Shown: positions 1-64,000 of the stretch, piece by piece
How the letters are laid out: every line of letters begins with the position of its first letter
Position numbering within the stretch: position 1 is the first letter of the stretch
Assembly: GCF_003073375.1 (NCBI RefSeq)
Contig: NZ_CP029002.1
Coordinates: 234,001-298,000 of the forward strand
Direction: 5' to 3'
DNA from: Lysinibacillus sp. 2017
GTDB lineage: Bacteria; Bacillota; Bacilli; Bacillales_A; Planococcaceae
DNA length: 64,000 nucleotides
The notes under the pieces: model-generated
What the model saw: the letters and a program-made list of their open reading frames with translations, nothing else
Told to the model about the DNA's origin: nothing
The model's database searches: none
Program-made: the position numbers and the translations under genes

Positions 1-573
1 GGTATTTTCCAAGGTGCAACAAGTAATGTGACTTACAATGATTTAGGTACCTCTTCTGCAGGAAATGCGGTGCGTGAATTTGCGAAGCGCGGCATTACGT
101 ACAGCACGACAGGTCGTTCAGTTCAAATGACAAAACAAGTAACACGTGCGGACGTGGCAACTTTAATTGCGAAGGCATTAGACCTTTCAAGTTCTACGAA
201 AACGAAATACCAAGACTTAAGTTCAGCTATTTCAGCTAGTCGTGCTCAAGCCTTACAAGATGCGGGCATTATGAGCGGTGTTACTTCAAGCCGTTTCGGT
301 ATTAATACAACGGTCACTAAACAAGAAGCAGCGATTATTATTGCCAATATGTACCGTTATTTAGATCAAGATTTATCAAAAGCATATAATGAGTTAAAAA
401 CAAACTATACAGACGTATCGAATGTAACGTTTGAAGCACAACAAAGCATTGCGATTTTAGAGCTATTTGGTGTATTGGATGGCAATGGTAAATTTAACCC
501 GAATGAACCCCTAACACGTGGTCAATTCGCAGAGCTCCTTTATAAATCATTAACAGCCATCGATTTCCTATAA
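1..573 (+). CDS. C-terminal part of an SLH-domain surface protein (5' end outside window)
   Basis: The frame is open from the first base, so only the last 190 residues are visible; the GTG at 28 is an internal Val codon. Three S-layer homology repeats are seen at about residues 1-62, 66-119 and 126-190, each with the typical [TR]-R/K-x-[EDQ] segment (TKQVTRADVATLIAKAL, TVTKQEAAIIIANMY, PLTRGQFAELLYK). SLH triplets bind pyruvylated secondary cell-wall polymer and anchor exported proteins to the wall. They lie at the C-terminus here, so any catalytic or S-layer domain is upstream and unseen. A strong terminator follows directly. Confidence 0.9.
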   Translation, partial: GIFQGATSNVTYNDLGTSSAGNAVREFAKRGITYSTTGRSVQMTKQVTRADVATLIAKALDLSSSTKTKYQDLSSAISASRAQALQDAGIMSGVTSSRFGINTTVTKQEAAIIIANMYRYLDQDLSKAYNELKTNYTDVSNVTFEAQQSIAILELFGVLDGNGKFNPNEPLTRGQFAELLYKSLTAIDFL

Positions 574-580
574 TCGGTTA

Positions 581-611
581 AGACGCATCCAACATTGGGT
601 GCGTCTTTTTT
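581..611 (+). terminator. Rho-independent terminator of the SLH gene
   Basis: A perfect 10-bp stem (AGACGCATCC / GGGTGCGTCT, loop AACATT) is followed by a T tract and starts 8 bp after the stop codon. Confidence 0.9.
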
Positions 612-673
612 CATCTACAGGGATGCGCTATAATTAAAAAGTAAGAAACATGCACAAAAAGGAGTTTTAGCGC

Positions 674-1603
674 ATGATCTATTTATCCATGATCTTCTTC
701 AAAATCGTTGCACCCATACTTGTACTACTTGTGATCGGTGCGATTTTACAGCGAAAAATACATTTTAATTTAAAAGCTTTATCGCAATTAATTACGTATT
801 GCTTCATGCCTGCAGCGGTATTTATTAATATTTATGAAACGTCCGTCGAAATGAGCGTTATCGGGCAAATTACGATATTCATCGTGCTATTTATTGGCTC
901 ACAAATGTTATTAAGCCAGCTTTTAGCGAAATTCATGAAGCTTGAAAAGAAAGAGGCTGCTGTTTTTAAAAATAGCGTTGTTCTCATAAACTCAGGCAAC
1001 TACGGGATCCCTGTGGCTCAGATGATTTTCGCCACGCAACCAATTGGCGTAGCGATTCAAGTGATGCTCGTCATTTTTCAAAATATGACGACGTATACAT
1101 ATGGACTTTATAATCTCATTTCATCAACGAAGTCAGGGTTAGCGATCATTCGAGATTTTTTAAAAATGCCGATTGTGCATGCGCTCATTTTAGGGGCCAT
1201 CTTAAACTTTTTCGATATACCGATTCCTGAAACATTTAGTATTCCGATTGAACATATCGCGGACGGGTTTGTGGCAGTGGCACTCATTACATTAGGGGCA
1301 CAATTATCAACCATTGAAATGCGTACGCTGTTCAATAAGACCGTATTTGTTAGCTGCTTTACACGTTTAATTGTTGGGCCAGCAATTGCCTTACTTATCA
1401 TCTTTGCTTTAGGTTTAGACGGGGTTGTGGCCCAATCATTATTTATCGCGAGTGCTTTCCCAACATCACGTAATAGTTCAAGCTTAGCGTTAGAATATGA
1501 CATTGAATCGGCAACAGCTGCGCAAACAGTACTATTTTCAACGATTATTAGCTGTTTAACCGTGACAGTCGTGATTTACATTTCGAATATTTTATTTGTA
1601 TAA
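674..1603 (+). CDS. AEC family (auxin efflux carrier-like) transporter
   Basis: Predicted 309-residue integral membrane protein of the AEC/bile-acid-arsenite transporter superfamily. It is hydrophobic throughout with about ten membrane segments in two halves, which fits the usual 300-320 residues. The conserved N-terminal pattern (ILVLLVIGAILQRK, then LITYCFMPAAVFINIYE) and the SGNYGIP segment near residue 112 are typical. Family members export malate, malonate or other organic anions; the substrate cannot be told here. Start ATG 674 has an AAAGGAG site at 658-664. It appears to be a single-gene transcript between two terminators. Confidence 0.82.
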   Translation: MIYLSMIFFKIVAPILVLLVIGAILQRKIHFNLKALSQLITYCFMPAAVFINIYETSVEMSVIGQITIFIVLFIGSQMLLSQLLAKFMKLEKKEAAVFKNSVVLINSGNYGIPVAQMIFATQPIGVAIQVMLVIFQNMTTYTYGLYNLISSTKSGLAIIRDFLKMPIVHALILGAILNFFDIPIPETFSIPIEHIADGFVAVALITLGAQLSTIEMRTLFNKTVFVSCFTRLIVGPAIALLIIFALGLDGVVAQSLFIASAFPTSRNSSSLALEYDIESATAAQTVLFSTIISCLTVTVVIYISNILFV

Positions 1604-1660
1604 CAAAACAAAAGCTGTGAAAAGGTTTACGCCTTTTTATGGCTTTTCTTTGTTTTGTGA
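1604..1660 (+). terminator. Probable terminator after the AEC gene
   Basis: A long imperfect hairpin (CAAAACAAAAGC ... GCTTTTCTTTGTTTTG, inner AAAAGG/CCTTTT) is followed by a T-rich run at 1663-1669. Confidence 0.6.
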
Positions 1661-1771
1661 TATTTTTTTGATTTATACCTACAAAAATTTATAACTACAC
1701 AACATTTAATAAGCTTGCCTAATATTAAAGTTTCGTTTTTCTTTTAAAATACATAAATATTCTCTAATTAG

Positions 1772-1800
1772 TTGAAAAAAACTAGTATATGTAACATAAT
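1772..1800 (+). promoter_or_regulatory. Sigma-A promoter of the flavin dehydrogenase operon
   Basis: TTGAAA (1772-1777), a 17-bp spacer and CATAAT (1795-1800). The predicted start falls in the palindrome at 1806-1822. Confidence 0.6.
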
Positions 1801-1805
1801 TAAAT

Positions 1806-1822
1806 TGATAGTGACACTATCA
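1806..1822. promoter_or_regulatory. Perfect palindrome, candidate TetR-type operator
   Basis: TGATAGTG-A-CACTATCA is a perfect 8-bp inverted repeat around one central base. It sits at the expected transcription start of the dehydrogenase operon, 24 bp before the ATG. Size and symmetry fit a TetR-family operator, and a TetR gene lies directly downstream of the operon on the opposite strand. The pairing is an inference. Confidence 0.6.
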
Positions 1823-1845
1823 TTTCGCGAAGGGAGCGAATATAA

Positions 1846-3468
1846 ATGCAAAACATTCAATGGGAAAAAGAAGTTGATGTGATCGTTCTAGGTACAGGGG
1901 GAGCTGCTTTATCAGCAGCAGTAGCAGCAGCAGATAATGGCGCATCGGTTTTAGTGTTGGAAAAAACACATCAAATCGGTGGGACGACTGCTTATTCAGG
2001 CGGGGTTCCTTGGGTTCCGTTAAATCATTATATGAAAGAAGCAGGTTTTGAAGATGATCGTGATTCAGCGGTTAATTTTATTAAACGCGTAGCATTAGGT
2101 CGCGCAGAAGATCATATGATTGAGCGCTTTGTTGATAAAGGACATGAAGTATTTAAAGCACTTCATGACAAAACACCATTACGCTTCGAAACACCAAAAG
2201 GCTATCCGGAGTACTATAAAAACTTACCAGAAGCATTACAAAATGGGACACGTTCATTAGATCCATCACCATTTAATTTAGACGAAATTGGTGAGTGGGG
2301 CATGCATTTACGTCAAAATCCAATCTTCCCACCATTAACATTAGCAGAAGGAGGGGCAGTTGGTGGTATTGACTTCCAAATGATTGCAGAGCGTATGCAA
2401 AACAACATCGTAACGATGGGACGTGCATTAATCGCCGCATTATTTAAAGGCTGTTTAGACCGTGGTGTGGAAACGTTATTACATACAGCGGGTAAAGAGC
2501 TAGTCTTAGGTGACGACAAAGAAATTATCGGTGTCATCGCCGAAACTTCTGATGGCGAGACAAAATATTTCAAAGCAAACAAAGGGGTCATTTTAGCTTC
2601 AGGTGGCTTTGAATGGAATAAACAATTAACAAAAGCATTCTTAAAAATGGACATTACGCACCCAGTTTCTCCTCCAGGTAATGAAGGGGATGCGCTAATG
2701 ATGGCGATGAAAGCTGGCGCGGCGTTAGATAATATGAGTGAAGCATGGTGGTACCCAGCGATGGTAGATCCAACATTCGAATATGAAGATCACGTTATGG
2801 CGCAATTAGGTGGCGGACGTAACGGCCCGAACTCAATCGTTGTTAACAAGCATGGTCGTCGTTTCACAAATGAAGGGACAACTTACAATGATATGCCACG
2901 TGCGTTCTTCAACTTCGATCCAGTGGAGTTCGAATTCCCGAACGAAGCACCAGTATGGATGGTTTTCGATCAACAGTTAAAAGATAGTCAATTAATCATT
3001 ACGATGACACCTGGTGATCCAGCTCCTGAGTGGGTAGACCAAGCTCCAACATTAAGTGAATTAGCAGAAAAGATTGGTGTTAACGCAGTCAACTTAGAAG
3101 ATGAAGTAGCAAAATGGAATAGCTACTGCGAACAAAAGAAAGATCCAGATTTTCGTCGTGGTACAACACAATTTGAAAACTTAACAGGCGGCGGCGCGAG
3201 CCCAGAAGCAAACTTAGGTAAAATCGAAAAAGGGCCATTCTACGCACTACCAATCTATTTAGGTGCATTAGGGACAAACGGCGGACCAAAAATTGATGAA
3301 AACGGGCAAGTATTAAACTTTGCCAGTGAACCAATTAAAGGTTTATATGCAGCGGGCAATGCATCTGCAAACCCACTTGGCCCAATTTATCCAAGTGCAG
3401 GCGGAACAATCGGACCAGGTATGGTATTCGGTTATTTAGCAGGAGAACACGCAGCAAAATCAAACTAA
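1846..3468 (+). CDS. FAD-dependent dehydrogenase, KstD / fumarate reductase flavoprotein-like
   Basis: 540-residue flavoprotein of the FAD_binding_2 superfamily. The N-terminal Rossmann motif VIVLGTGGAALSAAVAAA is at residues 13-30, then EK-x5-GGTTAYSGG for FAD ribose/phosphate contact. The C-terminal FAD motif GGTIGPGMVFGYLAGEHAA is at about 518-536. The length and ending resemble 3-ketosteroid delta-1-dehydrogenases and related fumarate reductase-type oxidoreductases; the true substrate is unknown. There is no heme-binding or signal sequence, so it is probably cytosolic. GGGAG at 1831-1835 precedes ATG 1846. It is followed after 12 bp by an SRPBCC gene, presumably one operon. Confidence 0.82.
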   Translation: MQNIQWEKEVDVIVLGTGGAALSAAVAAADNGASVLVLEKTHQIGGTTAYSGGVPWVPLNHYMKEAGFEDDRDSAVNFIKRVALGRAEDHMIERFVDKGHEVFKALHDKTPLRFETPKGYPEYYKNLPEALQNGTRSLDPSPFNLDEIGEWGMHLRQNPIFPPLTLAEGGAVGGIDFQMIAERMQNNIVTMGRALIAALFKGCLDRGVETLLHTAGKELVLGDDKEIIGVIAETSDGETKYFKANKGVILASGGFEWNKQLTKAFLKMDITHPVSPPGNEGDALMMAMKAGAALDNMSEAWWYPAMVDPTFEYEDHVMAQLGGGRNGPNSIVVNKHGRRFTNEGTTYNDMPRAFFNFDPVEFEFPNEAPVWMVFDQQLKDSQLIITMTPGDPAPEWVDQAPTLSELAEKIGVNAVNLEDEVAKWNSYCEQKKDPDFRRGTTQFENLTGGGASPEANLGKIEKGPFYALPIYLGALGTNGGPKIDENGQVLNFASEPIKGLYAAGNASANPLGPIYPSAGGTIGPGMVFGYLAGEHAAKSN

Positions 3469-3480
3469 GAGGTGACTATC

Positions 3481-3942
3481 ATGCCAGCAGGAACACATTC
3501 AGTATCAGTACCTTTAAATATCAACAAAATTTGGGATTTCGTAAAAGATATGAACAACTGGGCACCACTTGTCCCAGGCTATATCGATCATGAAATTATT
3601 AATGAAAATGAGTCTACTTGGGCATTTAAAGGTGACTTAGGTTTCATGAAGAAAACGGTTAAATTAAAAATAGATGTAAAAGAATGGAACGAGCCATCAG
3701 GGGTTATTTTCGACTTAACAGGGATGTCGGATAATTTTAAAGGTGGCGGCTATTTCAAGGCAGAAGCTGTCAATGACATTGAAACGATTATGACAGGAAA
3801 CCTTGACATCACAGCTGGCGGTATGATGGGACCAATGATCAATCAAATTTTAATGAAATTCGTGCCACAAACTGCACAAGACTTAACAGATGCAATTGTT
3901 GCGAAGTTAATTGAAATAAACAAATTAATCGAATCTAATTAA
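3481..3942 (+). CDS. SRPBCC family protein, CoxG-like
   Basis: 153-residue START/Bet v 1-fold (SRPBCC) protein resembling carbon monoxide dehydrogenase subunit G (CoxG). It has a typical N-terminal IWDFVKDMNNWAPLVPGY segment, a beta-rich middle and a C-terminal helix (ILMKFVPQTAQDLTDAIVAKL). The fold binds hydrophobic ligands or helps assemble molybdo/flavoenzymes. ATG 3481 is preferred over GTG 3472 because AGAGGTG (3468-3474) then has normal spacing. Its position 12 bp after the flavin dehydrogenase suggests a joint catabolic function. No CO dehydrogenase genes are nearby. Confidence 0.78.
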   Translation: MPAGTHSVSVPLNINKIWDFVKDMNNWAPLVPGYIDHEIINENESTWAFKGDLGFMKKTVKLKIDVKEWNEPSGVIFDLTGMSDNFKGGGYFKAEAVNDIETIMTGNLDITAGGMMGPMINQILMKFVPQTAQDLTDAIVAKLIEINKLIESN

Positions 3943-3947
3943 GCTAA

Positions 3948-3996
3948 AAGGGAGATAACGTGTATGTTGTATTTACATGGTATCTCCCTTATTTTT
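3948..3996. terminator. Terminator after the SRPBCC gene, overlapping the tetR 3' end
   Basis: A 10-bp perfect stem, AAGGGAGATA (3948-3957) with TATCTCCCTT (3981-3990), is followed by ATTTTTT. The loop contains the tetR stop codon (3973-3975), so two convergent genes share it. Confidence 0.75.
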
Positions 3997-4605
3997 TAAA
4001 TAAGATAAAATAAGAAATTTCAATTCATTAAGTTCTTCCTTGGAAGGGATAGGCACAATGGTATCCGGTAAAAGACTTATAAATGCGTGTTTTTTAATAG
4101 CTGTACCAAAAACATTCATAATGGTTTGAATGGTAAGGTGCGTTGCTTTTTGTGAAGTAATCGAGCCATCTGAGCTTCCTTGTTGCAGGGAATGTGTGAT
4201 AAGACGCCCAATTTTTGTATAAGATTGACGTATTTCATCAAGCAACTTTTCTTCTACTGGATTATAAGCCATGTAGTATTCAAAGCTTTCAAGTAACGTG
4301 ACGGCTTGTAGATTTGCTGAAAAAATATATTGTATATAAGCATCTAATATCGCTTCTATTTTATCGTAACCAGATTTACTAGCATGAGCGATGGCTTCAA
4401 ATTGCGGTACCATTTCCTCGATAACTTCTTTGACTACTTCAATTATAAGCAACTCTTTTTTCGGAAAGTAGCGAAATAACGTTGCAACTCCAACATTGGC
4501 ATTGTCGGCAATTTTTTGCATCGTCGTTCGCTCAAAACCATTATCCGTAAATAACATTCTTGCGGCATTTAGCATTTGTTGTCGTTTGATTTGTTTCGCT
4601 TGCAA
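3973..4605 (-). CDS. TetR/AcrR family transcriptional regulator
   Basis: 210 residues. The N-terminal TetR helix-turn-helix is QMLNAARMLFTDNGFERTTM followed by IADNANVGVATLFRYFPKKE; the C-terminal ligand domain is not assignable. I chose the TTG at 4603-4605 because GGAGGG lies 7 nt upstream. The longer open frame to 4689 has a hydrophobic, non-TetR extension and no better site. It is convergent with the flavin dehydrogenase operon. The perfect palindrome at that operon's start is the best candidate operator. Confidence 0.85.
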   Translation of the reverse strand: MQAKQIKRQQMLNAARMLFTDNGFERTTMQKIADNANVGVATLFRYFPKKELLIIEVVKEVIEEMVPQFEAIAHASKSGYDKIEAILDAYIQYIFSANLQAVTLLESFEYYMAYNPVEEKLLDEIRQSYTKIGRLITHSLQQGSSDGSITSQKATHLTIQTIMNVFGTAIKKHAFISLLPDTIVPIPSKEELNELKFLILSYLKNKGDTM

Positions 4606-4678
4606 AACGGTTCCCTCCAGAATCACTCTAATAGTTTTATCATACATAAAATATAGGTAAAAGTGGATAAGTATTATG

Positions 4679-4712
4679 AAAAACCGCAAACAAACGTAGT
4701 GTTTGCTTGCGG
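4679..4712 (-). terminator. katA terminator
   Basis: On the minus strand CCGCAAGCAAAC pairs with GTTTGTTTGCGG and is followed by TTTTTC. Confidence 0.8.
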
Positions 4713-4749
4713 CTTAATTGCGTACAAAGTGGATATCAATGACGCTTTA

Positions 4750-6240
4750 TTAAATTTGATTATTTAACGTAAGGTATGGGTTTGAAAGGTCCATTCCTTC
4801 TAAAGAAAGACCCATCGCTTTTGCTACACCTTCACCATAAGCTGGATCTGCTAAGTAGCAGTGTAAGATGTGACGACGTTTGATGAATTCTTCAACAGGC
4901 GCCATATCGTTGGCTGTGTTTTGGAATAATTGTTGTTTTTGATCGTCATTCATTAAGTTAAATAGTTTACCTGGCTGCTCGAAGTAGTTGTTGTCATCTT
5001 CATTGAAATCATAGATATCAGCAGGTCCATCAAGAGCTAGTGCAGGGTCTTTGTATTGTGGTTGTCCTTGTAAGGCACCATAGCTATTTGGATAGTACGT
5101 AACTGCTGAACCGCGGTTACCATCAGCACGACCTTGACCATCACGGTGATATACCATGAACGGGCATTTTGGTGTGTTTACTGGAATTTGGTGATGATTC
5201 ACGCCTAAACGGTAACGTGTTGCATCTTGGTAAGCGAACAAGCGCGCTTGTAACATGCGGTCTGGTGAGAAGCTAATGCCAGGCACTACGTTAGAAGGAG
5301 CGAATGCAGCTTGCTCAACATCAGCGAAGTAGTTTTCTGGGTTACGGTTTAACTCGAATTCACCAACTTCGATTAATGGGTACTCTGATTTGAACCAAAC
5401 TTTTGTTAAATCGAATGGGTTATCTTTATGATTACGTGCTTGTTCTTCAGTCATTACTTGGATGTACATTTTCCATATCGGAAACTCGCCTTTTTCGATT
5501 GATTCGAATAAGTCGCGTTGAGAAGATTCGCGGTCATTGCCGATTACTTCAGAAGCTTCAGCACCCGTGAAATTTTCGATCCCTTGTTGTGTACGGAAAT
5601 GGAACTTTACGTATACACGCTCATTTGCAGCGTTGATCATTGAGTAAGTGTGAGAACCGAATCCGTGCATTTGACGGAAGCCTTTTGGAATACCACGGTC
5701 AGACATAACAATCGTTACTTGGTGTAATGCTTCAGGTAATGAGCTCCAGAAATCCCAGTTTGAATTGGCATTGTGCATATTCGTTTTTGGGTCACGCTTT
5801 ACAACGTGGTTTAAGTCTGGGAAGTGTAATGGATCACGGAAGAAGAATACAGGCGTGTTGTTACCAACCATATCCCAGTTTCCTTCTTCAGTGTAGAATT
5901 TTAATGCAAAACCACGGATATCGCGCTCTGCATCAGCAGCCCCACGTTCACCAGCTACTGTAGAGAAACGTGCGAACATTTCTGTCTTTTTGCCGATTTC
6001 AGAGAAGATGGCTGCTTTAGAATATTTTGTGATGTCTTGAGTTACTGTGAAAGTACCAAAAGCACCTGAACCCTTCGCGTGCATACGACGCTCAGGAATT
6101 ACTTCACGGTTAAAGTTGGCTAATTTTTCGATTAAAAATACGTCTTGTAATAAAATTGGACCACGGCGACCAGCTGTTTGTGAATCGTCATTACTTACGA
6201 CTGGCGCACCAGTGATTGTTGTTAAACGTTCATTTGTCAT
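4750..6240 (-). CDS. katA: Catalase (heme, small-subunit)
   Basis: 496-residue monofunctional heme catalase degrading hydrogen peroxide in the cytoplasm. The distal His54 lies in [12 protein letters not shown], the essential Asn127 in [12 protein letters not shown], and the proximal heme Tyr in [14 protein letters not shown]. Length matches clade 3 catalases such as KatA of B. subtilis. AGGGGG precedes ATG 6240. A PerR-like box about 80 bp upstream suggests peroxide/metal control, as known for katA in Bacillus. Single gene with its own terminator. Confidence 0.95.
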
Positions 6241-6320
6241 GTGTAAGTTCCCCCTATAAATGGAATAGTAATGCTCTTATAAAATAACTATAACAAATCC
6301 AAATCATAATTTCTACTAGA

Positions 6321-6335
6321 TTATAATAATTCTTT
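6321..6335. promoter_or_regulatory. Candidate PerR box upstream of katA
   Basis: TTATAATAATTCTTT matches the PerR consensus TTATAATnATTATAA at 11 of 14 informative positions, with one half-site perfect. It lies 81 bp before the katA start. Confidence 0.55.
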
Positions 6336-6530
6336 TTAAGGAACTCTTATATTAAAATATTAATTATATAATATGATAATTATTTGCCATTGATGAAGGC
6401 TAATAATTTTAAAATAATCTATATACCCGTTATATAAATAGCGTAAACAGTAACGTTTATTATAGTAAACATACTAGCAAATAGAAAACTTCAACTTGAA
6501 TAAAATTAGAATGAAAAGTTATAAAAAAGA

Positions 6531-6561
6531 TTGTTTATTACTATAATGATAATGATAATGA
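6531..6561 (+). promoter_or_regulatory. Promoter with overlapping Fur-like box for the SLC13-type permease
   Basis: TTGTTT (6531-6536), a 17-bp spacer and GATAAT (6554-6559). Over the -10, TGATAATGATAATGA (6547-6561) matches the 7-1-7 Fur consensus TGATAATnATTATCA at 12 of 14 positions. The transcript would have a leader of about 135 nt. The rest of the 6241-6702 gap shows only AT-rich sequence and the PerR-like box. Confidence 0.5.
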
Positions 6562-6702
6562 AAATAGTGATAGCTAATTGAAAATCGTTTGTGAGATTGT
6601 TAATAAAATGAGCACCTTTTTGTGACAATTGAGAGAAGCACAACAGTTTTAGAGCTTTATCTTATATAATAGGTGGCAAGTATAAGGAGAAAGGGAAATA
6701 TT

Positions 6703-8550
6703 ATGCAATTAACGTTAACATTTATTATTTTAGCGCTCACGATCATTTTGTTTACGACGAATCGTCTTCGTGCAGATTTAGTGGCTGTAATGGCATTATT
6801 GTTTTTTGTAATTTTAGATATTTTAACACCTGTTGAAGCGTTGGCTGGGTTTTCAAATTCAGTCGTCATTATGATCGCGGGTCTGTTCGTTGTAGGTGCA
6901 GGGATTTTACGAACTGGTCTTGCAGGAATGGCTGGAAATTTATTGTTAAAGTGGTCGGCTGATAGTGAGCTCCGTCTGTTTATTTTATTGCTCATTATTG
7001 TAGCGATTGTAGGTGCGTTTATGAGTAACACAGGTACAGTTGCACTGATGCTACCAATCGTTGTGTCGATTGCTCTTAGTATTAAAGTAAGTCCATCAAA
7101 ATTTTTAATGCCGTTGTCTTATATTGCAAGTATGTCTGGTTTGATGACGTTAATCGCATCGCCAACAAACTTAATTGCCTCACAAACATTAGTCGATCAT
7201 GGCTTCGAAAAGTTGGGATTTTTCACAATTACTCCAATTGGTATTATAGCGACGCTTACCGTTATTATTTATTTAGTTTTAGTACGTAACAAGCTACTTC
7301 CAAAAGAAGAAAACCGCTCGCAATCAAGTGCAGGCTATAAATTATCACCGAAAAGAATTGCCAAAGAATACGATTTACAAGACAAATTATTCCGTCTTGT
7401 TGTTGGTGCAGAATCGACAATACTCGATCAAAAGCTAGCCAATTTAAAATTGCCTGCAACATATCATATTTACATCATGAAAATTAAACGGGGTGCTGCA
7501 CAAGAAGGACTAAATTTACGCCCGATGACCTACCAAGAGCTGGCAGGTCCTACAAGTGTAATTTATGCAGGGGATGAGCTTTACATACAAGGAATTGCTA
7601 CAGATGTTGAGCGCTTTGCTAAAGATTTCACGCTACAGATAGTGCCATTTGAAAATAATATTGAAGAACTTATTTCGAAAAAAATTGGTGTGGCCGAAGT
7701 ATTATTAACCCCGCAATCTCAATTAATCGGGGAAACCGTTAGTAAAATCGGATTCCGTGAAAAGTACAATTTAAATATCCTCGGCATTAATCGCAAAGGG
7801 GATTATTTATTAAAAAATATGGCTGAGCAGAAACTACGATTCGGGGATGCAATTTTAGTTCAGGGTACATGGGATGAAATTGAGCTGTTATCCCGCGAAA
7901 CACAAGATGTTGTTGTAGTCGGCCAACCTCGTGAACATGCGGGAACTGCAGCAGCAAGTGGAAAAGCGCCATTAGCTGGTATGATCATGCTTCTAATGAT
8001 TGGTTTAATGGTATTTGAAGTGTTTGATGCCGTGATTGCAGTGTTAATTGGTGCGGTGCTGATGATTATCACGGGCTGCTTGCGGAATATGGATGATGCG
8101 TATAATAAGATGAACTTCGAAAGTATCGTGCTTGTTGCGGCAATGCTTCCCATGGCGACGGCTCTTGAAAAAACAGGGGGAATGACGATTTTAGCAGATG
8201 GGATTATTAAACTGCTTGGTGACTTCGGACCTTATGGCGTGTTAATGGGCATTTATATCCTAACGGTTGTGTTTGGACAGTTTGTTAGTAATACGGCAAC
8301 AGCTGTGTTGTTTTCGCCAATCGCTATAACAGCGGCCATTGCGATGGATGCCAATCCGTATACATTTATGATTGGTGTGGCTACAGCAGCAAGCATGGCC
8401 TTTGCAACGCCCATTGCTTCTCCAACAAATTCACTTGTGTTAACAGCAGGTGGCTATAAATTTATGGATTTCGTTAAAGTCGGCGTTCCACTACAAATCA
8501 TCATGTTTATTGTCATGATGATTGCGGTTCCTTTACTGTTTCCATTTTAA
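6703..8550 (+). CDS. SLC13/ArsB-like permease with two central TrkA-C (RCK_C) domains
   Basis: 615-residue permease. Membrane segments occupy about residues 1-190. Two soluble TrkA-C-like domains lie at about 205-290 and 300-385 (TYHIYIMKIKRG..., YNLNILGINRKGDYL...). A second membrane block runs from about 430 to the end. The paired motifs SPTNLIASQTL and ASPTNSLVLTAGG are the transport signatures of the SLC13/DASS and CitMHS group. Substrate is unknown (sulfate, di- or tricarboxylates in relatives). ATG 6703 follows AAGGAG (6684-6689) and AAAGGG. A Fur-like box in the promoter hints at iron-linked expression, for example ferric-citrate-type substrates, but that is inference. Confidence 0.82.
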   Translation: MQLTLTFIILALTIILFTTNRLRADLVAVMALLFFVILDILTPVEALAGFSNSVVIMIAGLFVVGAGILRTGLAGMAGNLLLKWSADSELRLFILLLIIVAIVGAFMSNTGTVALMLPIVVSIALSIKVSPSKFLMPLSYIASMSGLMTLIASPTNLIASQTLVDHGFEKLGFFTITPIGIIATLTVIIYLVLVRNKLLPKEENRSQSSAGYKLSPKRIAKEYDLQDKLFRLVVGAESTILDQKLANLKLPATYHIYIMKIKRGAAQEGLNLRPMTYQELAGPTSVIYAGDELYIQGIATDVERFAKDFTLQIVPFENNIEELISKKIGVAEVLLTPQSQLIGETVSKIGFREKYNLNILGINRKGDYLLKNMAEQKLRFGDAILVQGTWDEIELLSRETQDVVVVGQPREHAGTAAASGKAPLAGMIMLLMIGLMVFEVFDAVIAVLIGAVLMIITGCLRNMDDAYNKMNFESIVLVAAMLPMATALEKTGGMTILADGIIKLLGDFGPYGVLMGIYILTVVFGQFVSNTATAVLFSPIAITAAIAMDANPYTFMIGVATAASMAFATPIASPTNSLVLTAGGYKFMDFVKVGVPLQIIMFIVMMIAVPLLFPF

Positions 8551-8556
8551 ATGTAA

Positions 8557-8608
8557 AACATCTTTGAATGAAGCATATGAAAATGTGTTTCATTCTTAGG
8601 TGTTTTTT
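8557..8608 (+). terminator. Terminator after the SLC13-type permease
   Basis: The imperfect stem AACATCTTTGAATGAA / TTTCATTCTTAGGTGTT is followed by TTTTTT. Confidence 0.75.
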
Positions 8609-8610
8609 CT

Positions 8611-10071
8611 CTATTGATAGTTATTTTTCGCTTGCATCCGATAGCGATAAGGTGTCACATTATAATAATCGCGGAAAACCTTCGTAAAATAATTGCCATC
8701 AATAAATCCGACCATTTCGGCAATCGTTGCAATGGCGATGTCCGATTGTATTAATAACTTTTCAGCTTGCTGCACACGGTATTGCTGTAAAAATCGTTTA
8801 AATGGAATCCCTCTTTTTTTCGAAAATAGATTACTTAAATAATTGGCACTAATATTGAGTTCCTTTGCAACCATTTGCAAGGATAATGCCGAATCCTTAT
8901 AATGCTGTTCAATAATGGAAACGGCTAATTCAGCATAATCGACATGGAGGGATAGCTGAGCCGCCTTCACAGTTTCCATAAGCATTTGTGTAAATAAAAT
9001 AAACTCCTGCACAATCGCGTATAAAATGGGGTGCTCTAAAATAAGGTGAAATAGTTCCCGGTACTGTGCTTCTATTTTTGCTTGTTGTTGCAGGTGATAC
9101 TTCATCATAAAGCGGCGAATTTGTGCCAGAATACTCGTTAAATGAATACGTACATCCTCATGGTGATAAAAGGTCGATGCATTCGATAGTTTATATAAAA
9201 ATTCTTTAATGGCTTTTAAATCGCCCTTTTCTAAACTGGAAATCCATAATTGCTGTGTTTCAGGAGTTAACAGTGGGTCCAGTCTCGTCACAATAAGAGA
9301 TTGCGTACTATTGAAAATGTGACCATACCCTTTATAAAATCGCTGAGCCAGTGCTTTTTTGCAATCATTATACATATCTCGAAGGGTTGCATCTTCCCCG
9401 TCATAAAAAGCGATATTCATTTCCTCTTCGCTAAATTTCATCCACTCTTGAATGATTAAGCGCAATGTCTTCGTGTTTTGTGTAAAATCTTTCACTTGAA
9501 TAATACATAAAATCCGATTTTGTAGGGGAAAAGCCGTCAATTTTTCAAGAATAGGTGATTGGATTATCCAATGATACAGTGCTAAATTGTCCTTGAATTG
9601 CGCGGGCTCAAGCAAGAAAAAGGCATACTGCTGCAAATCAATTTTTTTCGGCGTATTTAAGTAAAGATCCAAGTAAAGTTGTGCTTCTACAGGAATCGGA
9701 GCAATTGTTGCAACATCCTGATTTTTAATCGGTAATGCCAAAATAGTCGATTTCAACTCGTCTAATGGAACTGGCTTTATAAATAATTGGACCGCTTTTA
9801 CTTGGATTGCCTTTAAGGCCTGCTGAAAAATGGGCTGTGCGGTTAGTGCAATAATATGTACGTCTTGTTTTTGTAAAAAATGTTGTACAGATAAAGATAA
9901 GAACTCTGTTTCGATTAATAAAATTTGCGGTTGAAACTGAGAAAATAATGCCTCTAATTCCAAGCTATTTGTCGCACTTTGGATTTCTACACGACTCGAA
10001 ATGTAGTTTTTCAAAAACCACTCAATCCCTTTAATTTCTTCGCTATCCCGTTCGATTATTAGTATCCGCAT
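8611..10071 (-). CDS. AraC-family regulator with N-terminal receiver-like domain (atypical)
   Basis: 486 residues. An N-terminal CheY-like fold (residues 1-115, starting MRILIIERDSEE) is followed by a long middle region and a C-terminal AraC pair of helix-turn-helix motifs from about residue 385 (LQMVAKELNISANYLSNLF; IATIAEMVGFIDGNYFTKVF). The expected phospho-acceptor Asp is replaced by Glu54 (ILLIETEF), while a Lys in FIKP is kept, so this may be a phosphorylation-independent pseudo-receiver. No histidine kinase is adjacent. ATG 10071 has AGGTGG upstream. It is divergent from hutU and could regulate it (inference). Confidence 0.85.
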   Translation of the reverse strand: MRILIIERDSEEIKGIEWFLKNYISSRVEIQSATNSLELEALFSQFQPQILLIETEFLSLSVQHFLQKQDVHIIALTAQPIFQQALKAIQVKAVQLFIKPVPLDELKSTILALPIKNQDVATIAPIPVEAQLYLDLYLNTPKKIDLQQYAFFLLEPAQFKDNLALYHWIIQSPILEKLTAFPLQNRILCIIQVKDFTQNTKTLRLIIQEWMKFSEEEMNIAFYDGEDATLRDMYNDCKKALAQRFYKGYGHIFNSTQSLIVTRLDPLLTPETQQLWISSLEKGDLKAIKEFLYKLSNASTFYHHEDVRIHLTSILAQIRRFMMKYHLQQQAKIEAQYRELFHLILEHPILYAIVQEFILFTQMLMETVKAAQLSLHVDYAELAVSIIEQHYKDSALSLQMVAKELNISANYLSNLFSKKRGIPFKRFLQQYRVQQAEKLLIQSDIAIATIAEMVGFIDGNYFTKVFRDYYNVTPYRYRMQAKNNYQ

Positions 10072-10205
10072 AACAACTACCACCTTATGAAATTGCTAAT
10101 TCGTATAAAAAACATATTAAATGTTTAAATTTCATTTATTTTATTTAAATAATACTAAAATTTGAGATTTTTTTCTATATATTCTGAATTGGAAGAATAA
10201 TAAAG

Positions 10206-10226
10206 TGTTAACAGATACCGTTAACA
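10206..10226. promoter_or_regulatory. Inverted repeat in the hutU / araC-type regulator intergenic region
   Basis: TGTTAAC-N7-GTTAACA is a perfect 7-bp inverted repeat, 53 bp before the hutU ATG, in the divergent regulatory region. Candidate operator; binding factor unknown. Confidence 0.45.
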
Positions 10227-10278
10227 ATTCGTCAAACGATTTTAAATAAAACTTTTAAATAAAAAGGAGCAGTTTTTT

Positions 10279-11940
10279 ATGGTATTCAAAACAAATATTC
10301 GTGCACCACGAGGTTCGGAACTAACGTGCAAAGGGTGGACGCAAGAGGCAGCAATGCGTATGTTGATGAACAATTTAGATCCAGAAGTAGCAGAAAATCC
10401 AGATGAGTTAGTTGTTTACGGCGGCATCGGGAAAGCAGCACGTAACTGGGAAAGTTATGACAAACTAATTGAAACATTAAAGGTATTAGAAAACGATGAA
10501 ACGATGCTTGTGCAATCAGGGAAACCTGTAGCCGTATTCAAAACGCATGAAAACGCACCGCGCGTACTCATTGCCAACTCAAACTTAGTACCAGGCTGGG
10601 CGAACTGGGATCACTTCTATGAATTAGAAGAACGCAACTTAATGATGTACGGTCAAATGACAGCGGGTTCATGGATTTATATAGGCGCACAAGGTATTTT
10701 ACAAGGGACCTATTTAAGTTTTGTGGAAGCAGGGAAAAAGAAATTTGGTTCACCTGACTTACGCGGTCGTTGGATTTTAACGGGTGGTATGGGTGGAATG
10801 AGTGGCGCTCAACCGTTAGCAGGAAAAATGGCAGGTGCCGTTATCTTAGTTGTTGAAGTGGATCGTACACGTATTGAACGTAAAATCAAAGAAGGATACT
10901 GCGATTACCTTGTAGAAACAGTGGATGAAGCAGTGGCGCTCGTAAACAAATTAACGGCAGAGAAAACACCTGCTTCTATTGGTTTAGTAGGTAACTGCGC
11001 AGATGTGAATCGCGAGCTTTTAAACCGCGGAATTACACCTGATTTTGTAACAGACCAAACGTCAGCACATGATCCAATTAACGGATATGTACCAAATGGG
11101 ATGTCATTAGAAGAGGCATTAAATTTACGTAAAACAGACGTGAAAACATATGAGCGTCGTGCAAAAGAAACGATGGCAGACCACGTACGTACAATGCTTG
11201 AATTCCAAGAAGCGGGAGCAGAAACGTTTGATTACGGGAATAACATCCGCGCTTTTGCAAAGGAAATGGGTGTAGAAAATTCCTTTGACTTCCCGGGTTT
11301 CGTACCAGCATATATCCGTCCATTATTCTGTGAAGGGAAAGGACCATTCCGCTGGGCAGCACTATCTGGTGATCCAGAAGATATTTACAAAACAGATGCA
11401 CTCGCAAAAGAAATGTTCGCAGAAGACGCTGGTTTAGTAAACTGGATCGACATGGCACAAAAAATGGTGAAGTGGCAAGGCTTACCAGCGCGTATTTGCT
11501 GGTTAGGTTACGGGGACCGTCACCGCTTCGCACTACGCGTAAATGAAATGGTCGCAAGTGGTGAGTTAAAAGCACCAATCGTATTCGGACGTGATCATTT
11601 AGATTCAGGTTCAGTTGCTTCACCAAACCGTGAAACAGAAGCTATGATGGATGGTTCGGATGCAGTTTCAGACTGGCCATTACTAAATGCATTAGTAAAC
11701 ACTGCAGGTGGCGCGAGTTGGGTAAGTATTCATCACGGTGGTGGTGTAGGAATGGGCTACTCGCAACACGCTGGTCAAGTATTAGTTGCAGATGGTACAC
11801 AACTTGCTGCAGATAAAATTAACCGCGTATTAATAGCAGATCCAGGAATGGGTGTTGTTCGCCACGCAGATGCAGGATATGATATCGCAATTCGTACAGC
11901 AAAAGAAAAAGGCGTTAATATGCCGATGCTAAAAGGATGA
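10279..11940 (+). CDS. hutU: Urocanate hydratase
   Basis: 553 residues, the usual HutU length. It converts urocanate to 4-imidazolone-5-propionate, the second step of histidine degradation, using tightly bound NAD. Typical features are the N-terminal [19 protein letters not shown], the NAD-binding [18 protein letters not shown], and the C-terminal [19 protein letters not shown]. The AAAAAGGAG site at 10260-10268 decides ATG 10279. hutI follows immediately as the next pathway step. hutH and hutG are not in the window. No hutP-like gene is present, so control probably differs from B. subtilis. Confidence 0.97.
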
Positions 11941-11946
11941 TGAACT

Positions 11947-13215
11947 CTGGCTATTTTAATTAATCATGCAAACGAAGTAATAACTTTAGCAAGTGACAAA
12001 AAGGGGCCTCGTCGCCGTGAGCAAATGAGCGAGCTTGGCGTTATGACTGGGGTAAGTGTGTTAGTAGAAAATGAGCGCATCGTAATGATTGCACCATTTG
12101 AAGAAATAGAAGCAGCGTTTCCGCACTTAGTTAAAGATGCAGAAGTGATTGATGCGACTGGTAAAATTGTCATGCCAGGTTTAGTGGATTGCCATACGCA
12201 TTTAGTGCACGGGGGTACGCGGGAGCATGAATTAAACATGCGACTAGCTGGCAAATCGTATATGGAAATCATGAATGCTGGTGGTGGCATTCATTATACG
12301 ACGACAAAAACGCGAGAAGCGAGTTTTGATGAATTATATGATAAAACCTTTAACCATTTAAATGATTTCCTGCGTTACGGTATTACAACGGTCGAGGCAA
12401 AATCTGGCTACGGTTTGGACTTAGAGACGGAATTAAAGCAGCTTGAAGTGGCAAAAAAACTACAACAGACGCACATGGTGGACATTGTTTCAACATTCAT
12501 GGGTGCCCATGCGGTTCCGAAAGATTATAAAGGCGATGAAGATGCGTTCGTTAAAATCTTAATTGAAGAAATGATTCCAAAAGTTGCAGAACTCGGTCTT
12601 GCTGAATTTAACGATGTATTTTGTGAAAAAGGTGTCTTCACACCAGCGCAATCACGCCTTATTTTAGAAGCGGGTAAAGCTCACGGTCTAACACCGAAAA
12701 TTCATGCTGATGAAATTGAACCATATGAAGGCGCGGAATTAGCAGCGGAAGTGGGTGCAATTTCAGCGGAGCATTTACTAGTAGCTTCTGATGAGGGGAT
12801 TCAAGCGATGGCAAAAGCGGGAACGATCGCAGTGCTTTTACCAGGAACAGCCTTCTTCTTACGTGCACCTTATGCAAGAGGTCGTTTAATGGTTGATAGC
12901 GGCGTACCGGTTGCCATTTCAACAGACTTTAACCCTGGCTCTTCCCCAACCATCAGCTTACCATTCGTACAAAATTTAGCCTGTATGAATATGGGCATGA
13001 CGATGGAAGAAGTACTATGTGCAACGACCATTAACGCCGCATATGCGATTAATCGTGGCAATGAAATCGGTACATTAGAAAAAGGTAAAAAAGCCGATGT
13101 GTTAATTTTTAACGTGCCAAATTACAAGCAACTACAATATTTTTACGGCATGAATCATACAGATACGGTCATTAAAGCCGGTCAAGTCGTTGTGAAAGGT
13201 GGCAGCCTACTGTGA
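11947..13215 (+). CDS. hutI: Imidazolonepropionase, with apparent CTG start
   Basis: Zn/Fe amidohydrolase opening 4-imidazolone-5-propionate to N-formimino-glutamate. Metal ligands are in VDCHTHLVHGG and later KIHADEIEP and STDFNPGSSP; overall length about 422 residues fits HutI. The first ATG in frame (12025) would remove the conserved N-terminal strand. Homology-like sequence (AILINHANEVITLAS, then KKGPRRREQM) continues upstream to a CTG at 11947, behind AAAAGGA overlapping the hutU stop. Either CTG is the start, or one extra base in CTCTGGC hides an ATG overlapping the hutU stop. The 3' end overlaps a GTG of the next small frame. Confidence 0.9.
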   Translation: MAILINHANEVITLASDKKGPRRREQMSELGVMTGVSVLVENERIVMIAPFEEIEAAFPHLVKDAEVIDATGKIVMPGLVDCHTHLVHGGTREHELNMRLAGKSYMEIMNAGGGIHYTTTKTREASFDELYDKTFNHLNDFLRYGITTVEAKSGYGLDLETELKQLEVAKKLQQTHMVDIVSTFMGAHAVPKDYKGDEDAFVKILIEEMIPKVAELGLAEFNDVFCEKGVFTPAQSRLILEAGKAHGLTPKIHADEIEPYEGAELAAEVGAISAEHLLVASDEGIQAMAKAGTIAVLLPGTAFFLRAPYARGRLMVDSGVPVAISTDFNPGSSPTISLPFVQNLACMNMGMTMEEVLCATTINAAYAINRGNEIGTLEKGKKADVLIFNVPNYKQLQYFYGMNHTDTVIKAGQVVVKGGSLL

Positions 13216-13394
13216 GTGGTCATTTAGTTTCGCCAGCAACTATGTGGAATCGTGTCCAGCATGAGGACATGAAAGTAAAGGGTTGGTGATACGCGCGGAC
13301 AGCAGACGGTGAAGTCTGGTTTGTATGTATTTATGACGACAATGGTTTCGAGGTTTGTTCATTTACGTTAAAAAGGAGTAGCCAAGGATGTTAA
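13212..13394 (+). pseudogene. Small frame downstream of hutI with an in-frame TGA
   Basis: A GTG overlapping the hutI stop (GTGA) opens a frame that reads 25 codons, meets TGA at 13287-13289 directly after a TGG Trp codon, then continues 34 codons to TAA at 13392. The downstream part (YARTADGEVWFVCIYDDNGF) looks like real protein. A TGG-to-TGA change would explain it. I do not recognise the family. The last codons run into the terminator stem. Possible pseudogene or a readthrough frame. Confidence 0.4.
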
Positions 13395-13416
13395 AATTCT
13401 TTGGCTACTCTTTTTT
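13376..13416 (+). terminator. Terminator of the hut operon, shared with the convergent membrane gene
   Basis: GAGTAGCCAA pairs perfectly with TTGGCTACTC across a 15-base loop, followed by TTTTTT. Confidence 0.88.
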
Positions 13417-13734
13417 GTCTGTTTGGATTAAAAATTCCTTTTCTTCAGCTTCGTTACGGGTTGCTGATAAATCAACAAGTAGGCAAATGAAAAATAGAAT
13501 CGCGTTAATAGGAAAAATAATAAATGTATAAAAGGCAAATGTAAAAATAGCCATTCCATTTTCATTGTCACTAAATGATACAGTAAGTAGGAGCGTATTA
13601 AAAAAGCCAATCCCTAATCCTATGTATTTCATATAAAACATTTTCTGACTATCTTTTCGTGTTGTTATCATTAAAATGATCGAAACAATTAGCGGCGAAA
13701 GCATGAAGACAAATAACAGTATAGTACCTAGCAT
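13405..13734 (-). CDS. Small membrane protein of unknown function
   Basis: 109 residues with three strongly hydrophobic segments (about 1-24, 36-53, 63-90) and a charged C-terminal tail rich in Glu and Lys. No recognisable family. ATG 13734 is preceded by CGAGGTGATTCG, giving an AGGTGA ribosome site. It is convergent with the hut operon and shares its terminator region. A competing frame inside is a shadow. Single-gene unit; function not assignable from sequence. Confidence 0.6.
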   Translation of the reverse strand: MLGTILLFVFMLSPLIVSIILMITTRKDSQKMFYMKYIGLGIGFFNTLLLTVSFSDNENGMAIFTFAFYTFIIFPINAILFFICLLVDLSATRNEAEEKEFLIQTDKKE

Positions 13735-13808
13735 CGAATCACCTCGATTGAGATTTTTTTATTAGTATAAAGTCTAGACAACAGTTTTTCCATAAAGGAG
13801 GATTTGAA

Positions 13809-14044
13809 ATGGGAGACAACAACTGATTTCTCGTAGTTTGAATGGTGATAAACAAGCATTTCTACAGTTAATCATAAGCCATAGAAATCCACTGTACGTC
13901 AAGATTTTACCTATGGTTCAAAATGAAATGCAAGCACAGCAAACGCTTCAACAAGCATTTATCAAAACGTATGAGAAGCTTTCTACATATAGCAGTGGCT
14001 CTTTTAAACTATGGTTTCTCGATCATGAATTTGAACACTTTTAG
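13809..14044 (+). pseudogene. Degenerate sigma-70 (ECF-like) region 2 remnant
   Basis: AAAGGAGG (13795-13802) precedes ATG 13809, but that frame stops after five codons. A one-base shift opens a frame reading LISRSLNGDKQAFLQLIIS... to 14044. It resembles the start and region 2 of ECF sigma factors (DKQAFLQLIISHRNPLY, then QTLQQAFIKTYEKL). Region 4 is missing: the frame ends after about 75 residues. It looks like a frameshifted and truncated sigma factor gene. No anti-sigma gene is nearby. The reading as a sigma factor rests on pattern similarity only. Confidence 0.45.
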
Positions 14045-14138
14045 TCATATATGAAAAATACATGTTTTAATCGATCCCCGTTTCGTTGAGTTTCTTTATA
14101 AAACGCTCCACAATGAAGTTTGTAGGGAGGCTACATCG

Positions 14139-15179
14139 ATGAATAAACAAGAATTACATGAATTTTTGATTTTATATAAATGTGAAACAAACCAAACAGA
14201 ACAATGGCTTGAACAAAGGCTCGTCGAAGCAGAACAACCATCATTTTCGCTAACGACAGAGGAGCTAGTACATGGTGCGCGGGTTGCATGGCGCAACAGC
14301 AATAAATGCATTGGGCGCTTATTTTGGAATAGCCTGCATGTGATGGACTTTCGCCAAGTGCTTGATGAAAAGGAGATTTTTGAACGATTATTAGATCATA
14401 TTCGCTATGCGACAAATGGCGGTAAAATTCGTCCAGTCATTTCGGTGTTTGCTCATGAGCGTGTTCGTATTTGGAATCACCAGCTTATTCGTTATGCAGG
14501 TTATGAAACAGAAGGCGGTGTAATCGGAGATTCAGATTCCATTGCATTTACGAAAGTTTGTGAGGAGCTTGGTTGGCAGGGGGCTCATACGAATTTTGAT
14601 GTGCTTCCGCTCGTTATTCAAGTAGATGACCGAGCGCCACAGTTTTTTGAAATTCCAATATGTGATGTGTTAGAAGTGAAAATTACACATCCTATCTATG
14701 ACTTTTCTAGCTTGCAAATGCAGTGGTATGCGGTGCCGATTATTTCGAGTATGCGTTTTAATATTGCGGGTATCGATTTTCAAGCGACGCCATTTAATGG
14801 GTGGTATATGGGAACAGAAATTGGTGCGCGTAATTTAGCGGATACGCATCGTTACAATTGTTTACCGAAAGTGGCGGAAATCATTGGACTAGATACATCA
14901 CTGAATGCGTCATTATGGAAGGACCGCGCGCTTGTCGAGCTGAATATTGCCGTTTTACATTCATATAAAGAAGCGGGTGTCAGCATTGTCGATCATCATA
15001 CAGCAGCACAGCAATTTCAGTTATTTGAACAACAAGAACAGCAAAAAGATCGTCAAGTAACAGGCAACTGGACATGGCTCATTCCACCAATGTCGCCAGC
15101 AACGACGAGCATTTATCATAAGCAAATACCAAACAAAACGGAAAAACCAAATTACTTTTATCAACCGAAGCCGTATTAA
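14139..15179 (+). CDS. nos: Nitric oxide synthase, oxygenase domain (bacterial)
   Basis: 346 residues, the size of stand-alone bacterial NOS oxygenases. It oxidises L-arginine through N-hydroxyarginine to citrulline and NO, using heme and a tetrahydropterin or tetrahydrofolate with electrons from general flavodoxin reductases. Heme ligand Cys57 lies in the diagnostic [19 protein letters not shown]. The substrate-site region [13 protein letters not shown] is also present. GGGAGG before ATG 14139 decides the start. The gene stands alone; bacterial NO is linked to oxidative-stress and antibiotic tolerance in related bacilli (known of the family). Confidence 0.96.
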
Positions 15180-15183
15180 AAAA

Positions 15184-15230
15184 GGGGTACCTCGTAAGCA
15201 AAATCCTTACGAGATAGCCCCTATCTTTTA
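15184..15230 (-). terminator. Terminator region between nos and the Mrr-like gene
   Basis: GGGGTACCTCGTAAG / CTTACGAGATAGCCCC hairpin with an 8-bp perfect inner stem. On the plus strand it is followed by TATCTTTTATTT, so it can serve nos; it also lies just beyond the end of the minus-strand gene. Confidence 0.6.
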
Positions 15231-15775
15231 TTTAACATCAGATCAATTAATTCTTCGCGGTCGATTAAGTACACATCATTAATATCTGCGAGCTTTTCGG
15301 CTTGACGGGTAAAATGGCTATTCGTCACGACCCAAGCTTCGGTCGCACCATACATTTTAACAGCACCAATAATTTCTTGGACTGCTTTTACACCGACTGT
15401 ACTTGAATAACGTTTTGCCTGCACAGCAATTACGTCCTCACCATCTTTTAAAATTAAATCTGCACCGTAATCGCCACTAGTCGCCGTATAGCTTACTTTA
15501 AATCCACGGTGTTTAAATAGCTCTCCCAAAAAACGTTCGAAATCTTCGCCCGTCATCTTATCGACGTCACGAATCCCAGATTTACGAAGCTTTGCGGTTT
15601 TACGAGATTTCAACCAAATTTTAAATGCTATATACAATACGAAATATAGAACAATGCCAATCCCGATACCTTCAAGCGTTTCACTTACATAAAAGCCAGC
15701 TGCTCCAGCTAGAATGATCATCCATAATGTGAAAATCGGTCGTTTTTTCTTATTTCGTCTTCTCTTTTTACGCAA
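15221..15775 (-). CDS. Membrane-anchored Mrr-like restriction endonuclease-fold protein
   Basis: 184 residues. It has a very basic N-terminus (RKKRRRNKKKR), two membrane segments (about 14-30 and 36-55), then a Mrr-type nuclease domain from about residue 72. The PD-(D/E)xK core is visible as GADLIL (Asp106) and VQAKRY (Gln119, Lys121), the D...QxK variant common in Mrr proteins. Such proteins may cut modified DNA or act as housekeeping membrane-associated nucleases; specificity is unknown. No methylase or partner subunit is adjacent. Confidence 0.8.
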   Translation of the reverse strand: MRKKRRRNKKKRPIFTLWMIILAGAAGFYVSETLEGIGIGIVLYFVLYIAFKIWLKSRKTAKLRKSGIRDVDKMTGEDFERFLGELFKHRGFKVSYTATSGDYGADLILKDGEDVIAVQAKRYSSTVGVKAVQEIIGAVKMYGATEAWVVTNSHFTRQAEKLADINDVYLIDREELIDLMLNKR

Positions 15776-15837
15776 CTTTCCTGTACTCCTTTAATTTACT
15801 AGCTCCAGTATAACATAAAAGGGTACATATGTTTGTA

Positions 15838-17037
15838 TTAAACGTAGCGATTTTTTGCACTTGTGAAGGACGCAAAAAATAACAAAATCGAAACGATAAT
15901 AAATAGAAGTGCGGGCAGGCTCCAACTTCCCGTAACGTCATGTAAATAGCCAAATAATACAGGGCCAATCGCAGCAACTAAATAGCCGATCGATTGGGCA
16001 AACCCAGAAAGCTCCGCTGCTTCAAAAGCCGTTTCCGTACGAAGTGTAAAGAACATCAGAACAAGTCCAAATGAAGCCCCACCTGCAAAGCCTAAGCAAA
16101 TCATCCAAAGAACAGCTAGACTTGTCCATTCCATGAATACACCAACAAAACCGAGGATGTAGAAAATTGTAAAGAACACGACAATCGGACGTTGTGAAGT
16201 GAGCTTACCTGCAAGTATCGGAATTAAAAACGTCATCGGAATTTGCGCAAGCTGCATAATTGAGCCCATCCATCCGGCCAATTGTGCGTCTAATCCTTGT
16301 GCGATAAAAATATCGGGTAGCCATGCACTTGAACAATAAAATAGTAAGGATTGTAAGCCCATCGTTGCGGCAATCGCCCAAGCGAGTGGGGATTTCCACA
16401 TTTTCTTTTTTGGTGCACTTTTACTTGCAAACTGCATCTCTACTTTTTTATCACGTAAAATAACAACCCAAATAAGTAAGGTTAACAAGCCTAAAATTAT
16501 GGAAAAGCCGAGTGCGACTTGCCAATTGGTGCTCGTTGCAATTGGATGACTAAATCCAGCAGCAAGTCCAGCTGAGATATTCATCGATACTGTATAAATA
16601 CCAGTTAAAAGTCCAATATGTAAAGGAAACTTCAATTTAAAATAACTTGGAATGAGTACGTTACCAAATGCAATCGCGACGCCAATTAATACCGTCCCCA
16701 ATACGAGTGTGGAAGTTGCCCCAAGTGAACGTAAAATAACGCCAATACAAAGTAAGATAACTGAATAAAAAAGTGTCCATTCCATCCCAAATTTACGAGC
16801 TATTCGCGCAGAAAATGGCGAAACGACCGCAAAGGCAAGTAGTGGAATCGTTGTTAAAAAGCCGGCTAGGACATTCGAAATTCCTAGTCCCTCACGAATA
16901 AATGAAATAATTGGTCCTACGACGGTTAAGGGCGTTCGAAGGGTTGTCGCGAATAAGAAAATCGCGAGGATAAATAATAACATGGATTGGTTCGATGATA
17001 ACTTTTTGTTTTGGTAAGTACGTTGTTCAGGATCCAT
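15838..17037 (-). CDS. MFS transporter, CynX/NimT-like
   Basis: About 399 residues with 12 predicted membrane segments. The N-terminal segment FATTLRTPLTVVGPIISFIR and the overall layout resemble the cyanate/2-nitroimidazole (CynX/NimT) family of exporters. The substrate is not determinable. AAAAGGAG is followed by two adjacent ATGs; the second (17037) gives better spacing than the first (17040). The longer frame to 17076 lacks a ribosome site. It is divergent from the lysine riboswitch transcript. Confidence 0.85.
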   Translation of the reverse strand: MDPEQRTYQNKKLSSNQSMLLFILAIFLFATTLRTPLTVVGPIISFIREGLGISNVLAGFLTTIPLLAFAVVSPFSARIARKFGMEWTLFYSVILLCIGVILRSLGATSTLVLGTVLIGVAIAFGNVLIPSYFKLKFPLHIGLLTGIYTVSMNISAGLAAGFSHPIATSTNWQVALGFSIILGLLTLLIWVVILRDKKVEMQFASKSAPKKKMWKSPLAWAIAATMGLQSLLFYCSSAWLPDIFIAQGLDAQLAGWMGSIMQLAQIPMTFLIPILAGKLTSQRPIVVFFTIFYILGFVGVFMEWTSLAVLWMICLGFAGGASFGLVLMFFTLRTETAFEAAELSGFAQSIGYLVAAIGPVLFGYLHDVTGSWSLPALLFIIVSILLFFASFTSAKNRYV

Positions 17038-17126
17038 CATTATTCTCCTTTTGATCAAGTAACTCCATTGTATCAAATATCTGGAATTAAATGAATAGTC
17101 TCAAAAAACTGAATAGTTTCGAGTCG

Positions 17127-17155
17127 TTGCTATCAAAAAAATGTTATGTTAGAAT
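17127..17155 (+). promoter_or_regulatory. Sigma-A promoter of the lysine riboswitch-lysP transcript
   Basis: TTGCTA, a 17-bp spacer and TAGAAT; the predicted start near 17162 is about 30 nt before the riboswitch. Confidence 0.6.
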
Positions 17156-17193
17156 TTTAATCGTTATTTAATTTAATAGGTAATTACCTCATG

Positions 17194-17380
17194 CTAAATG
17201 AGGTAGAGGTCGCAAACATTAAAAGTAATATAGCAGAGATGGAGAGCATCAGTGAAGCTATATGAAAGGAATGGTTGCCGAAGTGTTATTTTACTCATCT
17301 TAAAATAATGCTGGGGCTGTTTTCGATAAGGAACAGAACTGTCACATGTGTGAGCATGTGTTGAGCTATCTTTCGAGTTT
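17194..17380 (+). ncRNA. Lysine riboswitch (L box)
   Basis: Conserved L-box blocks occur in order: AGAGGTCGC (17205-17213), GAGATGG, TGAAAGG, TTGCCGAAG, TGCTGGGGCT, CTGTCAC and GAGCTATC, with P1 closing GGTAG (17202-17206) against CTATC (17366-17370). It senses lysine and controls the downstream lysine permease, a fitting substrate match. An intrinsic terminator follows at 17397-17426, so lysine should cause premature termination. The minus-strand open frame across it is a shadow. Confidence 0.94.
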
Positions 17381-17442
17381 GATGGGGTGTTTAAATAACC
17401 GTCGCAAAACTTGTGACGGTTTTTCAATTTATACACCTCATC
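17381..17442 (+). terminator. Riboswitch terminator nested in a long stem
   Basis: Terminator AACCGTCGCAA / TTGTGACGGTT is followed by TTTTTC (17397-17426). Around it GATGGGGTGT (17381-17390) can pair with ACACCTCATC (17433-17442), and TAAAT with ATTTA, giving an enclosing stem of about 15 bp with one mismatch. Confidence 0.75.
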
Positions 17443-17467
17443 AACGGAAAATCAAAGGAGAATTATC

Positions 17468-18925
17468 ATGAGTGAAATAAAAGTAGACCAGCTCGGAAAT
17501 AAAAATCAACTGAAAAGAGGGCTAAAAAGTCGTCACGTTACGATGATTTCGCTAGGCGGAACAATCGGTACAGGGTTATTTTTAGCATCAGGAGGAGCGA
17601 TTGCGCAAGCGGGTCCTGGTGGAGCGATTCTTGCTTATGCATTAATCGGTATCATGGTGTACTTCTTAATGACGTCTCTCGGAGAAATGGCTGCATTCAT
17701 GCCAACGTCTGGTTCGTTTAGTACGTATGCGACAAAATTTGTAGATCCTGCTTTAGGCTTTGCACTTGGCTGGAACTACTGGTATAACTGGGCAATTACG
17801 ATTGCCGCAGAAATGGCCGCTGTTTCATTAATTATGAAATATTGGTTCCCAAATAGTTCGTCATTTATTTGGACGATTGTCTTTATCGTCATTGTATTAA
17901 CCTTTAATATGCTCTCTGTAAAAGCTTATGGTGAAAGTGAATATTGGTTTGCAATGATTAAAGTGGTAACAGTGATTATTTTCATCATTGTCAGCTTCTT
18001 AATGATTTTTGGTATTTTAGGAGGCAATGCGCCAGTAGGATTCACAAACCTTTTCAAAGGTGATGCTCCATTTAATGGTGGCTTTATGGCGATGTTCGGA
18101 ATTTTCTTAGCAGCTGGATTCTCATTCCAAGGTACAGAAATGCTAGGGATTACGGCTGGTGAAACAGATGACCCAGCAAAAAGTATTCCAAAAGCTGTAA
18201 AATCAGTGTTCTGGCGTATTATCTTATTTTATATTTTAGCAATTGGTGTGATTAGTTTATTAATTCCTTATACAGATAGTCGCTTACTTTCAGAGAGTGT
18301 TGCAACAAGTCCATTTACAATAGTGTTTGAAAACTTAGGTTTGGCCTTTGCTGCTTCAGTTATGAATGCGATTATTTTAACAGCAATGCTTTCTGCAGGA
18401 AACTCTGGACTTTATGCGGCAAGCCGTATGTTATTCCAATTAGCAGTTGAAGGAAAAGCGCCAAAACTATTTTCAAAAATAAATACGCGCGGTGTGCCAA
18501 TTTATGCATTACTTGCGACGCTAGCAGTTGGTTGTTTATCGTTCTTAGCTTCATTTTTCGGAGACGGTGTCGTTTATATTTGGTTATTAAACGCATCTGG
18601 TATGTCAGGCTTCATCGCATGGTTAGGAATTGCGATTAGTCACTACCGATTCCGTCGTGCGTATGTATTACAAGGTAATTCATTAAGTGATTTACCCTAT
18701 GTATCGAAATTCTTCCCATTCGGTCCGTTATTCGCCTTTGCGTTATGTATGATTGTCGTGTTAGGGCAAAACTACATGGCCTTTACGGGTGATACAATCG
18801 ACTGGTACGGGGTTGTTGTTTCCTACATCGGCTTGCCATTATTCGCCGCGTTATGGATTGGCTATAAGCTAAAACATAAAACGAAAATTGTCCCATTGAT
18901 CGATTGTGATTTAACACATAAATAA
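17468..18925 (+). CDS. lysP: Lysine-specific amino acid permease
   Basis: 485-residue APC-superfamily permease with 12 membrane segments. The N-terminus (RGLKSRHVTMISLGGTIGTG) and the FALGWNYWYNWAIT segment closely match LysP. It imports L-lysine by proton symport. The upstream lysine riboswitch independently supports lysine as substrate. CAAAGGAG before ATG 17468 decides the start. Single gene between the riboswitch terminator and a strong terminator at 18934. Confidence 0.93.
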   Translation: MSEIKVDQLGNKNQLKRGLKSRHVTMISLGGTIGTGLFLASGGAIAQAGPGGAILAYALIGIMVYFLMTSLGEMAAFMPTSGSFSTYATKFVDPALGFALGWNYWYNWAITIAAEMAAVSLIMKYWFPNSSSFIWTIVFIVIVLTFNMLSVKAYGESEYWFAMIKVVTVIIFIIVSFLMIFGILGGNAPVGFTNLFKGDAPFNGGFMAMFGIFLAAGFSFQGTEMLGITAGETDDPAKSIPKAVKSVFWRIILFYILAIGVISLLIPYTDSRLLSESVATSPFTIVFENLGLAFAASVMNAIILTAMLSAGNSGLYAASRMLFQLAVEGKAPKLFSKINTRGVPIYALLATLAVGCLSFLASFFGDGVVYIWLLNASGMSGFIAWLGIAISHYRFRRAYVLQGNSLSDLPYVSKFFPFGPLFAFALCMIVVLGQNYMAFTGDTIDWYGVVVSYIGLPLFAALWIGYKLKHKTKIVPLIDCDLTHK

Positions 18926-18933
18926 GAACTTAA

Positions 18934-18969
18934 GCAAAATCTCTAATATGGAGGTTTTGCTTTTTTTTT
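18934..18969 (+). terminator. lysP terminator
   Basis: GCAAAATCTC pairs with GAGGTTTTGC (one G-U), followed by nine T. Confidence 0.92.
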
Positions 18970-19050
18970 CGTAATAATTTCATATATTCTAGCCTATTGC
19001 TTTCCAATTAACTACCACTAAAATGATATAATGAAAGAGGGGAATCGAAA

Positions 19051-19611
19051 ATGAATTTAGTAGACCAAGCTACACAATTTATTGCGCAAAGATATGAAGG
19101 TAAACACAGAACTGTCATGCAAATTCCATATGCAGCTCATTTATTTGGTGTTGCACGAATTTTAAAAAGTGAAGGTTATCATGAAGCAATCGTGACAGCC
19201 GGATTACTCCATGATCTATTAGAGGACGGCATTGCGACTGAACAGGAGATCGAAGAATTATTTGGACAGAACGTATTGCTACTTGTTAAATCTGCAACAG
19301 AATTACCGAAAACGTATGAATGGCAATTACGAAAAGAAGAGGTCATCGCGCGTATCGGGGAAAAGTCAGAAGATGAACTGGCCATCTTACTAGCAGAAAA
19401 AATTTATAATTTGAGATCGATTATTGTAGAAATTAACCAATTCGGCGATTCACTTTGGACAAAATTCAATGCACCGAAGGAAAAGCAAGAATGGTATTAT
19501 AGAAGTATAGTAGAAGAGACAATGAAATATCATCCACAAGCAAGGTTATTACCGCAATTAGTACAAGTAATAGATGAGTTATTTGTGAATAGCGAACATG
19601 AGCTATTTTAA
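19051..19611 (+). CDS. HD-domain hydrolase, RelA/SpoT-type (MESH1-like)
   Basis: 186 residues consisting of one HD phosphohydrolase domain. His30 (YAAHLFGVARIL) and the His54-Asp55 pair (AGLLHDLLED) are the metal ligands. The arrangement resembles small (p)ppGpp hydrolases and GTP pyrophosphokinase HD domains without a synthetase part. It may hydrolyse ppGpp or another nucleotide; this is family inference. AGAGGGG precedes ATG 19051. Single gene. Confidence 0.8.
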   Translation: MNLVDQATQFIAQRYEGKHRTVMQIPYAAHLFGVARILKSEGYHEAIVTAGLLHDLLEDGIATEQEIEELFGQNVLLLVKSATELPKTYEWQLRKEEVIARIGEKSEDELAILLAEKIYNLRSIIVEINQFGDSLWTKFNAPKEKQEWYYRSIVEETMKYHPQARLLPQLVQVIDELFVNSEHELF

Positions 19612-19664
19612 AAAGACGGATTAATCTTCCAAAAATTTAAAGATAATTTACTAAAAAACATGTA

Positions 19665-19719
19665 AAATCCGAACATTATTGAAGAAAAAGTAACCATTTT
19701 GATCAAATTTCCGAAAAAT
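19665..19719 (+). promoter_or_regulatory. PurR boxes upstream of xpt
   Basis: AAATCCGAACATT (19665-19677) fits the PurBox consensus AWWWCCGAACWWT perfectly. ATTTCCGAAAAAT (19707-19719) fits 12 of 13. As in B. subtilis xpt-pbuX, this suggests PurR repression in addition to the riboswitch. The two boxes are both in plus orientation, unlike the usual inverted pair. Confidence 0.6.
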
Positions 19720-19805
19720 AAGAATAATTTTATTATTCGGTGGTTATTGCAATTCGGGATTTACATGATTATAATTGTGACATTCACAGACTTAAATCAA
19801 ATAAC

Positions 19806-19880
19806 TTTACTCGTATAATAGCAGGAATAAGGCTTGCAAGTTTCTACCGATTTACCGTAAATAAATCGACTATGAGTGAA
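19806..19880 (+). ncRNA. Guanine-class purine riboswitch
   Basis: P1 is TTTACTC / GAGTGAA. The junctions TATAATA, AAGTTTCTACC and CGACTATG are canonical. The specificity base in CGACTATG is C, which selects guanine/hypoxanthine rather than adenine. GAGTGAAGCAAGT (19874-19886) can pair with ACTTGCTCCACTC in the terminator stem (12 of 13), giving a clear antiterminator switch controlling xpt-pbuX. The surrounding 19612-20061 gap holds only this leader and the PurR boxes. Confidence 0.96.
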
Positions 19881-19954
19881 GCAAGTTTAACTAATGATTT
19901 GTCCAATTATTTTTATATTTGAACTGACCATTTGTTATTACTTTTGAATTCACA

Positions 19955-20010
19955 CTCGAAAGACTTGCTCCACTCATTGTTGGTGGAGACTAGGCTTTCG
20001 GGTTTTTTGT
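19955..20010 (+). terminator. Guanine riboswitch terminator
   Basis: CTCGAAAG / CTTTCGGG outer stem and CTCCAC / GTGGAG inner stem, followed by TTTTTT. Confidence 0.9.
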
Positions 20011-20058
20011 TTATAGAGAAGTAAACCATTTTAATTTAAATAAAAGGAGGACTCTTAA

Positions 20059-20634
<576 letters not shown>

Positions 20635-20748
20635 AAATAAGCTACAAAAGTACGTAAGAAATTTTTCCGCTATTAAAAAGGTAGTTAAGCTCAACTCATG
20701 TAAATTTACTCATCTAAGAGTGCACATAAATTGGAGGAAAACTTTTTT

Positions 20749-22035
20749 ATGAATAACACAAAAGCGACGATGCTTGGTATTCAGCATCTACTAGCGATGT
20801 ATGCAGGAGCTATTTTAGTACCATTAATTATTGGTGGTGCGCTTGGTTTTGATTCTGCACAAATGACGTATTTAGTAGCCATTGATATTTTTATGTGTGG
20901 TTTAGCAACACTGTTCCAAGCTTGGAAGGGGAAAGCTATCGGAATCGGCTTACCTGTAGTATTAGGGTGTACATTCACAGCCGTAAGCCCAATTATTGCG
21001 ATTGGTACAAAGGGCGGTTTAGGTGACATTTACGGTTCGATTATTGTATCAGGTTTAATTATCGTCATTATCGGCGGTTTATTCGGTAAATTAATTCCGT
21101 TCTTCCCACCTGTTGTCACAGGTTCGGTTGTAACAATCATCGGAATTAGCTTAATCCCAGTAGCGATTAACAACATGGGTGGCGGTCAAGGTGCTGAAGA
21201 CTTTGCATCTGGTTCAAATGTAGCATTAGCATTCCTTACACTACTTGTTATTTTAGTTATTTACCGTTTTACAGTTGGCTTCGTTCGTGCTATTGCGATT
21301 TTACTAGGTATGGTCGTTGGTACAATTGCCGGCGTATTCATGGGTAAAGTAGATTTCACGCCCGTAATGGATGCTTCTTGGCTACATATTATGCAACCAT
21401 TCTACTTAGCAACACCAACATTCAACGCTTCAGCGATTTTAACAATGACGCTTGTGGCAATGGTTTCACTAGTAGAATCAACAGGTGTATATTATGCATT
21501 AAGTGATATTTGTAAAAAAGATTTAACTTCAAAAGACTTAGCAAGAGGGTACCGTGCGGAAGGTTTAGCCTCAGTTATTGGTGGTATTTTCAACGCATTC
21601 CCTTACACAACATTCTCGCAAAACGTAGGACTTATCCAAATGTCTGGTGTTCGTGACCGCAAAGTCATCTTCATCACAGGTGGTATGCTTGTCTCACTTG
21701 GCTTCTTACCAAAATTAGCAGCCATTACAACAATCATCCCAACACCAGTACTTGGTGCGGCGATGTTAGCGATGTTCGGTATGGTAATCACGCAAGGTAT
21801 TCGCATGCTAGCACCAGAAATTGCAAAATCAATGGAAAACGCGATGGTTGCAGCAATTGGTGTCGGTTTAGGTGTCGGCGTTGCGGTAGTTCCAGATTTA
21901 TTCAAAAACATGCCAGAAGCCATTTCTATTTTAACGTCAAATGGGATTGTAGCTGGTTCGGTAACGGCTATTGTCTTAAATATTTTATTCAATATGATTG
22001 GACCGAAACGAAAAGATCCAATGCATGTGGAGTAG
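20749..22035 (+). CDS. pbuX: Xanthine permease
   Basis: 428-residue nucleobase:cation symporter-2 family permease with about 14 membrane segments. It has the family segments GIQHLLAMYAGAILVPLIIG, GSVVTIIGISLIPVA and a glutamate-containing SLVESTGVYYALSD. ATG 20749 is chosen because GGAGG at 20733-20737 lies upstream; the frame start at 20731 is the ribosome site itself. It follows xpt by 114 bp in the same transcript, supplying xanthine to Xpt. Confidence 0.93.
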   Translation: MNNTKATMLGIQHLLAMYAGAILVPLIIGGALGFDSAQMTYLVAIDIFMCGLATLFQAWKGKAIGIGLPVVLGCTFTAVSPIIAIGTKGGLGDIYGSIIVSGLIIVIIGGLFGKLIPFFPPVVTGSVVTIIGISLIPVAINNMGGGQGAEDFASGSNVALAFLTLLVILVIYRFTVGFVRAIAILLGMVVGTIAGVFMGKVDFTPVMDASWLHIMQPFYLATPTFNASAILTMTLVAMVSLVESTGVYYALSDICKKDLTSKDLARGYRAEGLASVIGGIFNAFPYTTFSQNVGLIQMSGVRDRKVIFITGGMLVSLGFLPKLAAITTIIPTPVLGAAMLAMFGMVITQGIRMLAPEIAKSMENAMVAAIGVGLGVGVAVVPDLFKNMPEAISILTSNGIVAGSVTAIVLNILFNMIGPKRKDPMHVE

Positions 22036-22046
22036 GAAAAATAATA

Positions 22047-22093
22047 AATCGTCTATTTTAACAATTCATTTTGTTGAAATGGGCGATTTTTTT
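22047..22093 (+). terminator. xpt-pbuX terminator
   Basis: AAATCGTCTATTTTAACAA can pair with TTGTTGAAATGGGCGATTT, followed by a T8 tract. Confidence 0.85.
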
Positions 22094-22173
22094 TGTTCAA
22101 AATAGCAGTTTTCGAGAGGTGCAGGAACAATCGTATCAATTGGAGAACGTTTACAGTAGAAGGGGGAGGTTTT

Positions 22174-22929
22174 ATGGATAGTGTTATTGTGGTCTTTGCT
22201 GGAATCATTGGATTGATATTAGGCTCTTTTTATAATGTCGTTGGATTAAGAATTCCACAAAGACAATCACTGATCACACCACCTTCGCATTGTATAAACT
22301 GTAATCGTCGCTTAACGTCACTTGATTTAATTCCTGTCATTTCTTATATAATGCTGCGTGGAAAATGTCGGATATGCGGTGTGAAAATATCCATAGCGTA
22401 TCCTTTCATAGAGCTGGTTACAGCCTTTTTATTTGCCTTTGCAACATGGAAAGTCGGGTACTCATGGGAGTTACTTGTAGCGCTCCTTTTCATTTCATTA
22501 TTAGTCATTATTAATGTATCGGATATGGCGTACATGCTCATTCCGAATAGAATATTGTTGTTTTTCTTTCCACTGCTCGTGATTGGAAGAATTCTATCAC
22601 CACTTACCCCTTGGTGGGATAGTGTACTAGGGGCTATTATTGGGTTTTCACTATTATTAGTAATTGGCATTATATCAAAAGGAGGAATGGGCGGGGGAGA
22701 TATCAAATTATTTTTGTTGATTGGATTTGTCCTTGGCACAGTTCATACAGTAGTGACGTTATTTTTCGCATCCGTAATTGGAATGATAGTCGGTGGGATT
22801 TTGTTAGTAATTTGCAAGCGGGGGAGAAAAGCACCGATGCCGTTCGGACCTTCCATCGCCATTGCAGCAATCTTGGTATATTTTTATGGTGACTCACTAA
22901 TGGATGCATATAAAAGTTTGTTTTTGTAA
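22174..22929 (+). CDS. Prepilin peptidase (A24)
   Basis: 251-residue polytopic aspartic protease that cleaves and N-methylates type IV pilin-like precursors. The N-terminal cytoplasmic domain has the CxxC pairs Cys40/Cys43 and Cys65/Cys68. Catalytic aspartates are Asp117 (INVSDMAY) and Asp176 in the GMGGGDIKLF motif. ATG 22174 follows GGGGGAGG; the longer frame from 22093 lacks one. Equivalent to ComC of competence in bacilli, but no comG or pilin genes are adjacent. Confidence 0.9.
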   Translation: MDSVIVVFAGIIGLILGSFYNVVGLRIPQRQSLITPPSHCINCNRRLTSLDLIPVISYIMLRGKCRICGVKISIAYPFIELVTAFLFAFATWKVGYSWELLVALLFISLLVIINVSDMAYMLIPNRILLFFFPLLVIGRILSPLTPWWDSVLGAIIGFSLLLVIGIISKGGMGGGDIKLFLLIGFVLGTVHTVVTLFFASVIGMIVGGILLVICKRGRKAPMPFGPSIAIAAILVYFYGDSLMDAYKSLFL

Positions 22930-22986
22930 CGAAAAGGACGCCTCCAGATGAAAAGGAGACGTGCCTTTATAAAAATTATGGAAACC

Positions 22987-23211
22987 TTAATATTTCTTCA
23001 CGACTTGCTCAAATGGGTGATTCGTCAATAACTCCTTTGTCGCCATCGCCACCGCTTTTTCCTCTGAGTCCGCTAAAATCAAAACGCGATACGCATCAAA
23101 ATCCTTATAGTAGGCATCCGCTTCAATAAAAGGCCAATCCGTTGGTGTTTCACTTTGAGGAATAGCTACAACGATTTCGTAGCCATCTTTCATAATTTCG
23201 ATTTTCTTCAT
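22987..23211 (-). CDS. Small protein of unknown function
   Basis: About 74 residues starting MKKIEIMKDGYEIVVAIPQS; soluble, acidic in the middle, no membrane segment or recognised family. ATG 23211 is taken as start with AGGAAGG 12 nt upstream. The frame can be extended to a TTG at 23223, but that abuts the ribosome site. It lies between the prepilin peptidase and fumC, transcribed in the fumC direction, 83 bp after fumC, so it may be cotranscribed. Confidence 0.55.
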   Translation of the reverse strand: MKKIEIMKDGYEIVVAIPQSETPTDWPFIEADAYYKDFDAYRVLILADSEEKAVAMATKELLTNHPFEQVVKKY

Positions 23212-23294
23212 AAAAAAACACAACCTTCCTGCTTTTTAGTAACTTACCTTAAATAGGGGAGTCTCTAAACCTTTAGGAGGTTGTGTTTTTAATT

Positions 23295-24686
23295 TTATTC
23301 AGCGTTTGGATAGATCATTGTTTTTGGATCGACATAACGGTCGAATTCTTCTTCTGTTAATAGGCCCGATTGAATCGCTGCTTCTTTTAATGTTGTGCCT
23401 TGTTTATGTGCAGTTTTTGCGATTTTCGCAGCATTTTCATAGCCGATATATGGGTTTAGGGCAGTGACAAGCATTAGTGAATTTTTTAAGTTTGCATCTA
23501 ATACGTCCATATTTGGCTCAATACCAACTGCGCAGTTATCATTGAATGATTTCATAACATCTGCAAGTAAGCGAGCAGATTGTAGGAAGTTGTAAATGAT
23601 CACAGGCTTGAATACATTTAATTCGAAATTCCCTTGTGATGCTGCGAATGCGATTGTTGCGTCGTTCCCCATTACTTGTGTTGCGACCATTGTCATCGCT
23701 TCACTTTGTGTTGGGTTGACTTTTCCTGGCATGATTGATGAGCCTGGTTCATTTTCTGGAATTCTAATTTCACCAATACCAGAGCGCGGACCACTTGCTA
23801 ACCAGCGAACGTCATTGGCAATTTTCATTAAGTCAGCAGCTAATGCTTTTAATGCACCATGCGCAGCTACAATTTCGTCATGGCTTGTTAATGCATGGAA
23901 TTTATTTTCAGCTGTAGTGAAATCTTTTCCTGTAAATTTACTTATTTCTGCAGCTGTGCGTGCACCGAATTCGGGATGGGCATTAATACCAGTACCTACA
24001 GCTGTACCACCAATCGCAAGTTCTTTCATGAATTGTGTGTTCACCATAATTATTTTTTCACATTTTAGAAGCATATGATGCCAGCCGCTAATTTCTTGAC
24101 CAAGTGTTAGTGGTGTTGCATCTTGTAAATGTGTACGACCGATTTTAATGATGTCGTTAAAGGCCATTGCTTTTTCTTTTAATGTCGCTTGTAAAAGTTT
24201 TAAGCGAGGCATTAGGTAATTTTCAACGCTCTCTACAGCTGCGATATGAAGGGCAGTTGGGAAAGTATCGTTTGAACTTTGTGATTTGTTAACATCATCG
24301 TTTGGATGCACTTTTTCATCAGAGCCCATTGCTTTTAATTTGTCGTTTGCTAAATGAGCAATTGTTTCATTGACGTTCATATTTGTTTGCGTACCACTAC
24401 CTGTTTGCCAAACGACAAGAGGGAAGTGGTCGTCCCATTTACCTGCGATAATTTCATCTGCCGCTTGAACGATTACTTGTGTTTTTACGTCAGATAGCTT
24501 GCCTAAAGATTGGTTGGCAAGAGCAGCAGATTTTTTCAAAGTAGCCAGTGCACGAATTACTTCAATTGGCATATGCTCCGTCCCAATTTTAAAGTTATCT
24601 TTACTACGTTGTGTTTGAGCACCCCAAATTTTATCTACAGGTACGCGTACTTCACCTAATGTGTCTTTTTCAATACGAAATTCCAT
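23295..24686 (-). CDS. fumC: Fumarate hydratase, class II
   Basis: 463 residues, the iron-independent tetrameric fumarase of the TCA cycle (fumarate to L-malate). The superfamily signature [15 protein letters not shown] and [12 protein letters not shown] are present; [13 protein letters not shown] is the second active-site region. AAGGAG upstream of ATG 24686. A candidate Fur-controlled small RNA is encoded immediately upstream on the same strand and ends in a terminator at 24730, so fumC could receive readthrough from it. Confidence 0.96.
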
Positions 24687-24729
24687 TTAAATCACTCCTT
24701 CTATATATATGTATACCCAAATAGATATG

Positions 24730-24768
24730 AAAAAATGGCAAACCGTGTGAGTGGATTTGCCATTTTTT
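24730..24768 (-). terminator. Terminator of the candidate small RNA upstream of fumC
   Basis: Perfect AAAAAATGGCAAA / TTTGCCATTTTTT stem with a U-rich end on the minus strand; it is symmetrical and could act both ways. Confidence 0.85.
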
Positions 24769-24938
24769 CAGCAGAAGGGAAAAGATAGTTTCCATCTCTG
24801 CATAGAAAGTACACCATCTCGTCCTATTTTGCACGAAATATGTCTTTTTAATATGAATAAAGTAATTAATTAAGTCTCGAACCAGAACTGGGGGGAACGG
24901 TTTCGAAAGATTGTTAATAACTAAGATGACTGACTTAC
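24730..24938 (-). ncRNA. Candidate Fur-controlled C-rich small RNA (locus 1)
   Basis: Predicted transcript of about 209 nt from near 24938 down to the terminator at 24730-24768. A hairpin (24876-24907) pairs CGAACC with GGTTTCG and exposes CCCCCC in its loop (24890-24895 on the minus strand), complementary to Shine-Dalgarno sequences. A second stretch near 24785-24800 is CU-rich. No convincing protein frame. Design resembles FsrA-type iron-sparing RNAs and the locus at 51.8 kb. Function is inferred. Confidence 0.6.
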
Positions 24939-24945
24939 ATTGATA

Positions 24946-24974
24946 ATGATAATCTTTATCAATTAATAAGTCAA
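24946..24974 (-). promoter_or_regulatory. Sigma-A promoter with overlapping Fur box (small RNA locus 1)
   Basis: On the minus strand TTGACT (24969-24974), 17-bp spacer, TATCAT (24946-24951). TGATAATCTTTATCA (24947-24961) matches the Fur 7-1-7 consensus at 13 of 14 positions and covers the -10. The rest of the 24975-25066 gap shows nothing. Confidence 0.75.
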
Positions 24975-25066
24975 CAGAAAATTAAAAATTTATTAAGGAA
25001 ACACTTTTTGCTCCAAATGATGACTTTTTTCAAAAGTTCTATGCTCTTATTCATCTAAAAATAAAC

Positions 25067-25107
25067 AACGTCTAACCCATCGAGTTCCTGACGATGAATT
25101 AGACGTT
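25067..25107 (-). terminator. Terminator of the 103-residue hypothetical gene
   Basis: AACGTCTAA / TTAGACGTT with an inner CATCG/CGATG stem; on the minus strand followed by GTTTATTTTTA. Confidence 0.75.
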
Positions 25108-25149
25108 GCTAGAGTCGGTATTCAATTGTTTTGTCACCTCTTATTAGTA

Positions 25150-25461
25150 TTAAATGATTTTTACATAAAAGTCGCGACCGTTTGTCAGTTCTAAAATTTC
25201 AATGTCTTTTTCGCGCTTATAGTAATCTGCAATAATAGCAGCAAAGCCAGAATAGCCATTTAGAAGGGTACCTTGTTTAATTTCTTTTGCAATATTGTGG
25301 AATTCAAAATAAGCTAGTGCGTCTTCATTCATCCCGTTTAAGATTTTTTCCATATCTGCAAATGGAATGTGAATACCGCGCGTATAACGACATTCGCGTT
25401 TATACGTATGATGCTCGACGTTTATTGGTGTCTCTTCTTCTATCATTGTGATTTGATTCAT
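25150..25461 (-). CDS. Hypothetical protein, 103 residues
   Basis: Unrecognised soluble protein beginning MNQITMIEEETPINVEHH, acidic, with no signal peptide or membrane segment. ATG 25461 is preceded by AATGGAGGACAATCT, a good site. It is followed by its own terminator and lies 89 bp downstream of ypsA in the same direction, so it may be expressed with it. No function can be assigned. Confidence 0.6.
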   Translation of the reverse strand: MNQITMIEEETPINVEHHTYKRECRYTRGIHIPFADMEKILNGMNEDALAYFEFHNIAKEIKQGTLLNGYSGFAAIIADYYKREKDIEILELTNGRDFYVKII

Positions 25462-25550
25462 AGATTGTCCTCCATTTAATGTAAATTTTAGTGCTTCTGC
25501 ATTTATTATACCAAAAAATCAAAAATTAGTCTGAAAATTAAATAATTAGA

Positions 25551-26108
25551 TTACCAATCTTCGCCTCTTTGCATTTCTTCTGCAATTGTTTGTAAATCAT
25601 AGGCGTTAATCGTTAAAAGTAAGTAGTCATCATGCTGTTCCTGGTATTTTTGTATAAGGCGATGGACATATTTTGGTGAGCCTTCATTTTCTTCATCGTA
25701 AACGAGTAGCGTACCATCTGTATTATCAATGATGAACTTATCTTTTTCGATAAATTGCCAAGGTGCTTCGTATGGACGTTTTGTCACACTTGTAACGAAA
25801 TCTGCATTACTTACTATATGCATGTACGTTGCCTGTTTATGCTCATTCCAATTTTTTTCTTGTTCTAAAAATGGCGTGATGATGGAATATTTTATTTCGG
25901 GGTAGTCGGTTTTTAGTTCAATGACTACTTGTGCTGCCCATGTTTCAACGCCTTGCTGTCCACTAATGACGATCCATTCTAAACCGTCCTCGATTAGCAC
26001 ACGCAGTTGATTTTCAAGTGCTTTTTTAATGATGGCTACCCCAGGATGCGTATCGTTAAAAATTCCAAGCTCATGTGCGCGGTAGCCTGTAATATATAGT
26101 GATTTCAT
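25551..26108 (-). CDS. ypsA: YpsA-like SLOG family protein
   Basis: 185 residues matching B. subtilis YpsA in order: MKSLYITGYRAHELGIF, then DGLEWIVISGQQGVETWAA, FLEQEKNW, RPYEAPWQF and LVYDEENEGSPKY. The SLOG Rossmann-like fold binds nucleotides or ADP-ribose-type ligands; YpsA is implicated in cell division and oxidative stress in Firmicutes. ATG 26108 is used; the TTG at 26126 precedes any ribosome site. Usually ypsA neighbours gpsB, which is not present here. Confidence 0.88.
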   Translation of the reverse strand: MKSLYITGYRAHELGIFNDTHPGVAIIKKALENQLRVLIEDGLEWIVISGQQGVETWAAQVVIELKTDYPEIKYSIITPFLEQEKNWNEHKQATYMHIVSNADFVTSVTKRPYEAPWQFIEKDKFIIDNTDGTLLVYDEENEGSPKYVHRLIQKYQEQHDDYLLLTINAYDLQTIAEEMQRGEDW

Positions 26109-26137
26109 ATCCACCAGTCCTTTCAAAAGGAAATAGA

Positions 26138-26175
26138 AAAACTCACCGCTTCGCTAAAAGGGCGAAAGGTGAGTT
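26138..26175 (-). terminator. rocD terminator
   Basis: AAAACTCACC / GGTGAGTTT with inner TTCGC / GCGAA; U-run on the minus strand. Confidence 0.85.
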
Positions 26176-26184
26176 TACCATTCT

Positions 26185-27381
26185 TTAGTTTTCAAATACA
26201 GCTTTAATTTGCTCAATAGCCCAGTCTAAATCTTCTTGTGAAATAATTAAAGGTGGGGCAAAGCGAATAACTGTATCATGTGTTTCCTTACATAAAAGTT
26301 TACGCTCAGCTAATTTTTCGCAATATGGACGAGCGGCTTCATGTAATTCAAGTCCAATAAATAATCCGCGGCCGCGAACTTCTTTAATGGCTGGGTGATC
26401 GATAGAAGCGAGTTGCTCTTTGAAATATTGCCCAAGCTCTAATGAACGAGCTGTTAAATTTTCTTCTTCTAATACATCTAATGCAGCGATTGACACAGCA
26501 CATGCCATCGGGTTACCACCAAATGTTGAACCGTGTGAACCTGGGTTGAACACGCCAAGAATATCGTCATTGGCTACAACCGCAGAAATTGGGAATACTC
26601 CGCCACCAAGTGCTTTCCCTAAGATTAAAACGTCCGGTGTAATACCTTCCCATTCATACGCAAACAGCTTTCCTGTACGTGAAAGACCTGTTTGAATCTC
26701 ATCGGCCATAAATAATACATTGTTCTCCTTACAAAGCGCATACGCTGCTTTTAAAAAGCCCTCTGGTGGGATAATGATACCTGCTTCACCTTGAATCGGT
26801 TCAACGATGAATGCGGCTGTATTTGGTGTAATCGCTGCTTTTAACGCGTCAATATCCCCGTAAGGAATTAACTCGAAGCCGGGGAGCATAGGACCAAATC
26901 CGCGCTTATATTCACTTTCCGACGATAGGGAAACTGCGCCCATCGTACGACCGTGGAAATTGCCGTTACAGCCGATAATTTTCGCCTGATCTGCTGGAAT
27001 GCCTTTTACTTCATAGCCCCAACGACGAGCTGTTTTAATGGCTGTTTCAACCGCTTCCGCACCCGTATTCATCGGTAACACCATGTTTTTCCCAGTTAAC
27101 TTGCTTAATTTTTCATACCATTCACCTAACGTCGCGCTATGAAATGCACGAGATGTAAGTGTAACTAAGTCTGCTTGATCTTTTAATGCTTGAATAATTT
27201 TTGGATGACGATGCCCTTGGTTTAGCGCTGAATACGCTGAAAGCATATCCATATAGCGATTTCCCTCAGGATCTGTTACCCATACCCCTTCAGCTTTTTC
27301 GATAACAATCGGCAGCGGATGATAATTATGCGCACCGAATTTTTCCGTTTGTTCGATTAACAGCTGTGATTTTGTTGTCAT
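26185..27381 (-). CDS. rocD: Ornithine aminotransferase
   Basis: 398-residue class III PLP aminotransferase converting L-ornithine and 2-oxoglutarate to glutamate-5-semialdehyde and glutamate. PLP Lys is in [16 protein letters not shown], the cofactor Asp in [15 protein letters not shown]. The N-terminus ([20 protein letters not shown]) is characteristic of RocD/OAT. Single gene; other roc genes are not in the window. ATG 27381 with AAGGAGG. Confidence 0.95.
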
Positions 27382-27462
27382 GATGAAATCCTCCTTATAA
27401 TAAAGCCCTTTGTAACTTTTAAAACAGGAATATCAAAATACAGTAAGAAGGAACAACGAAAA

Positions 27463-28623
27463 TTAAATCGTCGCTGGCTTCTTCCAAATTAATGTTAACA
27501 GAACACCAAATACTAACACAATAGTAGCAAAATAATAGGGGTAATTTACATCGATATCAAATAGAATACCGCCAATAATTGGACCTAAAATATTCGCTAA
27601 ACTTGTAAACATTGAGTTCATCCCACCAACAAAGCCTTGTTCATTTCCCGCAATTTTTGATAGATAGCTTGTAACTGCAGGGCGGAATAGGTCAAAGCCG
27701 ATGAATACGAGACAAGTCACGAGTAAAATTGAAAAATAGGCATTAACATATGTCATTAAAAATACTAAAATGGCTGATAAGGCTAAACAGTAACGAATCA
27801 ATTTAATCTCGCCCCATTTTTGTGCAAGACGGTCAAATAATAAAACTTGTGCAAGCGCACCGATAATCGCACTACCTGTAATGACAATTGCAATATCTTT
27901 TGGTGTAAATCCGAATTTGTGATCAACAAATAAACTAAAGAATGATTCGAATGCCGCTAACCCGAATGATCCGACAAAAATCAAAATAAAAGCAATGAAA
28001 TACATCGGTTCAAAAACTCGCTTAAAGCCAGATTGTTGTTTAGGTGCATTTTCTGCATTTTCTTCGCTACGCTCAGGTTCACGTAGTAAAAGTATCGATA
28101 AAATTGCTGCTGTAATACCAAGTGCCCCTGCAAAATAGAAGGGGACACGTGTACCAAATTCCGCTAAGAAACCACCAATACCAGGTCCGATGATGAACCC
28201 TGTACTAATGGCAGCACTCATATAGCCAAGTGCTTTTGGACGAGTTTCCATCGTTGTAATATCTGCGATAAATGCGGTAACAGCAGGCATAATAAACGCG
28301 GCACTAATCCCACCTAGAATACGAGAAATAAATAACACTTCAATCGTTTTTCCCAAACCAAATAATAGTTCAGAAAAACCGAATATGAATAATCCAAGGA
28401 CAATCATAATTTTTCGTCCATATTTATCAACAGCTTTACCAGCAATTGGTGAAACGATTAATTGTGCAATAGCAAATGCCGCGGTCAAATAACCAACAAC
28501 TTTACCATTAATTTGTAATTCATTCATTAATGTTGGTAATACGGGAATAACTAACCCGATGCCTAAAAATGCAATGAATAAGTTTAGTAACAGTAAGCTT
28601 AATGTTACTTTATAGTCTCTCAT
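27463..28623 (-). CDS. MFS multidrug efflux transporter, Bmr/NorA-like
   Basis: 386 residues, 12 membrane segments. DHA1 family motif A-like GKAVDKYGRKIMIVLG and motif C-like GFIIGPGIGGFLAE are present. The sequence begins MRDYKVTLSLLLLNLFIAFL, as in Bmr/Blt/NorA proton-drug antiporters. GAGGGG 10 nt before ATG 28623 decides the start. It is preceded by a MerR-type promoter and a BmrR-like gene on the same strand, so drug-induced export is likely. Confidence 0.88.
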   Translation of the reverse strand: MRDYKVTLSLLLLNLFIAFLGIGLVIPVLPTLMNELQINGKVVGYLTAAFAIAQLIVSPIAGKAVDKYGRKIMIVLGLFIFGFSELLFGLGKTIEVLFISRILGGISAAFIMPAVTAFIADITTMETRPKALGYMSAAISTGFIIGPGIGGFLAEFGTRVPFYFAGALGITAAILSILLLREPERSEENAENAPKQQSGFKRVFEPMYFIAFILIFVGSFGLAAFESFFSLFVDHKFGFTPKDIAIVITGSAIIGALAQVLLFDRLAQKWGEIKLIRYCLALSAILVFLMTYVNAYFSILLVTCLVFIGFDLFRPAVTSYLSKIAGNEQGFVGGMNSMFTSLANILGPIIGGILFDIDVNYPYYFATIVLVFGVLLTLIWKKPATI

Positions 28624-28679
28624 TATTGAATTTCCCCTCAATCTTGTACGTTAGAAAATAAATTATACATGTACTCTCT

Positions 28680-28710
28680 AACATAAACCCTATAGTAACT
28701 ATAGAGTCAA
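28680..28710 (-). promoter_or_regulatory. MerR-type promoter and operator for the efflux gene
   Basis: On the minus strand TTGACT, a 19-bp spacer and TATGTT. The spacer carries the perfect inverted repeat CTATAGT-T-ACTATAG (28690-28704). A 19-bp spacer with a central palindrome is the hallmark of MerR-family activation. Confidence 0.8.
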
Positions 28711-28743
28711 TGCATTTACCAAATTATTATTGTCATAAAGTGG

Positions 28744-29577
28744 CTAAAGTAGTTGCACCTTTAATTCTACGATGAATTCATCGTCTTCATTAGGTGAATA
28801 ATTTTGTGGCATAAAAATTTCATAAACGACTGGCTCGGCATGTAACTGATTTTCTTCTATATAATGCTGAAGCTTTTGATACTGTAAAAAATATGAATCT
28901 CGCTCAAAAATAAACGCAATGCAAACGTAGCGTCCAGCAGGAATCGTCTGTACTTCCATGTCAGGTGTTAGGTGCGTAATATAGCGATCTGTTAAAAGTG
29001 GGGTGAAAATATGACTATAATTCAAATCGTATAGTGTAGCGTATTCTTTCAATGGATAAATGCAGCCATAACGGTTACTTAAAAAGCTATTTTCAATTTC
29101 TAATGTTTTCATTAAGGAGCTGTAATATGTATTTGGAATATAGTAGGGGGTAAGCTCCCTTGTTTTAATCGATAAAATACGAACTTCTTCTTCATATTTA
29201 GTGTATACCGTGTCCATCACATTAATCGCAAGTTGTTCTTCCATTTGTTTTTTCGTTTTAAATAAAGTTTGTTGAATATGATAAAGCTGATTAATACGCG
29301 CTTCGATGACATCTTCTTGCTGCTGTAAAAAGTCGAGCAACTCAGAAGGGGTAAATTGTTGCGCAGCTTTAATTTTATCTAAAGAGGTACCAAGGAATTT
29401 GAGTGATTTAATAATATCTAAATAATAAAGTTGAGATTCTTTATAATAGCGATAATTGGTTTTTGGATCGACATGTGAAGGCTTGAATAGACTTATTTGA
29501 TCGTAATAGCGTAATGTTTGAATTGAAATATTCGTCAGTTTTGCGACCTCACCAATAGAATAATATTTTTCTTCCAT
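28744..29577 (-). CDS. MerR-family regulator, BmrR-like
   Basis: 277 residues. N-terminal MerR winged helix (EEKYYSIGEVAKLTNISIQT, LRYYDQISLFKPS) is followed by a dimerisation coiled coil (about 80-120) and a C-terminal GyrI/BmrR-type ligand domain that binds lipophilic cations in relatives. It lies just upstream of the efflux gene with a palindromic 19-bp-spacer promoter between them, so it probably activates that gene. ATG 29577. Confidence 0.9.
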   Translation of the reverse strand: MEEKYYSIGEVAKLTNISIQTLRYYDQISLFKPSHVDPKTNYRYYKESQLYYLDIIKSLKFLGTSLDKIKAAQQFTPSELLDFLQQQEDVIEARINQLYHIQQTLFKTKKQMEEQLAINVMDTVYTKYEEEVRILSIKTRELTPYYIPNTYYSSLMKTLEIENSFLSNRYGCIYPLKEYATLYDLNYSHIFTPLLTDRYITHLTPDMEVQTIPAGRYVCIAFIFERDSYFLQYQKLQHYIEENQLHAEPVVYEIFMPQNYSPNEDDEFIVELKVQLL

Positions 29578-29647
29578 AAGAACCGTAAGCTCCTTTATCT
29601 CTGAATCGTTATGACTATCGTAGCATTAAAGCATGTGTAACATAAAA

Positions 29648-29680
29648 AAATCACGCCACTTTTTGAGGGTGACGTGATTT
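29648..29680 (-). terminator. Terminator of the YbfB-like MFS gene
   Basis: AAATCACG...CAC / GTG...CGTGATTT stem with a long U-run on the minus strand. Confidence 0.8.
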
Positions 29681-29685
29681 TAAAA

Positions 29686-30870
29686 TTATTGAACAGCCTC
29701 TTTTACTGCATGGGCAGTGCTTCTTTTGTTATAGGAATAGCCAAATAGTAAAATAACGAGTGCTATGGTAACGGTACTTCCTGCAAAAAGAAGAGGGGCT
29801 TTAAATGACGCAAAATGTGTTTCTAAGCGACTGGCAATAATCGGCCCAATAATTTGTCCAAGCGCATAAAATGTTGTCAGCATAGAGACAATAGAGGCAC
29901 TTTGCTTCGGAAATAGCTGGCGTCCATAGCTTGTGGACATCGTAACGAGTCCAACAAATGTAAAGCCAAACAAGCATGCGGATAAAAGGACACTCCAAAT
30001 ACTTTGCGAGAATACCGGTAGTAAAATACCGAAAATTTGAAGTGTGTAGGCGAGCGTCATCATCGAAATCGTCGAAAATCGTGACATGAGTCTCATCCAT
30101 AAAGGTGCAGAAGGGAGGGCAGCCAAGCCGACAAACACCCAACTATATCCAGCAAAATCGCGCAATGCTTCAATATTGTAAATAATATCGACTAAAAAGG
30201 TACCAGTTATGATATAGCCAAGTCCTTCTAAACCGTACGCAATGATGAGCCACGGCATAAAGCCACGCCAAATAGTCGTATCAGCAGTTTTTGGTATTTT
30301 GTCACTGTTGTGTACTTGAATAGTACGCCAAAGAAAAAGCGTTGTAAAAAAGAAAAAAAGTGAGATAAGGCTAAGTCCAAGCCACGTCCCTTGCCACGCA
30401 TAACGCAGTTCAAAATAAGGAACGACAAGTCCAGAAATCGCGATACCAAGTCCGATGCCACTAAAAACGTATCCACCAAAACGCGTTAATAAATGCGCGG
30501 CTAAGTAATCCATGACAATACTCGACGTTAACACGAAAATAAAGCCACCTGTTAAACCTGCAAGAAAGCGTAATAATATCCAAATGCTATAAGAATCAAT
30601 GATACCCATTAAAAAAATGGATGTAATGTTTATAAGTACATTAATAAGAAGAAATGCCTTTTTCGAAGTAAAAATAAAACCGGCGCCCAATGCACCAAGA
30701 AAGTAACCAATATAGTTACTCGAGGCAAGTAGGCCACCTTGCGTGAAGCTTAAGTTTTCATCAATGCGCATAAATGGTAAGATCGGCGTAAATGCAAAGC
30801 GACTAATGCCCATTGCAATTACTAATAAGAAAATGCCACCAAAAATAACCCCAGCATGTTGTCGATTCAT
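29686..30870 (-). CDS. YbfB/YjiJ family MFS transporter
   Basis: 394 residues, about 12 membrane segments. The start (GVIFGGIFLLVIAMGISRFA, then FTPILPFM) and the paired FGGYVFSGIGLGIAISG segment are typical of the YbfB/YjiJ MFS group. The substrate is unknown. AGGGGGAAAATAG precedes ATG 30870. It is a single gene between two terminators, on the same strand as its neighbours but with no shared transcript evident. Confidence 0.82.
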   Translation of the reverse strand: MNRQHAGVIFGGIFLLVIAMGISRFAFTPILPFMRIDENLSFTQGGLLASSNYIGYFLGALGAGFIFTSKKAFLLINVLINITSIFLMGIIDSYSIWILLRFLAGLTGGFIFVLTSSIVMDYLAAHLLTRFGGYVFSGIGLGIAISGLVVPYFELRYAWQGTWLGLSLISLFFFFTTLFLWRTIQVHNSDKIPKTADTTIWRGFMPWLIIAYGLEGLGYIITGTFLVDIIYNIEALRDFAGYSWVFVGLAALPSAPLWMRLMSRFSTISMMTLAYTLQIFGILLPVFSQSIWSVLLSACLFGFTFVGLVTMSTSYGRQLFPKQSASIVSMLTTFYALGQIIGPIIASRLETHFASFKAPLLFAGSTVTIALVILLFGYSYNKRSTAHAVKEAVQ

Positions 30871-30984
30871 CTATTTTCCCCCTGAAAAAAAGCGCTCTTT
30901 CATCCGATTGTATCATTATGGAAAATAAGAATAATAGAGTTTATTTTTGTATAGGATAGAAAAATCACCATAGACACGAACAAA

Positions 30985-31019
30985 AAAGCAAGCTATGCCC
31001 CTTTAACATAGCTTGCTTT
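30985..31019 (-). terminator. Terminator of the OFA-type MFS gene
   Basis: Perfect 13-bp stem AAAGCAAGCTATG / CATAGCTTGCTTT with TTTTTTG on the minus strand. Confidence 0.9.
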
Positions 31020-31032
31020 CTATAAGAACCCC

Positions 31033-32307
31033 TTATGAATGAACCGGTGTTGCATGATCTCCCGATTGCTTTGTTTTTTCTTGATTGTGTACGTTTTGTT
31101 TTTTCATTTTGTTCACTGTTGAACGAAGTAATAATGAAATACAGAACGAAATCGCAATTAAGAAGCTGAATACATAGAACACTGGAGTGTAGCTATTTGT
31201 CGCTTCATGAATTGTTGAAACGATAATTGGACCGAAAATACCACCAAGTGACCAAGTTGTTAATAAGTACCCGTGAATTACGCCAAGTTGTTTCGTACCG
31301 AATAAATCACTCGCAAACGCTGGTAAGTTTGAGAATCCTCCACCATAGCAACTAACAACTAAGAAAATAAATAGTTGGAAGATGATGACGTTTGTTGTAA
31401 ATGGTAGTGTTAAAAAGGCAATTAATTGAATCGTAAAGAAAATAACGAATACATTTGAGCGTCCAATGTAATCGGATGCAGCTGCCCAAATAAGACGACC
31501 ACCACCATTAAATAGGCCCATTAAGCCGACCATTGCTGCAGCACCTGCAACCGATAAACCTACAACTTCTTGGGCCATTGGTGAAGCAACTGAAATCATC
31601 ATTAAACCAGAAGTAACATTAATAAGATGTATAGCCCAAAGCATCCAAAATTGTTTTGTGCGAACCGCTTCACGTGCTGACATTTGTGCGATTTCTTGTG
31701 TCTTTACTTTGCTTGATGAGACTGCTTCTTCCACATCACCTGGTTTAGGTGGTGCGATATAAAGTGCACCAAGAATCATTAATACGAAGTAGCTAATTCC
31801 TAAAATAAAGTACGTATTATCAATTCCGACATTTTCCATTAATCTTGCGGCAACAGGTGCAGTAATTAATGCCCCTGAACCAAAGCCAAGAACGGCCATC
31901 CCTGTCGCTAACCCACGACGATTTGGGAACCATTTAACAAGTGTTGAAACAGGAGCGATATAACCAATCCCCATCCCAAGACCGCTGAGTAATCCATATG
32001 TTAACCAATATAAAACGACTGAATCCATTGCGATGGCAACCCCTGCGCCACCTTGACCTAAACCGAATAATACGGCTGCAACCATTGCTGCTTTTCGAGG
32101 TCCTAACTTTTCAACTGTACTGCCGAATAATGCTGCAGAAAAACCTGCTAAGCCCATCATAATAGTAAAGGCTATTGTAATTTGTGAAGTTTCCCATCCA
32201 AGCTCTGTTGCAATTGGATTTTTATACACGCTGTATGCATAAGCACCACCGATTGAAAGGTGGATAGCAATAGCGGATGCGGCGATTAGCCAACGATTCT
32301 TTTTCAT
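31033..32307 (-). CDS. OFA-family MFS antiporter (oxalate/formate or lactate type)
   Basis: 424 residues, 12 membrane segments. N-terminus KKNRWLIAASAIAIHLSIGG, then AYAYSVYKNPIA and the GIGYIAPVSTLVKWFPNRRG segment are diagnostic of the OFA (oxalate:formate antiporter) family. Members carry monocarboxylates such as oxalate, formate or lactate. The C-terminus is polar and His-rich. A perfect CcpA-type cre lies 222 bp upstream, suggesting carbon control. Confidence 0.85.
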   Translation of the reverse strand: MKKNRWLIAASAIAIHLSIGGAYAYSVYKNPIATELGWETSQITIAFTIMMGLAGFSAALFGSTVEKLGPRKAAMVAAVLFGLGQGGAGVAIAMDSVVLYWLTYGLLSGLGMGIGYIAPVSTLVKWFPNRRGLATGMAVLGFGSGALITAPVAARLMENVGIDNTYFILGISYFVLMILGALYIAPPKPGDVEEAVSSSKVKTQEIAQMSAREAVRTKQFWMLWAIHLINVTSGLMMISVASPMAQEVVGLSVAGAAAMVGLMGLFNGGGRLIWAAASDYIGRSNVFVIFFTIQLIAFLTLPFTTNVIIFQLFIFLVVSCYGGGFSNLPAFASDLFGTKQLGVIHGYLLTTWSLGGIFGPIIVSTIHEATNSYTPVFYVFSFLIAISFCISLLLRSTVNKMKKQNVHNQEKTKQSGDHATPVHS

Positions 32308-33123
32308 AATATTTCCCCCTCACACAGTATAATTATCGACGATACGATAATTTTCTCTCTCAAGTAGATGTGTCAAAACTATGAACGCCTATGACAATAA
32401 CTTAACATCAATTTATTATGTTATGCAAGTGAAATTTCGAAAATAAGTTATGTCGAAAAAACATATATTTCTTTCTCTGAGACAAAAAATCCTACTTGAA
32501 GTTTGATTTTTATCATAGATAAATCCGTTGAAAACGCTGTCACAGCAAGGTTTTTTGTGATTTTTCTGAGAAAATTTTTAGTATATAACAATAAAATGAT
32601 AGGGATTTTAATTTATTGTGAAAACAATAAAATATTCTACTTGAATAATAAAATATTCTATTTTTTACGTAAAATCTTTTTATTTTTCTCTTTTTCTATT
32701 ATCGTGTTAATACTATTTCAGCAATAATATAACAGTTATTAGTACACGATGATTAATGCTTAAAAAGCTTTATGCATTGGGAATTCAATGTTTTTAAGGG
32801 GATTAAGCAAAAAACGGTTCTGAATTTATGAAGCTCAGTAAAAAAGACGCAACTGTTTATAACAGTTTAAATAAAATGGTTATTTTGTAATTTCGATAGC
32901 AAATAATGATTAACATAGAAATATTTTTTCGTTTAGATTGTTCTAAATAGGAATAAAATTCAAATAATTTTAGGGCGATCCGTGTGTTTTTTACGAGAAA
33001 TCATCCGTTTTTTTGTGTGAATAAATATGCTTGGATAAACGAAACGGTAAATTGAAGTTTTGTTTGACGGGGTGTTCAGTATTCTATAAAGTCAAAATAA
33101 TGATAGAAAAAGGAGGGGTACTT
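32308..33123. other. Long AT-rich intergenic region
   Basis: No credible gene. It contains the cre-like site at 32529 and two direct copies of ATAAAATATTCTA near 32626-32660. The 74-codon frame at 32503-32727 lacks a ribosome site and is low-complexity Ile/Phe/Asn. No structured RNA recognised. Confidence 0.5.
32529..32542. promoter_or_regulatory. Catabolite response element (cre)
   Basis: TGAAAACGCTGTCA matches the CcpA cre consensus TGWAANCGNTNWCA at every defined position. It lies upstream of the OFA-type MFS gene, which is transcribed away to the left. Confidence 0.6.
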
Positions 33124-33735
33124 ATGCAACAAATTGATCCACAGCAGTTATCTGAACGAGAAAATTATAAATTTTTGATTGGGTCGATTATTCCAAGACC
33201 AATTGCTTTCATTACATCGATGTCCGAAGAGGGTGATGTCAATGCAGCGCCGTTTAGCTTCTTTAATATTGTGTCATCCAATCCGCCGATGATTTCAGTA
33301 AGTATTCAGCGAAAGAAAGGGCAAATGAAAGATACAGCGCGAAATATTCGGGCCAACAAGCAATTTGTTGTGCATATTGTCGATACGGAAAATGTTGAGA
33401 AAGTAAATGAAACAGCTGCAAATTTACCTCCAGAGGAAAGCGAAGTGGAACGCGCTAGCTTAACATTAGTAGAAAGTATGAAAATTGGTGTGCCAGGTGT
33501 GAAAGAAGCGAAAGTGCGTTTTGAATGTGAACTTGAAACAGTACTTGAACTTGGAGGAAATAATGAAAATCCAGGTTGTGACCTTATCATTGCGAAAGTA
33601 AAGTATTATCATATAGAAGAAAGTATTTATAAGGATGGTCGAATTGATCCAAATGCGTTAGCGCCAATCAGTCGTTTAGCAGGTAATGATTACGCAAAAA
33701 TTGGGGAACATTTTACGATTGAACGTCCGTTATAA
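33124..33735 (+). CDS. Flavin reductase-like (FMN-binding split barrel) protein
   Basis: 203 residues of the flavin reductase/DIM6-NTAB fold. FLIGSIIPRPIAFITSMSEE and NAAPFSFFNIVSSNPPMISV bind FMN in relatives. It probably reduces or binds FMN for a partner or reduces small substrates. ATG 33124 is chosen because AAGGAGGGG ends 6 nt upstream; the longer frame from 33031 has no site. It is the first of three closely spaced genes. Confidence 0.85.
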   Translation: MQQIDPQQLSERENYKFLIGSIIPRPIAFITSMSEEGDVNAAPFSFFNIVSSNPPMISVSIQRKKGQMKDTARNIRANKQFVVHIVDTENVEKVNETAANLPPEESEVERASLTLVESMKIGVPGVKEAKVRFECELETVLELGGNNENPGCDLIIAKVKYYHIEESIYKDGRIDPNALAPISRLAGNDYAKIGEHFTIERPL

Positions 33736-33751
33736 AATAGGAGGAACTAAT

Positions 33752-34864
33752 ATGCTACAGATTAAATCCATTGAATTATTTAATATCGAATTACCATTAA
33801 TTGAACCGTTTATCGTCAGTTATGGGACATATCCGAATATGCCGTCGATTATCGTGAAAATGACGACAGCGTGCGGACTTATTGGCTGGGGTGAAGCAGT
33901 TCCAGATGAGCATGTAACCGGAGAAACATTAGAAGGCACATATGCCGTATTAAAACATACATTAGCACCAGCGATGATTGGTGAAAATCCAATGAACTTT
34001 GAAAAAATCCACTCAAAAATGGATGCACTTATTTATAGCGCACCTGCTGCAAAAGCCGCGATTGATATTGCATGCTTTGATGTTGTTGGAAAAAAATTAG
34101 GCGTACCTGCATACCAATTAACAGGTGGTCGCTACCACGAGAAATTCCCGATTACCCATGTATTAAGTATAGGGACGCCAGAAAAAATGGCCAATGAGGC
34201 AGCAGAGCGCGTTGATATGGGCTATAACTCATTTAAAATGAAGGTCGGTCGTGACGTTCAAAGTGATGTGGCACGTATTCAAGCGGTGCGCGAACGTGTT
34301 GGAAACAAAATCGCCATTCGCGTAGATGTAAACCAAGGCTGGGTAAACAGTTCAACAACGATGCAGGCAGTACGTGCATTAGAACAGTTAAACATTGATT
34401 GGCTAGAGCAACCTGTTCGTGCAGATGATATTGACGGGATGGTAGAAATTAAAGCAAAAACATCGATTCCTGTCATGATTGATGAAGGCTTACGTGGTGT
34501 GCGTGAAATGCGTGAAATTATCGCAAAACGTGCAGCGGATAAAGTGAATATTAAACTGATGAAGTGCGGTGGTATTTACCCTGCAATGAAGTTAGCACAT
34601 ATGGCAGAAATGGCCGGTATGGAATGTCAAATCGGTTCAATGGTTGAATCTTCTGTTGGTTCAGCTGCTGGTTTCCATGTAGCATTCTCCAACAAATCAT
34701 TCACAAGTGTAGAACTAACAGGACCACTTAAATTTTCTAAAGACATCGGAAACCTTCATTATGATGTACCATTTATTCAGTTAACAGAACGCCCAGGCCT
34801 CGGTGTTGATGTGGACGAAGCAATTTTAGCTGAGTTAACACGTGAACAATGTGTGGTGCATTAA
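33752..34864 (+). CDS. Enolase-superfamily enzyme (muconate cycloisomerase / dipeptide epimerase group)
   Basis: 370 residues. The N-terminal capping domain is followed by a barrel with the MLE-subgroup catalytic set: Lys162-x-Lys164 (SFKMKVGRD), metal ligands Asp192 (IRVDVNQGW), Glu219 (WLEQPV) and Asp244 (PVMIDEG), and a further Lys near 268. Relatives are L-Ala-D/L-Glu epimerases, N-succinylamino acid racemases and o-succinylbenzoate synthases. The substrate is not determined; the GNAT gene next door would fit N-acyl amino acid racemisation (inference). AGGAGGAA before ATG 33752. Confidence 0.85.
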   Translation: MLQIKSIELFNIELPLIEPFIVSYGTYPNMPSIIVKMTTACGLIGWGEAVPDEHVTGETLEGTYAVLKHTLAPAMIGENPMNFEKIHSKMDALIYSAPAAKAAIDIACFDVVGKKLGVPAYQLTGGRYHEKFPITHVLSIGTPEKMANEAAERVDMGYNSFKMKVGRDVQSDVARIQAVRERVGNKIAIRVDVNQGWVNSSTTMQAVRALEQLNIDWLEQPVRADDIDGMVEIKAKTSIPVMIDEGLRGVREMREIIAKRAADKVNIKLMKCGGIYPAMKLAHMAEMAGMECQIGSMVESSVGSAAGFHVAFSNKSFTSVELTGPLKFSKDIGNLHYDVPFIQLTERPGLGVDVDEAILAELTREQCVVH

Positions 34865-35542
34865 ATGATTACTTCTGGATTTTTAGGGAATACGCCGTAT
34901 GAAGTTTACGTACTTAATGAAACCCATATCCCTCAGCTCAAGACATTGCAACTGGAGGTTGTGAATGCATTAGAAAATAAAGCAACCTTGCAGCCACTTG
35001 ATGAAGAAGAATTGAGTTTTATTTTAAACGGTAATGGTGTGATGATTGGCGTTTTTATCGAAGGAAAATTAATCGCATTCCGTGCTTTGTTAGAACCGGA
35101 AATTAATGAGGAACATTTAGGCTATGATATCGGACTAACAACAGAAGAAGAGCTAAAAAAAGTGTTATACCAAGAAATTTCAAATGTGCATCCCGATTTC
35201 CGTGGATTTGGTCTGCAGCGTACTATGGCCGATATCATCATGCAGCAAATCGATTCAACGATGTTTTCTATTGTTTGTGCAACGGTCATGCCAGGTAATA
35301 TTGCCAGCTTAAAAGATAAGTTTTCACAAGGAATGTATGTCGTAAATTTAAAGTTAAAATACGGTGGGAAATTACGCTATGTCTTTATGAAGTCATTACA
35401 ACAAGAAGTAAAAAAATGGTCTGAGGAAAAATTCGTCCCAATGAATGATACAGAAGGACAGCAAAAACTTTTAAAACAAGGTTTTGTAGGACTTTCGATG
35501 AAAAAAGACGATAAAGATTGGCTCGTACAATATGTAAAATAG
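34865..35542 (+). CDS. GNAT-family acetyltransferase
   Basis: 225 residues. The acyl-CoA binding region is visible around residues 100-130 (NVHPDFRGFGLQRTMADIIM). It starts at ATG 34865 directly after the stop of the enolase-superfamily gene, implying translational coupling. Relatives acetylate amino acids, amines or peptides. With the enolase-family racemase and a flavin reductase it forms a small operon ended by a terminator at 35551. Confidence 0.8.
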   Translation: MITSGFLGNTPYEVYVLNETHIPQLKTLQLEVVNALENKATLQPLDEEELSFILNGNGVMIGVFIEGKLIAFRALLEPEINEEHLGYDIGLTTEEELKKVLYQEISNVHPDFRGFGLQRTMADIIMQQIDSTMFSIVCATVMPGNIASLKDKFSQGMYVVNLKLKYGGKLRYVFMKSLQQEVKKWSEEKFVPMNDTEGQQKLLKQGFVGLSMKKDDKDWLVQYVK

Positions 35543-35550
35543 GCACAAAA

Positions 35551-35592
35551 AAAGGATGTGGCAATCGTGTTTAGCGTTTTGCCACATCCTTT
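35551..35592. terminator. Terminator after the GNAT gene
   Basis: Perfect AAAGGATGTGGCAA / TTGCCACATCCTTT stem. Confidence 0.88.
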
Positions 35593-35633
35593 ATCGATTT
35601 ACTGGATTCCATTTTTCCTATAAACTCCTTTAA

Positions 35634-35741
35634 CTAAATGTCATTGTCATCAAAACTGTCTAAATCGAAGAAATCACTGTCATCTTCGTATAAGTAAGAT
35701 ACATCATTTTCATCCGTTGTTAAGTAAGTGTAGTTTATCAT
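35634..35741 (-). CDS. Very small acidic protein (35 residues)
   Basis: ATG 35741 follows AAAAAGGAG with 10-nt spacing, the best ribosome site in the area. The frame encodes MINYTYLTTDENDVSY then a tail ending DSFDDNDI; 12 of 35 residues are Asp or Glu. No transmembrane segment and no known family. It is convergent with the GNAT operon. Too short for ordinary gene finders, but the start signal is strong. Confidence 0.5.
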   Translation of the reverse strand: MINYTYLTTDENDVSYLYEDDSDFFDLDSFDDNDI

Positions 35742-36080
35742 TTTGTATCAGCTCCTTTTTATGATTATACAATAGTCAGAAAATTTAGTAAAGAATTAAA
35801 CTTAAATAAAAAGTGAATGAAAATTCATGAAAACGCTTCATAATGGGGTTTATAGCCATTGGTTGCGTTTGCAAAATACTTGAAAGAAACCTTTTGATAG
35901 TGTTTCTATACAGGTTTTTATGCATGATTTTAGTGAGATATTAGAGGGCTTTTAATTTATATTCGAAAAGCATGTGGGTACACCGAGTTCTTATAATTCA
36001 AAGTGAATGCCAGTATTTTCTATTTAATGTTAAAATATTGTATATAAATCGATGGTTTAACTGTAAAGGAGTAGAGAATA
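35742..36080. other. AT-rich intergenic region before the SDR gene
   Basis: Nothing recognisable beyond the ribosome site AAAGGAG at 36065-36071. A TGAAAACGCTTCA sequence at 35828 resembles a cre with one base missing. Confidence 0.4.
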
Positions 36081-36812
36081 ATGCGTTTAGAAAACAAGGT
36101 AGCGATTATTACAGGTGGGGCGAGTGGGATTGGACTGGCTGCGGTAAAACGTTTTGTGGCTGAAGGGGCGAAAATTGCCATTGTTGATTATGACAAAGAA
36201 GCTGGGGGAAAAGTGGCTGCCTCTTTTGGCGAGCATGTCGCTTTTTTTGAAGTGGATGTATCGAAATTACAGCAAGTAAAACAAATGGCCGCGGATGTTT
36301 TTGAAAAGTTCGGTAAAATCGATATTTTAATTAATAATGCAGGCATTACGCGTGATGCGACGTTATTGAAGATGACTGAGGAAGATTTTGAAAAAGTCGT
36401 ACAAATTAATTTGAACGGTGTATTTTATTGTACGCAGGCAGTGACACCCTATTTGATCGAGCAAAAGTGCGGAAGAATTATTAGTACGTCTTCGGTCAGT
36501 GCCGAACGTGGAAATTTTGGACAGACAAACTATACCGCAACAAAAGCAGCTATTATTGGCATGACAAAAACTTGGGCAAAAGAGCTAGGACGAAAAGGGA
36601 TTACGGTCAATGCAGTGGCACCAGGGTTCATAGCAACAGAAATGGTTGAATCTGTGCCGAGTGAAATTTCAGGACTCGTACAAACTATTACAAGCATGCA
36701 GCGAATTGGCAGTCCGGATGATGTAGCAAATGCCTACTTATTTTTAGCGTCAGATGAAGCGAGTTATATTACAGGACACGTGCTTCATGTAGATGGCGGG
36801 ATTATGATGTAG
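36081..36812 (+). CDS. SDR oxidoreductase, FabG/PhaB-like
   Basis: 243 residues. Classical short-chain dehydrogenase: NADP(H) motif TGGASGIG (11-18), NNAG (85-88), catalytic Ser near 138, Tyr151 and Lys155 (YTATK). Closest in style to 3-oxoacyl-ACP or acetoacetyl-CoA reductases (VAPGFIATEMVESVP). No fatty-acid or PHB genes adjoin, so the physiological substrate is open. AAAGGAG before ATG 36081. Single gene with a terminator shared with the convergent kinase. Confidence 0.88.
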   Translation: MRLENKVAIITGGASGIGLAAVKRFVAEGAKIAIVDYDKEAGGKVAASFGEHVAFFEVDVSKLQQVKQMAADVFEKFGKIDILINNAGITRDATLLKMTEEDFEKVVQINLNGVFYCTQAVTPYLIEQKCGRIISTSSVSAERGNFGQTNYTATKAAIIGMTKTWAKELGRKGITVNAVAPGFIATEMVESVPSEISGLVQTITSMQRIGSPDDVANAYLFLASDEASYITGHVLHVDGGIMM

Positions 36813-36857
36813 TGGCGGTGAAAGTGGTATAAGAATAAATCATTAAGTTAAAAACCG

Positions 36858-36898
36858 GGCGTGAACTATTGACATAGACTCAATGGTTCACGCCTTTT
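36858..36898. terminator. Bidirectional terminator between SDR and PfkB genes
   Basis: GGCGTGAAC / GTTCACGCC with inner ATTG / CAAT, followed by TTTT. Confidence 0.85.
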
Positions 36899-36900
36899 AG

Positions 36901-37839
36901 TTATTGTAGTTGCTCTAATGTAGGGAGTGACTCGATTGCACCTACTTTTTCGCATACTTTTGCGCCAACTCGATTCGCAAATTCAATAATGGAGACCCAT
37001 TCATTGAATGAAATCATATTCTCAGGAAGTGCAGCTAGCTGATATAAAACAGCGCCAACAAATGCATCACCTGCACCTGTAGTATCAATTGCATTGACAA
37101 CAACGGATGGAATCGACGTCGGCTGACCGTTGTAAATTAAAACAGTACCAGCAGCGCCACGTGTAATGGCAATTACTTTCTGCTGAAATTTTGAAAAGAA
37201 TCGAATGGCCTCGTCAAAATTCTCTGTTTGTGCAAATAACAGCAATTCCTCATCGCTCATTTTAATAAAATGAGCAGCCTGTATAAACGGCTGGCATTTT
37301 TGAACAAACACCTCAGCGTTATTTTCCCAAAGGATTGCGCGGTAATTTGGATCGAATGAAATAAATTGATTTTGAAGAAGTGATTCTTGTAAAAGCTGTT
37401 CATAGGTTGTGCAAAATGGGTCTCTTAAAAGAGCAGTTGCTGAGCCAAAATGAATGATATCCATCTGCTTCATTTGCGGCAAATTAATTTCTTCCAGGCG
37501 AAGTAGTTTATCTGCGCCACGATTAAAAATAAAATCGCGTTCTCCGTCAGCCTGTCTTGAAACGAATGCTAATGTTGTCGATGATGTTAGATCGAAAATG
37601 AGCTGATCTGTATGTACACCCATTTGTTGTAACGTTTGCTTTAAAAAGTGGCCAAATGCATCGTCGCCAACCTTTCCACAAAAATACGCTTCTCCGCCTA
37701 ATTTTGCAATGGTAGCAGCCACATTTGCAGGCGCACCTCCAGCCTGTTTTTCGAAAGTCATAGCTTCTATTAATGATTGCTGTTGAGCTGTTGTAAAAAA
37801 ATCAATTAATAATTCACCAATACAAAAAACTTTCTGCAA
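36901..37839 (-). CDS. PfkB-family sugar kinase (fructokinase-like), TTG start
   Basis: 312 residues. N-terminal KVFCIGELLIDF and GGAPANVAATIAKLGG (residues about 34-49) are substrate/fold motifs. The C-terminal DTTGAGDAFVGAVL holds the anion hole and catalytic Asp. Most like fructokinases/2-keto-3-deoxygluconate kinases. The start is TTG (37837-37839) with GGAGGG 7 nt upstream; no ATG fits. A structured leader with a terminator lies upstream, suggesting attenuation control. No PTS or sucrose genes are near. Confidence 0.88.
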   Translation of the reverse strand: MQKVFCIGELLIDFFTTAQQQSLIEAMTFEKQAGGAPANVAATIAKLGGEAYFCGKVGDDAFGHFLKQTLQQMGVHTDQLIFDLTSSTTLAFVSRQADGERDFIFNRGADKLLRLEEINLPQMKQMDIIHFGSATALLRDPFCTTYEQLLQESLLQNQFISFDPNYRAILWENNAEVFVQKCQPFIQAAHFIKMSDEELLLFAQTENFDEAIRFFSKFQQKVIAITRGAAGTVLIYNGQPTSIPSVVVNAIDTTGAGDAFVGAVLYQLAALPENMISFNEWVSIIEFANRVGAKVCEKVGAIESLPTLEQLQ

Positions 37840-37945
37840 AAATCATCCCTCCAATGTAATTGTTATTACAAATTGTGGCATAAATAAATTTAAATTAAAA
37901 CTAATTTTGCCAATTTAACACCAACTAAGATTTCAGACACAAAAA

Positions 37946-38193
37946 AACACTCTCACAAAAATTGTGAGAGTGCCCATAAACCATTGCTGGTATGCGCTTT
38001 ATGTAATAAGCCACATTGCCGTAGTTATTATAGTAAGTTTTAAACCACCACTCCTCAAAGTGGGTGTTCGCAAAATTTTTCCTGCCTATCCCAAGGTCAA
38101 AAGAGCTCGGGCCCGTCATTCCAAATTCGATGTAAAACTCCCTATATAAGTATAAAGGTTAAAACTTAATATTCGTACGTACAACGTAGCCTT
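37946..38193 (-). ncRNA. Candidate structured leader RNA or small RNA upstream of the PfkB gene
   Basis: A promoter at 38200-38228 would give a roughly 245-nt minus-strand RNA ending in a perfect hairpin with a U7 tract. The region is more GC-rich than its surroundings and has internal pairings, for example ACACCCACT with AGTGGTGG near 38047-38070. It matches no riboswitch class I can identify; a 6S-like RNA is an alternative. The terminator lies 112 bp before the kinase start, so cis control is possible. Confidence 0.45.
37951..37974 (-). terminator. Terminator at the end of the PfkB leader RNA
   Basis: CACTCTCAC / GTGAGAGTG with a 6-7 base loop, followed on the minus strand by TTTTTTT. Confidence 0.9.
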
Positions 38194-38199
38194 ATCGTT

Positions 38200-38228
38200 A
38201 TAATATAACAACTTTCTGCTAAGTGCAA
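38200..38228 (-). promoter_or_regulatory. Sigma-A promoter for the leader RNA
   Basis: Minus strand TTGCAC, 17-bp spacer, TATTAT. Confidence 0.6.
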
Positions 38229-38271
38229 CAAAGCTTGTTTGAAGAAAAAAGTCAACTAATTTGAAATGAAA

Positions 38272-38600
38272 TTAATAAATATCCTCCAATGTAACTTCTT
38301 TGTTGGGTGTAAATTGTACTGTATATTTTCGTTCATAATAAATCGGTGCATAACCCTCTTTTTTGCCGTCTCGATTATCAAATTGAGCATCCCTTGTTAT
38401 AAATGTATTGTCATAGATCAATTTATCTGCGTTTAATCGTATTTGAATTTCCTTCACGGTTTGTAGAAATGCTTCCTTACTTTCACCTTTAAGACATCTT
38501 GCGTCAAATCTTCGGCGATGGCGAAATTGGACGTTTTTATATAGAAGAAAGTATATAATTTCGGTTGTACTTCACGAAAAATTTGAGCTAAAGTGTCCAA
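38272..38600 (-). pseudogene. Fragmented gene: ECF sigma region 2-like start plus shifted downstream frame
   Basis: Behind GGAGGAGG a TTG at 38598-38600 opens 48 codons (stop 38454) reading LDTLAQIFREVQPKLYTFFY then AIAEDLTQDVL, the pattern of ECF sigma region 2. A different frame then continues as KGESKEAFLQTVKEIQIRLN to the stop at 38272. The join looks like a frameshift or deletion remnant. The downstream part is not a recognisable sigma region 4. Interpretation uncertain. Confidence 0.4.
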
Positions 38601-38679
38601 CTGACCTCCTCCTCCATTTCGACCTTTACTTTATAGTACCTTGGAAAATGATTTCGTTACAGAAAAGCGCAAAATAAAA

Positions 38680-38706
38680 AAGCCTTCCTCATTATTAGGA
38701 AGCCTT
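38680..38706 (-). terminator. Terminator of the YfbR-like gene
   Basis: AAGCCTTCCT / AGGAAGCCTT stem (one mismatch); U-rich end TTTTTTATTTT on the minus strand. Confidence 0.75.
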
Positions 38707-38711
38707 TTCGT

Positions 38712-39356
38712 TTATTCTTTTAGTTGTTGTAAAATATGTGCTGTTAGTTCGGCAACATCGATGACTGTCTTTTCTGCGACAACATCGGATAAAATTTCGT
38801 TACGGAAATAATCAACGCTGACCGGTAAGTTGATCAAAAGTAACTTTGAAAGTGCTGTTTCATACATATATACAAATTCCTTATCGGTATTCCCACGTTT
38901 TAGTTCTGAAAAGGATTCATAAAATTGATCGAGCTTATCGGCAAATTCTAGGAGCCTGCCTTCCAATGTGCCATCCTTACCTTCCTTCATACGGTCAAAA
39001 AAGACATCTTGTAAATCAGCGGGTATTTCTTCAATAATAAACTTTTCCATCATTTTTTCTTCAACATGTGAAAGCATTTGCTTGAGTTCAACGCTAGCAT
39101 GTTTGACAGGTGTTTTAATGTCACCGATAAATACTTCTGCAAAGTCATGGTTGATGGTTTTTTCATATAAAGACTTCCAATCAATAGTACTACCAGCATG
39201 TTCTTCAAGTGTTGCGAAAAACATGGCGTATTGCGAAACCTTCCATGAATGGGCGGCTACGTTATGTTCCTCATATTTAAAGCGTCCTGGGCAACGGATG
39301 ATCCGTTCGAGGTCATTTAAGCTTGTAAAAAATGTATGGATTCCGATAAAAATCAC
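38712..39356 (-). CDS. YfbR-like HD-domain nucleotidase, unusual start
   Basis: About 212 residues of the YfbR/HD_3 family (5'-deoxynucleotidases). Metal ligands are in EEHNVAAHSWKVSQ, in NHDFAEVFIGDI and in LEFADKLDQFYES. Family members normally begin MGIHxFF. Here the corresponding codon is ATC (39345-39347), with AAGGAG exactly 8 nt upstream. The frame's GTG at 39356 sits inside that ribosome site. I give the open frame from 39356, but initiation at ATC is plausible. Confidence 0.85.
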   Translation of the reverse strand: MIFIGIHTFFTSLNDLERIIRCPGRFKYEEHNVAAHSWKVSQYAMFFATLEEHAGSTIDWKSLYEKTINHDFAEVFIGDIKTPVKHASVELKQMLSHVEEKMMEKFIIEEIPADLQDVFFDRMKEGKDGTLEGRLLEFADKLDQFYESFSELKRGNTDKEFVYMYETALSKLLLINLPVSVDYFRNEILSDVVAEKTVIDVAELTAHILQQLKE

Positions 39357-39457
39357 TCCTTTTATTAGATTATCTTCATTGTACGTATTGTTATACCCGA
39401 AAATTGGACTTTTAAAAAATTTAATAAAAGTTTTACATGGAAATTACCTGTAAAACT

Positions 39458-40210
39458 ATGAGTGACAGTCAGGGCTAGGCATCTTCTAATTAAGATGTTA
39501 CGAAAGTTTTTCTTGTTATGGCGTGCTGGGCGCCCAGAGTCGCAAAGATATGTTGCACATATCTGTACGATTCTTCTTTGCGTCTTGGGCTAGGCCTGCC
39601 AAATCATAGGCTAATCCATTCTACTTTTGCATGTATTCAGGGGCGGCGCTGTTGACGAGCAAAGGCGCCGTTTTTCTATAAAGCGAGTCCGTTGAATTTT
39701 GTGGGTTGAAGGGATTGTCAGAGCTTAATCATTTTCTAATAGAGAGGTTATGAAAGTGTATCGGGTTTTGGCAGGCGACCGCATATCAGCAGCAGGGTCA
39801 CGTGGTACGTGTCCCTACCACTGATACTGTTGCGGTATGCTAGGCCTGCCAAATCAAAGTGTAATCCATTATGCCTTTGCATATATTCAGGGGCGGCGCT
39901 ATTGACGAGCAAAGGCGCCGTTTTTCTTTAAAGCGAGTCTTTGAATTTGGTGGTCGAAGGGATTGTCAGAGCTTAATCATTTTCTAATAGAGATGTAATT
40001 AAAGTGTATCGTGTATTGTCAGGCTGGGCGCCCAGAGTCGCAAAGATATGTTGCACATATCTGTACGACTCTTCTTTGCGCCTTGGGCTAGGCCAGCCAA
40101 ATCAAAGTGTAATCCATTCTACTTTTACATGTATTCAGGGGCGGCGCTGTTGGCGAGCAAAGGCGCCGTTTACTTTTAAAGGAGTCCGTTGAATTAAGTG
40201 AGAAAGGGAC
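39458..40210. repeat. Repeat array 1, left arm: three modules in minus orientation
   Basis: Three tandem modules of about 245-250 bp. Large hairpins lie at 39520-39600, 39771-39850 and about 40019-40098, each closed by GGCAGGC-like / GCCTGCC-like arms. Each is followed by a small GGCGC hairpin (AGGGGCGGCGCTGTTG ... GGCGCCG). Modules 1 and 3 share the AGAGTCG / CGACTCT plus AGATATGT / ACATATCT core. Module 2 has an unrelated core that is still self-complementary. GC-rich against AT-rich surroundings; short frames here are not genes. Confidence 0.85.
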
Positions 40211-40379
40211 TGCCACAGATTCTCTTTTTATAAAGGGATGAATATACGGATAGGGTTCAATAGTTGTCAATGCCTTCATTTTCTATAATGGCAGGATCGC
40301 CTTATCTACTAAAACTCTAGATAAATGAGTTCACAGTGTTTAGATGTTAAATAAATACACTGTGATTTTACTTATTTTA

Positions 40380-41112
40380 TAAAAAGATTCGCCTAATAAA
40401 AAGACTGGCGCCCACCACTGTAAGCGCCAGCACGTGAATATAAGTAAAAGGAAAATGGATACACCTTATATTGGCAGGTCTTTCACGAAGCACAAAGGCG
40501 AGTCGTACAGACATGTGCAACATGGCTGTGCGGCTTGCGTGCGAAGAACCTGCCAAAAATGACTACACCTGAATAACCTCTTCATTAGAAGACCGTAAGA
40601 GGCTTTGTGAATGTGTGCTGCGCCCGCCCAAACGAAACACCCGAATACTCCTATAACAAAGGATGGATTCACTATGCTAATACCTACTTATAAAAGGATT
40701 CGCCTAATAAAAAGACTGGCGCCTACCACTGTAAGCGCCAGTACGTGAATATAAGTAAAAGGAAAATGGAACACCTTATATTGGCAGGTCTTTCACGAAG
40801 CACAAAGGCGAGTCGTACAGACATGTGCAACATGGCTGTGCGGCTTGCGTGCGAAGAACCTGCCAAATGACTATGCCTGAATAACCGCTTTAATAAAGGA
40901 TGAATTCACTGTGATTTCCCTGATTTTATAAAAAGATTTGCCTAATAAACCAACTGGCGCCTTGCCCCGCATAGCGCCAACACGTGAATACAAGTAAAGG
41001 GAACATGGATACACCAAGTATTGGCGGGTCTTTCACGAAGCACAAAGGCGAGTCGCACAGTCATGTGCAACATGGCTGTGCGGCTTGCGTGCGAAGAACC
41101 CGCCAAATGACT
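40380..41112. repeat. Repeat array 1, right arm: three modules (plus a partial) in plus orientation
   Basis: The same module reversed: first the small GGCGC hairpin (CTGGCGCCCACCACTG ... GCGCCAG), then the large hairpin at 40473-40554, 40783-40864 and 41023-41104. Core pairs include GAGTCG / CGGCTT and ATGTgcaACAT. A 3' half-hairpin (about 40596-40628, AGAGGCTTTGTGAATGTGTG) from another variant is left between the first and second copies, a sign of recombination within the array. Confidence 0.85.
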
Positions 41113-41235
41113 ACGCTTGAATCAACTCTAAATTAGAAGAACCATTCAGATTGAAAATAGCTTAACTAACCTTTTAAAAGGGACTCGCTAAATACCACTT
41201 TATTAGAAGACATAAAATCCTATAACTCATTAGAA

Positions 41236-41267
41236 AAAGACGTTCACATTTTCATGTGAGCGTCTTT
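41236..41267. terminator. Terminator of the yjfB-like gene
   Basis: AAAGACGTTCACA / TGTGAGCGTCTTT, with A/T runs on both sides. Confidence 0.85.
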
Positions 41268-41272
41268 TCGTT

Positions 41273-41461
41273 TTACGCTTGGATGTCAATTACTTGTCCT
41301 TTGTAAGGGTGGGCGGCTGGTGCGGCTTGTTGTTCAGGTAATTGTTCCATCATTTCAACCACTCCTGCTGCGCCAGTATTCATTGCTCTGTCTAAAATAC
41401 TCATTTGCAATGTCTGTTGAAGCGATGCAAGTTGAGCGGACATCATAGCATTAATTTCCAT
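41273..41461 (-). CDS. YjfB-family putative motility protein
   Basis: 62 residues resembling B. subtilis YjfB: MEINAMMSAQLASLQQTLQM, a Met/Gln-rich amphipathic helix, then an Ala/Pro-rich tail ending in GQVIDIQA. The family is small, widespread in motile bacilli and annotated as putative motility protein without known function. AAGGAGGCGATAATA upstream of ATG 41461. No flagellar gene is adjacent. Confidence 0.8.
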   Translation of the reverse strand: MEINAMMSAQLASLQQTLQMSILDRAMNTGAAGVVEMMEQLPEQQAAPAAHPYKGQVIDIQA

Positions 41462-41787
41462 TATTATCGCCTCCTTTCCTTTTATATCGACCGCTTATAT
41501 TAATATTCATTCAGCATTTTGACTTATTGTAATGAATGCGAAACCTATTTTCCATTATATTTAATTCGAAATGGTATATTACCGCTTAAAATGATGCTTT
41601 TTAATAAAATCAATTGGATAAATACAATAATTATCCATAAATTTTGCAATGAGCTTGTAATGTATACCACATGGAGCTGTCACGAAACTGCAATATAGGT
41701 GCGGTAAAGTGGGAACAGAGTTTAAAAAGGTGTCGATTTGATTGCGTCCAATAGATTTGATTTAGTAGAAATCGGAGGAAATAGAAA
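41462..41787. other. Intergenic region before the LysM-3D gene
   Basis: AT-rich promoter region for two divergent genes. TGTAAT motifs near 41529 and 41658 recall WalR half-sites, but the spaced pair is not present, so I make no call. Confidence 0.3.
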
Positions 41788-42582
41788 TTGAAAAACAAAA
41801 AGATTTTAGCATTTACAACAGCATTATCATTAACTGCAGGGGCATTTGTTGCGACAAATAGCGCATCAGCAGAGGAATATACAATCCAACCAGGGGATTC
41901 ACTTTACACAATTAGTCAGCAATTTGATACGACAATAGAATCTTTAATGGAAGTAAACCATTTAACAAGCGATTTAATCTATGCAAACGAAACATTAGAA
42001 GTGAGTTCAAATGGTAAAGTTTATATCATTGAATCAGGAGATTCATTATTTAAAATTGCCGCTGCACATGGTGTAACAGTAGCGCAATTACAGGCATGGA
42101 ATGGATTGAATTCAGATTTGATTTATGCAGGTGAGAAATTATCGGTGTCAGGTCCATTAAAGGGAGTAACAGTGGCAACACAAGCGAAAACACAAGTTGC
42201 ATCACAAAAACAACAAGCAACTAGCACTCCAACAGTAGCGTCAGTTACACCAGTACAATCGACACAAGCTCAAAGTGCGCCAAGTAATGTTGCACGCACG
42301 ATGACAGTAGAAGCGACAGCTTATACAGCAAATTGTAACGGATGTTCGGGTGTTACAGCGAATGGCACAAATTTACGTGCCAATCCTAATTCAAAAGTGA
42401 TCGCAGTTGATCCAAGTGTTATTCCACTAGGTACAAAAGTTTGGGTAGATGGCTATGGTGAGGCAATTGCCGCAGATACGGGAGGCGCGATTAAAGGAAA
42501 TCGAATTGATGTCTTTATTTCTGACGAAGCAGGTGCAAACAATTGGGGTCGTCGCACGGTAACGATTAAAATTTTAAACTAA
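41788..42582 (+). CDS. Secreted LysM-3D domain cell-wall protein (YocH-like), TTG start
   Basis: 264 residues. A signal peptide (residues 1-28, cleaved near ASA-EE) is followed by two LysM repeats (about 29-74 and 76-121; YTIQPGDSLYTISQQF and YIIESGDSLFKIAAAH). A Gln/Thr/Ser-rich linker leads to a C-terminal 3D domain (about 172-264) with the three aspartates in AVDPSVIPLG, AADTGG and RIDVF. Predicted peptidoglycan hydrolase or lytic transglycosylase-like, as YocH and stationary-phase survival proteins. The start is TTG 41788 with GGAGG 9 nt upstream. Confidence 0.9.
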   Translation: MKNKKILAFTTALSLTAGAFVATNSASAEEYTIQPGDSLYTISQQFDTTIESLMEVNHLTSDLIYANETLEVSSNGKVYIIESGDSLFKIAAAHGVTVAQLQAWNGLNSDLIYAGEKLSVSGPLKGVTVATQAKTQVASQKQQATSTPTVASVTPVQSTQAQSAPSNVARTMTVEATAYTANCNGCSGVTANGTNLRANPNSKVIAVDPSVIPLGTKVWVDGYGEAIAADTGGAIKGNRIDVFISDEAGANNWGRRTVTIKILN

Positions 42583-42597
42583 TACGAGTTAGGTCAT

Positions 42598-42627
42598 CCG
42601 CTCAGTTTTTACTGGGCGGTTTTTTTG
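42598..42627 (+). terminator. Terminator of the LysM-3D gene
   Basis: CCGCTCAG / CTGGGCGG followed by TTTTTTT. Confidence 0.9.
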
Positions 42628-42678
42628 TTGAATAATTTCACCCCCTCGTTGGAAATACTAATGACGAGGAGGAAAACA

Positions 42679-43218
42679 ATGCGAATAATTTATGTAATAG
42701 CTTTTGGTTTATTGCTAAGTGGATGCAGTTTATTTCAAAAAGAGGCGGTTCCAGTCAATGCACCGGAAGCGTTAACTGCTAAGGCACTTTTATATGATAC
42801 GAATGAAGAACTAATTGGGGAAGTTACATTTAAAGAAATGGAGAAAGGCTTGGAATTATCGATGATTGCCAATAGTTTATCTCCTGGTGTACATGGTATT
42901 CATATCCATGAGGTTGGTAAATGTGAAGCGCCGAGTTTTGAATCGGCTAAGGCTCATTTTAATCCTACACATAAGCAGCATGGGATTGAAAATCCTTTAG
43001 GACCACATGCTGGAGATTTACCGAATATTACAGTTGACCAAGAAGGGGAAGTACAGCTGAATTTTATTACGGCGGATTTCACCTTGAAAAAAGGTGAGGA
43101 AAATTCAATTTTCGATGAAGATGGCAGTTCAGTTATTATTCATGAAAAAGCAGATGATTATAAAACAGATCCATCAGGAAATTCAGGTGCGAGAATTGCG
43201 TGTGGTGTCATCAAATAA
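42679..43218 (+). CDS. Cu/Zn superoxide dismutase-like lipoprotein
   Basis: 179 residues. Lipoprotein signal with lipobox LLSGC (Cys16). The SOD_Cu domain follows: copper His ligands in GIHIHEVGKCE, the bridging/zinc His in AKAHFNP and GPHAGDLPN, and the C-terminal NSGARIACGVI. It may protect the cell surface from superoxide; the Bacillus homologue YojM lacks full copper ligation. ATG 42679 follows GAGGAGG. Single gene. Confidence 0.9.
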   Translation: MRIIYVIAFGLLLSGCSLFQKEAVPVNAPEALTAKALLYDTNEELIGEVTFKEMEKGLELSMIANSLSPGVHGIHIHEVGKCEAPSFESAKAHFNPTHKQHGIENPLGPHAGDLPNITVDQEGEVQLNFITADFTLKKGEENSIFDEDGSSVIIHEKADDYKTDPSGNSGARIACGVIK

Positions 43219-43219
43219 A

Positions 43220-43249
43220 ACTGTGTCGTAACTTCGACGCAGTTTTTTA
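43220..43249 (+). terminator. Terminator of the SOD gene
   Basis: ACTGTGTCG / CGACGCAGT followed by TTTTTT. Confidence 0.88.
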
Positions 43250-43508
43250 TTTTGTTTAAAATAATAAAGGATATTAATATATCGAAAAAGTATTTTCATA
43301 CACTTCTTTGCATTATAAGATATATTGTAAAAGTTCATTTAAATTACCTTTTATTGTAAACTAGATATTAGTTGTTTTTTATAGTGTATTTTTGATTTTA
43401 ATAGAATATTATTCTTTTTTAATTTTATATAAAATATAATATTAATTGACTTTAGAATATTTATACATGTAAAATAAATCCATACTGAAGTATAAAGGGG
43501 GAAATTTT

Positions 43509-44534
43509 ATGTTCAAAACTAAGAATATGCTTTTTGTATTACTTATTAGTGCATTAATGCTAGTTTTAGCGGCTTGTGGTAGCGATGATGATTCATCAAC
43601 ATCTTCTGACGGAGGTACAACGACTACGACTGATAAAGATTCAGGTTCTGAAGCAACAGCTGATTTTGGTGATGTTAAGTTCTTAAGTATTTTAACAGGG
43701 GGAACTCAAGGTACTTACTATCCATTAGGCGGAACATTTGCAGATTTAATTACAACTGATACTGGAGTTAAAACAACAGCAGAAGTTTCACAAGCTTCTG
43801 CAGCCAATATGACTGCATTAGCAGCAGGTGAAGGGGAAGTAGCCTTCGTTCAAACAGATATCGCCTATTATGCAACACAAGGTACGTTAATGTTTGAAGG
43901 TCAAAAAATGGATTCTGTTGTAGCGTTAGGTGCGTTATATCCAGAAACAATTCAATTAGTAACATTAGCAGATTCAGGTATTAAATCATTTGCTGATTTA
44001 AAAGGTAAAAGAGTTTCTGTAGGTGCACCAGGTTCTGGTACTTACGCAAACGCGGAACAATTATTAGAAATTCACGGTTTAACAATGGATGATATTAAAG
44101 CACAAAATTTAGACTTCGGTGAATCTACTGATGGTATTCAATCAGGTCAAATCGATGCAGCCTTCATTACGGCTGGATATCCAACTGGTGCTGTAGAAGC
44201 TTTAAATGCAACAAATGGCGTATACATCGTGCCGGTTGAAGCAGACAAAGCTGCTGAGTTAATCGCGAAATATCCTTACTATGCTGTAGATAAAATTCCA
44301 TCAGGCACATATGGTTTAGAATCAGATGTTCCAGCAGTATCAGTAGGTGCGATGTTAGCAGTTAAGAAAGACCTTCCAGAAGATTTAGTGTATGCCATGA
44401 CAAAAGCAATCTATGACAACACAGACAAAATCGGCCACGCAAAAGGTGCATTCATTAAAGCTGAGACAGGCTTAGATGGCATTGGTATTGATGTACACCC
44501 GGGTGCACAAAAGTACTTTGACGAAGTGAAGTAG
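43509..44534 (+). CDS. TAXI-family TRAP transporter solute-binding lipoprotein
   Basis: 341 residues. Lipobox LAAC with Cys23, a low-complexity Ser/Asp/Thr linker, then a TAXI (TRAP-associated extracytoplasmic immunogenic) binding domain (FLSILTGGTQGTYYPLGGTF near residue 57; KGKRVSVGAPGSGTYANAEQ). It captures a substrate, often glutamate or other carboxylates in this family, for the fused permease downstream. AAAGGGGGAAA before ATG 43509. A terminator separates it from the membrane genes, probably giving excess binding protein. Confidence 0.92.
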   Translation: MFKTKNMLFVLLISALMLVLAACGSDDDSSTSSDGGTTTTTDKDSGSEATADFGDVKFLSILTGGTQGTYYPLGGTFADLITTDTGVKTTAEVSQASAANMTALAAGEGEVAFVQTDIAYYATQGTLMFEGQKMDSVVALGALYPETIQLVTLADSGIKSFADLKGKRVSVGAPGSGTYANAEQLLEIHGLTMDDIKAQNLDFGESTDGIQSGQIDAAFITAGYPTGAVEALNATNGVYIVPVEADKAAELIAKYPYYAVDKIPSGTYGLESDVPAVSVGAMLAVKKDLPEDLVYAMTKAIYDNTDKIGHAKGAFIKAETGLDGIGIDVHPGAQKYFDEVK

Positions 44535-44546
44535 TAACAAAAAGCG

Positions 44547-44581
44547 AAGGCCTCTGTTGCAAAATGCTTCAGAGGCCTTTT
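44547..44581 (+). terminator. Internal terminator between TRAP binding protein and membrane genes
   Basis: AAGGCCTCTG / CAGAGGCCTT perfect stem followed by only a short T tract; likely partial readthrough. Confidence 0.8.
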
Positions 44582-44639
44582 CTGTATATGAAGGGTAGCA
44601 TATAGGTAGCCAAAAGTTTGATTTTAAACGGGGGATCGT

Positions 44640-45146
44640 ATGAAAAAGTGGTTTGTTGTGATCCTTGTGTTATTAGGTGTTCTCGTTTGTTTTATTCCGT
44701 TAGAACGTAGCATAACCTTTACGGAGACGAGAGTAGAAAAACCAACATTGTATTTCTCACCGTTAAAAAAAGAGCCGAATTTTCAAATCATCTTTACACA
44801 TTCGATTCATTTAACGGATGTAAAAGAGAGTTATCAAGTGCTTCCATCAAATGAATTTCAATTGTTAGCAATGGAATATTCGGACGTGGCGATAGGTATG
44901 CCTAGTTACGCGGAAGAAGGACAAACACTACACTATGAAAATGGTGTATATACGTTGCGTTATGACAATGCGAAATTAAAAGATTTTGTGTTACATATAG
45001 GTGATGTCGATTATAAATTGGAACTTCACCATAAGGGGAAAATCCTCCCGTTAAAAGAGCATTTAATACGAGGAAAATCGTATGTAGTAAAGGTAGAAAA
45101 AATGTCGCTCTACGACAAAATGAAAGGGGTCGAATTGGATGACTGA
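44640..45146 (+). CDS. DUF1850 protein of a TRAP operon
   Basis: 168 residues with an N-terminal signal/anchor (VVILVLLGVLVCFIPL). The central FTHSIHLTDVKESYQV motif is typical of DUF1850, a family nearly always encoded next to TAXI-type TRAP permeases. Its function is unknown but is presumably accessory to the transporter. The end overlaps the permease start by 8 bp, indicating translational coupling. GGGGGA before ATG 44640. Confidence 0.85.
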   Translation: MKKWFVVILVLLGVLVCFIPLERSITFTETRVEKPTLYFSPLKKEPNFQIIFTHSIHLTDVKESYQVLPSNEFQLLAMEYSDVAIGMPSYAEEGQTLHYENGVYTLRYDNAKLKDFVLHIGDVDYKLELHHKGKILPLKEHLIRGKSYVVKVEKMSLYDKMKGVELDD

Positions 45147-47154
45147 AAAAAAGGAAACAGTGAATGTGGAAGAATTGCATGAAACTCTGACACAAGAACA
45201 GCAACAGGAACTTTTAGAGAAATTTGATATTGAATCAAATCAACGTAACCCGCAAAACTTCATGAAATATGTCATTTACTTTGGGTTACTAGCATTTACA
45301 TTATTTCAAATGTATACAGCAATTTTTGGACAATTTCCAGCTCAAATTCAACGAACAGTCCACTTAGGGTTTGCTCTGACTTTCGTATTTTTATTATTCC
45401 CAGCAGCCCGTAAAGTTTCGAAAAGATCGATTCCATTTTATGATTATATTTTAGCGGTTATTGCAATTTTTGTAGGAAGTTATTGGGTACTTAATTATGA
45501 TCGTTTAGTTCAAAGTTTAGGGAAATTAGAAACATTAGACTTTTTTGTTGGACTCCTCGCAATTATTCTAGTTCTAGAAGCAGCGCGTCGTGCGGTAGGT
45601 TTACCAATTGCGATTATTGCTGGGGTATTTTTACTTTACGCATTCTTTGGTCCTTACATGCCAGACTTTATGGCACACCGTGGTCAAAGTTTAGATAGTA
45701 TTGTGAATTTAATGTACTTCTCAACGGATGGTATTTTAGGAACGCCTTTAGCAGTATCGTCAACATTTATCTTTGCATTCCTATTATTTGGAGCATTCCT
45801 TGTTAAAACAGGTGTTGGGGAATATTTCAATGATTTAGCAATTTCAATCGCAGGTAAGTTAGTCGGTGGACCTGCGAAAGTAGCAATTTTCTCGTCTGCC
45901 TTACAAGGAACAATCTCAGGAAGTTCAGTAGCGAATGTAGTTACTTCAGGATCTTATACGATACCAATGATGAAACGACTTGGTTACAATAAAAACTTCG
46001 CTGGGGCAGTAGAAGCAGCAGCATCAACAGGTGGTCAGTTAATGCCACCAATCATGGGTGCGGCAGCCTTTTTAATGGTAGAATTCATTGGACGCGGTAT
46101 TACATATTGGGATATCGCCAAAGCTGCTGCAATTCCAGCTTTACTGTACTTTACAGGAATTTGGATTATGACGCATTTTGAAGCAAAACGTTTAGGCCTA
46201 CGTGGTTTAACGGATGAAGAAATGCCAGATCGTTCACAGGTATTTAAAAAGATTTATTTATTAATTCCAATTGTTTTAATCATCGTAATCATGATGATGG
46301 GTGTACCGGTTATTCACTCAGCGCTTTATGGTATTTTAGCGTGTATTATTGTTGGGATTATCAATCCAGATGTAAAATTTGGTTTCAAAGAAATTATTGA
46401 TTCGATGGTAGAAGGCGCACGTTCAGCATTAGCGGTAGCTGCAGCAACTGCATGTGCTGGTATTATCGTAGGGGTAGTTGTTAAAACTGGTTTAGGTTTA
46501 TCATTAGCGAATAGCTTAGTTAAACTAGCAGGTGGTAGCATCATTATTACATTATTCTTCGTAATGATTGCATCGCTTATTTTAGGAATGGGCGCACCGA
46601 CAACAGCAAACTATGTTATTACGTCAACAATTGCGGCACCAGCGATTATAGCGTTACTTGCACCAGATGTAGCAGCAAGTGCAGCACCGATTATCGTTGT
46701 ATTATCTGCACACTTCTTCGTATTCTATTTCGGGATTATTGCAGATATAACGCCACCAGTTGCGCTCGCTGCATTTGCTGCCTCTGGTATTTCAGGCGGA
46801 GACCCGATTCGGACAGGTGTTAACTCAGCGAAGTTAGCGATTGCGGCATTCATTATTCCTTATATGATTGTATTCTCGCCAGCGTTACTGATGATTGACG
46901 TAACAATTGGGCAAATTATATGGGTAGTCTTTACGGCAATTTTGGGTATGCTTGCGATTGGTGCAGGGGTTATCGGCTTCTGGTACCGTCGAGTAAACTG
47001 GATCGAGCGCTTAGTATTAATTGGTGCTGGTTTAGCAATGATTTACCCAGAGTCACTTTCAGATACACTTGGTATAATCGTATTTGCGGGGATGTTCGTA
47101 TTCCAATTGATGACAAAAGACAAAAGTAATGACTCAAAAGTGGCCATTTCTTAA
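45139..47154 (+). CDS. Fused TRAP transporter permease (DctQ-DctM)
   Basis: 671 residues. A cytoplasmic acidic N-terminus is followed by about 18 membrane segments: a small DctQ-like portion, then the large DctM portion with the signature ALQGTISGSSVANVVTSGS and GMGAPTTANYVITS. Together with the TAXI binding lipoprotein it forms a sodium-driven secondary uptake system. AAAGGGG precedes ATG 45139 and the gene overlaps DUF1850. Confidence 0.93.
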   Translation: MTEKKETVNVEELHETLTQEQQQELLEKFDIESNQRNPQNFMKYVIYFGLLAFTLFQMYTAIFGQFPAQIQRTVHLGFALTFVFLLFPAARKVSKRSIPFYDYILAVIAIFVGSYWVLNYDRLVQSLGKLETLDFFVGLLAIILVLEAARRAVGLPIAIIAGVFLLYAFFGPYMPDFMAHRGQSLDSIVNLMYFSTDGILGTPLAVSSTFIFAFLLFGAFLVKTGVGEYFNDLAISIAGKLVGGPAKVAIFSSALQGTISGSSVANVVTSGSYTIPMMKRLGYNKNFAGAVEAAASTGGQLMPPIMGAAAFLMVEFIGRGITYWDIAKAAAIPALLYFTGIWIMTHFEAKRLGLRGLTDEEMPDRSQVFKKIYLLIPIVLIIVIMMMGVPVIHSALYGILACIIVGIINPDVKFGFKEIIDSMVEGARSALAVAAATACAGIIVGVVVKTGLGLSLANSLVKLAGGSIIITLFFVMIASLILGMGAPTTANYVITSTIAAPAIIALLAPDVAASAAPIIVVLSAHFFVFYFGIIADITPPVALAAFAASGISGGDPIRTGVNSAKLAIAAFIIPYMIVFSPALLMIDVTIGQIIWVVFTAILGMLAIGAGVIGFWYRRVNWIERLVLIGAGLAMIYPESLSDTLGIIVFAGMFVFQLMTKDKSNDSKVAIS

Positions 47155-47165
47155 TTGATTATGTA

Positions 47166-47206
47166 AAAGACGGAAAACTTCTTAACGGAACGTTTTTCGT
47201 CTTTTT
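47166..47206 (+). terminator. TRAP operon terminator
   Basis: AAAGACGGAAAAC / GTTTTTCGTCTTT followed by a T run. Confidence 0.88.
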
Positions 47207-47334
47207 ATATTGTTCTAAAAATGAGATGAGTTATATATCTTTTATGCATAAGTGATATATATACATTGCATCTAATTTAAAATCCTTGTATTATAAAAAT
47301 AATTAAAAATTCTGAATATTAAGGAGGGATGCAA

Positions 47335-47472
47335 ATGACATCAATTTTAAAATCGACGATGGCAACGTATTTATTGGATGAAGAGGTAGAGTTTGAAATG
47401 TTGGAGCAATTGGAAACGCAAGAAGTAGAACAGCGTACTCAATATCCAGAAGGTTTCTTTTCAAGCTTATAA
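47335..47472 (+). CDS. Small Glu-rich protein (45 residues)
   Basis: ATG 47335 has a near-perfect AAGGAGGG site (47321-47328). The product begins MTSILKSTMATYLLDEEVEF and ends in PEGFFSSL; 11 Glu or Asp, no membrane segment, family not recognised. Downstream another AAGGAG precedes a nine-codon frame (47484-47513) running into a terminator stem (47503-47552). Placed between the TRAP operon and an M20 amidohydrolase. The start signals make a real small gene likely. Confidence 0.55.
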   Translation: MTSILKSTMATYLLDEEVEFEMLEQLETQEVEQRTQYPEGFFSSL

Positions 47473-47502
47473 GGAGAATGAGGATGAATTGTATAATGTT
47501 GG

Positions 47503-47552
47503 AAGCGGCGTAACTCTAATCGAATCATTAGAGCTTATGTCGCTTTTGTTTT
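47503..47552 (+). terminator. Terminator or attenuator before the M20 gene
   Basis: AAGCGGCGTAACTCTAAT can pair with ATTAGAGCTTATGTCGCTT, followed by TTGTTTT. The 5' arm contains the end of a nine-codon frame (MNCIMLEAA). Confidence 0.75.
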
Positions 47553-47625
47553 GGGCAACTATTATGATGAAAGATTCATTTATACTGTATACTATAAGTA
47601 TCAAAAAATAGTCGAGGTGCGTTAC

Positions 47626-48738
47626 ATGCTAGTGGTTAAATCAATGGAAGAAATGGTTTATGAATGGTTCCATCATTTTCATGCGAATCCAGAAGTGAGC
47701 TGGAAAGAAGTAAATACAACAGAAAAATTAGCTCAAATTTTAGATAGTCTGCAAGTTCGTTATTCACGTTTTGAAGGAATAACAGGGCTTGTAGCGGAAA
47801 TAGGCGAGGGGAAAGAAGTCATTGCGGTACGTGCGGATATAGATGCATTGTGGCAAGAAGTAGACGGCGTCATGCAAGCGAATCATTCATGTGGTCATGA
47901 CGCAAACATGTCCATGGTTTTAGGAGCGCTTGTTGCATTAAAAGATCAGGAATTAAATAAGCGTATTCGCTTTATTTTCCAACCGGCAGAAGAAACGGGT
48001 GGCGGTGCGCTCTCAATGATTGAACGTGGGGTTATGCAAGAAGTAACACACTTATACGGCGTACATTTACGTCCTATCGAAGAACTACCACTTGGCAAAA
48101 TTGCACCAGCCATATACCATGGTGCCGCCGCATTTTTATCGGGAACCCTAACTGGTGTTGATGCACATGGTGCGCGTCCACATCAAGGAAATAATGCAAT
48201 TGATGTTGTTGTAGCCATTCAACAAATGTTAAAAAATATTTACATTAATCCATTTGACGTGTACTCAGCGAAACTAACGAAAATCGTTGCAGATGGAGGG
48301 AGCGTTAATATTATTCCAGGTAATGCAAGCTTTTCAATTGATGTACGTGCGCAAAAAAATGATGTACTTATGCAAGTACAACAAGTGATTGATAAAGGGT
48401 TAAAGCAAATTGGAGATATGTTTGAAATCGAGGTTGCTTGGCAATGGGTCGATATTACACCAGGTGCAGAAGTGTCAAAAGAAGCACTTCAAGTCGCAGG
48501 ACGTTCCATTGTTGAATCTTTAGGCAAATCGTATTTAGCACCAGCTGTTGTGACAGCAGGTAGTGACGACTTCCATTTCTATACGATTAAAAATCCAAAT
48601 CTAAAAGCAGCGATGATTGGTGTAGGGGCGAATTTAGCTCCTGGCTTACATCATCCAAAAATGACATTCGATCAAAAGGCTTTAATCGACGGCGCCAAAG
48701 TAGTTGCCATGACATTGAAGAATATGGCCAGTAAATAA
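47626..48738 (+). CDS. M20 family amidohydrolase/aminoacylase
   Basis: 370 residues. Metal-binding core ANHSCGHDANMSM (near residues 87-99), EE pair in FQPAEETGGG, a dimerisation domain (about 175-285) and C-terminal LAPGLHHPKMTFD. Similar to M20D hippurate hydrolase/N-acyl amino acid amidohydrolases that release amino acids from acyl or aryl conjugates. ATG 47626 is preceded by CGAGGTG; the longer frame from 47551 has no site. It is downstream of a terminator or attenuator. Confidence 0.87.
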   Translation: MLVVKSMEEMVYEWFHHFHANPEVSWKEVNTTEKLAQILDSLQVRYSRFEGITGLVAEIGEGKEVIAVRADIDALWQEVDGVMQANHSCGHDANMSMVLGALVALKDQELNKRIRFIFQPAEETGGGALSMIERGVMQEVTHLYGVHLRPIEELPLGKIAPAIYHGAAAFLSGTLTGVDAHGARPHQGNNAIDVVVAIQQMLKNIYINPFDVYSAKLTKIVADGGSVNIIPGNASFSIDVRAQKNDVLMQVQQVIDKGLKQIGDMFEIEVAWQWVDITPGAEVSKEALQVAGRSIVESLGKSYLAPAVVTAGSDDFHFYTIKNPNLKAAMIGVGANLAPGLHHPKMTFDQKALIDGAKVVAMTLKNMASK

Positions 48739-48799
48739 CATACAAACGATGTTGCACATATAAGTGTGGCATCGTTTTTTTAGTTGTGTACGTTTTTAT

Positions 48800-49543
48800 A
48801 GGTGGGGAAAAGGGATTGTCAGAGTTAGTCGTTTTTAATATAGGGTTTATGAAAGTGTATTGAGTTTTGGCAGGCTGGGCGCCCAGAGTCGCAAAGATAT
48901 GTTGCACATATCTGTACGACTCTTCTTTGCGCCTTGGACTAGGCCTGCCAATCACAGTATGGTCCATTGAATGTCTTTAAAAAAGGTAAGGCGCTGTTGC
49001 AAGCAAAGGCGCCGTTTGTTTAATAAAGCAATCCATTACATTTGGTGAAGAAAAGGGATTGTCAGAGTTAGTCGTTTTTTAATATAGGGTTTATGAAAGT
49101 GTATCGAGTTTTGGCGGGCTGGGCGCCCAGAGTCGCAAAGATATGTTGCACATATCTGTACGACTCTTCTTTGCGCCTTGGACTAGGCCTGCCAATCACA
49201 GTATGGTCCATTGAATGTCTTAAAAAAAGGTAAGGCGCTGTTGCAAGCAAAGGCGCCGTTTGTTTAATAAAGCAATCCATTACATTTGGTGAAGAAAAGG
49301 GATTGTCAGAGCTAGTCGTTTTTTAATATAGGGTTTATGAAAGTGTATCGAGTTTTGGCAGGCTGGGCGCCCAGAGTCGCAAAGATATGTTGCACATATC
49401 TGTACGACTCTTCTTTGCGCCTTGGACTAGGCCTGCCAATCACAGCATGGTCCATTGAATGTCTTTAAAAAAGGTAAGGCGCTGTTGCAAGCAAAGGCGC
49501 CATTCTTGTAATAAAGTGAATCCATTAGATTTGGTGAGAAAAC
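48800..49543. repeat. Repeat array 2, left arm: three near-identical tandem modules in minus orientation
   Basis: Period is 243-244 bp (GGGATTGTCAGAG at 48812, 49055 and 49299). Large hairpins lie at 48869-48949, 49113-49193 and 49357-49437. In the first, GGCAGGC / GCCTGCC, GGGCGC / GCGCCT, AGAGTCG / CGACTCT and AGATATGT / ACATATCT pair around a TGC loop. Each is followed by AAGGCGCTGTTGC ... GGCGCCG. Near identity implies recent tandem duplication or gene conversion. Confidence 0.9.
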
Positions 49544-49544
49544 A

Positions 49545-50520
49545 GGCGCCTTGCGTTAGCACAGCGCCTTTCCGTCTTTAAAAAATTTAGATACACCTTG
49601 TATGGGCGGGCTTTACACACAGCACAAAGAACATTTACAGAGTCTCTTGCAAAGAGGCTTTGTGAATGTGTGCTCCGCCTGCCAAATGACTACACCGATT
49701 TCTACTTTATTATAAGAAAGGATTACCTCAACAATATCTTTTCAAACCGTATAAAAATGATTCACCTTTAGGAATACCGGCGCCTTGCGTTAGCATAGCG
49801 CCTTACTGTATTAAAAAAGTATGAAAAGACACACTTTATATGGGCGGGCCTTACACAAAGCACGAAGAAAAGTCGCATAGATACGTGCAACGGATCTAGG
49901 TGACTTTGTGCTTAGCCCGCTCAAACGATACACCAAAATTGTATCTTTATTAAAAAAGAATTACTTAGACAGTAGCTTTTTATAAAAGGAATCCTGATAT
50001 AAGAAAACCAGCGCCTTGCGTTAGCACAGCGCCTTACTGTATTAAAAAAGTATGAAAAGACACACTTTATATGGGCGGGCCTTACACAAAGCACGAAGAA
50101 AAGTCGCATAGATACGTGCAACGGATCTAGGTGACTTTGTGCTTAGCCCGCTCAACTGGTACACCGAATAATCTCTATATTAGACATAAGAAATACTTTG
50201 ACAGTAGCTTTACTAACCTTATAAAGGGAATTCTCCATATAAAAAGATAGGCGCCTTGCGTTAGCACAGCGCCTTTCCGTTTTTAAAAAAATTTGAAGAG
50301 ATACACCTTGTATTGGCAGGCCTTACACACAGCACAAAGAACATTTGCGAAAGACTCTTGCAAAGAGGCTTTGTGAATGTGTGCTCCGCCTGCCAAATGA
50401 CTACACCGATTTCAACTTTATTAGAAGAATAAAGCATTCTGACAGTAGCTTTACTAACCTTATAAAAATGATTCTCCATATAAAAAAGGCGCCTACTACT
50501 GTAAGCACCTTATCAATCCT
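49545..50520. repeat. Repeat array 2, right arm: four modules in plus orientation plus a fragment
   Basis: Small hairpins GGCGCCTTGCGTTAGC ... GCGCC begin near 49545, 49779, 50010 and 50250 (period about 231-240 bp). The large hairpins at 49604-49683, 49843-49921, 50074-50152 and 50315-50394 alternate between two core types. Units 1 and 4 carry AGCACAAAGAACAT / TTTGTGAATGTGTGCT; units 2 and 3 carry TAGATaCGTgcaACGgATCTA. A leftover small hairpin follows at about 50487. Confidence 0.9.
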
Positions 50521-50535
50521 ATATTCAATTAAACG

Positions 50536-51243
50536 CTATTTAATCGGACAAAAACCACAAGGCATTAACCCTGGAATATCCTTCGAGAAACAGCAACTCT
50601 TACGAACAGGTTGATTAATTAGTGCAGAAGGACTTTTCCCACCCGTATAATTTAAAAACAACGATTTATCCGAGAAATAGCGCCACACATTTTTATTTTC
50701 GAGCATCTCCAAATCTTCAAATGCGCGGTCAGCAAATGCTGGATTTTCGAGCAATGTATGATAATGCCATAGCATATAGCCGAAAATATTTTCCCATAGA
50801 GTAAGTGGAGAAATCGACGTCGTTTTCCGTAATTGTGTAATAACGACAGACGTTTTATATAAAATATCCGTCATGACTCGCTCGCGTTCATCATCTTCTA
50901 CATAGCGGAAATCATTCGGATTAATATACATGCCAAGCGTGTGGATTCCAAACTCTTGAATAATGGCAAAACGAATATCCTCCGGTCTACCATCCCAAAT
51001 TTCATCGTATGTTGTTAGCATATAAAACTGCATCGCTACGAACATGCCGTAACGACGACCAAAATGGGAAATCGCCGCTGCTTCCGTTGCAGCGTTTGTG
51101 ACACCCATCATTAAATTGCGAAAATCGGTTAAATAAAAATCTTTATGCAAATTCGCGAGCGTAAATAATGGACGCTCTGGTTCTTCCGTAAAAATACTAT
51201 AGGAATTTAATTGACGAACTTGATCATATGAAAGTGCAGGCAT
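50536..51243 (-). CDS. FhuF-like (2Fe-2S) ferric siderophore reductase
   Basis: 235 residues. The body is helical and poorly conserved, but the C-terminus holds CC-x10-C-x2-C (CCFSKDIPGLMPCGFC), the unusual 2Fe-2S motif of FhuF-type ferric-siderophore reductases, which release iron from imported ferrisiderophores in the cytoplasm. AAAAGGTG upstream of ATG 51243. A Fur-boxed small RNA lies 560 bp away, so the locus has an iron theme. No Fur box is visible directly upstream of this gene. Confidence 0.75.
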   Translation of the reverse strand: MPALSYDQVRQLNSYSIFTEEPERPLFTLANLHKDFYLTDFRNLMMGVTNAATEAAAISHFGRRYGMFVAMQFYMLTTYDEIWDGRPEDIRFAIIQEFGIHTLGMYINPNDFRYVEDDERERVMTDILYKTSVVITQLRKTTSISPLTLWENIFGYMLWHYHTLLENPAFADRAFEDLEMLENKNVWRYFSDKSLFLNYTGGKSPSALINQPVRKSCCFSKDIPGLMPCGFCPIK

Positions 51244-51357
51244 TACGATCACCTTTTCTATAAAAATAATTGTGTACCTTAACTATAACATTTCTCTATG
51301 CAAACGAGTGGAAAAACGCTAAAATGAACAAAACAGATAAGAAAGGTTGGTTTTAGT

Positions 51358-51786
51358 ATGGCAAATCCGATTTCCGTTCCGCGTCCACTTGTACGTGTGA
51401 ATCAATGGACGATTTTTATTTCCGTCACTTTAACGTGGATTACAGGGCATTACTGGATTTTAGCAATACCACTTGTTGCAAATCTATTAGGAATTTTCAC
51501 TGGCTTTAATCCCATTATGCGTTTTGCAAAATTATTTTTGAAAAAAGATATGAATGCTTATATTCCAGAAGATGTACAGCAACAAAAATTTAATGCTACC
51601 ATAGCATGCATTTGCTTAGCTGGTGGGTTAATCGGATTCGTCCTTGATAGTCCAGCTATTTATTATCCCTTTACAATTATGGTCGCAGTCGCTTCATTTG
51701 TAGCGATATTAGGGTTTTGTGTCGGCTGCTTTATTCATTTTCAATGGAAACAATTCATGTATCGACGGGCACTAAAAAATTCATAA
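51358..51786 (+). CDS. DUF4395 membrane protein
   Basis: 142 residues with four hydrophobic segments (about 15-32, 34-50, 79-98, 102-124). N-terminal SVPRPLVRVNQWTIF and the GFCVGCFIHFQW segment with two cysteines match the DUF4395 family, often found with sulfurtransferase or thioredoxin-like genes. Function unknown. Start ATG 51358 with AAAGGTTGG. Divergent from the FhuF-like gene. Confidence 0.75.
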   Translation: MANPISVPRPLVRVNQWTIFISVTLTWITGHYWILAIPLVANLLGIFTGFNPIMRFAKLFLKKDMNAYIPEDVQQQKFNATIACICLAGGLIGFVLDSPAIYYPFTIMVAVASFVAILGFCVGCFIHFQWKQFMYRRALKNS

Positions 51787-51802
51787 ATTTTTTGGAAAGT
51801 TA

Positions 51803-51831
51803 TTGACAATGATAGCGATAATCATTATCAT
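51803..51831 (+). promoter_or_regulatory. Consensus sigma-A promoter with overlapping Fur box (small RNA locus 2)
   Basis: TTGACA (51803-51808), 17-bp spacer, TATCAT (51826-51831). CGATAATCATTATCA (51816-51830) matches the Fur 7-1-7 consensus at 13 of 14 positions and covers the -10. Confidence 0.8.
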
Positions 51832-51837
51832 TTAATT

Positions 51838-52061
51838 CGTAGTAAGAGCTTATTTGTAATTCAGTACAAGTAAGGGGAGCTTAACAACCTTTTCTCCAGG
51901 AGTTTGTTAGCTCACACGGCGTTCTAAACCCCCTCATTTAGAATGTAAATTTGACTTGTAGGTCAGACAACAAGTTTTTCACCCTTTATATTTTTCTTCC
52001 AAGTTTTTCTTCCTTTTTGGAAGGACTGCTACCCGTATCTAACTGAGATGCGGGTGTTTTT
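51838..52061 (+). ncRNA. Candidate Fur-controlled C/U-rich small RNA (locus 2)
   Basis: Predicted RNA of about 220 nt. Three hairpins show pyrimidine-rich loops. 51877-51913 (GAGC-TAACAA / TTGTTAGCTC) has loop CCTTTTCTCCAGGAGT. 51922-51943 (TTCTAAA / TTTAGAA) has loop CCCCCTCA. 51996-52023 (CTTCCAA / TTGGAAG) has loop GTTTTTCTTCCTTT. These loops are complementary to Shine-Dalgarno-like GGAG/GAGGGG sequences. An intrinsic terminator ends it. No good protein frame. Proposed to repress iron-rich protein synthesis as FsrA does; inference. Confidence 0.7.
52031..52061 (+). terminator. Terminator of small RNA locus 2
   Basis: ACCCGTATCT / AGATGCGGGT (one G-U) with loop AACTG, followed by GTTTTT. 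Confidence 0.88.
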
Positions 52062-52070
52062 ATGCTATGA

Positions 52071-52107
52071 AAAGGTTTCGTCTCATGATTATGTAGACGA
52101 AACCTTT
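52071..52107 (-). terminator. Terminator of the DMT transporter gene
   Basis: AAAGGTTTCGTCT / AGACGAAACCTTT stem overlapping the stop codon of the minus-strand gene. Confidence 0.75.
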
Positions 52108-53048
52108 AGTTTTTTACTCATTAAACTGGTGTGATGGCTATGTAATAACATGCCAATGATGATGATGCCTAGCCCGACTAATGCCATTGGTTGTGGTAAA
52201 GCGACATTTAATAAAATCATTTCACCGATCATCGCAAATAATACTTCAGTTGACTGTGTTGCTTCGACTGCTGCAAGTTTACCTTGATCTGTTCGTACGC
52301 GGTCAGTTGCGATAAAAAAGAGTGTTGTTGCGATAACACCGGAAGACACCGCAACAAGTAGTGACTGAAATAGTTGGTTTGTTGATGGTAGTCCGACAGT
52401 CACTAAGGCATAAATTGCAAGTAGTATCCAAACAGGTAGGGAGGCGATGGTCATTCCAAGAACACGTTGAAATGGATCGACGCGCCCACCGCAAACTTCC
52501 ATTATTTTTCGATTGCCAAGTGGATAGGCAAATGCAGCAACGGCAACCGGTAAAATACCAAGCAACAAACTTCCTGTAGAAACGCTCTTCGCTTGTGGAA
52601 TTTGAATGAGTAAAATACCGACTAAAATAATGCCTGAAATCGCGAGTGAAATGAGTGGGACTTTCGCGCGTACCGGTTTTCCTGCAATGACTGTTATGAA
52701 TAAAGGCGCAAGGAGTACTCCTGCTACAATCGTAAATTGCCAAGTGCCAGAAACAAGCCAACCCGGCCCAAATGCTGCTGCAAATGTTAACGGTGCATAA
52801 AATAATACGAAGCCAACGAAGCTCCAAAGTAACCATAAATAAGGTTTAGCCTTCATTTCATTTGCCATATTACGAAAGCCGCCTTTTCCACGCATTGCCA
52901 CGATGATGATCAAAAAGGGCAACATAAAGAAGTAACGAAGAGAAGAACTCCAAAGCCAGCTGCCACCTTCTAATTCCATTGAATGATTTAAAACGAAGGT
53001 AACCGCGAAAAAAAGTGCGGCTAAAATACCAATACAAATCTCCTTCAT
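52089..53048 (-). CDS. DMT-superfamily exporter (multidrug resistance efflux/EmrE-like)
   Basis: 319 residues with ten predicted membrane segments in two EamA-like halves. KEICIGILAALFFAVTFVLN at the start and the LAAVEATQSTEVLFAMIGEM segment are typical of the DMT multidrug-resistance efflux group. Substrate unknown. AGGGGATGCGC upstream of ATG 53048. Single gene. Confidence 0.82.
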   Translation of the reverse strand: MKEICIGILAALFFAVTFVLNHSMELEGGSWLWSSSLRYFFMLPFLIIIVAMRGKGGFRNMANEMKAKPYLWLLWSFVGFVLFYAPLTFAAAFGPGWLVSGTWQFTIVAGVLLAPLFITVIAGKPVRAKVPLISLAISGIILVGILLIQIPQAKSVSTGSLLLGILPVAVAAFAYPLGNRKIMEVCGGRVDPFQRVLGMTIASLPVWILLAIYALVTVGLPSTNQLFQSLLVAVSSGVIATTLFFIATDRVRTDQGKLAAVEATQSTEVLFAMIGEMILLNVALPQPMALVGLGIIIIGMLLHSHHTSLMSKKLKVSST

Positions 53049-53098
53049 TGCGCATCCCCTTAGTTAAAAGAATATTCTGATATTATTTTATAAAAAAA

Positions 53099-53120
53099 CG
53101 GAGTGAATGGAATCACTCCG
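53099..53120 (-). terminator. pepT terminator
   Basis: CGGAGTGA / TCACTCCG followed by TTTTTTTA on the minus strand. Confidence 0.9.
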
Positions 53121-53146
53121 GAAAAATAATTTTAGCGCTTTTGATG

Positions 53147-54373
53147 TTAGTTACGTTGTTCGAAAAGTTGAACCATCTCGATGATCACTTCTGTTGCTTT
53201 TTCCATCGTTTCGCCTGATACGAATTCGAATTTACCATGCATGTTTTCGCCACCAGCGAAGATGTTTGGTGTTGGTAAGCCCATGTAAGAAAGTTGAGAA
53301 CCATCTGTACCACCACGGATTGGTTCAACAATTGGTGTAATATCGAATTTTGTGAATGCCTCTTTTACGATATCCACGATTTCCATAACGGGTTGGATTT
53401 TTTCGCCCATGTTGTAATATTGGTCATCGATTTGAACAGTAATCGCATCCTCACCATATTTTGCTTGCATGTCTTTTCCGACTTTTGCCATGAATGCTTT
53501 TTTCTCTTCGAATTTTGCGCGGTCATGGTCACGGATAATGTATGACATGGTTGTTTCTTCGATGCCACCGTCAAAATGCATTAAGTGGATGAAGCCTTCG
53601 TAGCCATCTGTTTTTTCTGGTACAGCATCTTTAGGCATTTCGTTTTGGAACGCGATCGCCGTTGTAATTGAGTTCACCATTTTATCTTTTGCAGAACCTG
53701 GGTGGATGTTTGTGCCACGAGTTGTGACTTTAACACCGGCAGCATTGAAGCTTTCAAATTGTAATTCACCAAGTGGACCGCCATCCATTGTGTAGGCGTA
53801 ATCTGCACCGAATTTTTCCACGTCGAATTTATGTGGACCACGGCCGATTTCTTCATCTGGTGTGAAGGCTACGCGGATTTTTCCGTGTTTAATCGAAGGA
53901 TTATTCACTAAGAACTCCATTGCTGTCATAATTTCTGCAATACCCGCTTTGTCGTCTGCACCAAGTAGTGTATTACCGTCAGTCGTAATTAATGTTTGGC
54001 CAACATAATTTTTTAAGTTCGGGAAGTAGTCTGGTGCCATGATTAAGCCGTTTTTAAGAGTAATGGCTTCGCCGTCATAGTTATCGATACGTTGTGGCTG
54101 AACATTCGTGCCTGTGTAATCTGTTGTTGTATCAACGTGTGCTAAAAAGCCGATTGTTGGCACGGTCTTGTCTGTATTTGATTCAAGTGTTGCGAAAAGG
54201 TAGCCGTTTTCATCTAACGTAATCTCCGTTAAACCAACTTCAGCTAATTCGTCTTTTAATACGTTTAAAAGATCAAATTGCTTCATTGTTGAAGGGGTTG
54301 TATTTGAATTGAAATCTGATTGTGTGTCAATTTTTGCATAGCGAACTAAACGTTCGATTACTTTTTCTTTCAT
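53147..54373 (-). CDS. pepT: Peptidase T (tripeptide aminopeptidase)
   Basis: 408-residue M20B metallopeptidase that removes N-terminal residues from tripeptides. Zinc ligands in [21 protein letters not shown] and TPDEEIGRG; the typical [17 protein letters not shown] run follows. The N-terminus [19 protein letters not shown] and length match PepT. ATG 54373 with AGGAGGCC upstream. YhhN-like gene lies 45 bp upstream on the same strand, possibly cotranscribed. Confidence 0.95.
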
Positions 54374-54418
54374 AAGAAAAGGCCTCCTAAAAATATGTTG
54401 CTCTTATTGTACCACTTT

Positions 54419-55066
54419 TTAATTCGGATTTTGAACTATTTTGAAGTATTGCGCAATACTAAGCATTAAGAAAAATTGGGCACCATAATATGTGAACATG
54501 ATTAGTTCGTGCGCATACGGAACATCGAACATAAAACGGTTAGTTGCAAGGATAGAATCTGAAGTAATAAAGAGCACAGCACCAATAATGGCATACTTAC
54601 TTCCAGTACGGAAAGATGTCCAGCCCATCGTTAAAATAACCAGAATATAGGCAATAACAGCAATAGCTAAAACGGTATCGCCTTTTTGGAATAGACTTCC
54701 AGCAATCCAAATTAGCATAATCGCACCGTATATACTGAGCAAAACCTTCACATAAAGTGGTGTTTTCGCTACGTTTGTCGAACGGAATGCGAAAATATAA
54801 AATATATGACCGATTAAAAAGAAGCTAAGACCGACGATGAACCATTGCAGCGTATAATCGCCAATGGCACAAAAAATCAGGCCAATTGAAACAAGCCAAT
54901 AATAGGGGGCTTTCAACTGTACTTTCGTTGCAAAAGCGAGCACAATTAGTAGAAGCATCGGCAGTAGTTTAAATACCATTTTTAACGAAGGGTCAATAGT
55001 TTGAAAAAAGAAAACGTAATAGATTCCAAACCCTAAAAATAATAATGTTAAAATTTTACGTGTCAT
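54419..55066 (-). CDS. YhhN family lysoplasmalogenase-like membrane protein
   Basis: 215 residues with about eight membrane segments. YWLVSIGLIFCAIGDYTLQW and the GAVLFITSDSILATNRF segment carry the conserved Asp residues of the YhhN/TMEM86 family, whose studied members hydrolyse lysoplasmalogens. The bacterial substrate is uncertain. ATG 55066 with GGAGGC. Upstream of pepT on the same strand. Confidence 0.85.
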   Translation of the reverse strand: MTRKILTLLFLGFGIYYVFFFQTIDPSLKMVFKLLPMLLLIVLAFATKVQLKAPYYWLVSIGLIFCAIGDYTLQWFIVGLSFFLIGHIFYIFAFRSTNVAKTPLYVKVLLSIYGAIMLIWIAGSLFQKGDTVLAIAVIAYILVILTMGWTSFRTGSKYAIIGAVLFITSDSILATNRFMFDVPYAHELIMFTYYGAQFFLMLSIAQYFKIVQNPN

Positions 55067-55155
55067 GTAATAGCCTCCAAAGATAATAGTTTTCTATTGT
55101 TTATGAATCTTTTTGAATGGTTATTCGTAAATAGTACATAGAGAGGATGAGTGAT

Positions 55156-56835
55156 ATGGGTCAATTATTATTCATTACAGCAATCAGCTCACTTTTAGTG
55201 ACAGTGTTACTAGTACCGTTAACTCGAAAGATTCGAACTCGAAAGTTAACGATGAAACAATTTTCAATTATTACAGTACTTACATTTGTAGTAAGCTTTA
55301 TTTCGGTATTTAGTACCGTTTATGTATCGAAAATTGATTTAAATTGGACAATTTTTTTGTATGTATTACCCGTTTTGGCTTTAGTTGGGGCTATTTTAAC
55401 GGTAGGAGCCGAACAAAAAATCAAATCGGTACTCGTTTTAGTAGGAATTATCGGGGTAGCGTATTTACTAACGGCACCACTTTTAAATGCAGATGAGAAA
55501 TATGATTCTGCACAAATGAAAGAAAAGGTGGAAATTGCGCCATTCGATGAAACGAAAACACCAGCAAGCGTACCACCGAAATTTGCAAAAAATAAAATGA
55601 AAAAAGCATTTGGGCAAGTACCCAATACAAGCTATTATGAGCTTGGAAATTTACAAATTCAAAAAGTGAAAGGTGAGTATGTTTATATCGCACCTGTTGA
55701 ATTTTCTGGATTTTTCAAATGGATTAATGGTAAAACAACACCAGGTTACTTCACCATGAGTGCGACAGATTCAAGTGATAATCCGAAATTCATAAAATCT
55801 GAAATGCGATATGTGTCATCAGCGTTTTTAAATAAAAATTTAGAGCGCCATATTCGAATGCAATATCCGTCATTAGTGTTCTACGGAGATTCGCAGTTAG
55901 AGATTGATGAAGATGGAAAGCCTTATTACATTCGATCATACGGGGAATTTATTTCAGCACGTAATGGTTTTGATGTATTAGGAATTGTGTTAGTCGATGC
56001 AAACACAGGTAAGACAGAAAAACTCGCAATGAGTGATGTACCAGAATTTATCGATGGGGCTGTGTCTCCTGAAACGGTAAGTTTACAAAATAGTTATTAC
56101 GGTAATTATGTGCATGGCTTTTGGAATAGTGTTGTAGGGAAAAAAGAAGTGAAGTTGCCAAGTGATGAAGGGACAGAAGCTAATGTAAGTCCAGTCTTCA
56201 TGGAAGACGGCGAGATGTATTACTTCACAGATTTCACAAGTCCAAAAGAAGGCGTGGATTCCATGCTTGGTTACGCGTTAACGAATGCGCATACAGGCGA
56301 GGCGACTTACTATACGGGCAACTTGGAAGAGTCGTATATGGATTCACAAGGGGCACTTCAAATTATCGAGAAAAAATTCGTTGAAAAAGAATGGGAAGGC
56401 GAAATGCCAATTCTTTATAACTTCTACGGAGAAGCAAGCTGGTTATCAGCGGTGTTAGATGCTAATGGTTTCTTACAAAACTATTTCATCGTTTCGGCAG
56501 CAAACCCTGAAATTTCAGCGTATGCTACGACGCCAAATGAAGCCTTAAAGCTTTATAAAACGGCACTTAGCCGCGGGGGTAGTACAGTAGATGGTTCTTC
56601 AAATGCTGAAGAGGCAAAAGCCACAGTGGAAGTGGTACGTGTATACAAAGAGCGTGTGGGGGACTTTACGATTGTATCGTTCTTTACGACAACAGGTGAA
56701 AACTTCATTGTCAGCTCAGAATCCGCACCGTATGCAATTTATATGCAAGAGGGCGATAAAGTAGCCATTACGTATTCAAAAACTGGCGAAGCATTCCAAC
56801 CTGTAAAAGCATTAGAAATTCAAGGACTACAGTAA
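55156..56835 (+). CDS. Unrecognised membrane protein with a large C-terminal domain
   Basis: 559 residues. Four hydrophobic segments (about 3-20, 35-55, 65-85, 92-110) are followed by a long soluble, probably extracytoplasmic part with beta-rich repeats (VPPKFAKNKMKKAFGQVPNT; GYFTMSATDSS; YYFTDFTSPKEGVDSMLGYA) and a small C-terminal barrel-like end. No family I can name. ATG 55156 is preferred because GAGAGG then lies 9 nt upstream; the ATG at 55147 abuts it. Own terminator. Confidence 0.7.
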   Translation: MGQLLFITAISSLLVTVLLVPLTRKIRTRKLTMKQFSIITVLTFVVSFISVFSTVYVSKIDLNWTIFLYVLPVLALVGAILTVGAEQKIKSVLVLVGIIGVAYLLTAPLLNADEKYDSAQMKEKVEIAPFDETKTPASVPPKFAKNKMKKAFGQVPNTSYYELGNLQIQKVKGEYVYIAPVEFSGFFKWINGKTTPGYFTMSATDSSDNPKFIKSEMRYVSSAFLNKNLERHIRMQYPSLVFYGDSQLEIDEDGKPYYIRSYGEFISARNGFDVLGIVLVDANTGKTEKLAMSDVPEFIDGAVSPETVSLQNSYYGNYVHGFWNSVVGKKEVKLPSDEGTEANVSPVFMEDGEMYYFTDFTSPKEGVDSMLGYALTNAHTGEATYYTGNLEESYMDSQGALQIIEKKFVEKEWEGEMPILYNFYGEASWLSAVLDANGFLQNYFIVSAANPEISAYATTPNEALKLYKTALSRGGSTVDGSSNAEEAKATVEVVRVYKERVGDFTIVSFFTTTGENFIVSSESAPYAIYMQEGDKVAITYSKTGEAFQPVKALEIQGLQ

Positions 56836-56845
56836 ACGATAAAAG

Positions 56846-56884
56846 AAGCGGGTATCCATTTTCGGATAACCCGCTTCTTTTTAG
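56846..56884. terminator. Bidirectional terminator
   Basis: AGAAGCGGGTTATCC-like / GGATAACCCGCTTCT stem followed by TTTTTAG; AAAAGAAGCG on the other side. Confidence 0.88.
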
Positions 56885-57294
56885 TATGCTTTAATATAAG
56901 CATTCATTTTTTGAAGACGCTTTTCAATATGTACGTCAGAGTAAAGCGTGATATCTAAGAATTTCAGACGCTGTTCCTCGATAATCTCGCGCTCTTTTTT
57001 AAAGCTATCCATTGGTTCGAGTTCTAAAATATGCATTAAGTGAAACAGTTGCATTAAAACAACTTCAGGGTTTTCCAAATTGCTAACAAATTTAATATGC
57101 CAAATATCTGTATGTGCTACATATTGATTTACGTATGTTGTGGCAGCTTCGAATTTCGAATGATCGATATGTGGAGCAATTTGATGGTGGATGTTGGATA
57201 AGACCGTATTAATGTCAACAAGTTGTAAAGCATATTTACGGGCCGATTTTAAATGTTGACGCTCTAAAGATTTCGCTACAAAATTGGCAGCCAT
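56881..57294 (-). CDS. Hypothetical helical protein, 137 residues
   Basis: Predicted soluble, mostly alpha-helical protein (AANFVAKSLERQHLKSARKY), His-rich in the middle (HHQIAPHIDHS, HTDIWHIKF, FHLMHILE), which might bind a metal, but the spacing does not match hemerythrin. No family recognised. GGGAGGATACTC before ATG 57294. Convergent with the membrane protein gene; repeat array 3 begins upstream of it. Confidence 0.55.
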   Translation of the reverse strand: MAANFVAKSLERQHLKSARKYALQLVDINTVLSNIHHQIAPHIDHSKFEAATTYVNQYVAHTDIWHIKFVSNLENPEVVLMQLFHLMHILELEPMDSFKKEREIIEEQRLKFLDITLYSDVHIEKRLQKMNAYIKAY

Positions 57295-57439
57295 ATGAGT
57301 ATCCTCCCATCGAATAATCTAGTCTAATTTTATCAAATTTTGTAAAGAAAGTCTCAAGGTATAAAGGATGAATTCATCATACCACATTAGAGGATAATCT
57401 CAGTAATTATACAAAAAGTACTAAAAGGAATGGGTTGAA

Positions 57440-57522
57440 GTGATTAAAAGGGGGATTGTCAGAGCTGGTCGTTTTCTAATATAGGGTATAAAAGTGTTTC
57501 GGTTATGGCGGGCACTACCCTT
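57440..57522. repeat. Repeat array 3, left-arm module, first part (interrupted by IS)
   Basis: Contains the module's GGGGGATTGTCAGAGC lead, TATAAAAGTGTTTCGG and the 5' closing arm GGCGGGC of the large hairpin; the rest of the hairpin is missing or displaced by the IS element. Confidence 0.8.
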
Positions 57523-57573
57523 GGTACTGCACCCCAAAAGTTAGAGCTAAAAACGAACTTTTGGGGTGATGTT

Positions 57574-58131
57574 ATGCCTAAGGCGAAGTATAGTGAAGAA
57601 TTTAAATTAAAGGTCGTTCAGGAATATTTAAATGGCCCATATGGTTATCGATTAATTGCAAATAAATATGCACCACTTGTACCCTCACAAGTAAGACGTT
57701 GGGTAAGCGCCTATAAAGCATTTGGGCGAAATGGGTTAGCGGTGAAAAAGAAGGATCAAGTTTATTCTGTTCAATTCAAGTTAAATGTACTAAACTTTAT
57801 GAAACAAACAGGTGCTTCTTTACAGGAGACAGCGATTCAATTTGACTTGAACGACCCTAATTTGGTCTCGAAATGGAAAGCTAAATTTTCAAAGGAAGGT
57901 ATAGAAGGCCTGGAACGCGTGAAAGGATGGCCAACTATGCCTAAAAAAACAAATAAAACGAAACAAGAAATAATGTCACGCGAAGAACAGCTAGAACGAG
58001 AAGTGGAACTACTTCGTTTAGAGGTCGCTTATTTAAAAAAGTTGAGGGCTTTTCGGGAGAACCCAAAAACATTCCTCGAAAAGCACAAGCAACCATTGCC
58101 TTCGAGCTTAAAGAAGAAGGATTCCGATTAA
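57574..58131 (+). CDS. IS150-group transposase OrfA
   Basis: 185 residues. Two helix-turn-helix parts (KYSEEFKLKVVQEYLNGPYG; LQETAIQFDLNDPNLVSKWK) bind the inverted repeats. The C-terminal leucine-zipper-like coiled coil (REEQLEREVELLRLEVAYLK) mediates multimerisation. ATG 57574; the longer frame from 57505 starts outside the element. An AAAAAAG motif at 58035-58041 near the end allows -1 frameshifting into orfB. Confidence 0.92.
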   Translation: MPKAKYSEEFKLKVVQEYLNGPYGYRLIANKYAPLVPSQVRRWVSAYKAFGRNGLAVKKKDQVYSVQFKLNVLNFMKQTGASLQETAIQFDLNDPNLVSKWKAKFSKEGIEGLERVKGWPTMPKKTNKTKQEIMSREEQLEREVELLRLEVAYLKKLRAFRENPKTFLEKHKQPLPSSLKKKDSD

Positions 58132-58958
58132 TCGATGTCTTAAAACAAGTAGCGATTCCAGAAGCAACGTACCATTATCACATCAAGCAACTCAAAAACG
58201 AGAACCCGGATGAAGCTTGGAAAGCCTTGATTTTAGAGACGTTTGAGAAACATGAAGGGCGATATGGTTACCGTCGGATTCATGCGGAATTAAAAGCACA
58301 AGGGTACATGGTTAATCACAAGAAAGTACAGCGCCTCATGCAGGAATTGAACTTGAAATGTGAGAAATTTGTACGCAAGTCACGCTATAAATCGTATAAA
58401 GGGACTGTTGGAAAAGTGGCTAAAAACCGTATGAATCGTCGCTTCAGTACACCACATGCCTTACAGAAAGTCGTAACGGACGTAACAGAGTTCAAGTGTA
58501 CAAATGACGAAAAACTGTATTTAAGTCCGCTTATGGACTTATATAATGGAGAGATAATTGGATTTAGTATCTCAAAACGGCCGACACTAGAGTTCGTCAT
58601 GGCATCACTGAAACAAGCGCTCCCAGTCCTACAGGATGGCGCAAACTATCGAATAACAATTCACTCTGATCAGGGCTGGCACTATCAACATAAGGCATGG
58701 GTACGCACGTTAAAGCAGAACAAGATTTTCCAAAGCATGTCTCGCAAAGCAACTTGTGCAGATAATGCGGCCATGGAAAACTTCTTTGGCTTATTGAAAC
58801 AAGAAATGTATTACGGTGAGGAATTAACCTCTTATGAAGCGTTAAAGAAGAAAGTCGAAGACTATATCGATTACTATAATAACGAACGAATTAAACAGAA
58901 ACTGGGTGGCATGAGCCCAGTAAAATACCGAACTCATGTCAACCAATTAGCTGCATAA
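58035..58958 (+). CDS. IS150-group transposase OrfB (made by -1 frameshift)
   Basis: Integrase-core DDE domain. Catalytic Asp in KVVTDVTEFK, Asp in TIHSDQGWHY, and Glu in AAMENFFGLL, with 35 residues between the last two (DD35E). The frame is open from the slippery A6G at 58035 and contains no ATG before 58227 (a TTG), so the product is an OrfAB fusion of about 460 residues. No stop or frameshift damages it; the element looks intact. Confidence 0.92.
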   Translation, partial: KKVEGFSGEPKNIPRKAQATIAFELKEEGFRLIDVLKQVAIPEATYHYHIKQLKNENPDEAWKALILETFEKHEGRYGYRRIHAELKAQGYMVNHKKVQRLMQELNLKCEKFVRKSRYKSYKGTVGKVAKNRMNRRFSTPHALQKVVTDVTEFKCTNDEKLYLSPLMDLYNGEIIGFSISKRPTLEFVMASLKQALPVLQDGANYRITIHSDQGWHYQHKAWVRTLKQNKIFQSMSRKATCADNAAMENFFGLLKQEMYYGEELTSYEALKKKVEDYIDYYNNERIKQKLGGMSPVKYRTHVNQLAA

Positions 58959-58990
58959 TAAAACTCTAACTTTAAGGGGTCACTACCCTT

Positions 58991-59110
58991 GGGCTAGGCC
59001 TGCCAATCACAGCGGGGTCCATTAAATTTCTTTAAAAAAGTAAGGCGCTGTTGCAAGCAAAGGCGCCGTTTGAGTAATAAAGCGATTCCATTAAATTTGA
59101 TGAGAAAAAG
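58991..59110. repeat. Repeat array 3, left-arm module, second part
   Basis: Resumes after the IS with GGGCTAGGCCTGCC (3' closing arm), the CAATCACAGC-GGGTCCATT spacer and the small GGCGCTGTTGC ... GGCGCCG hairpin of the left-arm modules. Confidence 0.85.
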
Positions 59111-59159
59111 AAATTATCACGGTTTTACTTTTAATATAATTGGATGATTAAATCCATAT

Positions 59160-59775
59160 AAAAAAACAGGCGCCTTGCGTTAGCATAGCGCCTAACAGTA
59201 TTTAAAAAATTTTAAAGAGATACACTTTGTATTGGCGGGCCTTAAACACAAAGAACATTCGCAGAGACTCTGCAAAGAGGCTTTGTGAATGTGTGCTGCG
59301 CCCGCCAAATGACTACCCCGATTTCTACTTTACTAGAAAAAAGAAATACTTTGACTGTAGCTTTACTAACCTTATAAAAGGAATTTTCCATATAAAAGAC
59401 AGGCGCCTTGCGTTAGCACAGCGCCTAACCGTATTTAAAGCATATTTGAAAAGACACACCTTATATGGGCGGGCCTTACACAAAGCACGAAGAAAAGTCG
59501 CATAGATACGTGCGACGGATCTAGGTGACTTTGTGCTTAGCCCGCCCAACTGATACACCCAAATCAATCCCACTTTACTAGAAAAAGAAATACTCTGACT
59601 GTAGCTTTACTAACCTTATAAAAGGAATTTTCCATATAAAAAAACAGGCGCCTTGCGTTAGCATAGCGCCTAACAGTATTTAAAAAATTTTAAAGAGATA
59701 CACTTTGTATTGGCGGGCCTTAAACACAGCGCAAATGTGTGCTGCGCTCGCCGAATGACTATCCCCATATCCCCA
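59160..59775. repeat. Repeat array 3, right arm: three modules in plus orientation
   Basis: Small GGCGCCTTGCG ... GCGCC hairpins start near 59169, 59402 and 59648. Large hairpins lie at 59234-59306, 59468-59547 and 59712-59752. The third keeps GGCGGGC / GCtCGCC closing arms but has a core of only about 25 nt (ACACAGCGCAAATGTGTG), against about 60-65 nt in the others. Confidence 0.9.
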
Positions 59776-59809
59776 CTTTATTATAGGAAAAATAGGCTTT
59801 AAAAATCTC

Positions 59810-60544
59810 CTACTTCCAAGTAAATCCCTTACTCGCCAAGAATTCTTTAATAAACGGACGCTTCTGTTCAACTAAGAAGTCTGCCATTTGCTTCGTCCAA
59901 GTCGCTGTTTTTTGATTCGATGAACGACTTGTATAATAGCTTTCCATCGTTGCATCATATTCATCTAATAATGTGTCATACTGTGCTACATTGTAGCCGT
60001 TTTCGTGTAACACAGCCGCTACAGGAAGACGAGGTTTTGTTTCATTGCGTTTTGTTGGTGTACCAATTGTTATTGCAAATAGAGGGAAAACGTATTCTGG
60101 TAAGTTGAATAATTCACTAATTTCCGCTGGGTTATTACGTGCACCGCCGATATAGCAAATGCCATAACCTTGTGCCTCAGCAGCAATGACAAAGTTTTGT
60201 GCGAATAGTGCTACGTCCGCAACACCTACTAATAAATTTTCAGCCGAGTCAGCGATGATATCAACACCATTTTTTTGCCCCGCCACTTGTAGGCGTTTGA
60301 AATCTACGCAAAATAAGAAGGACGCGCCCGCTGTTTTGAATTGGAAGTCATTTTTTGATAGCTCACCTAACTTCGCTTTCTTCTCTTCATCTGTTATCCA
60401 AATCACGCTGTATGCTTGTACGAAATGTGAACTTGCTGCCATTTGTGCTGTTTCGATTAAATCGATGACCGTTTCTTTTGAAATTTGTTCACCTGTATAT
60501 TTACGGACAGATGAGTGACTGCGTAATAATTCTCTAGTTTCCAT
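59810..60544 (-). CDS. NADPH-dependent nitroreductase (NfsA/NfrA-like)
   Basis: 244 residues. FMN-binding nitroreductase fold with N-terminal LRSHSSVRKYTGEQIS and AAEAQGYGICYIGGARNN. The C-terminal extension (WTKQMADFLVEQKRPFIKEF, GFTWK) is typical of the NfsA/NfrA group. Reduces nitroaromatics, FMN or disulfides with NADPH. AGGGGGAAATTTAC precedes ATG 60544; the longer frame to 60610 lacks a site. It follows the DASS symporter on the same strand with a terminator between them. Confidence 0.92.
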   Translation of the reverse strand: METRELLRSHSSVRKYTGEQISKETVIDLIETAQMAASSHFVQAYSVIWITDEEKKAKLGELSKNDFQFKTAGASFLFCVDFKRLQVAGQKNGVDIIADSAENLLVGVADVALFAQNFVIAAEAQGYGICYIGGARNNPAEISELFNLPEYVFPLFAITIGTPTKRNETKPRLPVAAVLHENGYNVAQYDTLLDEYDATMESYYTSRSSNQKTATWTKQMADFLVEQKRPFIKEFLASKGFTWK

Positions 60545-60573
60545 GTAAATTTCCCCCTTATGTATGAAAATAA

Positions 60574-60597
60574 GCTTAAAGGAATTGTCCCTTAAGC
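60574..60597 (-). terminator. Terminator after the DASS symporter
   Basis: GCTTAAAGG / CCCTTAAGC imperfect stem with TTATTTT on the minus strand. Confidence 0.7.
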
Positions 60598-60628
60598 CTA
60601 TTCTAGTCAATATTTTACTGGAAGTCGA

Positions 60629-62107
60629 TTATAATAATCCGATCCATTGCCAGTATGTTGCACTGAAGATAAGGATTAAAATATATCCGAAAATTGTTAG
60701 TGGGATACCTGACTTTAAGAAATCTTTTGTTGTAAATGAACCTGTACCGTAAGCTAACATATTTTGTGGTGCACTTACTGGTAATAAGAAACCGAAGCAG
60801 ATAACGAATTGTTGAATAATAACGAATCCGATTTGGTTTTCAACAGGCATTGGTAAGCTCATAGCAAGTGCGATAAATACTGGGATTAACGCAGATGCAA
60901 GACTTGTTGCAGATGCGAAACCAAGGTGAATCACGATGTTGAATACCGTTACTAATGCGATCGTTGCTAAAATTGGCATAGAATCTAGACCAAGTGAACC
61001 GAAGATTGTATCCGATAACCAAGCAGCACCTTTTGTACTTAAAAGTGTTGAACCTAATGAAATACCTACTGCGAATACGATTAGTGTACCCCAGTCGATA
61101 CGGCTAGAAGCTTCTTTCCAAGTATATACACCAACTTTAGGTGTTAATAAGAAAGCAATTGCTAAAATCGTGATTGTTGTTGTATCAAATGGATGTAATT
61201 TTCCTTCTGTTGCCCAAAAGAATAATAATACAAGTGATGTAATGATTAATGTGATTTCCTTACGTTTTAGTGGCCCAAGTTCCGCTAATTGTTTGCGGAT
61301 GATATCTTTACCACTTGAAATATTGTCTGTTTCGGGTTTGATTAATTTAGTCATGACGAAGAATAAGACAATCGACATAATTACTGAGAATGGCGCTGCA
61401 TACATGAACCACTCGCCCCAAGAAATATCTACACCAAATTCTGTATTAATGAAGCCTAGCGCTACTAAGTTTTGTGCAGCAGCCGTTTTAATACCAACGT
61501 TCCAAATGGAAACGGCTTGTGTTGCTGTAATTACTAATAATGCAGCAAGCTTACTTTCCTTTGATAAACCAAACGCTGCAACAATTCCTAAAAGAATTGG
61601 CACAACGGCACCAGCACGAGCAGTCGCACTTGGTACAACGAATGCTAACACGATGGCTACTAAAATTGCACCAAATACAAGTGCTTTTGTTTTTGTACCA
61701 ACTAATGATAAAACCCATAAGGCAATACGCTTATGTAAGTTTGTAATTTGCATAGCAGCTGCTAAAAATAACGCCATACCTACTAATGCAACGGCAGAGT
61801 TACTAAATCCACCTAATGCTAATTTTAATGCATTGCTTGTCCCCATTTGTACAGAAGGATCTTCCATACTTGGTGCTAACCCTAAAAGTACGGCAATTGC
61901 CGCTAAAATCATTGCTGAGCTGACAGGATAGGTTACTGCTTCTGTTACCCATAAAATAACAGCAAATGCTAAAATCGCTAATGCGCGTTGACCAACAACG
62001 GGAAGGTCTCCGTTATTCGGTAAAAGTATGATTGTAATCAATGCGACAAAGGCTAAAATAATCCAAAGTGGCTTTAAATTACGTTTTGACGTTTTTTCTG
62101 TTGCCAT
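60629..62107 (-). CDS. DASS/SLC13 family anion symporter
   Basis: 492 residues with about 12 membrane segments. Family motifs include GGFSNSAVALVGMALFLAAA, FVVPSATARAGAVVPILLGI and the C-terminal VSAPQNMLAYGTGSFTTKDF. Carries sodium- or anion-coupled di/tricarboxylates such as succinate, citrate, tartrate or malate in relatives; specificity unknown. AGGGGG before ATG 62107. Unlike the permease at 6703 it has no TrkA-C insert. Confidence 0.88.
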   Translation of the reverse strand: MATEKTSKRNLKPLWIILAFVALITIILLPNNGDLPVVGQRALAILAFAVILWVTEAVTYPVSSAMILAAIAVLLGLAPSMEDPSVQMGTSNALKLALGGFSNSAVALVGMALFLAAAMQITNLHKRIALWVLSLVGTKTKALVFGAILVAIVLAFVVPSATARAGAVVPILLGIVAAFGLSKESKLAALLVITATQAVSIWNVGIKTAAAQNLVALGFINTEFGVDISWGEWFMYAAPFSVIMSIVLFFVMTKLIKPETDNISSGKDIIRKQLAELGPLKRKEITLIITSLVLLFFWATEGKLHPFDTTTITILAIAFLLTPKVGVYTWKEASSRIDWGTLIVFAVGISLGSTLLSTKGAAWLSDTIFGSLGLDSMPILATIALVTVFNIVIHLGFASATSLASALIPVFIALAMSLPMPVENQIGFVIIQQFVICFGFLLPVSAPQNMLAYGTGSFTTKDFLKSGIPLTIFGYILILIFSATYWQWIGLL

Positions 62108-62530
62108 AAAAATTCCCCCTTGTGTATAGTAATTTTTAAAAACGATAATAAATTAGGTGTTGAATGTTTTCTTAGAATAAAGTTAAGAGACAAAATTTCT
62201 AATATTACATAACGATGTAGGAAAACACTTTGATATGTATGAGTCATGTAAATAAAAGGTATTTGTCATAATTATTATAGCATTTAGGTGTTTTAAAACT
62301 GTTAATATTTGGTGAATTTTATTATTGTTAGATAATTGAAATGTAATTTTTTGTGGAAATTAAAATAGCAATTCAGTTGCGTTAAATAGAGAATTTTTGG
62401 CATTATTAGCAATAAAATAACACAATAGGGAATTTATAATAAATTGAATTCAGAAAATTAAAAATTTAAGTTGACGAATCATTTTGCATTGTTTTATACT
62501 GTGAAACAACGATGGAACATAAATCACATA
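62108..62530. other. AT-rich intergenic region
   Basis: No gene or recognisable RNA; contains the promoters of the DASS gene and of the S-box leader, which I cannot place with confidence. Confidence 0.4.
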
Positions 62531-62647
62531 CTCTTATCAAGAGCGACTGAGGGAATAGGCCCTATGAAAGTCCGGCAACCAGTGAGTGATCAACTGACTA
62601 AGGTGCTACATCCTACAAAGTGCATTCTGCACTTTGAAAGATAAGAG
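62531..62647 (+). ncRNA. SAM-I (S-box) riboswitch
   Basis: P1 CTCTTATC (62531-62538) pairs with GATAAGAG (62640-62647). The conserved AAGAGCGACTGAGGGAA, GGCCCTATGAAAGTCCGGCAACC and AAGGTGCTACATCC blocks are present in order. The P1 3' strand AAGAGG can instead pair with CCTCTT of the following terminator, giving an S-adenosylmethionine-controlled termination switch for the metY-like gene. Confidence 0.97.
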
Positions 62648-62672
62648 GAGGAAAACTTGCTCATTTGCGGGA

Positions 62673-62701
62673 CCCTCTTCTTAACTGAAGAGGGTTTTTT
62701 A
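62673..62701 (+). terminator. S-box terminator
   Basis: CCCTCTTC / GAAGAGGG with loop TTAACT, followed by TTTTTT. Confidence 0.95.
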
Positions 62702-62769
62702 GTTTTCTCAAAAAATCCTCCTCAAAATACACCGATTTCACCATCGAATACATTTTAGGAGGCAAAACA

Positions 62770-64000
62770 ATGACAAATTTACGACCAGAAACAGTATTAC
62801 TGCACGGGGGACAAAAGGCTGATCCCGTAACGGGTGCGATAGCCGTACCAATTTATCGTACGACGGCTTATGCTTTTGAAGACACTGCTCATGCGCAACG
62901 TCTATTTGCTTTAGAAGAAACAGGTAATATTTATTCGCGTATTATGAATCCTACAGTAGCGGTATTTGAAGAGCGTGTTGCGCAATTAGAAGGTGGGACA
63001 GCAGCGGTTGGACTTTCATCTGGTGCAGCAGCAGTCGCATTTTCGATTTTAAATTTAGCGGGTGCTGGTGATGAAATTGTTGCGGCAGGTTCACTTTATG
63101 GAGGCACGTACAATTTATTTGCGACTACGTTACCACGTTACGGCATCACAGTGAAATTTGTTGATGAGTCAGATCCAGAAAACTTCAGAAAAGCGATTAC
63201 CGATAAAACGAAGGCGGTATACGCAGAAATTATCGGCAACCCAAGTTTGACAGTATTAGATATTGAAGCTGTAGCGGATATCGCACATGAAAACGATCTC
63301 CCATTATTGATTGATAGCACATTTGCTTCACCTTTTGGCAGTAACCCCATTGAATTTGGTGCAGACGTTGTCATTCATTCCGCAACCAAGTGGATTGGTG
63401 GGCATGGTACGACAATCGGCGGAATCGTTGTCGATGCAGGGAAGTTCGATTGGACGAAAGGAAAACACCCAGGTTTTATAGAGCCGGACGCTTCTTATCA
63501 TGGTATTCGTTACGGAATTGATGCTGCAGGGGCTGCATTTGCCACAAAATTACGCGTTCAATTATTACGTGATTTCGGTCCAACTTTATCAGCGGACGCA
63601 GCATTTAACTTTTTACAAGGATTAGAAACGCTTCATTTGCGTATTACTCGTCATAATGAAAATGCACAAAAAGTAGCGGAATATTTAAAAAACCACCCAT
63701 CTGTGGAATATGTAAACTACAACGGCTTTGAAGAATTTGCAACGCATGATTTAGCTAAGAAGTATTTAAAAAATGGCTTCGGCTCAATTATTACATTCGG
63801 TATTAGAGGTGGACGTGAAGCAGGGCGAGAGGTGATTGATAACGTAGAATTATTCTCGCACGTAGCCAACGTAGGGGATGCTCGGTCATTAATCATTCAC
63901 CCAGCATCAACAACGCATCAACAACTGTCAGTAGAAGAATTAAAAATAGCAGGCGTTTCGGAAGAGCTCATTCGCTTATCGATTGGCCTAGAGGCTGTTG
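62770..64000 (+). CDS. metY: O-acetylhomoserine sulfhydrylase/aminocarboxypropyltransferase (3' end outside window)
   Basis: 410 residues visible; full-length relatives have about 425-430. Cys/Met metabolism PLP enzyme: N-terminal ETVLLHGGQKADPVTGAIAV, PLP Lys in VIHSATKWIGGHGTT, and SRIMNPTVAVFEERVAQLEGG-like substrate loop. It makes homocysteine from O-acetylhomoserine and sulfide. AGGAGG (62757-62762) precedes ATG 62770. The upstream S-box links it to methionine biosynthesis. No stop is reached before the window ends. Confidence 0.93.
   Translation, partial: MTNLRPETVLLHGGQKADPVTGAIAVPIYRTTAYAFEDTAHAQRLFALEETGNIYSRIMNPTVAVFEERVAQLEGGTAAVGLSSGAAAVAFSILNLAGAGDEIVAAGSLYGGTYNLFATTLPRYGITVKFVDESDPENFRKAITDKTKAVYAEIIGNPSLTVLDIEAVADIAHENDLPLLIDSTFASPFGSNPIEFGADVVIHSATKWIGGHGTTIGGIVVDAGKFDWTKGKHPGFIEPDASYHGIRYGIDAAGAAFATKLRVQLLRDFGPTLSADAAFNFLQGLETLHLRITRHNENAQKVAEYLKNHPSVEYVNYNGFEEFATHDLAKKYLKNGFGSIITFGIRGGREAGREVIDNVELFSHVANVGDARSLIIHPASTTHQQLSVEELKIAGVSEELIRLSIGLEAV

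Follow-up and report, generated by a model that had tools for sequence, protein, structure and literature searches.

The window, as the whole stretch of 64,000 nucleotides analysed here is called, belongs to the 3.74-Mb, single-contig genome of a soil bacterium of the genus Solibacillus (family Caryophanaceae, order Caryophanales). Between the genes for a DUF4395 protein (51358..51786, plus strand; PF14340) and an EmrE-type transporter (52089..53048, minus strand; PF13536), no open reading frame of at least 60 aa is present (51786 to 52089), and the interval is occupied by a predicted non-coding transcript of about 220 nt (51838..52061, plus strand), recognised by promoter and terminator scans and by its fold, with the start at 51838 deduced from the -10 element. 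On the far side of the DUF4395 gene, an FhuF-like (siderophore-iron reductase) protein of 238 aa is encoded at 50536..51252 on the minus strand; its match to TIGR03951 (E 4e-12, 46.6 bits) lies below the cut-off of 63.85, and it has no Pfam match. The transcript is preceded by a sigma-A type promoter (51803..51831, plus strand), composed of TTGACA (51803-51808), a 17-nt spacer and TATCAT (51826-51831), which agrees with the consensus at 11 of 12 positions, and it closes with an intrinsic terminator (52030..52061, plus strand) found by both terminator scan and fold. A Fur box (51811..51829, plus strand) covers the spacer and the -10 element, with two mismatches on the minus strand and three on the plus strand to the classic Fur 19-mer, GATAATGATTATCATTATC. 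A sequence-only reading had described this promoter, a Fur box over its -10, about 220 nt free of a good protein frame and an intrinsic terminator, and each of these elements is present.

Taken by themselves, promoter-like and terminator-like sites occur there at chance level (four found against 3.3 expected and one against 0.9, respectively). Sites within three mismatches of the Fur 19-mer number only two in the entire window (four matches against 0.06 expected by chance). Among the relatives recovered by RNA models, a Fur match of at least 16 of 19 positions stands just upstream of the RNA in 73 of 76, compared with none of 1,520 controls (random 100-base stretches of the same loci), and TTGAC lies upstream in 75 of 76. 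The three without a Fur box are a third copy in one genome (L130 in G130) and one copy each of two tandem pairs (L131 and L132). Because it is both conserved and covarying, the Fur-boxed unit stands far beyond chance. This own Fur box also bears on whether the RNA might be no independent gene and merely extend the transcript of the DUF4395 gene upstream of it, as 3' untranslated region and terminator; the stop codon of that gene precedes the start of the promoter by 17 bases on the same strand. Such an extension is extremely improbable, given the retained Fur box and the presence of the DUF4395 gene in only 48 of 78 loci; it was not found beside L074-L079 and L081, nor beside dispersed copies such as L104-L107 and L110.

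Conservation was examined by DNA search and by RNA models, the E-values of which are rough. The DNA search located the unit in all 16 genus genomes examined; matches in G049, G017 and G052, as well as a second match in G005, comprised the promoter only and were rejected. A covariance-model search of related genomes, which had been proposed as a check, recovered the RNA widely. Among 261 family genomes representing 19 genera, model R1 (20 input sequences) detected it in 66 genomes and 10 genera at E 0.01, and model R3 (77 input matches) in 83 genomes and 13 genera at E 0.05. R3 added 17 genomes, 16 of which were scored for the Fur box, an element outside the R3 model, and all 16 carry a Fur match of 16-19 of 19 positions just upstream; the 17th, G086, was judged by eye only. 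Model R2, derived from 19 sequences of genus g14 alone, recovers the window copy with 48.2 bits (E 3.4e-8). When R2 was run over 398 Bacilli genomes, a size at which stricter filters lose weak matches, it returned seven matches, all within its own family and none outside, and the RNA therefore seems to be confined to the family. Additionally, a pattern for the H3 loop described below collected 28 stretches, six of which are relatives by eye (L037, L039, L043, L049, L055 and L056); the remaining 22 were judged by eye to be chance matches and set aside.

The fold of 51838-52062 reaches -68.5 kcal/mol, compared with -46.6 +/- 4.2 kcal/mol for shuffled sequences (z -5.2), and none of 200 shuffles was as low. 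In alignment A9, fitted with R2 (77 matches, 62 distinct), 28 of 37 pairs show compensatory two-sided change, and the covariation score is 0.394, against 0.032-0.069 when the partners are slid by one to three columns; since this alignment was fitted to the structure, it leans towards it. The unfitted MAFFT alignment A4 (20 sequences), from whose structure H2 was excluded because MAFFT misaligned it, gave a covariation score of 0.208 against 0.020-0.060. No shuffle matched this score, unlike the pair counts of A4, where 19 of 500 shuffles matched the number of two-sided changes and 320 of 500 the further pair types.

Hairpin H1 (51849..51874, plus strand; loop AUUCAG), which the sequence-only reading had missed, is part of the minimum-energy fold and belongs to the best-supported helices, with two-sided change at all 10 modelled pairs (helices 1 and 2). 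Hairpin H2 (51877..51913, plus strand), with the tip CUUUUCUCCAGGAG at 51889-51902, is seen in the minimum-energy fold and in covariation, two-sided changes affecting 8 of 10 pairs of the outer stem and 1 of 6 pairs of the inner tip. Hairpin H3 (51919..51946, plus strand) bears the loop CCCCCUCA (51929-51936) and shows two-sided change at 9 of 11 pairs (helices 5 and 6). The small hairpin H4 (51950..51967, plus strand; UUUGAC/GUCAGA) is paired across the genus, has no two-sided changes there and is missing from L028, L039 and L049. Loss of conservation of stems and loops among relatives had been named as grounds for abandoning the RNA; the stems and two loops are conserved.

These stems also bear on whether the unit might serve a small protein, as its short mRNA or leader. 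In G029, G032, L039 and L049, H2 is crossed by a 13-codon frame that ends in NFS(Y/C)FSPEV(C/R), and a similar 11-codon frame was recognised by eye in g14 sequences. The 13-codon frame is missing from the window and 15 other genus members, so that no frame is common to all, and the stems covary around a constant loop, which makes a small-protein gene very unlikely.

The earlier claim of three pyrimidine hairpin loops holds in part. The H3 loop is fully open in the ensemble. At H2, CUCC (51894-51897) alone is fully open; the UUUU and AGGAG on either side of it pair largely with each other. The third hairpin proposed (51996..52023, plus strand; loop GTTTTTCTTCCTTT) is present in the window's fold, and its loop string occurs in only 3 of 16 genus members. 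Just before this third loop string, a single-stranded UUUUUCACCCUUU / TTTTTCACCCTTT is found in 14 of 16 genus members, within a mostly single-stranded pyrimidine stretch, GUUUUUCACCCUUUAUAUUUUUCUUC (51974..51999, plus strand), which is a third candidate pairing region; ACCCUUU (ACCCTTT in DNA) is also found in L028, L039 and L049, and not in G029. In the g14 loci examined, which are part of the set, the third pyrimidine region is missing and the terminator follows directly after H3. The H2 tip contains CUUU(U)CUCCA, and the H3 loop C(4-6)U[CU][AG], in every one of the 76 R1 matches; exceptions appear among later, weaker matches, where the divergent copies L384 and L393 have CCCCCCAUA instead of C(n)U in H3. 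Thus two putative pairing loops, in place of the three anti-Shine-Dalgarno loops once claimed, are conserved across genera, and the third C-rich element, confined to some genera, occupies a different position and is predicted to be unpaired. The broader proposal, of a Fur-boxed non-coding RNA with C-rich loops of the anti-Shine-Dalgarno type, agrees with the Fur boxes, the covariation and the exposed loops.

The neighbourhood is shared as well. Of 78 loci, 69 encode a relative of the FhuF-like protein and 50 the EmrE-type transporter near the RNA, and 35 have all three neighbours; because the flanks are short (mostly 1.5-2 kb), these counts are lower bounds. Nine loci have none of the three and represent dispersed extra copies in g14 (L104-L107, L110, L122, L126, L127 and L130), with up to three copies per genome. 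L106 and L110 are near an ABC-type uptake operon that appears by eye to serve siderophore import, and L130 has no recognisable promoter. In genus g16, the RNA occurs as tandem pairs about 240 nt apart (L131, L132 and L397, in G030, G071 and G086), and in each pair the Fur box of one copy is degraded, as judged by score for L131 and L132 and by eye for L397. PrrF1/PrrF2 and RyhB are Fur-repressed iron-sparing sRNAs of Gram-negative bacteria that depend on Hfq, and PrrF1 and PrrF2 are themselves tandem copies, which the tandem RNA copies of g16 resemble.

The second Fur site of the window (24942-24960, minus strand) belongs to another unit at 24725-24990 on the minus strand, upstream of fumC, which encodes a class II fumarase (TIGR00979). 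This unit is laid out as TTGACT, the Fur box, a hairpin with the loop GTTCCCCCCAGTTC and a terminator, followed by fumC, and its fold has a z of -5.0. Twenty regions were fetched by guessed synteny; two contained fumC, and both have the unit, with identities of 84% over 141 nt in G011 and 74% over 114 nt in G003. The window, G011 and G003 share an identical loop, CGTTCCCCCCAGTTC. Elsewhere in the window, lysine, purine and SAM riboswitches and a 6S RNA reach Rfam gathering scores (17196-17376, 19791-19892, 62531-62647 and 38004-38195).

Candidate targets were sought at gene starts of the genome. GAGGGGG before start codons is not enriched genome-wide (51 against 46 for the reversed control), and a scan with GGAGAAAA returned 51 matches against 33 for its reversed control; after filtering, 26 gene starts remained from each scan. 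Pfam was run on 23 of the first set, and two encode iron-sulfur enzymes, the Rieske protein QcrA and the large subunit of glutamate synthase (GltB), both with GAGGGGG at their gene starts; among the seven scanned from the second set, no iron protein was recognised. At gltB, AAUGAGGGGG is present in all 14 Solibacillus genes and is an exact 10-base complement of each genome's own H3 loop, CCCCCUCAUU. The predicted duplex of gltB with the window's H3 loop, at -19.9 kcal/mol, beats all 48 gene starts of the window. One of 140 other starts in the same genome pairs better. Start sites for these backgrounds were picked by script, and since the 140 come partly from pattern-chosen regions, the 48 window starts are the only unbiased background. 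The same 10-base complement, as AATGAGGGGG, is seen at a protein start in L152 (1501-1530); the first 320 aa of that protein have no Pfam or NCBIfam match at E 1e-5.

Across the family, gltB was matched in 42 of 68 chosen genomes, and 37 of the 42 start regions were examined. Runs of at least five G are found at gltB in 22 of 29 carriers of the RNA (carriers as defined by R3) compared with one of eight non-carriers. Because the run is lacking in seven of the 29 gltB-bearing carriers examined and no gltB match at E 1e-20 was obtained in any of the 12 g14 genomes searched, gltB is not a universal target. For citB, 26 genomes were searched and 23 start regions examined (G018, G020 and G069 were left out); a run of five G is present in all 18 carriers against one of five non-carriers (G025), the other four having GGAGG-type sites. 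The predicted pairing of citB with H3 is of ordinary energy, as 12 of the 48 window starts pair as strongly, and runs of five G are common, occurring at 8 of those 48. At qcrA, a run of at least five G is found in 47 of 47 carriers and also in 14 of 16 non-carriers (63 of 66 matches examined), and is therefore unspecific. A run of six G precedes qcrA in 61 of 63 start regions (e.g. L264-L326), including genomes with no detected RNA copy. At leuC, GGUGAAAA against UUUUCACC represents a weak lead. Since the carriers are kin, the carrier and non-carrier counts are not independent; the evidence at gltB and citB is only suggestive of targeting.

The loops of a Fur-repressed structured RNA could also serve another role, such as protein binding, sponging of another RNA or pairing inside coding regions. 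In this direction point the invariance of the H2 tip beyond the open CUCC, its near-universal closing U-A/U-G pairs, as would be expected at a protein site, and the unenriched GAGGGGG sites. Such a role is nonetheless unlikely, as complementarity to Shine-Dalgarno sequences is shared by both conserved loops, and G runs at gltB and citB are associated with the RNA.

The locus is thus probably a gene for a trans-acting sRNA of about 220 nt, repressed by Fur and acting in an iron-sparing, anti-Shine-Dalgarno manner, which matches no Rfam family. Its conservation, Fur box, terminator, covarying structure, invariant loops and neighbourhood are supported by computation. From these we infer transcription, Fur repression, pairing, its targets and a translational effect, in the following way. 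When iron is scarce, iron-loaded Fur would be lost from the promoter and the RNA would be made. Its invariant pyrimidine elements, CUCC at the H2 tip (part of CUUUUCUCCA) and the CCCCC(C)U of the H3 loop, joined in Solibacillus by the single-stranded UUUUUCACCCUUU as a third pairing element, would then bind mRNAs encoding iron-rich enzymes at their G-rich Shine-Dalgarno regions, with gltB and citB as the best candidates and possibly qcrA and leuC. Pairing would block translation and thereby spare iron, in the style of FsrA and IsrR. A Fur-boxed, covarying RNA with fixed C-rich loops is a ready iron-sparing candidate with named targets in a family where none of 61 genomes searched reaches the cut-off of the FsrA model. 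Because the stems vary, the loops are fixed and one to three copies occur per genome, this RNA family would offer a natural test of how anti-Shine-Dalgarno targets are chosen, and of whether the ribosome sites of targets evolve alongside the sRNA.

No Rfam 15 family is reached at gathering score by the window's RNA, nor by eight relatives' loci searched at E 1, and lenient matches here, such as Ref84 (E 2.7), were far below cut-off and dismissed. Among the titles listed by a literature search in which most subscription journals lay outside coverage, none concerned such an RNA in these bacteria. The closest known systems are compared below.

FsrA of B. subtilis (RF02273) is, like the window's RNA, a Fur-repressed sRNA with a C-rich pairing region, and the Fur-controlled promoter that characterises FsrA has its counterpart here in the Fur box, recognised by sequence. 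The 83 positions of the FsrA model form a 5' hairpin and another at the 3' end, with a C-rich single-stranded segment between them. Reported targets of FsrA include citB, gltAB, sdhC, leuABCD and lutABC, according to PMC12871923 and PMC11257911. A weak off-locus match to the FsrA model in G064 (L031, 29 bits, E 0.0037) was set aside because its best Fur match is 9 of 19 positions immediately upstream and 13 of 19 in the locus as a whole.

IsrR of Staphylococcus was compared through its published description. As described in PMC9410917, it is Fur-repressed and conserved in its genus, has three stem-loops and a terminator with three C-rich regions, and binds the Shine-Dalgarno sites of mRNAs for iron-sulfur enzymes, gltB2 among them; PrrF1/PrrF2 and RyhB are named beside it there, and citB was later reported as an IsrR target in PMC11257911. 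Because IsrR shares three C-rich regions, the earlier claim that three anti-Shine-Dalgarno regions are unusual fails.

Whether the window's RNA might be truly homologous to FsrA or IsrR, though strongly diverged, and no independent family, was weighed. Control, loop chemistry and likely targets are all alike, and FsrA homologues are stated for Bacilli, Staphylococci and Listeria in PMC12871923. Against homology, the FsrA model (cut-off 80 bits) scored its B. subtilis control and, as noted, no family genome; even at E 10 it matches nothing in 51780-52080, and the R2 search of 398 Bacilli genomes gave no match outside the family. A hidden homologue is thus quite improbable, and a new family of Fur-repressed, iron-sparing, anti-Shine-Dalgarno sRNAs is the best reading, one that may represent a third independent iron-sparing solution among Firmicutes.

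A wider and more doubtful possibility is that FsrA and IsrR have been replaced, in Solibacillus and much of the family, by an unrelated Fur-repressed sRNA family of independent origin, with dispersed paralogues, tandem pairs bearing unequal Fur boxes, and a second Fur-boxed C-loop RNA upstream of fumC, and that the citB and gltB sites have shifted from GGAGG to G5-G6 together with the C-run of the sRNA. If true, replacement would make the co-evolution of an sRNA and its ribosome sites visible.

Compared with IsrR as far as its published description extends, the window's RNA likewise has several C-rich regions, multiple hairpins and a terminator. IsrR has two Fur boxes, whereas the window's RNA has one (51811-51829, at most three mismatches); H1 and H2 of IsrR show little covariation, whereas the helices here covary strongly; and the C-rich regions of IsrR lie in the loops of H1 and H2 and on the 5' side of H2, in contrast to the loops of H2 and H3 here. 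Most likely, then, the window's RNA would work like FsrA and IsrR, while by model it is not an FsrA.
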